From a virus: a stretch of DNA of 31,642 bases. The translations under genes were made by a program, and so were the position numbers. Below the pieces are notes generated by a model. It ran no database searches and was not told the DNA's origin. It saw nothing but the letters and a program-made list of their open reading frames with translations. Each line of letters starts with the position of its first letter. Position 1 is the stretch's first letter. The stretch is taken from IMG/VR virus record IMGVR_UViG_3300024518_003791, positions 1 through 31,642 of that record; one strand, 5' to 3'. Below are positions 1-31,642 of this stretch, in pieces.

Positions 1-249
1 CATCTGAAGGACGTTACCAAAGCCTCGACCCAGGGCGCTACCTGCTGCCTGCCAGCCTGAGCGGGTGTCTTCGTCGCCTAAAGCTAGGCGCTTGTTCTCC
101 TCGATGAGTTGTTCCCATTCTTCTTGGAATCGGCCTCCGGGGAGGGAAGGGGTTGACGGCTCTTGCACCGCCCAGGGGTCATCAATCGTGGGTGTCGTGG
201 ACTCCGTAGGGAATGGCGTAGATGACCAGGGGTCATTTAGATTGGGCAA
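1..249 (-). CDS. Partial DPW-motif phage protein (N-terminal 83 residues)
   Basis: The gene runs off the left edge of the window, so only its start is seen. The frame has no ATG; TTG at 249 is the best visible start and lies inside the end of the preceding gene (17 bp overlap), with GGGAAAG just upstream. The visible part is Pro/Ser/Thr-rich, with the tripeptide DPW twice in the first 30 residues, then a charged helix (EEWEQLIEENKRLALGDED) and a Gly/Ala stretch (ALGRGFGN) resembling ALGQMSQ in the upstream gene. It is last in the visible virion operon and is probably a virion or ejection protein. No family is recognised, and the start is uncertain. Confidence 0.5.
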   Translation of the reverse strand, partial: MPNLNDPWSSTPFPTESTTPTIDDPWAVQEPSTPSLPGGRFQEEWEQLIEENKRLALGDEDTRSGWQAAGSALGRGFGNVLQM

Positions 250-1336
250 GACTTTCCCTGATGAGTCGAAGCATACTTCGCTTCATCTCCTTAGGCATGT
301 TTCCCCACGCCTCAGGAGACCAGTTATCTTGAATATAAGACGCCTCTTCAGGAGTTAACTCAGTATCTTCCGGCTTATCTCTACCTTGACGAGTCGGGGC
401 AAGATCCTCACCGAGTCCAGCCTCGTTCTTAACAACGGAAGATCTCTGTTTAGCTGCGGACATCTTTGCTATCTCCGCCTCTACCTCTAACTTCATTCTC
501 CCCTTGGTCTCTATGTACGCTTCCACCCACCCATCCTTCGTCCCCTTGTACGAGAGCATCGCCTCTTCCGTCTTCGCTTTGACACGAGCATCAATGGCGT
601 TCTTCTCTCTGAGACCTTCAGCTACGGTGGGTTGACGGATTCCCTTCTTAGGAAGAGATCCCTCGTATCGAGTCTTCCCAGTCTTCTTGTCGATTCCCCT
701 GAAGCCTCCCTCGAAAGTAAAGATTCTTGGATCGTCTACTTCGTCCGGTCGATTAATCGCTTCCAGTTGAGTCTCCAGCTTGAGAAGTTCCTTTCGTCGG
801 CCTTCCACTCCTTCACCCGGAGCCGCTACGCTTAACGTATCAATCCTCTGTTGCCAGCCTGTCTTTTCTTCCGGGCTCAATCTCTCATTATTGTCTACGC
901 TGTGTCGAACCGTATCTGCAATGGACTGAAGGGATTCCATACCACGACTCGTAGCCTCTCTAAAAGCCTCCGCTCTTTCTTCGGATGCAGCACGCTCCTC
1001 TTCCTGGAGTACCCGGTTCCGATCCTTATTAATCAGCCCGATCTTGTCAAACAACTCCTGCCGGTTCATGGCACGTTCGCGTTCACCCTCGTACTGTTTC
1101 TGCTGGAAGTCGTCCTTCCTCTCGGCAGACCAGTCATTCAAGCCGGACGCAAGGGCAGAACCCGCGTTAACTCTAGGGTCTAACGCCGCCTGTGACATCT
1201 GACCGAGTGCTCTACCCAGTCCCCCTAGTTGCCCCCTTGCGTACCAGGGCTCTTGCTCTACGGGCTGCTGCTGGTTAAGGAGTTGATCGTACATATCCTG
1301 ATAGAGGTACGGGTTTTGATTCATTGGTCCGCCCAT
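233..1336 (-). CDS. Predicted virion/ejection protein, coiled coil
   Basis: A 367-residue protein. The N-terminus is Gln/Asn/Tyr-rich (NPYLYQDMYDQLLNQQQP), followed by a Gly/Ala segment around residues 37-70 and a long charged, heptad-like helical region at about 75-190 rich in Glu, Arg and Gln. The C-terminal half is charged and Lys/Glu-rich. There is no signal peptide or membrane span. It starts 4 bp after the stop of the Gly-rich virion protein upstream; ATG 1336 (GGGGGT upstream) or ATG 1324 could be used. Position after the nozzle genes and this composition fit internal virion/ejection proteins of podoviruses. That role is inferred from context; no catalytic motif is seen. Confidence 0.7.
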   Translation of the reverse strand: MGGPMNQNPYLYQDMYDQLLNQQQPVEQEPWYARGQLGGLGRALGQMSQAALDPRVNAGSALASGLNDWSAERKDDFQQKQYEGERERAMNRQELFDKIGLINKDRNRVLQEEERAASEERAEAFREATSRGMESLQSIADTVRHSVDNNERLSPEEKTGWQQRIDTLSVAAPGEGVEGRRKELLKLETQLEAINRPDEVDDPRIFTFEGGFRGIDKKTGKTRYEGSLPKKGIRQPTVAEGLREKNAIDARVKAKTEEAMLSYKGTKDGWVEAYIETKGRMKLEVEAEIAKMSAAKQRSSVVKNEAGLGEDLAPTRQGRDKPEDTELTPEEASYIQDNWSPEAWGNMPKEMKRSMLRLIRESLAQSK

Positions 1337-1340
1337 ATTC

Positions 1341-3134
1341 TTAGTACCCCCACGTATTGTTCACAGAGACTCCGCCCCATCCGGAGTTACCCGCTCCGCC
1401 AGCCATCGTTCCGGCGCCAGCTCCTACTCCACCACCTCCGCCTCCACCGCCGAATCCACTCGGCATGCCAGAGTCGTAGGCGCCTATCCCTGCGGATAAT
1501 CCTGCTCCGAGAGCTGCCCCCCAGTTCATGCTGGGCTGAGGAACGTACTGAGGAGCCCCTGTCCCCGACTGAGAGTGAGGCGCTATGTTCGAGATCATGC
1601 CAAGCCTACGGAGGTAGTTGTCTAGGTTCCTATCTGCCGTGTTCTCGTTCCAGAGGCGACGTTGGAAGTTGGTTCCCGCTGTTGCAGCTCGTCTGGAGTT
1701 ATCAGACTGAAGGGCTCCTAGTGCCATCTGATAATAAGGAACATCCTGACCCGAAGAGGCGAACGCAGGCCACATGCCGAGGCCGCCCATCATTTCACCG
1801 GTAACTTGATTCGCTGATTGCTGTCCAAGTCCTAACCCGAACTGATTGAGGTCGCTAACCGAGTTGATCATCCCCGCGTTCTGTCCTCGTCTTGCGAGAG
1901 CATCTTGCATCACGGCGATATCTCTACCCCTAGCGTCCGCTATGTCAGCCCCGTACCTGGCAGCGGAGGCCCCTTGACCTGCTGCCGCTATCTGAGCTGC
2001 GTTCTGAGCTGCGGCGATGTCTCGTTGATTCACCATGCCGAGGGTGTTGCCACTCATGTTGAGGTGCTGACCGTACATGCCACCCTGTAATCCCGTTAGT
2101 CCGGAAGCGAGGGCCTCTGCTTGTTCTTCCGCGGAACGGGCTCTGGCGAGAGCGTACTCGGACCCAGAGGACTGCCCCACACGAGACCGGTTAAGGTCCC
2201 CAAGAGCAAGTTGGCCCTGTTCCATTGTCCGTCTCTCGATATCAGCGGCTCCCGCCAGGTACTGTTCGTTCTGCAAGATGTTCAGGAACTCGGGATCGAG
2301 GAAGCGTCTTGCGTTCTGTCCGAAGAGTCCTCCACCTGACGCGTCTCCTATGGATCCACCGCCTCCACCTCCACCACTCATGCTGTACCCGCCGCCGGAT
2401 CCGCGGAAGCTACCAGCTCCGGCACCGGGACCACTAGCCCCGTAACCACTGGCCCAGCCATTCGCTCCGGGCTGCGGAGAGTAAGGGCCGAACTCGTTGC
2501 CCAGGTTCCCGTTGATGAACTGCATCATTAGGCTCTGAGGGCCTTCGAGGTTCGCTCCAGACGTGCGATCATACATCGCCTGTTGCATGGGGTTGATTCC
2601 ACCCTGAGCGACGTTAGCAAGCATCCCTTGGCCTTGTAGCATCCACGGGTCTGGGCCTGCGTTGGCGCCGAGCTGCATCATTAGTTGCTCGAAGTCGGGT
2701 TGACCACCTCCACCGCCACCGCCTCCTCCGCCACCACCTCCACCGCCAGTGGGAGCGTCTCCGTATCGACCTCCTTGACTGGGAGAATTGGCAGGGGTTG
2801 GCATCGCCAGTCCACCAAGTCTTGCAAAGGGATCTAGGCTGTTCGCGTTTGTACCCCCTATGCCTTGCCCCATCTGAGAGAAGTACTGTCCCATCGTTGG
2901 GTTGTAGCCAAACGGGGCAACGTATTGGTTATTCTGAGCGTTGAATAGATTCTGGATCTCATTGAGGCCCGTGGTCATGGGACCAGTGAGGCTTCTCCAG
3001 GGCTCGTAAGTCGACCCGCTCGTTCTATTCGCCGGGTCCTGCTGCCACCGTTGGGCGTTCTCCGCCTGTTGCATCGCCTGCTGCTGCTGATCGTAGGACA
3101 TGTAGGCTGCGGCCAGCCCTGCTACCCAAGCCAT
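1341..3134 (-). CDS. Gly-rich virion protein, probable ejection protein
   Basis: A 597-residue protein. A short hydrophobic N-terminus (MAWVAGLAAAYMSY) is followed by a Gln/Ala helix (QQQQAMQQAENAQRWQQ). This start resembles internal virion proteins of the T7 gp14 type, which form part of the ejection channel. Low-complexity Gly tracts follow: 15 consecutive Gly near residue 135, more at about 255 and 565. Between them lies an Ala/Gln helical region with many Met, Asn and Gln. The context (after adaptor and nozzle, next to a coiled-coil protein) supports a DNA-ejection role, but the identification rests on position and composition. ATG 3134 follows the preceding stop by 2 bp, with AGAGGG upstream. 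Confidence 0.7.
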   Translation of the reverse strand: MAWVAGLAAAYMSYDQQQQAMQQAENAQRWQQDPANRTSGSTYEPWRSLTGPMTTGLNEIQNLFNAQNNQYVAPFGYNPTMGQYFSQMGQGIGGTNANSLDPFARLGGLAMPTPANSPSQGGRYGDAPTGGGGGGGGGGGGGGGQPDFEQLMMQLGANAGPDPWMLQGQGMLANVAQGGINPMQQAMYDRTSGANLEGPQSLMMQFINGNLGNEFGPYSPQPGANGWASGYGASGPGAGAGSFRGSGGGYSMSGGGGGGGSIGDASGGGLFGQNARRFLDPEFLNILQNEQYLAGAADIERRTMEQGQLALGDLNRSRVGQSSGSEYALARARSAEEQAEALASGLTGLQGGMYGQHLNMSGNTLGMVNQRDIAAAQNAAQIAAAGQGASAARYGADIADARGRDIAVMQDALARRGQNAGMINSVSDLNQFGLGLGQQSANQVTGEMMGGLGMWPAFASSGQDVPYYQMALGALQSDNSRRAATAGTNFQRRLWNENTADRNLDNYLRRLGMISNIAPHSQSGTGAPQYVPQPSMNWGAALGAGLSAGIGAYDSGMPSGFGGGGGGGGVGAGAGTMAGGAGNSGWGGVSVNNTWGY

Positions 3135-3136
3135 TG

Positions 3137-3592
3137 TTAAGCTACCCTCTCTTTTTTCGCTACGGGTTCCGCTAGATGCACGTACTCAACATGCCTCGGC
3201 TCCCATCCTCGCGCCTGTAAAATTTTCGCAACGTTAGGCTGCACGGTGAGCCCTCTGACTTCGACGGTCATTCCCGCATCGCTCCATGCGTCCTCTAGTA
3301 CGTTTAGCGATTGATCAAGGAGGCTTACTCCTTCGGGGATATCACCTGTCTTCGCCATCGCTACGAAGGTAGCCTGGAAGTGGGGGCCATGATCGATCAT
3401 CTCAAGAACAAAACCCCCGACCTCTGCCCCGTCCCAATCACAGCGAAACGGGAGGAGACAAGGAGAAGAGAGCCCCGCCTTAATGACCGGTAGGCAAAGG
3501 CCGGGAGCGTGTTCAGCAGTTATTTCTAACCACCTTTCTATTTTCTTTTGGCTATCGGCTACGTGGTAGTTTAGTTTGTGGATCGAAAGCAT
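3137..3592 (-). CDS. GNAT-like protein in the virion operon
   Basis: A 151-residue protein. Its C-terminal third (LTVQPNVAKILQARGW followed by EYVHL) resembles the final motif of GNAT acetyltransferases, where an Asn/Pro-Asn helix and a Gly-Trp/Phe turn precede the last strand. The central strands (GGFVLEMIDHG, FQATFVAMA) are compatible with the fold. A clear acetyl-CoA loop (R/Q-x-x-G-x-G/A) is not visible, so the fold may be used structurally. Acetyltransferase-like proteins occur next to internal virion genes of podoviruses (T7 gp13 position). ATG 3592 has CTGGGG upstream. Enzyme activity is doubtful. Confidence 0.6.
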   Translation of the reverse strand: MLSIHKLNYHVADSQKKIERWLEITAEHAPGLCLPVIKAGLSSPCLLPFRCDWDGAEVGGFVLEMIDHGPHFQATFVAMAKTGDIPEGVSLLDQSLNVLEDAWSDAGMTVEVRGLTVQPNVAKILQARGWEPRHVEYVHLAEPVAKKERVA

Positions 3593-3594
3593 AA

Positions 3595-3984
3595 TTACCC
3601 CAGGATCAGATATCGAAAGTCAGAGTCGGCGACGTTACTGTCGTGCTCCACGGTAAAGGATCCGACGTGAAGGGACCCGACGGTCTGAGTGTCCGTCCTT
3701 CCGGTCACGTAGCTTGCTGGATCAATAAAAACGTACTGGAGTCGAGCTGCGGATACGGCGTCTAGCGGCTGAAGAGCGATGCAGGAGGTTTTACTCAGCC
3801 TGGAATCGAACACGGCAGTCTTCCCCGTACTGTTCGCTATCGTGAATTCTCCCCCTACGTTCAACTTGCCGCGAAGGAACTGAACTAGATGACGGTGAAT
3901 CTGAGCCGCAAACTCAATAAACTTATTCCATGTCGCGACCTGAGTAGCAGGCTTAGGGATAGGGTATTCAGTGAAGGTGCTCAT
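3595..3984 (-). CDS. Small beta-rich virion/tail protein
   Basis: A 129-residue protein. After a helical start (WNKFIEFAAQIHRHLVQFLRG) the rest is predicted beta: GEFTIANSTGKTAVFDSRL, then SCIALQPLDAVSAARLQYVF, ending in GSFTVEHDSN...DFRYLILG. This pattern (variable strands, Pro-Leu-x-Ala-x-x-Ala-A, terminal FTV...RYLILG) recurs in small phage tail-associated proteins encoded beside nozzle genes. I know the pattern but have no named function for it. The start ATG overlaps the nozzle stop (ATGA), so translation is probably coupled; GGAAGG lies upstream. Confidence 0.7.
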   Translation of the reverse strand: MSTFTEYPIPKPATQVATWNKFIEFAAQIHRHLVQFLRGKLNVGGEFTIANSTGKTAVFDSRLSKTSCIALQPLDAVSAARLQYVFIDPASYVTGRTDTQTVGSLHVGSFTVEHDSNVADSDFRYLILG

Positions 3985-5576
3985 CTGTATTCGCCTTCCC
4001 CTGACACATCGACATCAATGCCATGAATTACGTTCCATACAGAGTGAGCGGTAGCCTCCGCATAATGCACCTCGATCTCAATATAGGGAGCTACCAGAGG
4101 GAACCCATCGATGGCCCATCCTTCCTGGTTCTCTCCCGTCACCGCATTCACCACGTGGACTGCCGCGTTTTGGTCAGGAGTTAAGTAGCCCCTGACCGTT
4201 ATCGTAGTGGCCCCAGTCCCCACTACTCGAACACGATGGACTTCAGTTTGTCCCGGAAAGAGAGAAAATCTACCCGTAAGGAATGAGGCCGCCCTCGCGG
4301 TAGGAGACAGCGCCACGGCATGAACTCGATCAAGTTCTACGTAGGCTATATCATCTCCATCGTACCTGGACCGGTAAGGGAGAATGTCATCCTCGTAGGA
4401 GACTAGAGGCCCATACCTCGAAAGGTCGTCCACATACTGGAGTCCCCACCTGTCAAGATCTTTGTCGTATTGGAGAATGATCGCATCGTCACTAGGGGCT
4501 GAGTCCACAGTACTAGCGTCAGTCGGTTGCCCGTACCGCCATGACACGATGGAGCTGTTCACCCCTCCGGCCCCCCAGATCCGATAGTCCGGGATCCGGT
4601 ACCAACCAAGATTGGTCGTCGTGATCGATATCCCACCAGTCAAGGGCGTGGTAAGGAAATCAGCAGCAGACCCAGCGTAGAGGAGTTCCTGATTGAGGCC
4701 CGTGTCAATAGGAACCACAGTCTCCCCATTGATGACCTGCTTGAAGCCACCACGAGAGAAGTAGAAGACATCCACCCCGCTCTTAACGATAGACTCAGGG
4801 GCTACGCATCCATCCCCTATGCTTCCAATCTCGTGAACATCCCACAGAGGGACACCACCCGTGTGCTGGCAGCGGTAGACACGGAGGTCGGTGAAGATTA
4901 GGAAGTAGTCCTCGAACCCCTCCAATCCCATGATTTCACCGGCATCAGCCTTGAGGTCAAGCCAACCAGCTAGAGTAGTCTCGGAAGGGTCGAAGTCTGA
5001 GGCATCGTCTCTCGCACTCCAAAAGAACCGGTTAGGCTCTCCGGAGGCTCCACCAAGGATTAAGTGTTGCCCAGATGTAGTACAGAACCTTGCGTGAGGG
5101 TTATAGGTACTAGTGACTAGATCCTCAAACGTCACCGCTACAGTAGAGTGATCGTAAAATTGGACCGTATTCACTCCATTGCAGGCGATGATGTTGTTCC
5201 CGAACCTACAGAAATCCCAGGCATTATCAGACGAGGAGTAGGCTCCCCCTACTAGCCGATCTACATCTCCCTGGGGTGTATCAATTGCGAGACGACTAAG
5301 AATCGCATCCGGAGCCCCCGCAACCCCATCTCCAGCCGCGATGTAGATAGCCCTAACGAAGTCCCCAGAAGAGTCCAGTTCTCGGCAAGAGAAGCGTCCT
5401 CGGTAATCCACCGTTGTCCCATCAACAGATCCTAGGTCGGTCTGAGCGGTGAGGTTATACGCAGGACCCCAACCGTTAGGGCGAGGGTGAGCATTCACCA
5501 CCAGGCGAAGGCCCATAGTATTGATCGAGGTATCCGGTCGCCAGTCCTCGAAGGGGATGTATTGAATTGGGCTCAT
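3981..5576 (-). CDS. Tail nozzle-like protein (P22 gp10 / T7 gp12 type)
   Basis: A 531-residue protein with many short beta strands and repeated aromatic/Asp turns, as in the propeller-like nozzle proteins that extend a podovirus tail below the adaptor. Typical segments are VDYRGRFSCREL near the start, a run resembling propeller blades at about 140-260 (HLILGGASGEPNRFFWSA, YFLIFTDLRVYR), and FYFSRGGFKQVINGETVVP, a motif common in these tail proteins. It lies directly after the adaptor gene (2 bp gap), the same gene order as T7 gp11-gp12 and P22 gp4-gp10. The family call is by pattern and position. Confidence 0.68.
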   Translation of the reverse strand: MSPIQYIPFEDWRPDTSINTMGLRLVVNAHPRPNGWGPAYNLTAQTDLGSVDGTTVDYRGRFSCRELDSSGDFVRAIYIAAGDGVAGAPDAILSRLAIDTPQGDVDRLVGGAYSSSDNAWDFCRFGNNIIACNGVNTVQFYDHSTVAVTFEDLVTSTYNPHARFCTTSGQHLILGGASGEPNRFFWSARDDASDFDPSETTLAGWLDLKADAGEIMGLEGFEDYFLIFTDLRVYRCQHTGGVPLWDVHEIGSIGDGCVAPESIVKSGVDVFYFSRGGFKQVINGETVVPIDTGLNQELLYAGSAADFLTTPLTGGISITTTNLGWYRIPDYRIWGAGGVNSSIVSWRYGQPTDASTVDSAPSDDAIILQYDKDLDRWGLQYVDDLSRYGPLVSYEDDILPYRSRYDGDDIAYVELDRVHAVALSPTARAASFLTGRFSLFPGQTEVHRVRVVGTGATTITVRGYLTPDQNAAVHVVNAVTGENQEGWAIDGFPLVAPYIEIEVHYAEATAHSVWNVIHGIDVDVSGEGEYR

Positions 5577-5578
5577 AC

Positions 5579-6394
5579 CTAGAAACCCCAGTTATATAGG
5601 CGTCCACGACCCCAACTGTGCCGTCGTCCACGTCCACCATAGCCCGGTAGTTGTGTAGGCGAGATCTCTTTGATTCCTTGTAGGGCCTGGGTCTTGGTTA
5701 CGAGCCTGGTCTCTTCCTCGAGGTATCTCTGGAGGTGAGCCTGGGCCTTTTCGGGCGCTCGACTGTAGGTCTGATGGTAAAGGTAGCAGGCATACTCGTA
5801 GACGAGTCGGTAGGCGTTCTTCGTATCGAACCATTCACTCGTGTAGGCATCGGTCATCTCCGTCCCCGTAGCGAGGTCTGTCTCAAAGGGGACGAACCAT
5901 TTCCACACCGAACTCACGTATGCCTGAGTGGGTCTACCAGGCCCACCGACGAAGTCCACTTGAAAGAAGTAATCAGTGACGTCTGACGCCTGCGGGATCG
6001 GCCACACATGCAGCTGGTTCGATACCCAGGCGTAAACCCTAGGCGTTCCCTCGGTACTGAGAGTAGAGGTCTCCGCGAGGTTAGCCCAGAGATCGATCGG
6101 GTCAATTGGCGCCAGCTCCCAGGAGTGCTCGTCGTCCGACTTGTCAAATAGATGAACGGCGTTGATCTTCGAGACATCCGAATTCGCTACGTCAGTCCCG
6201 ATCAGAATGTCATACTGAAACTGGCCTTCCACAACGTCAATCTCGTCCACCCGTCGTTGAAAGTGGAGGTCCAGCTGGTCACAATGGCGAATAGCGTCAA
6301 CGATAGCGTTCTTAATCTTCGCTACTTCTTCGGTGGAATCTCCACGCGATAACGATTGTCTCACCGCTGCAACCAGCGTACCCCAGTTACTCAT
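5579..6394 (-). CDS. Head-tail adaptor (T7 gp11 / P22 gp4-like)
   Basis: A 271-residue protein that probably forms the ring between portal and tail nozzle. The N-terminal helix (IKNAIVDAIRHCDQLDLHFQ) followed by FxYD-type strands, the middle segment RVYAWVSNQLHVWPIP, and the later helical bundle (YEYACYLYHQTYSRAPEKA...LEEETRLVTKTQAL) match the layout of podoviral adaptor proteins. The C-terminus is Gly/Arg/Trp-rich (GYGGRGRRHSWGRGRLY). ATG 6394 is immediately adjacent to the preceding stop. Gene order between capsid and nozzle agrees with this call. Confidence 0.68.
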   Translation of the reverse strand: MSNWGTLVAAVRQSLSRGDSTEEVAKIKNAIVDAIRHCDQLDLHFQRRVDEIDVVEGQFQYDILIGTDVANSDVSKINAVHLFDKSDDEHSWELAPIDPIDLWANLAETSTLSTEGTPRVYAWVSNQLHVWPIPQASDVTDYFFQVDFVGGPGRPTQAYVSSVWKWFVPFETDLATGTEMTDAYTSEWFDTKNAYRLVYEYACYLYHQTYSRAPEKAQAHLQRYLEEETRLVTKTQALQGIKEISPTQLPGYGGRGRRHSWGRGRLYNWGF

Positions 6395-6853
6395 TTATGC
6401 CGGACTCCAAGGATTCCGTCCACCAGCACGAGCCGAGACGGTGATCGCGTGTTTGATCTGGCACAACTGGCCAGTCGCAACGGCCGTCGCTACCCGGAAC
6501 TGAATGTAAGCGGTCTCGCTCGAAGTAACGACAGAAGCACCCGCAAAGGTGTCGGTCTCTCGAACCACTTCAGTAGCCCCGAGATTGGCGGTCGTGTAGG
6601 AGAGGAGGGTTGTGGTTGTACCACCGTCCACCAACTCCAGCACCGCGGTACCCGTGGGCGTAGCGTGAGCGTCCAGCTCTTCACTTACGGTCCAAGCCTT
6701 CACTACAACGACACCCTTAGCAAGGCGCCAGAGTTTGACTACATCGTCTTCGACATAGATCCGGTCGGTAGTAATATCGCTCAGGCTCTCGCCTGCACCT
6801 TGGGAGAACCAAGGACCACGGAAATACGAATCTTCTTTATAGGTAGAAGCCAT
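6395..6853 (-). CDS. Beta-rich head protein, possible decoration or completion protein
   Basis: A 152-residue acidic beta-rich protein with regular hydrophobic strands (VVKLWRLAKGVVVVKAWTV, GTAVLELVDGGTTTTLLSY) and Thr/Val-rich turns. It lies between the major capsid gene and the adaptor, where capsid decoration or head-completion proteins are often encoded. A strong AAAGGAGGATAT site precedes ATG 6853, consistent with high expression. No named family is recognised. Confidence 0.65.
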   Translation of the reverse strand: MASTYKEDSYFRGPWFSQGAGESLSDITTDRIYVEDDVVKLWRLAKGVVVVKAWTVSEELDAHATPTGTAVLELVDGGTTTTLLSYTTANLGATEVVRETDTFAGASVVTSSETAYIQFRVATAVATGQLCQIKHAITVSARAGGRNPWSPA

Positions 6854-6873
6854 GTTTTATATCCTCCTTTCTC

Positions 6874-8031
6874 TTAGCTTAGGTTAGGTTGGGCGTAATC
6901 GAGGGCAGTAAGACCAGACACCACAGGAGCGTAAGAAGAGACCACGATCTTGCCGTAGGATCTCTTAACGCTGGTTCCGTCGTTCCAGTCGAAGCGAGGG
7001 GCGATGGTACCGGAGACGAGCTTCGCGTAAACACGATGTTTATCGCCAGCATCCCAAGCGTTTGCGGTCCACTTGAGGTGATCACCCTTCGGGTTCATGC
7101 GGCCTACTGCTGTTACACAGGCACCGGCCCCGAAGAACACTCCACGTCTGACAGTATCGATAGCGACACTAGTCGAGGAGTTCATCCCGCGAGGAAGGAA
7201 GTTGTTCTCGAACAGAACCACGTTACCCCATTTGCCGAGAGCGTTAGTGAAGAACGGGTGGCCGGTAGCCTGTCCGCCCTGCAAGGCATTCGTCATGGTG
7301 GAGTACCAGTCGGTGTCACTCTGACGCAAGCGCCGGAGTTGGGCCGGATGGAGTTCTAAGCCGTAATACTCAGCATCACCCACTCTAAAGGGAGCGATGG
7401 GAAGAGGTAGACTTCGAGCGATCTCTTTCAAGTCATCGATGTGACCGATGTCAAGGAAGTCCACACTGGTAATCGTCTCGTCCGAGGGAGTACCAAGGAC
7501 AGATGCCGTAGCATCACAGCGATACGCGTGTTGATCGTCTGGAGTGTAGGGAGTGTTGTTGTCGGTGTAGCGCAAGTCAGTCTGACGGGTGTTCCCCGTC
7601 ATGTGATTCGCACGAGATGCACAGCGGCGCTCTTTGATGAGTCCGGACATGTTGGCCCGGAGTTCCTTCAAAGCGTCGAAGCTGACCCGTTGATCAACGA
7701 TATCGGTGTCATCGAAACGACCACCAATTCTCCAAAGATCAAGGATCACATCGTCAGTAGCTGTGTAGATCTCGCCTTCGTTACCCTCGATAATCTCATT
7801 ACCGAGAGCACCAGCGTTTTCACCCATCTTCTGTAGCCAAGTAAGGCGGATTCGGTCTCCGATACCCTTCTTAGCCTCGTCTATGTACACATAAGCATTG
7901 GACTTATGGCTCTTACCACTGAGTCCATATACTGGGTTTGTTGCGGGATCACTTTGATAGTAGTCCTGCCACAAGGATTTCGCCCAGAGTTTTTGAGTCT
8001 CGGGGGCGTTTACATCATAATACCTAGCCAA
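6874..8031 (-). CDS. Major capsid protein, N4 gp56 family
   Basis: A 385-residue shell protein. It shows features of the N4-gp56-type capsid family (PF13252, formerly DUF4043): an N-terminal WAKSLWQDYYQSDP region, GDRIRLTWLQKM...GNEIIEGNEGEI near residues 55-90, a helix with aromatic and Asp residues (LDLWRIGGRFDDTDI), and later GRMNPKGDHLKWTANAWDAGDKHRVYAKLVSG in two blocks around 310-345. Length fits the family. There is no ATG near the N-terminus; TTG 8031 with AGGAGG 8 nt upstream is the start, unusual for such an abundant protein. A dedicated promoter and structured leader precede it. Confidence 0.88.
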   Translation of the reverse strand: MARYYDVNAPETQKLWAKSLWQDYYQSDPATNPVYGLSGKSHKSNAYVYIDEAKKGIGDRIRLTWLQKMGENAGALGNEIIEGNEGEIYTATDDVILDLWRIGGRFDDTDIVDQRVSFDALKELRANMSGLIKERRCASRANHMTGNTRQTDLRYTDNNTPYTPDDQHAYRCDATASVLGTPSDETITSVDFLDIGHIDDLKEIARSLPLPIAPFRVGDAEYYGLELHPAQLRRLRQSDTDWYSTMTNALQGGQATGHPFFTNALGKWGNVVLFENNFLPRGMNSSTSVAIDTVRRGVFFGAGACVTAVGRMNPKGDHLKWTANAWDAGDKHRVYAKLVSGTIAPRFDWNDGTSVKRSYGKIVVSSYAPVVSGLTALDYAQPNLS

Positions 8032-8160
8032 TTGTTCAGCCTCCTATTAGTTGTTATTTTTCATCCCAACTGAGACTGTTCCCGTCCCCTGTTGAAGGGC
8101 GTATGGTGGCTCCTTATGAGCCTGTCATCTTGGCTAGGCGTCTTCCGGCCTCATGACGGT
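8032..8160 (-). promoter_or_regulatory. Structured 5' leader of the major capsid mRNA
   Basis: The predicted start site near 8160 leaves about 129 nt before the TTG start. Read leftward the leader can form three successive hairpins: AGGC/GCCT (8148-8151 with 8136-8139), GGCTC-ATAAG-GAGCC (8108-8122) and CCCT-TCAAC-AGGG (8087-8099). The AGGAGG ribosome site remains unpaired. The hairpins may stabilise the abundant mRNA or mark a processing site. No T-tract follows them, so a terminator is unlikely. Confidence 0.5.
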
Positions 8161-8166
8161 AATCGA

Positions 8167-8195
8167 TACATATCACAATTCAAAGTCTATGTCAA
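8167..8195 (-). promoter_or_regulatory. Leftward promoter for the capsid operon
   Basis: Read leftward: TTGACA at 8195-8190, 17 bp spacer, TATGTA at 8172-8167, with TG one base before it (extended -10). The -35 box overlaps the TGA stop codon of the scaffold gene. The core TTGACATAG...TGATAT is shared with the promoter at 15587. Confidence 0.72.
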
Positions 8196-9259
8196 CCCGC
8201 TCCTTGAATCTGGAGGAGCTTTTCTAGTCCGATATTGGGGTCTTTCTCCCATTTAGTAAACTGATCATGAGACGCCCCGTTGACCTGCTCTCTCGACGGA
8301 AGGACCCCTGTGGGTGTCTTCGGATTTGGGACCGCATTCATGCTCATGTTAGGGCGAGGGGTCAGGTGGGCGGACGTAGAGACCGGGGCGGGGGGTGCTT
8401 GCGCCGGGATAGGTTGACTCCCTGCCACGTAGCCCATCTTCTCGGCCTGAGTCAGAATCGCATGGGGAAGACTAGTTCCGGCTTGGTAGTATGCAAAACC
8501 CATATCCGCCTGAACCCTGGCTACCTCCTGGTCAGCCTCCGCCCTGACATGATCCTCAGCGTAAGAGGGGTTTCTGAATCTTATATTCCGTTCCGCTATC
8601 TGATGAAACTGATCCCTCAGAAACGCCTCCGCCTCTCTAAAGTCAGGCCGTCCTAGCGCCTCTGCATCGGTATCGTACTTCGTCTGAATGGCAGTCACGC
8701 TCTCATGAGCCACCCTCTGTCTTTCAGCAACTTGGTGCTGCTGATACGCTTCCTGCCGGTGGTAAGCATCCATAGCTGCGAGGTCCGCACGTTGATTCTC
8801 TCGTTGCTTATCCGCCAACCACCCAAGGGGATCATCCTCCTTCTTGGTATCCTCCGCGGTGGGCTCTCCGTCAGGAGGGGGTGGCGCCTGCTGCTGCTGC
8901 TGTTGGGCCTGAGCCTCCCAGTTAGCTCTCCACTGGTGAAAGGCTTCATCCCTCTGGGCGATTGCCGCCTCTTGAGCACGGTTCTTCTCCTTGAGTAGGG
9001 CGATGTCCTTTGACTTGTCTTGCTCAGAGTTGAACCTGTTGTGCAAGTGAGTCTTAGCTACGGCAAGATCATTGATATCATCAATCTCCTGCCTTAACTG
9101 GGCGCCTCTCTCTTCTCTTGAAATAGGGGCTGCCTCTACGGGCGCCGGTTCAGGAGGCGGCGCCTCCTCTCCAGCTCCCATGCCAATAAGAGAGTTTTCT
9201 AATTCTACGTCAGGGTCATTCTCTAGGGCTTCTACTACGTCAGCTTCATCTGGGGCCAT
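8192..9259 (-). CDS. Scaffolding protein
   Basis: A 355-residue, highly charged, predicted helical protein between portal and major capsid genes, the usual site of the scaffold that directs procapsid assembly and then leaves. The N-terminus is acidic (DEADVVEALENDPDVELENS), followed by Pro/Ala/Glu-rich sequence, a long coiled-coil region at about 50-200 with a Gln run near residue 120, and a Pro-rich C-terminal third. GAGGAG precedes ATG 9259. The call rests on position and composition; scaffold sequences are poorly conserved. Confidence 0.72.
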   Translation of the reverse strand: MAPDEADVVEALENDPDVELENSLIGMGAGEEAPPPEPAPVEAAPISREERGAQLRQEIDDINDLAVAKTHLHNRFNSEQDKSKDIALLKEKNRAQEAAIAQRDEAFHQWRANWEAQAQQQQQQAPPPPDGEPTAEDTKKEDDPLGWLADKQRENQRADLAAMDAYHRQEAYQQHQVAERQRVAHESVTAIQTKYDTDAEALGRPDFREAEAFLRDQFHQIAERNIRFRNPSYAEDHVRAEADQEVARVQADMGFAYYQAGTSLPHAILTQAEKMGYVAGSQPIPAQAPPAPVSTSAHLTPRPNMSMNAVPNPKTPTGVLPSREQVNGASHDQFTKWEKDPNIGLEKLLQIQGAG

Positions 9260-9284
9260 TGTTTCTTATCTCCTCTGTCTCCAG

Positions 9285-11132
9285 TTATTGAACCGGGGGG
9301 ATCTCCTCCGGCTGTGGTTGTTGTACCTGGGCCTCTTGTATCGCTTGTTGCTGTCTGGCCTGGATCTTCTGCACAAGTTCTTGTCTCTTCTCCTCGGTGA
9401 TCATCCCGGAGGGTAACAGCTCAAGAATATCGTCAGCTCCCATGTCTCCCATTTTGTACATCTCGAGAGGTAAGCCGGAGTTCATGAACTGACCCATCAT
9501 CTCTTGCTGCTCAGACACGGAGGCTGGCTTCTCAGTAATGATCACATCTCGCTCCAGGCTGGCTTCCCATTCTTCAGGCGGGGGAATAAACTGAGCCTTC
9601 GAGGGGCTGATCTGGATGATGTCCTCGGGGGTGAGATTGAGGGCATACTGTCGCAGGCGGAAGGCCGCCGAACGCTTCCGGTACTGAGATAGGGCGTCCA
9701 TATAGGTCCCCATCGTTTCGCCTACGTTCTTAGAGATCGACTCCATTACCTTGCCGCTGACCCGTCTAACATCAGCGATTTGACCCAGCATCGTAGGGTT
9801 GAGACCAGTGGGGCGCCAAACCGCGTTGTCAGCCATGTTCATGTAGGTCTCCAACCCTCGGGGGAAAGGAGCCACCGCGATATCCTTAATACCGGCCATC
9901 TTCCCCCTCTTGATTCCAACGACTGGATAAGGCGCTGAGAGCTGCTTCTTGGCTTCTGCTTCGTTCACGAAGGTATCAGCCTCGTAGAGGTACCCGCCCT
10001 TGGGAGATCGCTGAAGCATCGAGATTAAGAGCGAGACGAGGCTATTCTTAAACCTCTGCCCCTCCTTCATGAGGTCCACGAGAGCTACCCACTCCGTCTT
10101 CTCGTACTGCTTGTAGGGCTGCCCCGTCATGTAGTACCGAGTGAACATCCTCTCGGGGATCTCCTGCGTCTGAACGACCTTATGGCCTATCATCCGGGCT
10201 CGGTAGTAGCGCCAGGACTTGGCGCCGTCTTCTGGCCCTTTGGCGAAGAGTTCTGCCCCACCGAAGGCTCCCTGATACCTGACTCTCTCTAACTCAAATT
10301 CTTCCTCATCCACCTCACGGTTGCCACCTAGGGGGATCGGAGTTCCGCTCTCACTTATAGCGTAAGTTCCGTCAGGATTCTTCATGAACCTGGGAATCAC
10401 CCACGCCGGTTGCAGCTCTCGCCACTGGTAATCAGACATGAAGATATTCCGCTTACCCTTATCAAACCACATGCCCTCATTCATGGAGAGCCAAGGGAAG
10501 CTATCTACTCGACCACCCTCGTCTGAGATCCTGACGAGATCTTCAATCTCCTTCTTCCGCTCTTCCGGGATCACAAGCATCGCCTCATCGATAGAGACGT
10601 ACTTGCCGAAGGCGTCCCATTCCCGATCCGTAAGACCTCCCTCCTTGGAGCTACTGTCCCAGATCAGCCCATGAGCCGGACATACGGTCATCTCGGTCTG
10701 CCACATGGCGGCGGTAGTCCCGATCCCGTCTGAGATGTCCACACAAGAGAGACCGCCGATGATGAGATCCCGGAACGCGTCAGACTCCCGCACCGCGGCG
10801 TCAGTGGCCTCCAGGTTGTATCGATCTACTTCACGAAGGGTAGAGATCCAGCCGCGGTCTTCAACGCCTCTGGGTTGAAAGGTGGCAACATCACGGCTCG
10901 TCACCTCTTTGCCCGAAACTACGCCCACAGCTAGAGTTACATCGGAGATAGCAAGAGAGGGCCTTGATGTTTCTTCCCGGTCTCGGAGGTCGTCTCTCTG
11001 CCATTGATCCTCAGGGCGTCCACGCACGAACTTGTGGTTCTCGGCAGACTTGGACCACTGCTCACGCGAGGGCTCGACTGCCGACTTCATGCAAAGGTGG
11101 AACTCTTCTTCAATCTTGTCATTCGATCTCAT
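9285..11132 (-). CDS. Portal protein, P22-like
   Basis: A 615-residue portal that forms the dodecameric ring through which DNA enters and leaves the capsid. The order of elements matches P22-type portals (PF16510): helical N-terminus (NDKIEEEFHLCMKSAVEPSR), a segment with DVTLAVGVVSGKEV, a long central part with ERMFTRYYMTGQPYKQYEK and WVALVDLMKEGQRFKNSLVS (stem and clip region), and a C-terminal helical region ending in Gln-rich sequence (KIQARQQQAIQEAQVQQPQ). The frame is open further upstream, but ATG 11132 lies 2 bp after the terminase stop with CAGGAG ahead, so it is chosen. Confidence 0.82.
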   Translation of the reverse strand: MRSNDKIEEEFHLCMKSAVEPSREQWSKSAENHKFVRGRPEDQWQRDDLRDREETSRPSLAISDVTLAVGVVSGKEVTSRDVATFQPRGVEDRGWISTLREVDRYNLEATDAAVRESDAFRDLIIGGLSCVDISDGIGTTAAMWQTEMTVCPAHGLIWDSSSKEGGLTDREWDAFGKYVSIDEAMLVIPEERKKEIEDLVRISDEGGRVDSFPWLSMNEGMWFDKGKRNIFMSDYQWRELQPAWVIPRFMKNPDGTYAISESGTPIPLGGNREVDEEEFELERVRYQGAFGGAELFAKGPEDGAKSWRYYRARMIGHKVVQTQEIPERMFTRYYMTGQPYKQYEKTEWVALVDLMKEGQRFKNSLVSLLISMLQRSPKGGYLYEADTFVNEAEAKKQLSAPYPVVGIKRGKMAGIKDIAVAPFPRGLETYMNMADNAVWRPTGLNPTMLGQIADVRRVSGKVMESISKNVGETMGTYMDALSQYRKRSAAFRLRQYALNLTPEDIIQISPSKAQFIPPPEEWEASLERDVIITEKPASVSEQQEMMGQFMNSGLPLEMYKMGDMGADDILELLPSGMITEEKRQELVQKIQARQQQAIQEAQVQQPQPEEIPPVQ

Positions 11133-11134
11133 AA

Positions 11135-12910
11135 CTAACAAACTCCTGCTGATATCCAACTTGATCCAGGACTGCGACCGGTATCGTAATATTCTGAATC
11201 CCTCTCCCTCCAAGAGATCTTCTCAGGGGGCCAAGGAAGGGGACCCACTAAGGACTCTGGCGCCCAGATGAGAGATGCAGCGTCAAGACCGTCATCAGCC
11301 CTTGGCTTTGGAAAGGAGCCGATCTCATCAACCTTCATGTACTGTACAAGATCAAAGGCAGCCCCATTCTCATCCTCTTTGATCATCTCCTTCGGAAACC
11401 AAATCTTATTCTCAACCAAGGGAGTCTCCCACCTTGCAAACTCCCTTGCTCTCTTGCCTGCATTCTTTCCGCCGCCGCCTCCGTAATTGCGCGTATCGGT
11501 ACACTTAATAAGCTCCAGGTCATATCCCTTCTCCTCGTGAAACTCTACCTGAGAAGAGTGCGCCTCTGAGGGACCGAAGGATTCGATCCTCCCTTGCTCC
11601 ACGTTGGTAATCGTCCCCCAGTCTATGCACATTCGGTAGAAGGCTAGCTTCCTCGCCCTTGGGGTCAATTGCTGTCGAAGACCATCCACCCACCAAAACT
11701 GATGATCCGGAGAGAGCGCCCAAGCCCAGATAAAAGTGGGATCACCCTTACCCGTCGTCGCGTCCCCACCTGGATCCATGCAAATAACTATGGGCCATCT
11801 GGTCCTCCGGACTAGTTGCCGAGCCGTCTCGTCGTAAGTCCGGATTAGGTCGATATCAAGCTTCGTGGTCTCCCCAGAGAGCGCGTTGCACATCATCTGC
11901 ATACCGTACTCGCGCTTAGCTACGACGGACCCTAGGCCACCCGCCGAGTTTATCCCGGCCCAAAGCCACTCAGGGTGGGCCAACTCGCACTCATACCCGA
12001 AGGGGCCACGACCAGGAGCATTCTCGATCTTTTCTGTCGAGTCGTCTTCCGCGGGGAGGAGGTTGAGCTTCCACCCTAGGTCGGTGTGGGTCTTCATCAC
12101 GAGACCATGAGAGTGGTAGTAAGTCCCGTTCATCATGAAGAAGAAGGAGCTGGACACTAGCCGCTGTGCAGCTACGAATTGTTCTTCGGTATGCTTGATC
12201 GAGTCCAAGTCTCTAACTGATTCTCTATCTTCGATATCATCATAGAAATGAGCGTCAAAATGGCTACCAACCGGTAGCTTACTCTTGAATGGGTAGACAG
12301 AAAAAGTAGGCTCCAGCCTCGTGCTTGACCTCTTAATGAATATCTGAGAGACGGTAAACCCTATCCCCTCAGCTACGGGATCGGCGAAGAACCTGTCACT
12401 CCATAGCTCCTTCAGAAGGTCGTTGGATCTGAGTTCCTGAGAGATCACCCCAAGATGCTTCATGGCTGCCACCTTGGTAAAGGAGAACAAGGCACAAGCA
12501 AAGGAAGAGTCTCTTAGGGCGTGCTGGATCATCAGAGAATAAGTCCAAGAACTCTTCCCCATGCCCCGGTAGGCTACGTTCGTCTGCATGTGGGGGCCTT
12601 TGCCATCAACCCCAAACTGGACATCTCTCGCGTACTGAAGCTGTCGAGGATGCCAAAAAAGCAATCTCTTGGAGTGCTTATCGTAAGCGTGACGACCAGC
12701 TGACATGACGAACAGATGAAGGAAAAATAAATCAGCAGCACACCACAAGCGCATCGCCGCCACCCACTCCTTCGATCCTTTGCCTAAAGCGTTGATCTTC
12801 CTGATAAGGGTACGGTAATCGTCAAGCGTGTCCGGGAGATAGACAGTCGTCTCCGGGAGACCATCACCCCAGGGAGTCGCTTCAATCGAGAAGGTCTCTT
12901 TATACGACAA
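11135..12910 (-). CDS. terL: Terminase large subunit
   Basis: A 591-residue DNA-packaging motor. The ATPase has a Walker A-like YRGMGKSS at residues 114-121, Walker B with catalytic acid FYDDIED at 222-228, and a coupling motif region near FFMMNGT. The RNase H-like nuclease shows its first Asp in VICMDPGGD (D379) and a late Asp cluster in RADDGLDAASL (D539, D540, D543). The start appears to be TTG 12910 inside the end of the terS-like gene (11 bp overlap) with GAGG 8 nt ahead; the next in-frame ATG is codon 53. Portal follows after 2 bp. Confidence 0.9.
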   Translation of the reverse strand: MSYKETFSIEATPWGDGLPETTVYLPDTLDDYRTLIRKINALGKGSKEWVAAMRLWCAADLFFLHLFVMSAGRHAYDKHSKRLLFWHPRQLQYARDVQFGVDGKGPHMQTNVAYRGMGKSSWTYSLMIQHALRDSSFACALFSFTKVAAMKHLGVISQELRSNDLLKELWSDRFFADPVAEGIGFTVSQIFIKRSSTRLEPTFSVYPFKSKLPVGSHFDAHFYDDIEDRESVRDLDSIKHTEEQFVAAQRLVSSSFFFMMNGTYYHSHGLVMKTHTDLGWKLNLLPAEDDSTEKIENAPGRGPFGYECELAHPEWLWAGINSAGGLGSVVAKREYGMQMMCNALSGETTKLDIDLIRTYDETARQLVRRTRWPIVICMDPGGDATTGKGDPTFIWAWALSPDHQFWWVDGLRQQLTPRARKLAFYRMCIDWGTITNVEQGRIESFGPSEAHSSQVEFHEEKGYDLELIKCTDTRNYGGGGGKNAGKRAREFARWETPLVENKIWFPKEMIKEDENGAAFDLVQYMKVDEIGSFPKPRADDGLDAASLIWAPESLVGPLPWPPEKISWRERDSEYYDTGRSPGSSWISAGVC

Positions 12911-13652
12911 CTTCAGCCTCTATTACGTCGCCACTCTCAAGCTGTTCCTGGTCTTCCGGCTTCTTGAATAGGGTGCTCATGTGGTCTGTCCACCCGGCAA
13001 GAGCCGTCCTGGAGACAGTCACCCGGTGATTGACTTCGCCTTCGTGGATGTGCTTCTGAGACTTCGACCACTTGGTACGATGACGTTGCTCCAAGTACTT
13101 AAGAATTGTGTTCGAAAGAGTCTTCCAATCCCCCTCTTCGTAGAGGTTCAGTAGGGACGTCTCTAGCATATCCTCCATGACCGAGCAAGCCTCTTCCACG
13201 ATAGCTTGCTGGCGATCATGAAAGTCTTCATTGTAGTTGACATGCGATGGCCGTAAAATCGTCTTGACGTAACCCCAGGGAACCCCTACAGCGTCGCAAG
13301 CCTGGATCTCTCTCGCTCCAAGTTCTCTGTAATAAGCCAACCAGTCGCTCTCCCACCCAGCAGGATAAGTAGGGGTAGTTCCATAGAACTCTCTACCGTG
13401 ACGCTCTCTTAATAGTCCGTCCCACTCCTCCAGAAAATCATCGTCCCGCTTGAATAATCGAAGATCTCTATAAAGGGTGTCTCCAGACTTAAGACCGCAC
13501 TCTCTTGCTCGATCAGAGAACCATTTTTGTATTGAAGTTTGATCCCCAGACGTAACCGCCCCTCTGAACCAGTCGAGAACCATGGTCGGTCCCCAACCGG
13601 CAGGGCGCTTAAGAACGGGGGTTGTGTCCTGACGCGCTCTCTCCTGCGTCAT
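12900..13652 (-). CDS. terS: Probable terminase small subunit
   Basis: A 250-residue protein directly upstream of terL and overlapping it. A helix-turn-helix-like segment lies at about residues 112-132 (AREIQACDAVGVPWGYVKT), followed by a helical region (EEACSVMEDMLETSLLNLYEEGDWK), ILKYLEQRHRTKWSKSQ, and a hydrophilic tail. This order (DNA-binding HTH, oligomerising helices, 'L..r....w' segment) fits small terminases that recognise the packaging site. The C-terminus is acidic and Val-rich (DVIEAEVVV). Small terminases diverge quickly, so synteny carries much of the call. Confidence 0.72.
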   Translation of the reverse strand: MTQERARQDTTPVLKRPAGWGPTMVLDWFRGAVTSGDQTSIQKWFSDRARECGLKSGDTLYRDLRLFKRDDDFLEEWDGLLRERHGREFYGTTPTYPAGWESDWLAYYRELGAREIQACDAVGVPWGYVKTILRPSHVNYNEDFHDRQQAIVEEACSVMEDMLETSLLNLYEEGDWKTLSNTILKYLEQRHRTKWSKSQKHIHEGEVNHRVTVSRTALAGWTDHMSTLFKKPEDQEQLESGDVIEAEVVV

Positions 13653-13669
13653 GAATTACCGCCCTTTCC

Positions 13670-14572
13670 TTATCTACGGAATCCCGTGCTGATCGGCCTA
13701 ATCGGGGGAGTCTGGTTAGAGGAATTAGCTAAAGTATCTGGACCTCGAGGAGGCTGTTGAGGCTTGCCCGGGGGGATATACGGAGGCGTTTGGGTTCCCG
13801 GCTTAGTGTAGACTCCTCCGGTTTGGGGAACGTAAGGGGGTGTCTGGGTTCCCCCTCCGCCACCAGAACTGAGGGTTGGAGGTGCGGGACCCCTATCCAT
13901 ATACGTCTGTCCACCTGGGCCGATTCTCAAAGTCCCTTGAGGAGGGGCGTACCCGAAAGCTCCTCTGTACCTGCCTGCTGTGTAGTCCTGACTCCTTCGT
14001 GGATCCTGCGGGGGCTGTCCCCAAGGACCTCCTCCACCTGCTCCACCACCTCCTTGCATCCAAGGGGGCTGCATCCAGGGAGGCATCTGCATTCCGCCGC
14101 CGCCCCCCATGCCCATATGGGGACCCTGCTGCATCCAAGGGGGCATCTGCATTCCGCCTCCTGCACTGGCACCGTACCCACCGCCACCCGCACCTGGGTA
14201 TCCACCTCCCGCACTGGGGCCTCCATCGGCGCTTCCGCTCATGAAGCCAGGAGTCGTGTCAAAGATCGCCATGTCGTGAGAGGTTCGGCCCCCCCCTCCA
14301 TCGGCTCCTGGTCCCATAGCTGGGGCTCCGGGTCCTTGGACTCCGCCACCCGAAGAGGGATACGGCATCGGGCCGCCTCCAGCAGAAGGACCATAGCCAC
14401 CAGCGCCACCGCCACCATAGGCTTGAAGCCCCGGCCCTTGGTACTGGCCGAGTTGGCCTCTCATGCCGCCAAGGGAGGGTTGACCGTAACCGCCGCCGTA
14501 CCCGCCGCCAGCACTCCCCATACCTCCAAGCATTTGCATCAAGTACGGGTTATTTTGGAACATGCCGCCCAT
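13670..14572 (-). CDS. Gly/Pro/Met-rich low-complexity protein
   Basis: A 300-residue, almost entirely disordered protein. It has Gly/Tyr repeats (GGGYGGGYG), two copies of GGGMQMPPWMQ plus a further PPWMQ, and near the C-terminus the repeats GGTQTPPYVPQTGG and PGTQTPPYIPPG. The codons are varied rather than a simple nucleotide repeat, which argues for selection at the protein level. It lies between a 59-residue gene and terS. ATG 14572 has AAAGGA 8 nt ahead. No family is recognised; it could be a virion-associated flexible linker or a scaffold-like factor. Confidence 0.62.
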   Translation of the reverse strand: MGGMFQNNPYLMQMLGGMGSAGGGYGGGYGQPSLGGMRGQLGQYQGPGLQAYGGGGAGGYGPSAGGGPMPYPSSGGGVQGPGAPAMGPGADGGGGRTSHDMAIFDTTPGFMSGSADGGPSAGGGYPGAGGGGYGASAGGGMQMPPWMQQGPHMGMGGGGGMQMPPWMQPPWMQGGGGAGGGGPWGQPPQDPRRSQDYTAGRYRGAFGYAPPQGTLRIGPGGQTYMDRGPAPPTLSSGGGGGTQTPPYVPQTGGVYTKPGTQTPPYIPPGKPQQPPRGPDTLANSSNQTPPIRPISTGFRR

Positions 14573-14577
14573 GATGC

Positions 14578-14757
14578 TTATCCTTTCCGCTGTTGCTGCT
14601 CTTTGACGGCGCCTGGATCTGTGGCTCCGCGTTTCAGTTTGTACTGATCGGCATAGGTGAAGTCGTTGCGGGGACTCTTAGGCCCCTTGGCTTCCGCGTT
14701 GGGATTCAGTCCACCATGACCAAATCCGAAGATCTCTGTGTTTTTCTTGCCCTTCAT
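14578..14757 (-). CDS. Small basic protein, 59 residues
   Basis: Begins MKGKKNTEIFGFGHGGLNPN and ends VKEQQQRKG; Lys/Gly-rich with no membrane span. Its ATG overlaps the preceding stop codon (TAATG) and has GGAG 10 nt ahead, and the stop lies 5 bp before the next gene, so it is embedded in the operon and probably translated by coupling. Function unknown. Confidence 0.68.
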   Translation of the reverse strand: MKGKKNTEIFGFGHGGLNPNAEAKGPKSPRNDFTYADQYKLKRGATDPGAVKEQQQRKG

Positions 14758-15020
14758 TATTCAAATGCTCCTGTGTGCTGGAGGACGTATAGCTCAGCGG
14801 GTGAGCCTCCCCCTCCTGCGGTCCATGATTTAATATCCCCGGAATACTCGACTCCGGCTTTAACGGCGATAGCCACTTCAGCAGCATCATTGCGAAGAGC
14901 ACGGGTTAGGGTTCCATCTATATCCACCATGAACCCGATATTGGGCGGGATGGCGGTCTCGGTAGCTGTGTATTTAATTGTGACATCAGGAGTTAAAGCG
15001 TTCCTGGGTTTGACTCCCAT
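14757..15020 (-). CDS. Small beta-rich phage protein, possible decoration protein
   Basis: An 87-residue protein made of short strands: VTIKYTATETAIPPN, FMVDIDGTLTRAL, AEVAIAVKAGVEYSG, SPAELYVLQHTG. It weakly resembles small head-decoration proteins of the DUF2190 kind, with a Val/Ala-rich core and Gly turns, but the match is not firm. A strong AGGAGG precedes ATG 15020. It sits just upstream of the packaging genes. Confidence 0.65.
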   Translation of the reverse strand: MGVKPRNALTPDVTIKYTATETAIPPNIGFMVDIDGTLTRALRNDAAEVAIAVKAGVEYSGDIKSWTAGGGGSPAELYVLQHTGAFE

Positions 15021-15023
15021 AAA

Positions 15024-15551
15024 TCAATCCTCCTGCTCAAAGAGAGCAAGCCTTCGCCCAAGATTCCGCTTGGCGATTTCAAGTTGTTGGATCATCTGTT
15101 TCTTGCGGTGCTTTGAGAAGCTGTGAGGAGGGATCGCATCGATCACCTTGATAGCCGCCTCTAGGGGCTTCAGATCAACAGGTTCCTTCTTCGGGCGACT
15201 GAATACGATATCTGTGGATCGCTTGCCGGAGGGCAGGTCCGAGTCAGACTTGATGATTATGCGCCTCTCCGGGGGAGATTCCTCCAGGACAGGGGCCGCA
15301 GTCGCCTCGGGAGGTGACGCCATATCCCACAGGGTAGTCACCGCGGCAGGGGTTACGTAGTAGACCTTCTTGATCTCGGCTTGGCCTGCTGCGATGATCT
15401 CGTCGAGGGTCGTGTAACCGGCAGCTACGATGTTATTCATAGCTCTTTTCTTGAGTCCCCCTTGACCAATGAGGTTGATCGTAGGGGTTGAGCCCTTGAC
15501 TAGGGGGTAGGGGCTCTTAGATGTGATGGTGGGGCTAGTAGATTTCTCCAT
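15024..15551 (-). CDS. Helix-hairpin-helix-like protein
   Basis: A 175-residue protein. Residues about 27-77 (LIGQGGLKKRAMNNIVAAGY, then TTLDEIIAAG and VTPAAVTTLWDMA) look like tandem helix-hairpin-helix units, with small-residue hairpins and AAGY/TLDEI spacing similar to the RNA polymerase alpha C-terminal domain and other HhH DNA-binding domains. A disordered middle follows, then a basic helical C-terminus (SKHRKKQMIQQLEIAKRNLGRR). It is the first gene after its own promoter, whose predicted start site abuts the ATG. It may bind DNA or host polymerase; that is inference. Confidence 0.65.
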   Translation of the reverse strand: MEKSTSPTITSKSPYPLVKGSTPTINLIGQGGLKKRAMNNIVAAGYTTLDEIIAAGQAEIKKVYYVTPAAVTTLWDMASPPEATAAPVLEESPPERRIIIKSDSDLPSGKRSTDIVFSRPKKEPVDLKPLEAAIKVIDAIPPHSFSKHRKKQMIQQLEIAKRNLGRRLALFEQED

Positions 15552-15558
15552 AGAAAGA

Positions 15559-15587
15559 TCTATATCATAATGGCCCCGCTATGTCAA
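15559..15587 (-). promoter_or_regulatory. Leftward promoter giving a near-leaderless mRNA
   Basis: Read leftward: TTGACA at 15587-15582, 17 bp spacer, TATAGA at 15564-15559, preceded by TGA (extended -10). The expected start site is about 15552, one base before ATG 15551, and no clear Shine-Dalgarno site is present. It serves the HhH gene, small virion genes and packaging genes. Confidence 0.75.
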
Positions 15588-15590
15588 GGA

Positions 15591-16895
15591 TTAGTTAGAC
15601 AGTTCTCGATAGGAAGTTATCTTCCCATGCCACTTGGCAGGGATCTTTCCAGTGGGTCCCCAGCGGTTTTTTGCTAGGATCAGGGAGGCGGGTGCGTTAA
15701 AGTTGGCATCCAGGGTATTCTTGTCGAAATAAGGGAATATCACTTCATCTGAGTCCTGTTCTATGGATGCCGCTTGACGGATATCTTTCAGGGTAGGCTC
15801 TCGGTCAAGGCCGTCCTTCATTACATCTCGATTGAGCTGTGATAGGGCAATAGTGCAGACCTTGTGCTTCAGGTTAAAGAGATCCTTGAAGCAGGCTGTA
15901 GCTCTCGTGATCGTCTCGACATCTCCCGGCATCCTGTTCTTGTGTCTCATTCGATGGAGATGGTCAACGAAGATGAACTCCGTTCCGTGCTTGATCTTGT
16001 CGGCCAGTCCCTTCCTCACGATAGAATCCAGGTCTGACTCGGTATGCCACTTGATATTCCACGATCCAAACCTCTTAGCCGCTGCTACCAGTTTCGCCAG
16101 TTCATTTGTGCTGCACATCTGGTTAGCGATCCGGCCATTGTCGATTCCCGTCATCATTGCCAGGATCCTGGGAGTACTTCGAGCTAGGGACATCTCTGAG
16201 GAGAAGTAACTCACTCGCCTACCCGACGCCAGTAGAGCCAGCATCATGCTATGAGCCATTGCGGTTTTCCCTTTACCGGTCTGACCAGCCAAGGTAACGG
16301 AATCCTCCTCCGAGAAGCCCCCCATCACGTACCGATCTAGGTAGCTAAACCCTGTGGTAGTTCTGTCGTCTACTGTCTGGTCCTGAATGGCCTCTAGGGC
16401 CTCCACCATCACCTCTCCGGCGTTCATCTCCTCTACCTGGAGCCTTGTAGCCATAGACAGGACCTCATCACTTAAGGCGCCAAAGAAGTGCTTGACCATA
16501 GCTTTAGTGTTAAGTTGCTGAGTAGAAAGGGATTGGACCTTGAACACGTCCCTTAGTCTTCGCCTGGACGAGTAGTCGATGAGTCGGGCTTGCCAGTCAG
16601 GGAGGTCGAGGATTCCTGAATCCTGAACCGCTATATCCAAGCCAGCCATATAGGTGAGACTTACGAGCTGATCGCCGCGGCATTCATCAAATACCGTCTG
16701 GATCCCGATGGGTCCCCCGTTCTTCTTGATTCTTCGACAGGCATCGAAGATCTCGCGATGTTCTAGCAGGGCAAAGTCTGAGGGACGCAGGTTATGAAAA
16801 ACTTGATCCAGCTCCTCTGTTTTGCCCTGCCATTCTAATTGAAATATTGCAGCCAAGATACTCTGCTCAAGGTTACTTGACTGGAGAGAACTCAC
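15591..16895 (-). CDS. dnaB: Replicative DNA helicase, DnaB family
   Basis: A 434-residue hexameric 5'-3' helicase. The N-terminal domain (NLEQSILAAIFQLEW, DFALLEHREIFDACRRI) is typical of DnaB. The RecA-like motor has Walker A AGQTGKGKT at 203-211, FSSEMS at 231-236 (motif H1a), Walker B FIFVDHLHRMRH at 307-318, CTIALSQLNRDV (H3), and DIRQAASIEQDSDEV (H4, an Arg/Gln sensor region). Length matches the family. The GTG start at 16895 overlaps the stop of the loader-like gene (GTGA), so the two are coupled. Confidence 0.92.
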   Translation of the reverse strand: MSSLQSSNLEQSILAAIFQLEWQGKTEELDQVFHNLRPSDFALLEHREIFDACRRIKKNGGPIGIQTVFDECRGDQLVSLTYMAGLDIAVQDSGILDLPDWQARLIDYSSRRRLRDVFKVQSLSTQQLNTKAMVKHFFGALSDEVLSMATRLQVEEMNAGEVMVEALEAIQDQTVDDRTTTGFSYLDRYVMGGFSEEDSVTLAGQTGKGKTAMAHSMMLALLASGRRVSYFSSEMSLARSTPRILAMMTGIDNGRIANQMCSTNELAKLVAAAKRFGSWNIKWHTESDLDSIVRKGLADKIKHGTEFIFVDHLHRMRHKNRMPGDVETITRATACFKDLFNLKHKVCTIALSQLNRDVMKDGLDREPTLKDIRQAASIEQDSDEVIFPYFDKNTLDANFNAPASLILAKNRWGPTGKIPAKWHGKITSYRELSN

Positions 16896-17248
16896 TTCGT
16901 CAAGTCTCGGTAGCGAGTCTCGGTAACTACCTTGTACTCATCGTCCCAGCGAGCCGCATTGAGCCATGTGGCCGGGTGAGGGTAGTATTCTGGGTCGGTA
17001 TTGGCCGTGAGTGCTTCCACAGCCTTCAGGGTAACGGCAAGGGTGGGTAGATGAGGCGTCATCTTCTGCCAAACCTTCCACGCATTCAGCTTTGCCGTCT
17101 TCCGGGGATATGCTTTGTAAAATTCGAGGAATTCTGGAGAGTACTTGTGGGCTGAGTCTGTCTTTTTGCGCCGGCGTTGCATCTCGCTCTTGGCTGCAAT
17201 GAAGTGTTTGGATAATTCAGCATCGTCAAGTCCCGCATAGTCGATCAT
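16892..17248 (-). CDS. Helicase loader / replication initiation-like protein
   Basis: A 118-residue protein. It carries FLEFYKAYPRK (40-50) and YYPHPATWLNAARWDDE (88-104), a signature of phage replication proteins of the DnaT/DnaD/lambda O-like C-terminal class, often fused to or preceding DnaB genes. Only this domain plus a basic N-terminus (QRRRKKT) is present, shorter than most relatives, which have a DNA-binding domain ahead. The GTGA overlap with the helicase gene supports a joint role. ATG 17248 has GGGAGGT ahead. Confidence 0.75.
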   Translation of the reverse strand: MIDYAGLDDAELSKHFIAAKSEMQRRRKKTDSAHKYSPEFLEFYKAYPRKTAKLNAWKVWQKMTPHLPTLAVTLKAVEALTANTDPEYYPHPATWLNAARWDDEYKVVTETRYRDLTK

Positions 17249-17294
17249 AGTGTCTACCTCCCGTTGGTATCCGATTTCAAAGAAAGACGCAAGC

Positions 17295-17343
17295 GGCGGG
17301 ACGGAGTCGGAATCTCCGTTATTCGAGTGCGACTCTAGCCGCC
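17295..17343 (-). promoter_or_regulatory. Stem-loop in the leader of the helicase loader mRNA
   Basis: Between the promoter at 17354-17382 and ATG 17248, the leader can fold with GGCGG/CCGCC (17339-17343 with 17295-17299) and GAGTCG/CGACTC (17330-17335 with 17304-17309), separated by an asymmetric internal loop. An alternative inner hairpin CGGAG-(7 nt)-CTCCG competes with it. It is AU-poor with no T-tract, so it is a structured leader rather than a terminator. Confidence 0.4.
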
Positions 17344-17353
17344 ACGTCTAAAC

Positions 17354-17382
17354 ATAGTACTTCAGTTCATCAGATTGGTCAA
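17354..17382 (-). promoter_or_regulatory. Leftward promoter for replication genes
   Basis: Read leftward: TTGACC at 17382-17377, 17 bp spacer, TACTAT at 17359-17354; start site about 17347. The -35 box overlaps the TGA stop of the nuclease gene, the same arrangement as at 8190. A 15-bp perfect palindrome (17380-17394, CAAGGAC-G-GTCCTTG) overlaps the -35 box and could be an operator or chance in coding sequence. Confidence 0.58.
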
Positions 17383-18191
17383 GGACCGTCCTTGAGGGCC
17401 AAGTCCCGCTTGATCCCGAGAAGGGCGAGGCCGATCCTCGTGTCCGTCTCCAGGCTCCGCTTGGGGGTAAGCTCGTTCAGCTCACCGGTATCTCTATGGA
17501 TGCCGATAACCCTACGCTCCTCTATGGGCTCCCTGGGAAACTCCTCAGTCAGGGCTCTCGCGTAGAGAGCTACCTGGATATAGTGGTCCTGGTAGGTATT
17601 TCCCGTCTTCCAGTCGATGACGGTCCTAACGCCATCATTGCCCTTGCCAACCAAATCCACGGTCCCCACGTAGTTATGAGTAGGGCTGTAGACCAGTCTC
17701 TCAGAGTCGGTCCAGACGAACCCCGACGACTTCTTCCACTCCAGGAACGCCTCAAACGCATTCACGACCTCGTTGTCAAGGATGCCGATTGGCTTCTTCT
17801 TGACGTGGTTGTGAATAGCAGTATGGACCGCAGAGCCCACGGATGCAGCCCCCTTGGCGTACCGCTTGAATGCGTTCCTTGCCCAAGTGGCCCGATCCGG
17901 GCGATCGTCCTTGTGGCCGCCAGACTCTACCCAACGGCAGATATCGTCCACGTCATTCCTCGATAAAGACGGGATCGCCTTCACCGCCTGCTCACTCGCC
18001 CAGTACATGAGGCCGTCCCCCTTGCTTATCTGGCCCGTGATCGCAGTGACACTCGTCAGTCTAGGGCCCAAGGAGCCATCCTTCATGACTCGGTGATATC
18101 GGTGGCCTTTCGGATAGAACCGAATCTTCACCGAACCACCATAGAGGACATGCTCGAAGAACTTGCCCGTAGGTCCCCTAGAACTGGACAT
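17379..18191 (-). CDS. RecB/Cas4-type PD-(D/E)XK exonuclease
   Basis: A 270-residue nuclease. Motifs in order: GSAVHTAIH (H123), SERLVYSP (E164), YVGTVDLV (D179), VIDWKTG (D193, K195) and QVALYARAL (Q206, Y210). This is the RecB-family nuclease arrangement found in Cas4 and in phage recombination exonucleases. Next to an SSB-like gene and the helicase module it probably acts in recombination or replication-linked end processing. The open frame extends to 18230, but ATG 18191 has GGGGAG ahead and a smaller overlap with the upstream gene, so it is preferred. Confidence 0.8.
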   Translation of the reverse strand: MSSSRGPTGKFFEHVLYGGSVKIRFYPKGHRYHRVMKDGSLGPRLTSVTAITGQISKGDGLMYWASEQAVKAIPSLSRNDVDDICRWVESGGHKDDRPDRATWARNAFKRYAKGAASVGSAVHTAIHNHVKKKPIGILDNEVVNAFEAFLEWKKSSGFVWTDSERLVYSPTHNYVGTVDLVGKGNDGVRTVIDWKTGNTYQDHYIQVALYARALTEEFPREPIEERRVIGIHRDTGELNELTPKRSLETDTRIGLALLGIKRDLALKDGP

Positions 18192-18645
18192 CGTCGTTGT
18201 TGCTCCCCAGGGGCTCAAGGGGCGGAACATCCGCGAGTGGGGGGCCGATACTCAGGACTGAGGGTTGGACTTCTCCCTTGAACGTATCCTCGACCACCAT
18301 CACTGAGAGAGGAGTATTCTCGGGCAAGTCGCCAGTGTCCCAGCCCATAGGGAACTGCCTCTTGCAATCCTCCACGCTGTTCCATCCGTAGTAGCCCCGA
18401 AGGAGTTTGTAGAGCCGACTATCCTTCCCTATGAACAAGGACGCCGACGTTACGATCTCGCACCGACGCCCCTCCTGGTCCACTTCCTCGGTCTGAAAGA
18501 TGAATGTACCCATCTCGTAGGGGCCATAGTCCCCCTGTTTCTCCTTCGTTGCGATCCTCAACAAGAGTGAGTTGTGCCGCTTGTCTACCGAGGGTCGTCC
18601 TGGGTTGTCGTACTCCTTCTTTTCTCCGTACGTAGCTCTCGCCAT
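18178..18645 (-). CDS. Single-stranded DNA-binding-like protein
   Basis: A 155-residue protein. The central region (SLLLRIATKEKQGDYGPYEMGTF in part, EIVTSASLFIG, LSVMVVEDTFKG) has strands compatible with an OB fold, followed by a Pro-rich linker and a terminal NNDDVQF. That tip matches the acidic tip (DDIPF type) by which bacterial SSB recruits partner proteins. The neighbour is a RecB-type nuclease, a common partner pairing. ATG 18645 has AAAAGGAG ahead. No classical SSB signature was recognised in the N-terminal part, so the call depends on tip and context. Confidence 0.6.
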   Translation of the reverse strand: MARATYGEKKEYDNPGRPSVDKRHNSLLLRIATKEKQGDYGPYEMGTFIFQTEEVDQEGRRCEIVTSASLFIGKDSRLYKLLRGYYGWNSVEDCKRQFPMGWDTGDLPENTPLSVMVVEDTFKGEVQPSVLSIGPPLADVPPLEPLGSNNDDVQF

Positions 18646-18670
18646 GTCATTGTCTCCTTTTCTCGCTAAT

Positions 18671-18683
18671 GGGGCTAAGCCCC
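18671..18683 (-). other. Perfect hairpin between genes (GGGGCTTAGCCCC)
   Basis: This 13-nt GC hairpin includes the stop codon of the 84-residue gene and lies about 26 bp before the SSB-like start. No T-tract follows on the leftward transcript, so an intrinsic terminator is unlikely. It may be an RNA processing or stability element. Confidence 0.35.
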
Positions 18684-18929
18684 TGTTTGTAATTTCTTTA
18701 ACATTTCGATAAGAGGTTCTTCCCTTGGCCTTGAACCACTCAGAGCTATCATGATTTCCTCTTCACTATACTCGGCACTTAACGCCTCGTAATCTGTATC
18801 AAGAAGATAAAGCAATTCTTCTCGCGTGAGACCCATCCGATACAAGATCCTCCAACTAGCCTCTGGGGGCGCCGCACTGCTGCTATACGCAAACCCATCA
18901 TCATAGAGCGGAATACCCCTACCCCTCAA
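18675..18929 (-). CDS. Small acidic protein, 84 residues
   Basis: Helical C-terminal part (LTREELLYLLDTDYEALSA, then EEEIMIALSG, LIEMLKKLQTG) that could be a small interaction domain. Two starts are possible. TTG 18929, 11 bp inside the lysin gene, has no clear ribosome site; ATG 18836 (MGLTREELL) has GGAGGA about 11 nt ahead. Sequence upstream of 18836 looks coding (PPEASWRILYR), so the long form is listed. Function unknown. Confidence 0.55.
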   Translation of the reverse strand: MRGRGIPLYDDGFAYSSSAAPPEASWRILYRMGLTREELLYLLDTDYEALSAEYSEEEIMIALSGSRPREEPLIEMLKKLQTGA

Positions 18930-19389
18930 CCAAAAGAAACGGATCCACCGCCACCCAGGACGCGGAGCCGTGCTTGAATGAGTCCGTGAACCTGATCCCC
19001 GCTGACCGTCCTAGCGCCGCCGCGTCTGAGGTTGCCCCGCTTCCAGCGCCGCCCGACTCTATCGCGTAATTGGTTCCGCCTGGGAGTGAGCAGATGTGGA
19101 TTGCTATGTGATGAGCTGGGTCCCCATAACAAATCAAAGACCCTGGTGCCAGCCCACCGCTACCGCGGGCTACGAAATAGATAAATAGATCCTGCGCCGA
19201 CCGATCCTGACCATCGTAGATCTCCGGGAACTTCTCCATGACCTCCCTCAGCCACTCCACCACGAACCCAGAACAGTCTAGGCCATCCTGAAGGTCCTGG
19301 CCTCCCCAGCGGTAGACGGAGCCGTACGCTCGCATCTGGTCGGCGACTAGGATTCCGTAGGCTCGGGCATTTTCGCGGCGTGTAGTCAT
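18919..19389 (-). CDS. NlpC/P60 peptidoglycan hydrolase (candidate endolysin)
   Basis: A 156-residue protein with the catalytic Cys in DGLDCSGFV (C39) preceded by YRWGGQD, and the His in PGSLICYGDPAHHIAIHI (probably H94), the standard order of NlpC/P60 cysteine peptidases that cut peptide cross-links in the cell wall. There is no signal peptide or separate wall-binding domain, so export would need a holin or pinholin. Start ATG 19389 overlaps the upstream stop (TTATGA), with GGAGG 8 nt ahead; the longer frame to 19422 lacks this. It lies in the early part of the leftward operon. Confidence 0.83.
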   Translation of the reverse strand: MTTRRENARAYGILVADQMRAYGSVYRWGGQDLQDGLDCSGFVVEWLREVMEKFPEIYDGQDRSAQDLFIYFVARGSGGLAPGSLICYGDPAHHIAIHICSLPGGTNYAIESGGAGSGATSDAAALGRSAGIRFTDSFKHGSASWVAVDPFLLVEG

Positions 19390-19598
19390 AACTCCATCCT
19401 CCCTTTCGCGGTCCTTAACCAAAGCTCATGCTGAAACTCCTCGGCCTTCCTGTCGCCAAGCATGTTATAAAATAGAGCCGCAAGTTCCTTCATACTCTCG
19501 CCTCGATCCTCCTCGCTAGCTTCCATAGTAACCTTGACTGTAGGATGTGAAAGATGGAACGGGCATTCCATCTTCTCAATGCTAACTGTTATATTCAT
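19386..19598 (-). CDS. Small unknown protein, first gene of leftward operon
   Basis: A 70-residue protein: a beta start (NITVSIEKMECPFHLSH, VKVTMEA) followed by an acidic helix (MKELAALFYNMLGDRKAEEFQHELW). Excellent ribosome site (AAAGGAGATGAGAA before ATG). It is first behind the promoter at 19631-19658 and coupled to the lysin gene. Not hydrophobic enough for a holin. Function unknown. Confidence 0.68.
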   Translation of the reverse strand: MNITVSIEKMECPFHLSHPTVKVTMEASEEDRGESMKELAALFYNMLGDRKAEEFQHELWLRTAKGRMEL

Positions 19599-19630
19599 TT
19601 CTCATCTCCTTTCTCGTCTCTCTCCAACGG

Positions 19631-19658
19631 ATCATATCACAAAGAGTCCGGGAGTCAA
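19631..19658 (-). promoter_or_regulatory. Main leftward promoter of the divergent region
   Basis: Read leftward: TTGACT at 19658-19653, 16 bp spacer, TATGAT at 19636-19631 with TGTGA directly ahead (extended -10). Start site about 19624, leaving a 26-nt leader to ATG 19598. Its -10 region shares TTGTGATATG with the capsid promoter. Confidence 0.78.
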
Positions 19659-19673
19659 TACCTTTTTCTTCGA

Positions 19674-19702
19674 TTGACAGAATCGGTCTGTTCATGTAGA
19701 GT
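19674..19702 (+). promoter_or_regulatory. Rightward promoter of a small RNA
   Basis: TTGACA at 19674-19679, 17 bp spacer, TAGAGT at 19697-19702; start site about 19709. It is divergent from, and its -35 is only 15 bp away from, the leftward -35, so the two promoters may compete or share regulation. Confidence 0.65.
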
Positions 19703-19708
19703 CCCCCT

Positions 19709-19848
19709 ACGGCCCCCGGAGATCCTTCCTCTCCCCTGTGGGCCTGAGAGACGGTGATACGGGAAGAGGGTGGTTTTTCATCTTAACGATGTGGTGTTTG
19801 CGAGACCCAACTCCCTCAGTACCTGTCCCGTCTCTCTTTTTCTTTTTC
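19709..19848 (+). ncRNA. Candidate small non-coding RNA (about 140 nt)
   Basis: A promoter ends just before it and a stem plus T-tract ends it, with no convincing ORF inside. Predicted pairings: GGCCC/GGGCC (19711-19715 with 19740-19744), GAGAGACGG/CCGTCTCTC (19746-19754 with 19828-19836), an inner GAGGG/CCCTC stem, and a CATC-TTAAC-GATG apical hairpin (19778-19790). It could be an antisense or regulatory RNA, or an attenuated leader for the rightward operon. No known RNA family is recognised. Confidence 0.5.
19746..19848 (+). terminator. Intrinsic terminator of the small RNA
   Basis: A 9-bp perfect stem (GAGAGACGG at 19746-19754 with CCGTCTCTC at 19828-19836) is followed at once by TTTTTCTTTTT (about 19837-19847). 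The loop is long (73 nt) but contains nested hairpins that bring the arms together. Confidence 0.55.
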
Positions 19849-19863
19849 ATGTTACAATAAGTC

Positions 19864-20400
19864 GTCCGCCTCCGGCATCGTTCACACGATCGCGGTCAGG
19901 CAGTGAGGTTATGTGCACTAACTCTCACCAGAGGCGTAGGCCCAGGCGGACAACAATCTCCCCTTGACGAATCCCCTCAATTAGTATACGGTCGTCTTGT
20001 TAGTAGCTATAGGCTGCTAGATCGGGGAGAGAGGAACGGATGTCAACGGCCGCCTCTCCCTTAAACCGGAAGGCGAAACCTCTCACGCCGGAACCCTAGC
20101 CTGAAGTGAACAGGGGAGCGGGGGCGCACAGCCAAGTGCCCTTATTGAATCACGAGTCGAGGTATGAAGGCCATAAGTGCTATCCTCGGACCCTACGGAG
20201 CCCAGCTCTCCCGGTGACAGGCGTCATCATTCTGGAAGCACCGGAGGCGATAGGCCATCCTGAGGTGAGAGAATATTCCACCTATAGGATGCCTTTCCCT
20301 TCCGCTCCCAGATCCCGGTAACAGGTAGGGCGAGCGACGGAAGCGAGGAACGAGCTTCCGGAGCGAGCGCCCCAGTCCCCTCTCCCCAGCCGAAGGCTCC
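19864..20400 (+). ncRNA. Dense hairpin region, candidate large structured RNA
   Basis: About 540 nt with no credible gene and at least ten inverted repeats: GTCCGCCT/AGGCGGAC (19864-19871 with 19944-19951) enclosing two hairpins (19877-19890; 19903-19928 with one bulge); 20001-20019 (7 bp with one G-U); 20025-20060 (7 bp); 20072-20089; 20158-20188; CCGGTG/CACCGG (20211-20244); an 11-bp interrupted stem at 20256-20291; a GGGCG...CGCCC hairpin with a 7-bp perfect inner stem at 20328-20372; and 20388-20398. An extended -10 (TGTTACAAT, 19850-19858) would start RNA at about 19865, the first base pairs of the outer stem; TTGACG at 19964 is a second weak promoter. An origin of replication is an alternative. 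Confidence 0.5.
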
Positions 20401-20440
20401 CCCAGTACAAGAGAGATAGATCCCTACCCAGAATACCCCC

Positions 20441-20469
20441 TTGACCTTCGGGACCCTTAATGATATGAT
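20441..20469 (+). promoter_or_regulatory. Rightward promoter of the small-gene operon
   Basis: TTGACC at 20441-20446, 17 bp spacer ending in TGA, TATGAT at 20464-20469 (extended -10). Start site about 20476 gives a leader of about 58 nt to the first gene at 20534. Confidence 0.75.
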
Positions 20470-20533
20470 CCCTTACAAGAGAAGAGAGATGCCCCGGCAA
20501 TAGAGTCGAGGCTCGTACGGGAAGGGGATTTCT

Positions 20534-20725
20534 ATGACCGTAAACAAACCCGGATGCCTTTTTTATTTTTATCAGCTCCTGACCATCGTGTTCATCACCC
20601 TGAAGCTTCGCTCTATCATTAATTGGTCCTGGTGGTTAGTCCTCGCTCCGACGTGGATTCCGATTGCCAGCACGGGGCTTTTTGTCGGTGCCACATGGGT
20701 GATCGCTCTGTGGAGAGCGCGATGA
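20534..20725 (+). CDS. Small membrane protein, Tmemb_185A-like
   Basis: A 63-residue protein with two hydrophobic spans (YQLLTIVFITLKL and WWLVLAPTWIPIASTGLFVG). The pattern 'FITLKL...I.WSWW.VLAP.WIP' matches the small phage and bacterial proteins annotated as transmembrane Fragile-X-F (Tmemb_185A) proteins, of unknown function. It is first in the rightward operon, with GGAAGGGG ahead of ATG 20534. It overlaps the next gene by ATGA. Confidence 0.72.
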   Translation: MTVNKPGCLFYFYQLLTIVFITLKLRSIINWSWWLVLAPTWIPIASTGLFVGATWVIALWRAR

Positions 20726-21561
20726 TTAAGAACACGTCAATCGATTTCAGATGGGACGACCACAAGGACAACCTTGTATGCCTAGAAGTTAGCACGTGCG
20801 ACATCGAGCGGAAAGGGCGGGGGGTAAGGCTTAGGATCGCAGGCACGGAGCACGAGTCCTGGTTGGTCCCCGCCCAAGTAAAAGAACTCCACGAAGCTCT
20901 AGGTCTCTTCCTCGAAACAGGGCGCCTTCACGGGCCTCCCCCTAGCTCCATCGTAAGGGAAGTTACGCCGGAAGTAGAGGCGGCGGTGAAGGGGCGGGGC
21001 GAAGAATGGCGAGTTGTGAGAGCTTACCCCGATAGAGCCTCGTCCGACTTCGTTGTGACCCGACAGCGAGAAGGAAAGACTGAGTACCTTGAGTACGACG
21101 GAGAAGTGACATCATCCCCTTACCTGTACGTCGAGGAAGAGGAGGCGATATCGATTCTTACGGGGAGGCTAGAACGGGAGAAGGGAGACTGGGACATCCA
21201 CCTCGTCGATGGAACCTACGTCGTGAAGAGGAAGTTCCGTGAGCTGTACCTGAAGCCTAACGGGACTGTACGCACCCGCATGTACCACTTTACCGTCAAG
21301 GCCAACGCCGAGAAAGCCCTACAAAGGTACCTGGTGCTCAACGTTGAGGCGATCAATACTGCCGTGCGAGAGGCCACGGAGTGGCGGGTGGTCTGGAAAG
21401 AGCCAGTCTCTTTCCATTACGCCACTCCAGCACGATGGGCCATTCAAAAAGGGAACCAGGATATCTACCTCTGCGACAAGCACATCATGGGGGTGGGTCC
21501 GCACTTCTTCTCACAGAGAGAGCAAGCTCAGGCCTGCCTGGACAATTACCCAGCCAAATAG
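20722..21561 (+). CDS. Unknown protein with three tandem ~55-residue repeats
   Basis: A 279-residue protein, the largest of the rightward operon. The N-terminal 80 residues (FRWDDHKDNLVCLEV, LRIAGTEHESWLVPAQVKELHEALGLFL) look like a small separate domain. Then come three similar modules starting EWRVVRAYPDRASSDF, DWDIHLVDGTYVVKR and EWRVVWKEPVSFHY. Each has an acidic-Trp start, a strand, a Tyr-rich strand and an Ala/Glu helix, at about residues 97-150, 155-205 and 216-277. ATG 20722 overlaps the preceding stop and has GGAG 8 nt ahead; the frame extends upstream but lacks such a start. No family recognised. Confidence 0.75.
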   Translation: MIKNTSIDFRWDDHKDNLVCLEVSTCDIERKGRGVRLRIAGTEHESWLVPAQVKELHEALGLFLETGRLHGPPPSSIVREVTPEVEAAVKGRGEEWRVVRAYPDRASSDFVVTRQREGKTEYLEYDGEVTSSPYLYVEEEEAISILTGRLEREKGDWDIHLVDGTYVVKRKFRELYLKPNGTVRTRMYHFTVKANAEKALQRYLVLNVEAINTAVREATEWRVVWKEPVSFHYATPARWAIQKGNQDIYLCDKHIMGVGPHFFSQREQAQACLDNYPAK

Positions 21562-21604
21562 CCACCAACAAACAGGGAGAGGGGAAGAGGAATGAAATCA
21601 AGAC

Positions 21605-21919
21605 ATGCGATCATCACTTTTGCAAAAGCACGAAGAAAGAGACGCCTTAAAGCTCTACAAGAAAGGCTTGTCCGCGAGCGGGGTAGCCAAAGAGTTGGGC
21701 ATTCGGTACTCGACAATCAGGGAGTTCCTTCGAGAAAAGGGAGTCCTCCGCCCACACGGAGGCAAGAAGACAGCCAACCGGAAGAAGATCATGAAGATCG
21801 CTAAGAAGTACAAGAGTACTAGTAACAAATATCACAACGGTGTAGTATTAATAGCAAAGGAGGCCGGTGTGCATGTCAGTACGGTGCGCCGGGTTCTTAG
21901 AGAGGAGGAGGGGCCGTGA
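21605..21919 (+). CDS. Double helix-turn-helix DNA-binding protein
   Basis: A 104-residue basic protein with two HTH units. The first is about residues 13-48 (ALKLYKKGLSASGVAKELG, then STIREFLREKG), the second about 66-100 (IAKEAGVHVSTVRRVLREE), separated by a Lys-rich linker. Each resembles the small HTH of transposase/resolvase or sigma-like type. It is probably a transcription regulator of the phage and the best candidate in the window to bind the operators at 25907-25941; that link is inference. A stop codon three codons upstream fixes ATG 21605. Confidence 0.75.
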   Translation: MRSSLLQKHEERDALKLYKKGLSASGVAKELGIRYSTIREFLREKGVLRPHGGKKTANRKKIMKIAKKYKSTSNKYHNGVVLIAKEAGVHVSTVRRVLREEEGP

Positions 21920-22152
21920 CCGTAGATCAATTGCAACAAGGTAATGACTTGGTGGCTGAGATGCAGAGGCTCGAAGATGAGATCAAGGGGTGGGGCCTAT
22001 GTGTTGGGATTGTCGCTGAGCCAGCCAAATCTCATGAGAGCTACCAGCTCAGGAAGTATGAGCTAGAGGAGAGTATCGTCGTGATATCATCCAAGATCGA
22101 TAAACTTCAGAGCGACTTAGCCGAGGCCGAAGCTGCCTTCGAGGCGCTATGA
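21916..22152 (+). CDS. Small coiled-coil protein
   Basis: A 78-residue protein with two predicted amphipathic helices (LVAEMQRLEDEIKGW; KYELEESIVVISSKIDKLQ and on to the C-terminus) around a short Gly/Pro segment, suggesting a helical hairpin or dimer. GTG start at 21916 overlaps the preceding TGA; AGGAGGAGG ahead. Function unknown. Confidence 0.65.
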   Translation: MTVDQLQQGNDLVAEMQRLEDEIKGWGLCVGIVAEPAKSHESYQLRKYELEESIVVISSKIDKLQSDLAEAEAAFEAL

Positions 22153-22376
22153 GCGTTAGGTCGAAGATAGAGGTTCTTCTTGTGGGGCTCAATGACTACA
22201 GCCATGGCAAGGATGTCCACTCTGGTCTATATCTCTGCGAGGATGAATCCGTGGCTTGGATGACGAGCATGGTTGAAGAGTTCTTAGCAAGCTTCAGTGA
22301 CGCGGATATTGAAGTCGTTGAGCACATGAGACTCATTGTCAGGATGGAAGGCCGAGTGAAGGATGTGGGGCTATGA
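22149..22376 (+). CDS. Small acidic protein, 75 residues
   Basis: Alternating strand and helix (KIEVLLVGLNDY, VAWMTSMVEEFLASF, EVVEHMRLIVRMEG). Start overlaps the preceding stop (ATGA). No family or catalytic motif seen. Confidence 0.62.
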   Translation: MSVRSKIEVLLVGLNDYSHGKDVHSGLYLCEDESVAWMTSMVEEFLASFSDADIEVVEHMRLIVRMEGRVKDVGL

Positions 22377-22555
22377 TCTACTTCTGGTGGGCCATATTCT
22401 GCTCCCTGATCTCCGCTGCTGCATGGTACGAGCTTTCTACCAGCCCCAGAGAACCCGCCGTAGCGAAGGCGTTGATCGCCGGTGCGTGGTTTTACTTGGC
22501 CGGTGTGAGTCTCGGCAAGATAGCCATCATACTTGTGTCGATGAAGGTCTCATGA
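22373..22555 (+). CDS. Small membrane protein, two spans
   Basis: A 60-residue protein: span one IYFWWAIFCSLISAAAWY, short polar loop with STSPREPAVAK, span two ALIAGAWFYLAGVSLGKIAII. The charges suggest an N-out/C-out or hairpin topology. ATGA overlap with both neighbours. Holin-like size, but a holin role is not supported by more than size and topology. Confidence 0.65.
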   Translation: MIYFWWAIFCSLISAAAWYELSTSPREPAVAKALIAGAWFYLAGVSLGKIAIILVSMKVS

Positions 22556-23052
22556 GCCCCCGCGGACCCAAGAAATCCACCACCGTCAGGACTCGTGACT
22601 TGTTTGAGAAGCACGGCGGCGGGGCCTGCTGGACAATCGGAACCGTAGAGCGAAAGACAGGCCCCGTATCTGTTGATCTCTTTGGGTTCATTGATCAGAT
22701 CGCTATCGGAGACGGGCATCACTTCTGCCTCTCAGCGACTCTTGGTATTCAAACCACAGTTGTCGATAAGGTGAACGAGCGAGTCAAGAAGATCGCAGGG
22801 CTGAGACCTCAAGTAGAGGCTTGGCTAAATACGAGAACAGGCTCACGTGAGATCGTGGTTCTGGGTTGGCGATACCTGAAGAGGATCGGCAAGTGGGAAC
22901 CTAAAGGGGTCGTGATCTTTGATTACGAGGAAGGTGATGGAATGCTTGCATGGAGGTTCAGGGACGAGGAATCGCTGTTTTGTGGAGGTGTAGGACACTT
23001 CTTGATTCCCTGGATAGAAAACGACAAAAAGGAGGAAGAAAACAATGAGTGA
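22552..23052 (+). CDS. VRR-NUC/Hjc-like PD-(D/E)XK endonuclease
   Basis: A 166-residue protein. Core: VERK (E33), SVDLFGFIDQIAI (D42, D48) and GIQTTVVDKVNERVKKI (Q67), then LGWRYLKRIGKWE. The string 'E...DLFGFID.lAi...Q.t......R..ki......W' is typical of small phage and bacterial nucleases related to Holliday-junction resolvases and VRR-NUC enzymes, in which the last motif has Q-x-T in place of E-x-K. The C-terminus is Lys/Glu-rich. ATG 22552 overlaps the preceding stop; AAGG ahead. It may resolve or trim branched DNA during packaging. Confidence 0.68.
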   Translation: MSPRGPKKSTTVRTRDLFEKHGGGACWTIGTVERKTGPVSVDLFGFIDQIAIGDGHHFCLSATLGIQTTVVDKVNERVKKIAGLRPQVEAWLNTRTGSREIVVLGWRYLKRIGKWEPKGVVIFDYEEGDGMLAWRFRDEESLFCGGVGHFLIPWIENDKKEEENNE

Positions 23053-23287
23053 CTTGACCAAAGACGACCGAATTAAAGCCATCCATAAACTGGGACCAAT
23101 CAAGGGAGTTGCTATCTTTAATAAGAACGTTGCTGGAGACAAGAGACTCGTCCTCCAGGGAGATAAGATGTCCTTCGGGGGTGACTACGATGACATTAGG
23201 CCCTTGATCGTCCTTGAACTGACCCGAGACTCGGTGGCGTACCTGCGACCGAATTACGTACGAATGGCGGAAGAGGAGACCCCATGA
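23045..23287 (+). CDS. Small unknown protein, 80 residues
   Basis: Beta-rich middle (GVAIFNKNVAGDKRLVLQGDK) and strands PLIVLELTRDSVAYLRPNY. Very strong AAAGGAGGAAG site before ATG 23045, inside the end of the nuclease gene (8 bp overlap). Function unknown. Confidence 0.65.
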   Translation: MSDLTKDDRIKAIHKLGPIKGVAIFNKNVAGDKRLVLQGDKMSFGGDYDDIRPLIVLELTRDSVAYLRPNYVRMAEEETP

Positions 23288-23535
23288 CTCAACTGACAAG
23301 AGAAGAAGAAGTCTGGGTACGGGCCTTCAGTGCCTTTATCACCGCAGCCGGGAGAATAGAAGACGGACCTGGCATCGCTGACAGGGCCTTGCGGGATTTC
23401 CAATCGAGATTCCCGGCGCCAGAGGTATCACCGCCCGAGACGGAGGTGGATTACTCGGCAGAGGACGCCTTTCTTGAGCTTCAGAGATTGGAGGGATGGG
23501 CTCAGCGGACCGAGAAGGATGCGAGGGAGTCGTGA
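23284..23535 (+). CDS. Small acidic helical protein, 83 residues
   Basis: N-terminal helix (TREEEVWVRAFSAFITAAGR), Pro-rich middle and C-terminal acidic helix (DAFLELQRLEGWAQRTEK). ATGA overlap with the previous gene and GTGA with the next. Function unknown. Confidence 0.62.
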   Translation: MTQLTREEEVWVRAFSAFITAAGRIEDGPGIADRALRDFQSRFPAPEVSPPETEVDYSAEDAFLELQRLEGWAQRTEKDARES

Positions 23536-23825
23536 TTGCTTCCCTTGTAATCTCCTTAGGAGTCGTCTTCGGGACTGCCTTCATAGTCGCTAATTGCTAC
23601 ATACTCGAAGACGAAGAAAACCTCTGGAGGCTTCAGCACCTGTTCTACAGGCGTGATTTTTTCGAGATGAGGGGATCGATCTATAGGCTTCGCCACGACT
23701 CGGCATATCGGTACTACATTGAGTCTGGAGAGGGCATCTCTTGGCTCAAGAAGAGCGATCCCATTCGGGGGCTAACCTTTCATGAGAGTACACTAATTTG
23801 GATGGAGGATACAGATAATGATTGA
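23532..23825 (+). CDS. Membrane-anchored small protein, 97 residues
   Basis: The GTG start overlaps the preceding TGA; GAGGGAG lies just ahead. An N-terminal span (IASLVISLGVVFGTAFIVA) is followed by a soluble acidic/aromatic domain (DEENLWRLQHLFYRRDFFEM, then ESGEGISWLKK). No cleavage site is clear, so it is probably membrane-anchored. The frame extends upstream to 23496, but the GTGA overlap fits the operon pattern. Function unknown. Confidence 0.6.
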   Translation: MIASLVISLGVVFGTAFIVANCYILEDEENLWRLQHLFYRRDFFEMRGSIYRLRHDSAYRYYIESGEGISWLKKSDPIRGLTFHESTLIWMEDTDND

Positions 23826-23937
23826 ACTACTTGTCGGACTCGCTAAGGTTGCCGGTCTCATTATTGGTACTATCATATTCTTAGCCGTGATAACAAGAAT
23901 TGTTGCCCCTATTCTTGACTGGATATGGGGGCTTTAA
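23818..23937 (+). CDS. 39-residue single-span membrane peptide
   Basis: MIELLVGLAKVAGLIIGT followed by a Leu/Ile/Val-rich span and a short tail ILDWIWGL. ATG 23818 overlaps the end of the preceding gene by 8 bp; GGAGG lies 7 nt upstream. A pinholin or toxin-like peptide is conceivable, but only hydrophobicity supports it. Confidence 0.55.
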   Translation: MIELLVGLAKVAGLIIGTIIFLAVITRIVAPILDWIWGL

Positions 23938-23939
23938 TC

Positions 23940-24173
23940 ATGAGTAGTAACGACTACGGCTATCTGGTGACGTATACGGAGATGGGGGCGCCTACGGGCT
24001 GGAAACCACATCTCCAATCCAGGATCATCACTGACCGTCCCGTGAAGTTCATTACCGACCTAGACTCCGGAAGACCCGGCTGGTACCACTACCTCATCAA
24101 CTCAGAGAAGCTGTCAGAGGAAGACCATCGATCCCTGTACGAAGAGGAGGAGGAGGAGGAGGAGGACTCATGA
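23940..24173 (+). CDS. Small protein with poly-Glu tail
   Basis: A 77-residue protein starting MSSNDYGYLVTYTEM, then strands and a helix, ending in eight consecutive Glu, Asp and Ser. The tail codons are GAGGAGGAGG-type repeats that also form the ribosome site of the next gene, which starts 4 bp inside this stop. ATG 23940 has GGGGG 9 nt ahead. Function unknown. Confidence 0.62.
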   Translation: MSSNDYGYLVTYTEMGAPTGWKPHLQSRIITDRPVKFITDLDSGRPGWYHYLINSEKLSEEDHRSLYEEEEEEEEDS

Positions 24174-24520
24174 CTCATAAGAACCAACTATCCCCCATCC
24201 AGGAGGCCGTTGCTCGGGAGGTTGCCCAAGAGCAAGAAGAGATCTCCTCGCGTGTGGAGAAAAATAAAAAGGAAATCGAGTACGAGACTCACGGATTCTG
24301 GGGGATCTCGCATCCTTCAGGGGATTCCAGGAGGGTAATGACAGATCTGTGTGTGTGGAAGGAGGGAGCTATTCGCCGGTTCGTTAATGCCGCTTACCCG
24401 GGTGGGACTTTCTCATGGGCGGACAAGTGGCAACTATTTCACGGGCAGGGACACCGGGCAGTTCCTGTGGTTATTCACTGGAAGGAAGAAGAAGAAGAAG
24501 AAGAGGAGGAGGAGCTATGA
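24170..24520 (+). CDS. Small protein with second poly-Glu tail
   Basis: A 116-residue protein: N-terminal Glu/Gln-rich helix (EAVAREVAQEQEEISSRVEK), a central aromatic domain (HGFWGISHPSGDSRRVMTD, FVNAAYPGGTFSWADKWQLF) and a C-terminal run of ten Glu ending EEL, encoded by GAA/GAG repeats that again precede the next overlapping ATG. Function unknown. Confidence 0.62.
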   Translation: MTHKNQLSPIQEAVAREVAQEQEEISSRVEKNKKEIEYETHGFWGISHPSGDSRRVMTDLCVWKEGAIRRFVNAAYPGGTFSWADKWQLFHGQGHRAVPVVIHWKEEEEEEEEEEL

Positions 24521-24966
24521 CCGAGACAAAAGGGATACTAGCAGTTATGAACCAGTTCGGAGACTATGACTCTGAGAAGAGGCAACTCGTCTCTGATCTA
24601 GTAGACAAAGCCAAAGAAGACCACTGGGCTGACTCACTAACTGAATCAGGAGTTCAAGCCAAGGCCGCTGAATATTTTGCAAAAGAGGTTTCAAAGCGCT
24701 GGCCGGATCGCGTTCGCTCTTCCATGTGGATCGGCGTTCGCTCGATGGACAAGGACAAGGGGCTTGAGTTTACGGTCCTCGAAAAGAAGGGATTCCGGTT
24801 CTCAGCCTTACTTGGCCGGAAGAGTGCAGGGGCAGGAGTATTCAGAGACGTGTACAAGGGCAAGTACCAAGGCAGAAAGGTCACCGCATCAATCGGTGTG
24901 GGGTCCGTATTCAAGTGCGGCACGAAGGACTGGGAGCCTGTTCTAGCCGTGAGCCTGAGGTTCTGA
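24517..24966 (+). CDS. Unknown protein, 149 residues
   Basis: Helical N-terminal half (RQLVSDLVDKAKEDHW, VQAKAAEYFAKEVSKRW) and a beta C-terminal half (LEFTVLEKKGFRFSALLG, KVTASIGVGSVF, VLAVSLRF). ATG 24517 follows the GAAGAAG/GAGGAGGAG run and overlaps the previous stop. The longer frame from 24415 is the shadow of the upstream gene. No family recognised. Confidence 0.65.
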   Translation: MTETKGILAVMNQFGDYDSEKRQLVSDLVDKAKEDHWADSLTESGVQAKAAEYFAKEVSKRWPDRVRSSMWIGVRSMDKDKGLEFTVLEKKGFRFSALLGRKSAGAGVFRDVYKGKYQGRKVTASIGVGSVFKCGTKDWEPVLAVSLRF

Positions 24967-24967
24967 T

Positions 24968-25136
24968 ATGAGTGAAATGAAGATCGAGATCACGAAGCGG
25001 CGGTGCAAGGTTGGAGGCCCTGGCCGCCCTGGATACGGGGAAGCTTCGGTTCGTGCCGATGGGTATCGGCGTCGAGGACCTTATCCCGATGATCGAGGAG
25101 CTGGAGCGCCTGGGGAATGAGTGGTTCTATGACTAG
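24968..25136 (+). pseudogene. Small gene with apparent +1 frameshift
   Basis: The ATG frame encodes MSEMKIEITKRRCKVGG and then turns into Pro/Arg/Gly sequence stopping at 25120. The +1 frame of the same stretch reads like a real protein: EALAALDTGKLRFVPMGIGV, then EDLIPMIEELERLGNEWFYD and a stop at 25136. Joining the two with one base skipped near the GGAGG at about 25012 gives a coherent protein of about 55 residues. It could be a mutation, a sequencing error, or programmed shifting. The total length (169 nt) is one base more than a whole number of codons. Confidence 0.5.
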
Positions 25137-25153
25137 TGATGAAAGGAGGTCGG

Positions 25154-25294
25154 ATGCTGATTAAGAGAATTAGGTTCGAGAAAAGGCGTACACCAAGAGG
25201 CCCAGAGATGGGGTATCGTGTGGACTGGATACTCACGGAGGAATGGTCCTTACTGGGAGTCCTTGTCGTCTATAAGAGAGAGTCGGTGATGTAG
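25154..25294 (+). CDS. Small basic protein, 46 residues
   Basis: MLIKRIRFEKRRTPRG, then a hydrophobic C-terminal half (WSLLGVLVVYKRE). Near-perfect AAAGGAGGT site before ATG 25154. Another in-frame ATG lies at 25139 before that site. Last gene before a 354-bp gap. Function unknown. Confidence 0.6.
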   Translation: MLIKRIRFEKRRTPRGPEMGYRVDWILTEEWSLLGVLVVYKRESVM

Positions 25295-25648
25295 GTCTTC
25301 GCGTGGAAAAGTTGGTGGGTTTTTTGAGGTGGTTAAACGGGGAAAAGGGAGTTCGGACGGGGCTTTGACCCCCCGGTCATCGAGAGACCTAGGCTCCCAC
25401 TCTCTCTACTCTCAGCGATGGACCGATGTGTCCTGTTGTCAGTAGCTTATGCTGCTCTGAACAAGGAAGGGATGGGTAGGGCAGGGGTAGGGTAGGGCTG
25501 ATGGATGGGCGAGGGTAGAGGGAAGGAGAGACGGGTGAAAGAGTCGGAGGTAGAGGACTAAGATAATGGTTGACGGTGGGATACCAACCACAACCACACC
25601 ACGCCGTCAACCAACCACATCACAACAACAACGAAAGGACACACCACA
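25295..25648 (+). other. Non-coding gap with G-quadruplex motif and inverted repeat
   Basis: No gene is seen. Contents: a T6 run at about 25319 without a preceding stem; GGGG-CTTTGA-CCCC at about 25356-25370; six runs of three or four G with 2-nt loops at 25469-25497 (G-quadruplex motif on the coding strand, followed by more GGG runs to about 25540); the inverted repeat at 25568-25612; then an A/C-rich, G-poor leader and GAAAGGA before ATG 25649. The switch from purine-rich to A/C-rich sequence is abrupt at about 25580. Confidence 0.55.
25568..25612 (+). repeat. Inverted repeat GGTTGACGG / CCGTCAACC
   Basis: Nine perfect base pairs (25568-25576 with 25604-25612), extended by TGG/CCA after a 2-nt bulge, around a loop rich in CCAACCACAACC. 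It lies in the leader of the gene at 25649. It could be an operator or an RNA hairpin. No T-tract follows, so it is not an intrinsic terminator. Confidence 0.5.
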
Positions 25649-25888
25649 ATGACCAAACAACCAGAGCAATCCAAGCGACCGAATCCCTTGGTCTCTATCA
25701 GCACTATGGCCTCACTCATGGCTAACGGCGTACAGGTCCATGACTGGGGCGAGCTGACCTGCTGGCTCCAAATGCTAACGACCGGCTTACAGGAAGGGGA
25801 TTCCTTCGACTGGGCCGTCCACGAGGCCAGAGGACCAAGTAGTCTTATGCCCGGTCGACTGGGGTTGGCTCAAAGACCACGTGGCTAA
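25649..25888 (+). CDS. Small protein with apparent +1 frameshift near its end
   Basis: The ATG frame gives MTKQPEQSKRPNPLVSISTM, a helical middle (WGELTCWLQMLTTGLQEG), FDWAVHEA, and then an atypical PSSLMPGRLGLAQRPRG end. The +1 frame from about 25832 reads EDQVVLCPVDWGWLKDHVAK LPPVSP (stop 25908-25910), which looks like the true end of the protein. A single extra base near GCCAGAGGACC would explain it. The start has GAAAGGA 9 nt ahead. The function is unknown. Confidence 0.55.
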   Translation: MTKQPEQSKRPNPLVSISTMASLMANGVQVHDWGELTCWLQMLTTGLQEGDSFDWAVHEARGPSSLMPGRLGLAQRPRG

Positions 25889-25906
25889 GCTCCCTCCAGT
25901 CTCCCC

Positions 25907-25941
25907 CTGATATCACATTGCCCCTTGACACCTGATATCAC
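25907..25941 (+). promoter_or_regulatory. Paired operator-like repeats CTGATATCAC
   Basis: Identical 10-mers at 25907-25916 and 25932-25941, each with the perfect palindrome TGATATCA, centres 25 bp apart. One lies upstream of the -35 box and one in the promoter spacer. A dimeric repressor bound at both would block RNA polymerase. The protein is unknown; the double-HTH protein at 21605 is one candidate. Confidence 0.6.
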
Positions 25942-25952
25942 TGTGCTATCAT
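25925..25952 (+). promoter_or_regulatory. Rightward promoter, leaderless start predicted
   Basis: TTGACA at 25925-25930, 16 bp spacer, TATCAT at 25947-25952 preceded by TGC (extended -10). The expected start site, 25959, is the A of the ATG of a 28-codon ORF. Confidence 0.72.
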
Positions 25953-25958
25953 GGACTC

Positions 25959-26045
25959 ATGACAAACACATTGAGCACTCCTAACCCCACATCCAAGCCC
26001 CTCAGAGGCCCTAGGCCTTCCTGGGAGGCTTCAGTGTGGTGCTAA
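25959..26045 (+). CDS. Possible leaderless 28-residue leader peptide
   Basis: Starts MTNTLSTPNPTSKPLRGPRP and ends in VWC. Its ATG coincides with the predicted transcription start and its TAA overlaps the ATG at 26045 (TAATG). Pro/Ser/Thr-rich, no domain. It may be a leader peptide or simply untranslated leader sequence. Confidence 0.35.
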   Translation: MTNTLSTPNPTSKPLRGPRPSWEASVWC

Positions 26046-26077
26046 TGTCAGCAGCGCAACAGACGGAAGGAAGAACC
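26041..26077 (+). repeat. 37-bp leader/ribosome-site repeat, copy 1
   Basis: Identical over 37 bp to 26352-26388, beginning GCTAATGTCAGCAGCGCAAC and ending GGAAGGAAGAACC just before the ATG of the next gene. The two copies are read in different frames where they overlap ORFs, so conservation is at the nucleotide level. A 13-nt part (GGAAGGAAGAACC) occurs again at 26944-26956 before ATG 26958. Confidence 0.85.
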
Positions 26078-26080
26078 GAG

Positions 26081-26308
26081 ATGATGACCGAAGAGCAACT
26101 AGAGCGAGACTATATAGACCGAGCCTGTGCCGCTATAAGGGCTGGCGCAAGCTGTTCCATCGATTATGGCCTGCCCTGGGTTTCAGTTACTCAGCCTGGC
26201 GGTACAGAGTATTTTTTCCAGGAGTCCGAAGCCTCTGATCTCTTGGAGTCCGTCCCCGACTGGATCGATGAACACACATACATCATTGCAGTCTCCCAGG
26301 GCTGGTGA
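26081..26308 (+). CDS. Small acidic protein, 75 residues
   Basis: Helix (TEEQLERDYIDRACAAIRAG), then strands (CSIDYGLPWVSVTQPGG, YFFQES) and an acidic helix with IDEHTYIIAVSQGW at the end. ATG 26081 follows the repeated GGAAGGAAGAACC site by 3 nt; the frame is open back to 26036, but conservation of the site across copies favours 26081 (or 26084). Unknown function. Confidence 0.62.
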   Translation: MMTEEQLERDYIDRACAAIRAGASCSIDYGLPWVSVTQPGGTEYFFQESEASDLLESVPDWIDEHTYIIAVSQGW

Positions 26309-26312
26309 ACTC

Positions 26313-26591
26313 ATGACCAACTCCCCAATAATCAACCACGCCATCACTGCCGCTAATGTCAGCAGCGCAACAGACGGAAGGAAGAACCCAATGCCGATGC
26401 TACCACCAGAACGAAACCACCTAATCTCAAGAGCCAGAACCCTAAAGAGGGCACAGGGCGAAGTGAATCAGCTCCTGTGTAGCGGATGGCACCAAGGCAA
26501 GTCGAGGGACGCTATCGTTTATGTATCCGAGCTACTCAAAGCCGAACGTCGCAAGATACAAGACAGAGTCACTAGGAGCCTAGCATCATGA
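26313..26591 (+). CDS. Small basic protein fused to a duplicated gene start
   Basis: The frame from ATG 26313 gives 92 residues. The first 14 (MTNSPIINHAITAA) equal the start of the membrane peptide at 26588, and the next codons are the 37-bp leader repeat read in frame. The likely genuine protein begins at ATG 26391 (MPMLPPERNHLISRARTLKR, 66 residues, helical and basic) behind GGAAGGAAGAACCC. The upstream part appears to be a truncated copy of a gene start joined by recombination. Function unknown. Confidence 0.55.
   Translation: MTNSPIINHAITAANVSSATDGRKNPMPMLPPERNHLISRARTLKRAQGEVNQLLCSGWHQGKSRDAIVYVSELLKAERRKIQDRVTRSLAS
26352..26388 (+). repeat. 37-bp leader/ribosome-site repeat, copy 2
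   Basis: Exact copy of 26041-26077, 311 bp downstream, placed 2 bp before ATG 26391. Identity ends sharply at both borders, as expected of a recent recombination or duplication. Confidence 0.85.
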
Positions 26592-26695
26592 CCAACAGCC
26601 CCATCATCAACCACGCAATCACCGCCGCTATCGTGGCCATCCTTGCCCACTCGCATCTCATTGCCCTTCTCGCGTTCTTGGTGTACGGGTCATGA
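26588..26695 (+). CDS. 35-residue single-span membrane peptide
   Basis: MTNSPIINHAITAAIVAILA, then a hydrophobic stretch with two His and ALLAFLVYGS. ATG overlaps the preceding stop. It shares its first 14 residues with the gene at 26313, with five synonymous codon differences and none that changes a residue. Function unknown. Confidence 0.58.
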   Translation: MTNSPIINHAITAAIVAILAHSHLIALLAFLVYGS

Positions 26696-26856
26696 GAAGT
26701 ACTCCAGACCATATGCGTTCCATCGATTACGAGCCGTCAGCCGGGATATCCATGTCAAACGAAACCCTTGTGAGGGCATACGAATTCTTTTATAACCTTC
26801 CATACTCCCCAACCACCAGCCAGAACCCAGCCCGGGACCCAGCCACAACCCGCTAA
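26692..26856 (+). CDS. Small unknown protein, 54 residues
   Basis: MRSTPDHMRSIDYEPSAGIS, a short aromatic helix (LVRAYEFFYNLPYS) and a polar tail with NPARDPATTR. ATGA overlap with the membrane peptide. Its TAA stop is immediately followed by the first stem of a hammerhead ribozyme. Function unknown. Confidence 0.55.
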   Translation: MRSTPDHMRSIDYEPSAGISMSNETLVRAYEFFYNLPYSPTTSQNPARDPATTR

Positions 26857-26921
26857 GGACGAAACATAGCCCCTGTATTGCCGGGGCTGTGTCCACTGGT
26901 ATCGCCAGTGCTGACGAGTCC
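26857..26921 (+). ncRNA. Type II hammerhead self-cleaving ribozyme
   Basis: All parts of the core are present in type II order. Stem II: GGAC 26857-26860 with GTCC 26918-26921. GAAA 26861-26864. Stem III: 10 bp, 26864-26873 with 26883-26892 (A15.1-U16.1, one G-U pair), loop of 9 nt. Cleavage site GUC, cut predicted after C26893. Stem I: CACTGG 26894-26899 with CCAGTG 26905-26910, loop TATCG. CUGACGA (CUGANGA consensus) 26911-26917. It lies in the 101-bp gap between genes at 26692 and 26958, and cutting would give the downstream mRNA a 5'-hydroxyl end with a stem I hairpin. Confidence 0.9.
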
Positions 26922-26957
26922 GGAAGGCTTGAACGATAGAGAAGGAAGGAAGAACCA

Positions 26958-27233
26958 ATGTCTGAAGAAATCCCTTTAGATCAAAGGATCAAAAACGAAA
27001 TAGCTCACATGAAGGAAGTGCGGGACCAGTTGAAGCGACTCTCTCGGGAGTATAACGACTTGTTTCAAGCTGACAAAGAGGGGTCATCGACTAACTGGAG
27101 TAACAATCCCAAGGGAGATGCACTCTTCGGCCTTTATTGCGAGTACGATGATCTTCAAGAAAGAATAGACGCGCTCATTCGCTTTGAGTTAGAGCCCGCA
27201 CTCAAGACCGCTCAATCCGGGTCCACCTCATGA
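26958..27233 (+). CDS. Small coiled-coil protein, 91 residues
   Basis: Two helices (LDQRIKNEIAHMKEVRDQLK to about residue 38; LYCEYDDLQERIDALIRFEL) with a polar, Asn/Gly-rich loop between. ATG 26958 has the shared GGAAGGAAGAACC site. It is the first gene downstream of the hammerhead cut. Function unknown. Confidence 0.65.
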   Translation: MSEEIPLDQRIKNEIAHMKEVRDQLKRLSREYNDLFQADKEGSSTNWSNNPKGDALFGLYCEYDDLQERIDALIRFELEPALKTAQSGSTS

Positions 27234-27406
27234 ACTGCCTAGAATGCACCGGCCCTCTCACCACCAGCACCGAACGCTGGAATGAGATCTGCCGGGAGTG
27301 TACCGACCAAGAGCCAGCCGCATCCATAGATGATCACCACGAGCACTATCAACCTACCACAAGCCAAGAGCCTGAGCCCTTTGCTCTGGAGGAGATGAGA
27401 TTATGA
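27230..27406 (+). CDS. Small zinc-ribbon protein, 58 residues
   Basis: CLEC near the N-terminus and CREC 15 residues later form a CxxC...CxxC zinc ribbon (C3, C6, C21, C24); the rest is acidic, His-rich and probably disordered. ATGA overlap on both sides. It may bind nucleic acid or a protein partner. Confidence 0.6.
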   Translation: MNCLECTGPLTTSTERWNEICRECTDQEPAASIDDHHEHYQPTTSQEPEPFALEEMRL

Positions 27407-27633
27407 CACAGACTCAGACCGTAACCGAGCGACGGCGGATCGCCAAAAAGAGCCTACTCCTTGCCGGGATGGAGCATTCCAGGTACAACGATTCATATCA
27501 TATTCACTTGGTCTCAAATCAATCGCACCTCAGGGGAGGGTTGACCCTTCGGGAGGTCGAGATCTTCGCCGAGGCCATCTATTTCTATCACTGGGAACTC
27601 AACAGCGAGAACAGAAAGGCAGAGGGATCATGA
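27403..27633 (+). CDS. Small unknown protein, 76 residues
   Basis: Basic start (TVTERRRIAKKSLLLAG), His/Tyr-rich strands (YNDSYHIHLVSNQSHLRGGL) and a helix (LREVEIFAEAIYFYHWEL). GGAGGAG ahead of ATG 27403. Unknown function. Confidence 0.62.
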   Translation: MTQTQTVTERRRIAKKSLLLAGMEHSRYNDSYHIHLVSNQSHLRGGLTLREVEIFAEAIYFYHWELNSENRKAEGS

Positions 27634-27893
27634 ACCATCTTCATTGCCTCTGGGCTTCTCTTACCGGGAAGCGCCGCCCATATATCACACGACTCTGGAA
27701 ACCGCGAAGCTTAGGCCACATTACCGAATCTATCCTCTGGATCTCGATTGAGCAAAACGGGAGCCGGGACCCAATCAGGGCTTGGAGATTCAATCTCGGC
27801 CCTACCTACAACGGAACCGTGGCCGGTATCTTCATACTCACGCCGTGGTTTTCCATCCTGGGTCACATCAGAACTCAAGCGCCCACGAGATAG
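27630..27893 (+). CDS. Small unknown protein, 87 residues
   Basis: Trp/Arg-rich with beta-like stretches (ESILWISIEQNG, AWRFNLGPTYNGTVAG) and a hydrophobic C-terminal stretch (IFILTPWFSILGHI) too short and late for a clear membrane anchor. ATGA overlap with the preceding gene. Unknown. Confidence 0.58.
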   Translation: MNHLHCLWASLTGKRRPYITRLWKPRSLGHITESILWISIEQNGSRDPIRAWRFNLGPTYNGTVAGIFILTPWFSILGHIRTQAPTR

Positions 27894-27902
27894 GAGCAAT
27901 AA

Positions 27903-28190
27903 GTGAAACAAAACGTTGCAAACCATGAAACAAAACGTTGTACCAACCAAGAACCCATTTACACAATTGACACCGATATATGGGGTGACGACGACGACCA
28001 AGAGTACACGCGGGAACAGTTCGACGAGGTAGTGACCAGCCTTGCGACGCTCGGCCCTGACTGGGATCACCTCACCGAGGGCGTCAGCTACGGGTCGGAC
28101 GGTTACGTCCGGGACTGCGACGGAACAATCATTGCTGAGCAAGTCAATTTCGGGCTCGTGGTCGATTGCCTTGGGGGCCTACTCCCATGA
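27903..28190 (+). CDS. Small acidic protein, 95 residues, duplicated start region
   Basis: GTG 27903 has AGGAG ahead. The body (TIDTDIWGDDDDQEYTREQF, then VVTSLATLGPDWDHLTEG) is acidic. A 22-bp tandem duplication lies at the start: TGAAACAAAACGTTG occurs at 27904-27918 and 27926-27940. The second copy provides an ATG (27925) that is out of frame. Function unknown. Confidence 0.6.
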   Translation: MKQNVANHETKRCTNQEPIYTIDTDIWGDDDDQEYTREQFDEVVTSLATLGPDWDHLTEGVSYGSDGYVRDCDGTIIAEQVNFGLVVDCLGGLLP

Positions 28191-28840
28191 CAAGCCGAAT
28201 CAAAGCATGGCACTTCACCGCCCTTGATAAGCACCTCGGCTACGAGGATAGACGCCTAGTTGAGCCGGGAAAAACCCTCTCCGTGGAGGGACCCCCAGAG
28301 ATGTGTACGCACGGCCTCCACGCCTCCAAGCGTGCTCTCGACGCCCTCAAGTACGCCCCCGGCCCTTACCTGTGGCGAGTAGATATCTGGGGTAACGTGA
28401 TCGAGGACGACGACAAGCTTGTGGGTACTCACCGCGAAGCCCTCGCGGGATTCGATGCGACCAAACTCCTTCGGCGATTCTCCCGGATGTGTGCACTTGA
28501 CGTCGTTCACCTCTGGGATGCTCCGGATGTTGTGTTGCAATACCTGAAGACCGGAAATCCTGAACTTAAGGCCGCAGCACGGGCCGCAGCACAGGCCGCA
28601 GCATGGGCCGCAGCACAGGACGCAGCACGGGACGCAGCACGGAACGCAGCATGGGCCGCAGCACAGGCCGCAGCATGGAACGCAGCATGGGACGCAGCAC
28701 GGGCCGCAGCATGGAACGCAGCACAGGCCGCAGCATGGAACGCAGCACGGGCCGCAGCATGGGCCGCAGCATGGAGCCGTCAGTCTCGACGCTTGAACGC
28801 CATGATCGGCTATGCCCTCAAGAAGGAGACAACCCCATGA
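28187..28840 (+). CDS. Phage protein with Ala-rich tetrapeptide repeats (DUF7666-like)
   Basis: A 217-residue protein. The N-terminal domain (IKAWHFTALDKHLGYEDRRL, then EPGKTLSVEGPPEMCTHGLHAS and DALKYAPGPYLWRVDIWG) and middle (ALDVVHLWDAPDVVLQYLKTGN) match a widespread phage and prophage family I associate with DUF7666; function unknown. Residues about 129-196 are 17 copies of a four-residue unit [ADN]AA[RQW], which would form a long amphipathic helix with Trp/Arg/Gln on one face. ATG 28187 overlaps the preceding stop. Confidence 0.75.
   Translation: MTSRIKAWHFTALDKHLGYEDRRLVEPGKTLSVEGPPEMCTHGLHASKRALDALKYAPGPYLWRVDIWGNVIEDDDKLVGTHREALAGFDATKLLRRFSRMCALDVVHLWDAPDVVLQYLKTGNPELKAAARAAAQAAAWAAAQDAARDAARNAAWAAAQAAAWNAAWDAARAAAWNAAQAAAWNAARAAAWAAAWSRQSRRLNAMIGYALKKETTP
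28571..28774 (+). repeat. 12-bp minisatellite, 17 units
   Basis: Tandem units of the type G(C/A)CGCAGCA(C/T)GG or CAG, each encoding [ADN]AA[RWQ]. Seventeen units, 204 bp, in frame. Copy number should vary between relatives by slippage without breaking the frame. Confidence 0.85.
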
Positions 28841-29064
28841 AGCCCAATCCCAACCAGAACCCGCTCTTCACCCTTACCGAGAAGCCGAAGAGACGACCAC
28901 AGGAGCCCCGTATCCCCTTGGGGTACCGGCACCTGGGCCAATGGCTGGAGATCAAAGAAGGGGACCTTGTAGCCGTGAGATTCCCCGGTCACTGGAAGAA
29001 GGGCCGAGCATCCTCAGTGAAGCAGAATATCAAGCTAGAGCGCAAGTCGGCGCCTGGATTGTGA
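28837..29064 (+). CDS. Small basic protein, 75 residues, possibly frameshifted
   Basis: Begins MKPNPNQNPLFTLTEKPKRR; a beta segment WLEIKEGDLVAVRFPGHWKK follows. The last 15 residues look atypical. The -1 frame over the same region reads LSEAEYQARAQVGAWIVTVE and continues to 29162, which would complete a small beta-barrel. Either one base was lost near 29010, or the second half is a separate gene starting at GTG 29061. ATGA overlap with the repeat protein. Confidence 0.52.
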   Translation: MKPNPNQNPLFTLTEKPKRRPQEPRIPLGYRHLGQWLEIKEGDLVAVRFPGHWKKGRASSVKQNIKLERKSAPGL

Positions 29065-29162
29065 CTGTAGAGTTCGACGCAGGAGGGCAAGTCGAGGTGA
29101 CGAACCTCATCGCTCTCATCAAACAGAAACCACCAAAAGGAGAACTAGATGCCACGGAATGA
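29061..29162 (+). CDS. 33-codon ORF, separate gene or frameshifted tail
   Basis: GTG 29061 overlaps the TGA of the preceding frame and encodes MTVEFDAGGQVEVTNLIALI, then KQKPPKGELDATE. It is probably the displaced C-terminal half of the gene at 28837, because its upstream frame without a start also looks coding. The ribosome site is weak. Confidence 0.4.
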   Translation: MTVEFDAGGQVEVTNLIALIKQKPPKGELDATE

Positions 29163-29190
29163 CCCACAGCCAGGGGGTAACGGATGTTGA
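29149..29190 (+). pseudogene. Vestigial gene start (MPRNDPQPGGNGC)
   Basis: A 13-codon ORF behind AAAGGAGAACT. It resembles the start of the RHH-like gene at 29547 (MPRNKPQPRGKS; 26 of 36 bases alike, with GGAGAACT shared upstream). It then runs into the ATG of the gene at 29184, so it looks like a truncated paralog left by recombination at a gene start. Confidence 0.5.
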
Positions 29191-29543
29191 TAGGAGATGA
29201 GTTCGATTTAAAGTTATCTCGAAATTTATTCAGATGGAGAGTCATCAAGGTCCATAAAACAGGAAGGGAACTCGCCTACAAAGCAATCAATATCACTCGA
29301 AGGGGTAACACGGGCAAATCAGTTCATTCTTTTATTGGGCATGGAGGGCAAATCTTACATCTTCCCAATTCCGGCAGAAGTGCCACCTATGACTATTGCT
29401 CTTGGTCCGACGTAGGGACTGGATGGTTGAGGCCGCAATGTAAGACTGATCACGCAACCCCTAAGCCTCCTAGATTTGCCGTTTATTGTTGCTACTGCGG
29501 GAGGCTCATGAGAAAAAAGAACGATAGATTTAGGGAGAACTGA
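29184..29543 (+). CDS. Unknown basic protein with C-terminal CxxC, 119 residues
   Basis: Beta-rich N-terminal half (EFDLKLSRNLFRWRVIKVH, ELAYKAINITRRG), a central His/Gly part, and a C-terminal cysteine cluster (YCCYCGRLMRKK, with C86 and C96 nearby) suggesting zinc binding. More A/T-rich than its neighbours, which hints at a separate origin. The start lies within the vestigial ORF. Function unknown. Confidence 0.6.
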   Translation: MLIGDEFDLKLSRNLFRWRVIKVHKTGRELAYKAINITRRGNTGKSVHSFIGHGGQILHLPNSGRSATYDYCSWSDVGTGWLRPQCKTDHATPKPPRFAVYCCYCGRLMRKKNDRFREN

Positions 29544-29546
29544 ATA

Positions 29547-29744
29547 ATGCCAAGAAACAAACCACAGCCAAGGGGTAAATCAATCCTATATCGGCCGACA
29601 GAGAAGGGGCGAGAAGCTTTGGAGTACCTAGCAAATGAGTATGAAATGAGCATGAACGAAACGATAGATCATATGCTGATAAAACGCCAAGAGGCTGAAC
29701 TCTTCCTGCTGCGCAACTCACTGGGCAATTATGCTAACCGGTAA
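29547..29744 (+). CDS. Ribbon-helix-helix-like protein, 65 residues
   Basis: Basic N-terminus (MPRNKPQPRGK), one strand (SILYRPT) then two helices (KGREALEYLANEYEM; MNETIDHMLIKRQEAELFLL), the Arc/MetJ ribbon-helix-helix layout of small dimeric repressors. GGGAGAACT ahead of the ATG. It may regulate the rightward operon. Its start is duplicated in vestigial form at 29149. Confidence 0.65.
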   Translation: MPRNKPQPRGKSILYRPTEKGREALEYLANEYEMSMNETIDHMLIKRQEAELFLLRNSLGNYANR

Positions 29745-30030
29745 CGCCGCACCCAAGAAGGGACCGACCGTCGTAATGTACAGACAGACGTTCTCCGACT
29801 CCGAGGAGCCCATGAATATAGACGCTGCTGTCTCCAAAGTGACCATCTACCGCCCAGACTGGGGTGAGGGGGATTTGGAGATCGTGGAGGGTAGATCCAA
29901 CTTCACTGAAGATGCTCTGTTCAGTCTATGTGGGCTACTCATCGAGATGGGTGTCGTTCGCCCTATAGACCTACTCAGAAGCCTTGGCGGCGGATGGGAG
30001 GCTGTAGAGGTAGGGGTAGAGCAATGCTAA
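29731..30030 (+). CDS. Small unknown protein, 99 residues
   Basis: Basic start, then strands (SKVTIYRPDWGEGDLEIVEG) and a helix (TEDALFSLCGLLIEMG) with an acidic end. ATG 29731 overlaps the previous gene by 14 bp; the 14-mer ATGCTAACCGGTAA that forms this junction recurs at 30024-30037, at the next gene start. An alternative start is ATG 29776. Function unknown. Confidence 0.58.
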   Translation: MLTGNAAPKKGPTVVMYRQTFSDSEEPMNIDAAVSKVTIYRPDWGEGDLEIVEGRSNFTEDALFSLCGLLIEMGVVRPIDLLRSLGGGWEAVEVGVEQC

Positions 30031-30590
30031 CCGGTAAAGTCCGTTACAGAGTCACCACACACCCCACTTGGAGGTACGTCAACACGTCTCCTGTCCACAT
30101 CCCTATGCCAGGGCTGCCGCTCAGGAAGTGGCAGACAGAAGGAACCCTCCCTCGCGTCTACGGGAGCCTTGTTATAGGCCCTGGGACGGTTCATGGACTC
30201 TCTACACCCATCAAGACCATCACCGGCACCATCGCACCCACGATACTTACCGACGACGACAGCAACATCGAAGTCAACATGGGACCTGACGGTATCTTCG
30301 TCTATGGCCCTTATGCCTGGGACGGCGCCTCCGGTCCTGCCATCGACACTCCCTCGTCGATTGCTAATTCCCTACCCCACGATATAGGGTATCAGTTCAT
30401 CAGAATGGGGCTCTTGCCGACCACTTATAAAAGGGTTTTTGATCGATACCTGTACACATGTATGTCATACTGTGAGGAGGGGTCGAATCCCCTTTACCGG
30501 ACATGGAGGCACCTACGAGGGGCCGGGTATCTGGCTGCTGTTCATGTGGGCGGGTGGTGGGGTTTGCGCGGAGAGGAGGAGGAGAGATGA
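30024..30590 (+). CDS. DUF1353-like phage protein
   Basis: A 188-residue protein. The centre reads YGPYAWDGASGPAIDTPSSI then SLPHDIGYQFIRMGLLP, RVFDRYLY and a later W...R.AGYLA segment. This matches the DUF1353 pattern (DGAS.P, then HD.gY, R..D, W..v...G), found in phage and bacterial proteins of unknown function. ATG 30024 overlaps the previous gene, with GAGGTAGGGG ahead. Confidence 0.72.
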   Translation: MLTGKVRYRVTTHPTWRYVNTSPVHIPMPGLPLRKWQTEGTLPRVYGSLVIGPGTVHGLSTPIKTITGTIAPTILTDDDSNIEVNMGPDGIFVYGPYAWDGASGPAIDTPSSIANSLPHDIGYQFIRMGLLPTTYKRVFDRYLYTCMSYCEEGSNPLYRTWRHLRGAGYLAAVHVGGWWGLRGEEEER

Positions 30591-30895
30591 AAGATGTAAA
30601 GTGTCCTTACTGTGGCCACGGTCAAGATATTAACCATGACGGATATGGCTACGAGGAAGATAGGCTCCATGAGCAAGAGTGCTGTAGTTGCGACAGAAGC
30701 TTCGCCTACTCCACCTCAATTTCTTTTTACCACGAGGCTTACTCCGCTCCATGCATAGACGACGAATCTCTGCACCAGTGGGAACCTACATTTACGACGC
30801 CAAGGGAGTGTACCAAAATGAGGTGCAAGGCATGCTGGTACGAGAGGCCACCAACGCCCGAAGAGATGTCCGTAATAATGAATAGACCCCAATGA
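30587..30895 (+). CDS. Phage zinc-ribbon protein, 102 residues
   Basis: MKDVKCPYCGHGQDINHDGY, GYEEDRLHEQECCSCDRSF, STSISFYHEAYSAPCIDD and MRCKACWYERPPTPEE. CPYC...CCSC forms one zinc ribbon and C...CKAC a probable second site. This arrangement belongs to a common family of small phage zinc proteins. The start overlaps the previous stop; GAGGAGGAG ahead. Role unknown, possibly nucleic-acid binding. Confidence 0.68.
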   Translation: MKDVKCPYCGHGQDINHDGYGYEEDRLHEQECCSCDRSFAYSTSISFYHEAYSAPCIDDESLHQWEPTFTTPRECTKMRCKACWYERPPTPEEMSVIMNRPQ

Positions 30896-30972
30896 ATAAC
30901 CCCATCCTAGTAATCATCGGAGCCCTACTACTAATCATCTGCAACGGTGGAGGAGGCAGCTATGCCGAGTGA
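30892..30972 (+). CDS. 26-residue membrane peptide
   Basis: MNNPILVIIGALLLIICNGG, then GGSYAE. One hydrophobic span with a Gly-rich tail. ATGA overlap with the previous gene; its GGAGGAGGC codons give the ribosome site of the next gene. Function unknown. Confidence 0.5.
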   Translation: MNNPILVIIGALLLIICNGGGGSYAE

Positions 30973-31165
30973 ACAAATCCTAACAATGGAAGAGTGGAGC
31001 GTAATCTTCAAGCGTGTCCACGACGACGCCGCCATCCTAACCAGAGAAGTAATAGCCCGGGGCCTCGAGCCTCATCACCCACACAACCCGCACCGTCTAG
31101 GATCTCTGGAGTTCGATGCATTCGAGTCAGGGAGAGATGCAGCGCGGGGAGAGGAGAAGACCTAA
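30962..31165 (+). CDS. Small unknown protein, 67 residues
   Basis: Helical (ILTMEEWSVIFKRVHDDAAI) with a His/Pro-rich segment (LEPHHPHNPHRLG) and an acidic helix with FESGRDAARGEEKT. ATG 30962 has GGAGGAGGC ahead; it lies within the preceding peptide gene. Confidence 0.6.
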   Translation: MPSEQILTMEEWSVIFKRVHDDAAILTREVIARGLEPHHPHNPHRLGSLEFDAFESGRDAARGEEKT

Positions 31166-31431
31166 TGCCAATGACATTCACCGACGATATGGTAGAGAAT
31201 TATCTGACTAACTCAGAGATGGACACTTCGGGGACAGCCTCGAAACAGCGAGAAAGACTTTCGAATCTCTTTGATGAAAAAGGGGACCATCTTGCTGCTT
31301 GGGAGGTAAGAACCGGGCGACCGTGGGATGACATGACGAGCATAGAGGCTGATATCCTTCTCGGCAAATTCCCCAGACTAATCAGAAACCCAGGACTACT
31401 ATCTCGCCTGTTACAGGAGACCCAATCATGA
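31165..31431 (+). CDS. Small acidic protein, 88 residues
   Basis: MPMTFTDDMVENYLTNSEMD, a helix (ASKQRERLSNLFDEKGDHLA), WEVRTGRPWDDMTSIEADIL and a basic C-terminal helix. TAATG overlap with the preceding stop, GAGGAG ahead. Function unknown. Confidence 0.6.
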   Translation: MPMTFTDDMVENYLTNSEMDTSGTASKQRERLSNLFDEKGDHLAAWEVRTGRPWDDMTSIEADILLGKFPRLIRNPGLLSRLLQETQS

Positions 31432-31642
31432 AGCTAACCAAACAGCACCTACACCTCGCAATCGTGGGAATACTCCTGACCTCGGGAGTCGCCACCTACA
31501 TCACCATGGCCGAGGAAGCACCCCAGGGGATCTATCAGCCCTCCCGTCTAAGCACGGGAAACCTCGACCTAGAGCTGAACACGGGCGTAGGGTACAAAAT
31601 CCCTTACGGGGCCATCTCGTGGGCCGGGTATAAGCTCCAGAC
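31428..31642 (+). CDS. Partial membrane-anchored or exported protein
   Basis: The gene runs off the right edge; 71 residues are seen. Basic start (MKLTKQHLHL), a hydrophobic span (AIVGILLTSGVATYITM) that could be a signal or anchor, then a polar domain (NLDLELNTGVGYKIPYG, WAGYKLQ). No cleavage site is clear. ATGA overlap with the previous gene. Confidence 0.55.
   Translation, partial: MKLTKQHLHLAIVGILLTSGVATYITMAEEAPQGIYQPSRLSTGNLDLELNTGVGYKIPYGAISWAGYKLQ

Follow-up and report, generated by a model that had tools for sequence, protein, structure and literature searches.

The stretch of viral DNA analysed here (31,642 nucleotides, referred to hereafter as the window) is a single virus record encoding a P22-type portal, a phage capsid protein, a DnaB-type helicase and an exonuclease; its source is an uncultured tailed phage. 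In a plus-strand region of small genes, simple gene tiling defines two blocks of ATGA-joined ORFs (26588-26856 and 26958-27893), and 65 of the 101 bases between them are occupied by the element under study (26857-26921, + strand), with other gaps further off. The upstream block closes with a 54-aa gene (26692-26856, +) that has no family match and overlaps a preceding 35-aa ORF by ATGA; its TAA stop codon (26854-26856) directly abuts the element. The downstream block opens with a 91-aa gene (26958-27233, +, ATG at 26958, no family over cut-off), the first of four ATGA-overlapping ORFs, with further genes close behind; a Shine-Dalgarno-like purine stretch (the GAAGGAAGGAAG region, 26941-26952, +) precedes its start. 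A location between two small phage genes, beginning at the base after a stop codon, had been proposed in a sequence-only reading of this DNA, and both points agree with the coordinates. In the collections tried, we found no protein relatives of the downstream gene, of the portal protein or of a third protein from the structural region.

Two further features of the neighborhood are recorded here. A promoter-like site (TTGACA-16-TATCAT with a TG extension, 25925-25952, +, matching at 11 of 12 positions) lies ~900 bases upstream of the element and possibly marks the start of the operon. At 28566-28840, Ala-rich repeats (AAAQAAAW-like) end a 217-224 aa protein with DUF7666, and the DNA of these repeats shows 68-79% identity to segments from Pseudomonas, Burkholderia, Clavibacter and Mycobacterium phages.

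The intergenic element is a type II hammerhead

The element (26857-26921, +) contains all core nucleotides and the three helices of a hammerhead ribozyme, with stems II, III and I of 4, 10 and 6 bp, respectively, meeting at the core. The 5′ strand of stem II (GGAC, 26857-26860) is followed by core residues GAA (G12, A13 and A14; 26861-26863) and by the stem III hairpin (26864-26892, about -17.7 kcal/mol), in which ACAUAGCCCC (26864-26873) pairs with GGGGCUGUGU (26883-26892), a count of 10 bp that includes A15.1-U16.1. C17 of the GUC triplet sits at 26893, and cleavage is predicted between 26893 and 26894. The stem I hairpin (26894-26910, loop UAUCG, about -8.4 kcal/mol) is formed by CACUGG (26894-26899) and CCAGUG (26905-26910), and leads into the CUGACGA core (C3 to A9, position 7 being C; 26911-26917) and the 3′ strand of stem II (GUCC, 26918-26921), which pairs back with 26857-26860. 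The invariant hammerhead core is thereby matched in full, CUGANGA appearing as CUGACGA, alongside GAAA and a UH cleavage site in the form GUC. Loops close stems I and III and stem II is left open, the arrangement that defines type II. Every core and stem element listed in the sequence-only reading is therefore in place. An unconstrained fold recovers all three stems (-34.2 kcal/mol, z -2.8), and the 5′ half that contains stem III (26857-26893) has a folding energy of -18.4 kcal/mol.

To assess the match statistically, we used a covariance model (CM) built from 64 other phage sequences with the window left out. This leave-one-out model scores the ribozyme at 57.5 bits (E 1.7e-12), with no other credible hit in the window; the second-best match (5890-5957, 12.3 bits) has no CUGA, lies on the strand opposite to the local gene and was set aside as chance. 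A relaxed type II descriptor, which asks for the core bases and for minimum stem lengths of 2, 4 and 4 bp, has a single match in the window, at the ribozyme, and matches in 3 of 1000 dinucleotide shuffles. Together these two results exclude a chance occurrence.

Rfam gives a different picture. At the gathering threshold no Rfam match was obtained anywhere in the window; with a relaxed E-value, RF02276 (Hammerhead_II) aligns over its full model (1-66) at 20.7 bits against a threshold of 37 (a snoRNA match that surfaced in the same relaxed search was dismissed as chance). The type II covariance search that had been suggested as a check on the hammerhead assignment, a score under the threshold counting as refutation, is thus divided, with the published model falling short and the leave-one-out model of the subtype recovering the element. 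The RF02276 consensus has a short, 2-bp stem II, in contrast to the 4-bp GGAC/GUCC helix of the window, and the same cut-off turns away nearly all close relatives: in six phage arrays (L252-L257) the subtype CM finds 56 copies, of which RF02276 at its gathering score reports 2, and at 15 loci the three hammerheads that Rfam reports all lie elsewhere than the GGAC-type positions from our pattern scan (described below). For this reason the low score is a limit of the Rfam model and not a refutation, and a revised model may be needed for the GGAC/GUCC subtype. The sub-threshold score is also what could be said for an inactive relic, or for a fortuitous fold, for instance a plain terminator hairpin. 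We regard this explanation as very unlikely: that threshold rejects close array relatives in the same way, the invariant core bases are all intact and the leave-one-out E-value is very low, no U-run follows stem III, and a terminator scan does not report the site.

A GGAC/GUCC subtype is common in viral contigs

Relatives were sought in IMG/VR with the pattern GGACGAAAC-N-GTC-N-CTGANGAGTCC, which places no requirement on stem I or stem III. At least 120 loci were returned, with 153 motifs among the matches listed; among these listed motifs, stem I reaches at least 4 bp in 151, and both stems I and III do so in 140. The same pattern has 11 loci in 84,980 bacterial and archaeal species genomes, a comparison that is indicative only, the two collections differing in size. 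The type II pattern also has a match on the chromosome of the haloarchaeon Halorarius litoreus (L243, 4260-4307, - strand).

Covariation was examined in 68 phage sequences, preselected for intact stems and low redundancy. In this set, 98.1% of cells are paired against 64.0% after shuffling, and compensatory changes occur at 12 pairs of stems I and III; stem II is invariant because GGAC/GUCC is fixed by the search pattern. Median energies in the relatives are -14.1 kcal/mol for the hairpin at the upstream end (stem III) and -9.1 kcal/mol for that at the downstream end (stem I). Position 7 is C, as in the window, in 45 of 142 relatives, U being commoner. Sequence and structure, covariation among relatives and the genomic setting all uphold the type II assignment made by the sequence-only reading.

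Type II hammerheads are usually stabilized by Watson-Crick loop contacts (PMC6155905; PMC3088659), commonly a pseudoknot between loop I and the 3′ tail in RF02276 and in the type II hammerheads of Perreault et al (PMC3088659). The window does contain a 5-nt complement of loop I (UAUCG), CGAUA at 26934-26938 (+), 12 nt after stem II, and a pseudoknot could form there; the pairing is probably fortuitous. Among relatives of the subtype, loop I pairs with the 3′ tail no more often than in shuffles (8 of 125, against a shuffled mean of 15.7), and this contact is not supported for the GGAC/GUCC subtype. Two single bases are instead strongly conserved: the first base of loop I is U in 134 of 142 relatives, and an A immediately precedes GGAC in 136 of 140 unique motifs. 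A contact between these two is a likelier tertiary interaction than the pseudoknot and, if it resembles the loop contacts seen in other hammerheads, would be non-Watson-Crick. In the window, the A concerned (26856, +) is the last base of the upstream TAA stop codon, and is the proposed partner of the loop I U.

Ribozymes often follow stop codons, singly or in arrays

Many relatives start a few bases from a stop codon and lie 10-35 bases ahead of a start preceded by a Shine-Dalgarno sequence. In 46% of relatives the ribozyme starts no more than 5 nt from the end of a stop codon (3.5% of random positions), and a Shine-Dalgarno-preceded start lies within 80 nt downstream in 81% (29% of random positions); random positions are a weak control here, since any element confined to the gaps of a compact genome falls near gene ends. 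The position of the window ribozyme is typical of its relatives.

Copy number per whole record ranges from 1 to 13. In one set of 32 records, all chosen for having at least one copy, 17 have a single copy, and the window likewise has one, so that no gene is bracketed here. At the other extreme, the inter-ribozyme segments of six arrays contain one ORF of 25 aa or more, and no second, in 36 of 50 cases, as scored by a simple ORF finder. The longest type II array on one strand has 13 copies (L252, G001:C1:21500-31500), followed by the records of L067 (G048) with 12, L253 (G017:C1:13500-20500) with 11 and L061 (G045) with 10, likewise on one strand each. Spacing in the L252 and L253 arrays is mostly about 200-800 nt, often with one ribozyme per gene, 0-3 nt past the stop codon. 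The record of L013 has three ribozymes of equal CM score on one strand (G025:C1:5929-5983, 6452-6506 and 7065-7119), about 500-600 nt apart and two of them letter-identical, which suggests recent duplication of a unit comprising ribozyme and gene.

The many copies of some phage records raise the idea that the window ribozyme is one of a pair that releases and circularizes an RNA, in the manner of viroid-like or retrozyme RNAs, a task that hammerheads do perform elsewhere. This is the least probable of the explanations that we weighed, and we consider it highly improbable: the window record has a single copy, and tandem arrays gave no circular or spliced products in the work of Perreault et al (PMC3088659).

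Predicted cleavage would split an operon transcript

Taken together, the motif and its setting make it very probable that this type II hammerhead, predicted to be self-cleaving, marks the point at which a polycistronic transcript of an uncultured tailed phage is cut. Splitting of the operon mRNA is the best-supported function, as inferred from motif and context. Once the polymerase has passed 26921, the RNA would fold and self-cleave at the junction of C26893 and C26894, either while it is being transcribed or shortly afterwards. With stem II as the open helix, the stem III hairpin would close the 5′ product and the stem I hairpin would open the 3′ product; the upstream message would thus terminate in a 10-bp hairpin bearing a 2′,3′-cyclic phosphate, and the downstream message would start with a 6-bp hairpin and a 5′-OH. 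The sequence-only reading had drawn attention to a protected 5′ end on the downstream RNA only, and the type II layout also gives the upstream RNA its 3′-terminal hairpin. Such hairpin ends could be expected to slow 3′ exonucleases and 5′-monophosphate-dependent decay of the RNase E type, and the two parts of the operon would then be translated and decay independently.

An active ribozyme could alternatively serve a mainly regulatory or destabilizing role, in which one half is exposed to decay or severed from coupled translation, and the cut sets the ratio of the two gene blocks instead of yielding two messages of equal stability. The ribozyme does separate two blocks of ATGA-coupled genes, the Shine-Dalgarno region of the downstream half is free of strong structure, and a gene-control function has been suggested for some phage hammerheads by Perreault et al (PMC3088659). 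The element has no ligand domain, however, its sequence favors loss of neither half, and hairpins stand at both ends; we accordingly hold this role to be possible, though on the unlikely side.

Extending the transcript-splitting reading from the window to the subtype is more tentative, and we put it forward with somewhat less than even confidence. Many phages may punctuate operons of small genes with a type II subtype missed by present RNA databases, in which the ribozyme starts at the stop codon, the last A of that codon serves as the loop I contact and both RNAs are capped by hairpins at every cut. RNA would then suffice to convert one transcript into a series of messages for single genes, with the window as the minimal, one-ribozyme case.

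Whether phages use type II exclusively because it caps both ends was judged against type I hammerheads of IMG/VR that have a closed GUCC-loop-GGAC stem II. A single scan for this closed form (L121-L240) gave 96 of type I, 22 of type III and 13 unclassified. The type I examples share with the window their stem II sequence, the core and often an intercistronic position; in type I, however, stem I is open and the downstream RNA would lack a starting hairpin, unlike the type II element of the window. In type I and type II alike, a stem III hairpin would close the upstream RNA. Since type I is common between phage genes and caps the upstream RNA only, capping of both ends is no general requirement, and the notion that phages use type II exclusively for this purpose is weakened.

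Relation to known phage ribozymes

The first natural type II hammerheads were reported by Perreault et al (2011; PMC3088659), who described prophage clusters on either side of one gene or a short run of genes and proposed that they process transcripts into operon- or gene-length mRNAs. They showed in vitro cleavage for three tandem arrangements of hammerheads from bacterial and prophage loci and, in one case (A. tumefaciens), cleavage in E. coli (PMC3088659). The window ribozyme has the core, permutation, GUC cleavage site and phage intergenic setting of RF02276 and of these type II examples, and is another example of an already known kind. Like it, the hammerheads of A. tumefaciens, Azorhizobium and C. 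scindens lie between small genes of phage operons; those are clustered and are thought to yield operon- or gene-length mRNAs, whereas the window ribozyme is single (PMC3088659).

As a single element, the ribozyme is ordinary for its class; more useful is the observation that its subtype is common in viral contigs below the Rfam cut-off. In the freely accessible literature searched, we found no account of this invisibility at the Rfam cut-off, of near-abutment on stop codons or of arrays of 10-13 copies, and we make no claim of novelty for them. A 2017 review (PMC6155905) treats the role of prokaryotic hammerheads as an open question, which can be tested directly in phages where as many as 13 ribozymes are arranged gene by gene. 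Self-cleaving RNA, as predicted here, is also found in phage genomes in the form of the HDV-like theta ribozymes of gut phages (PMC10879173), which have a different fold and a reported role in tRNA-based recoding.
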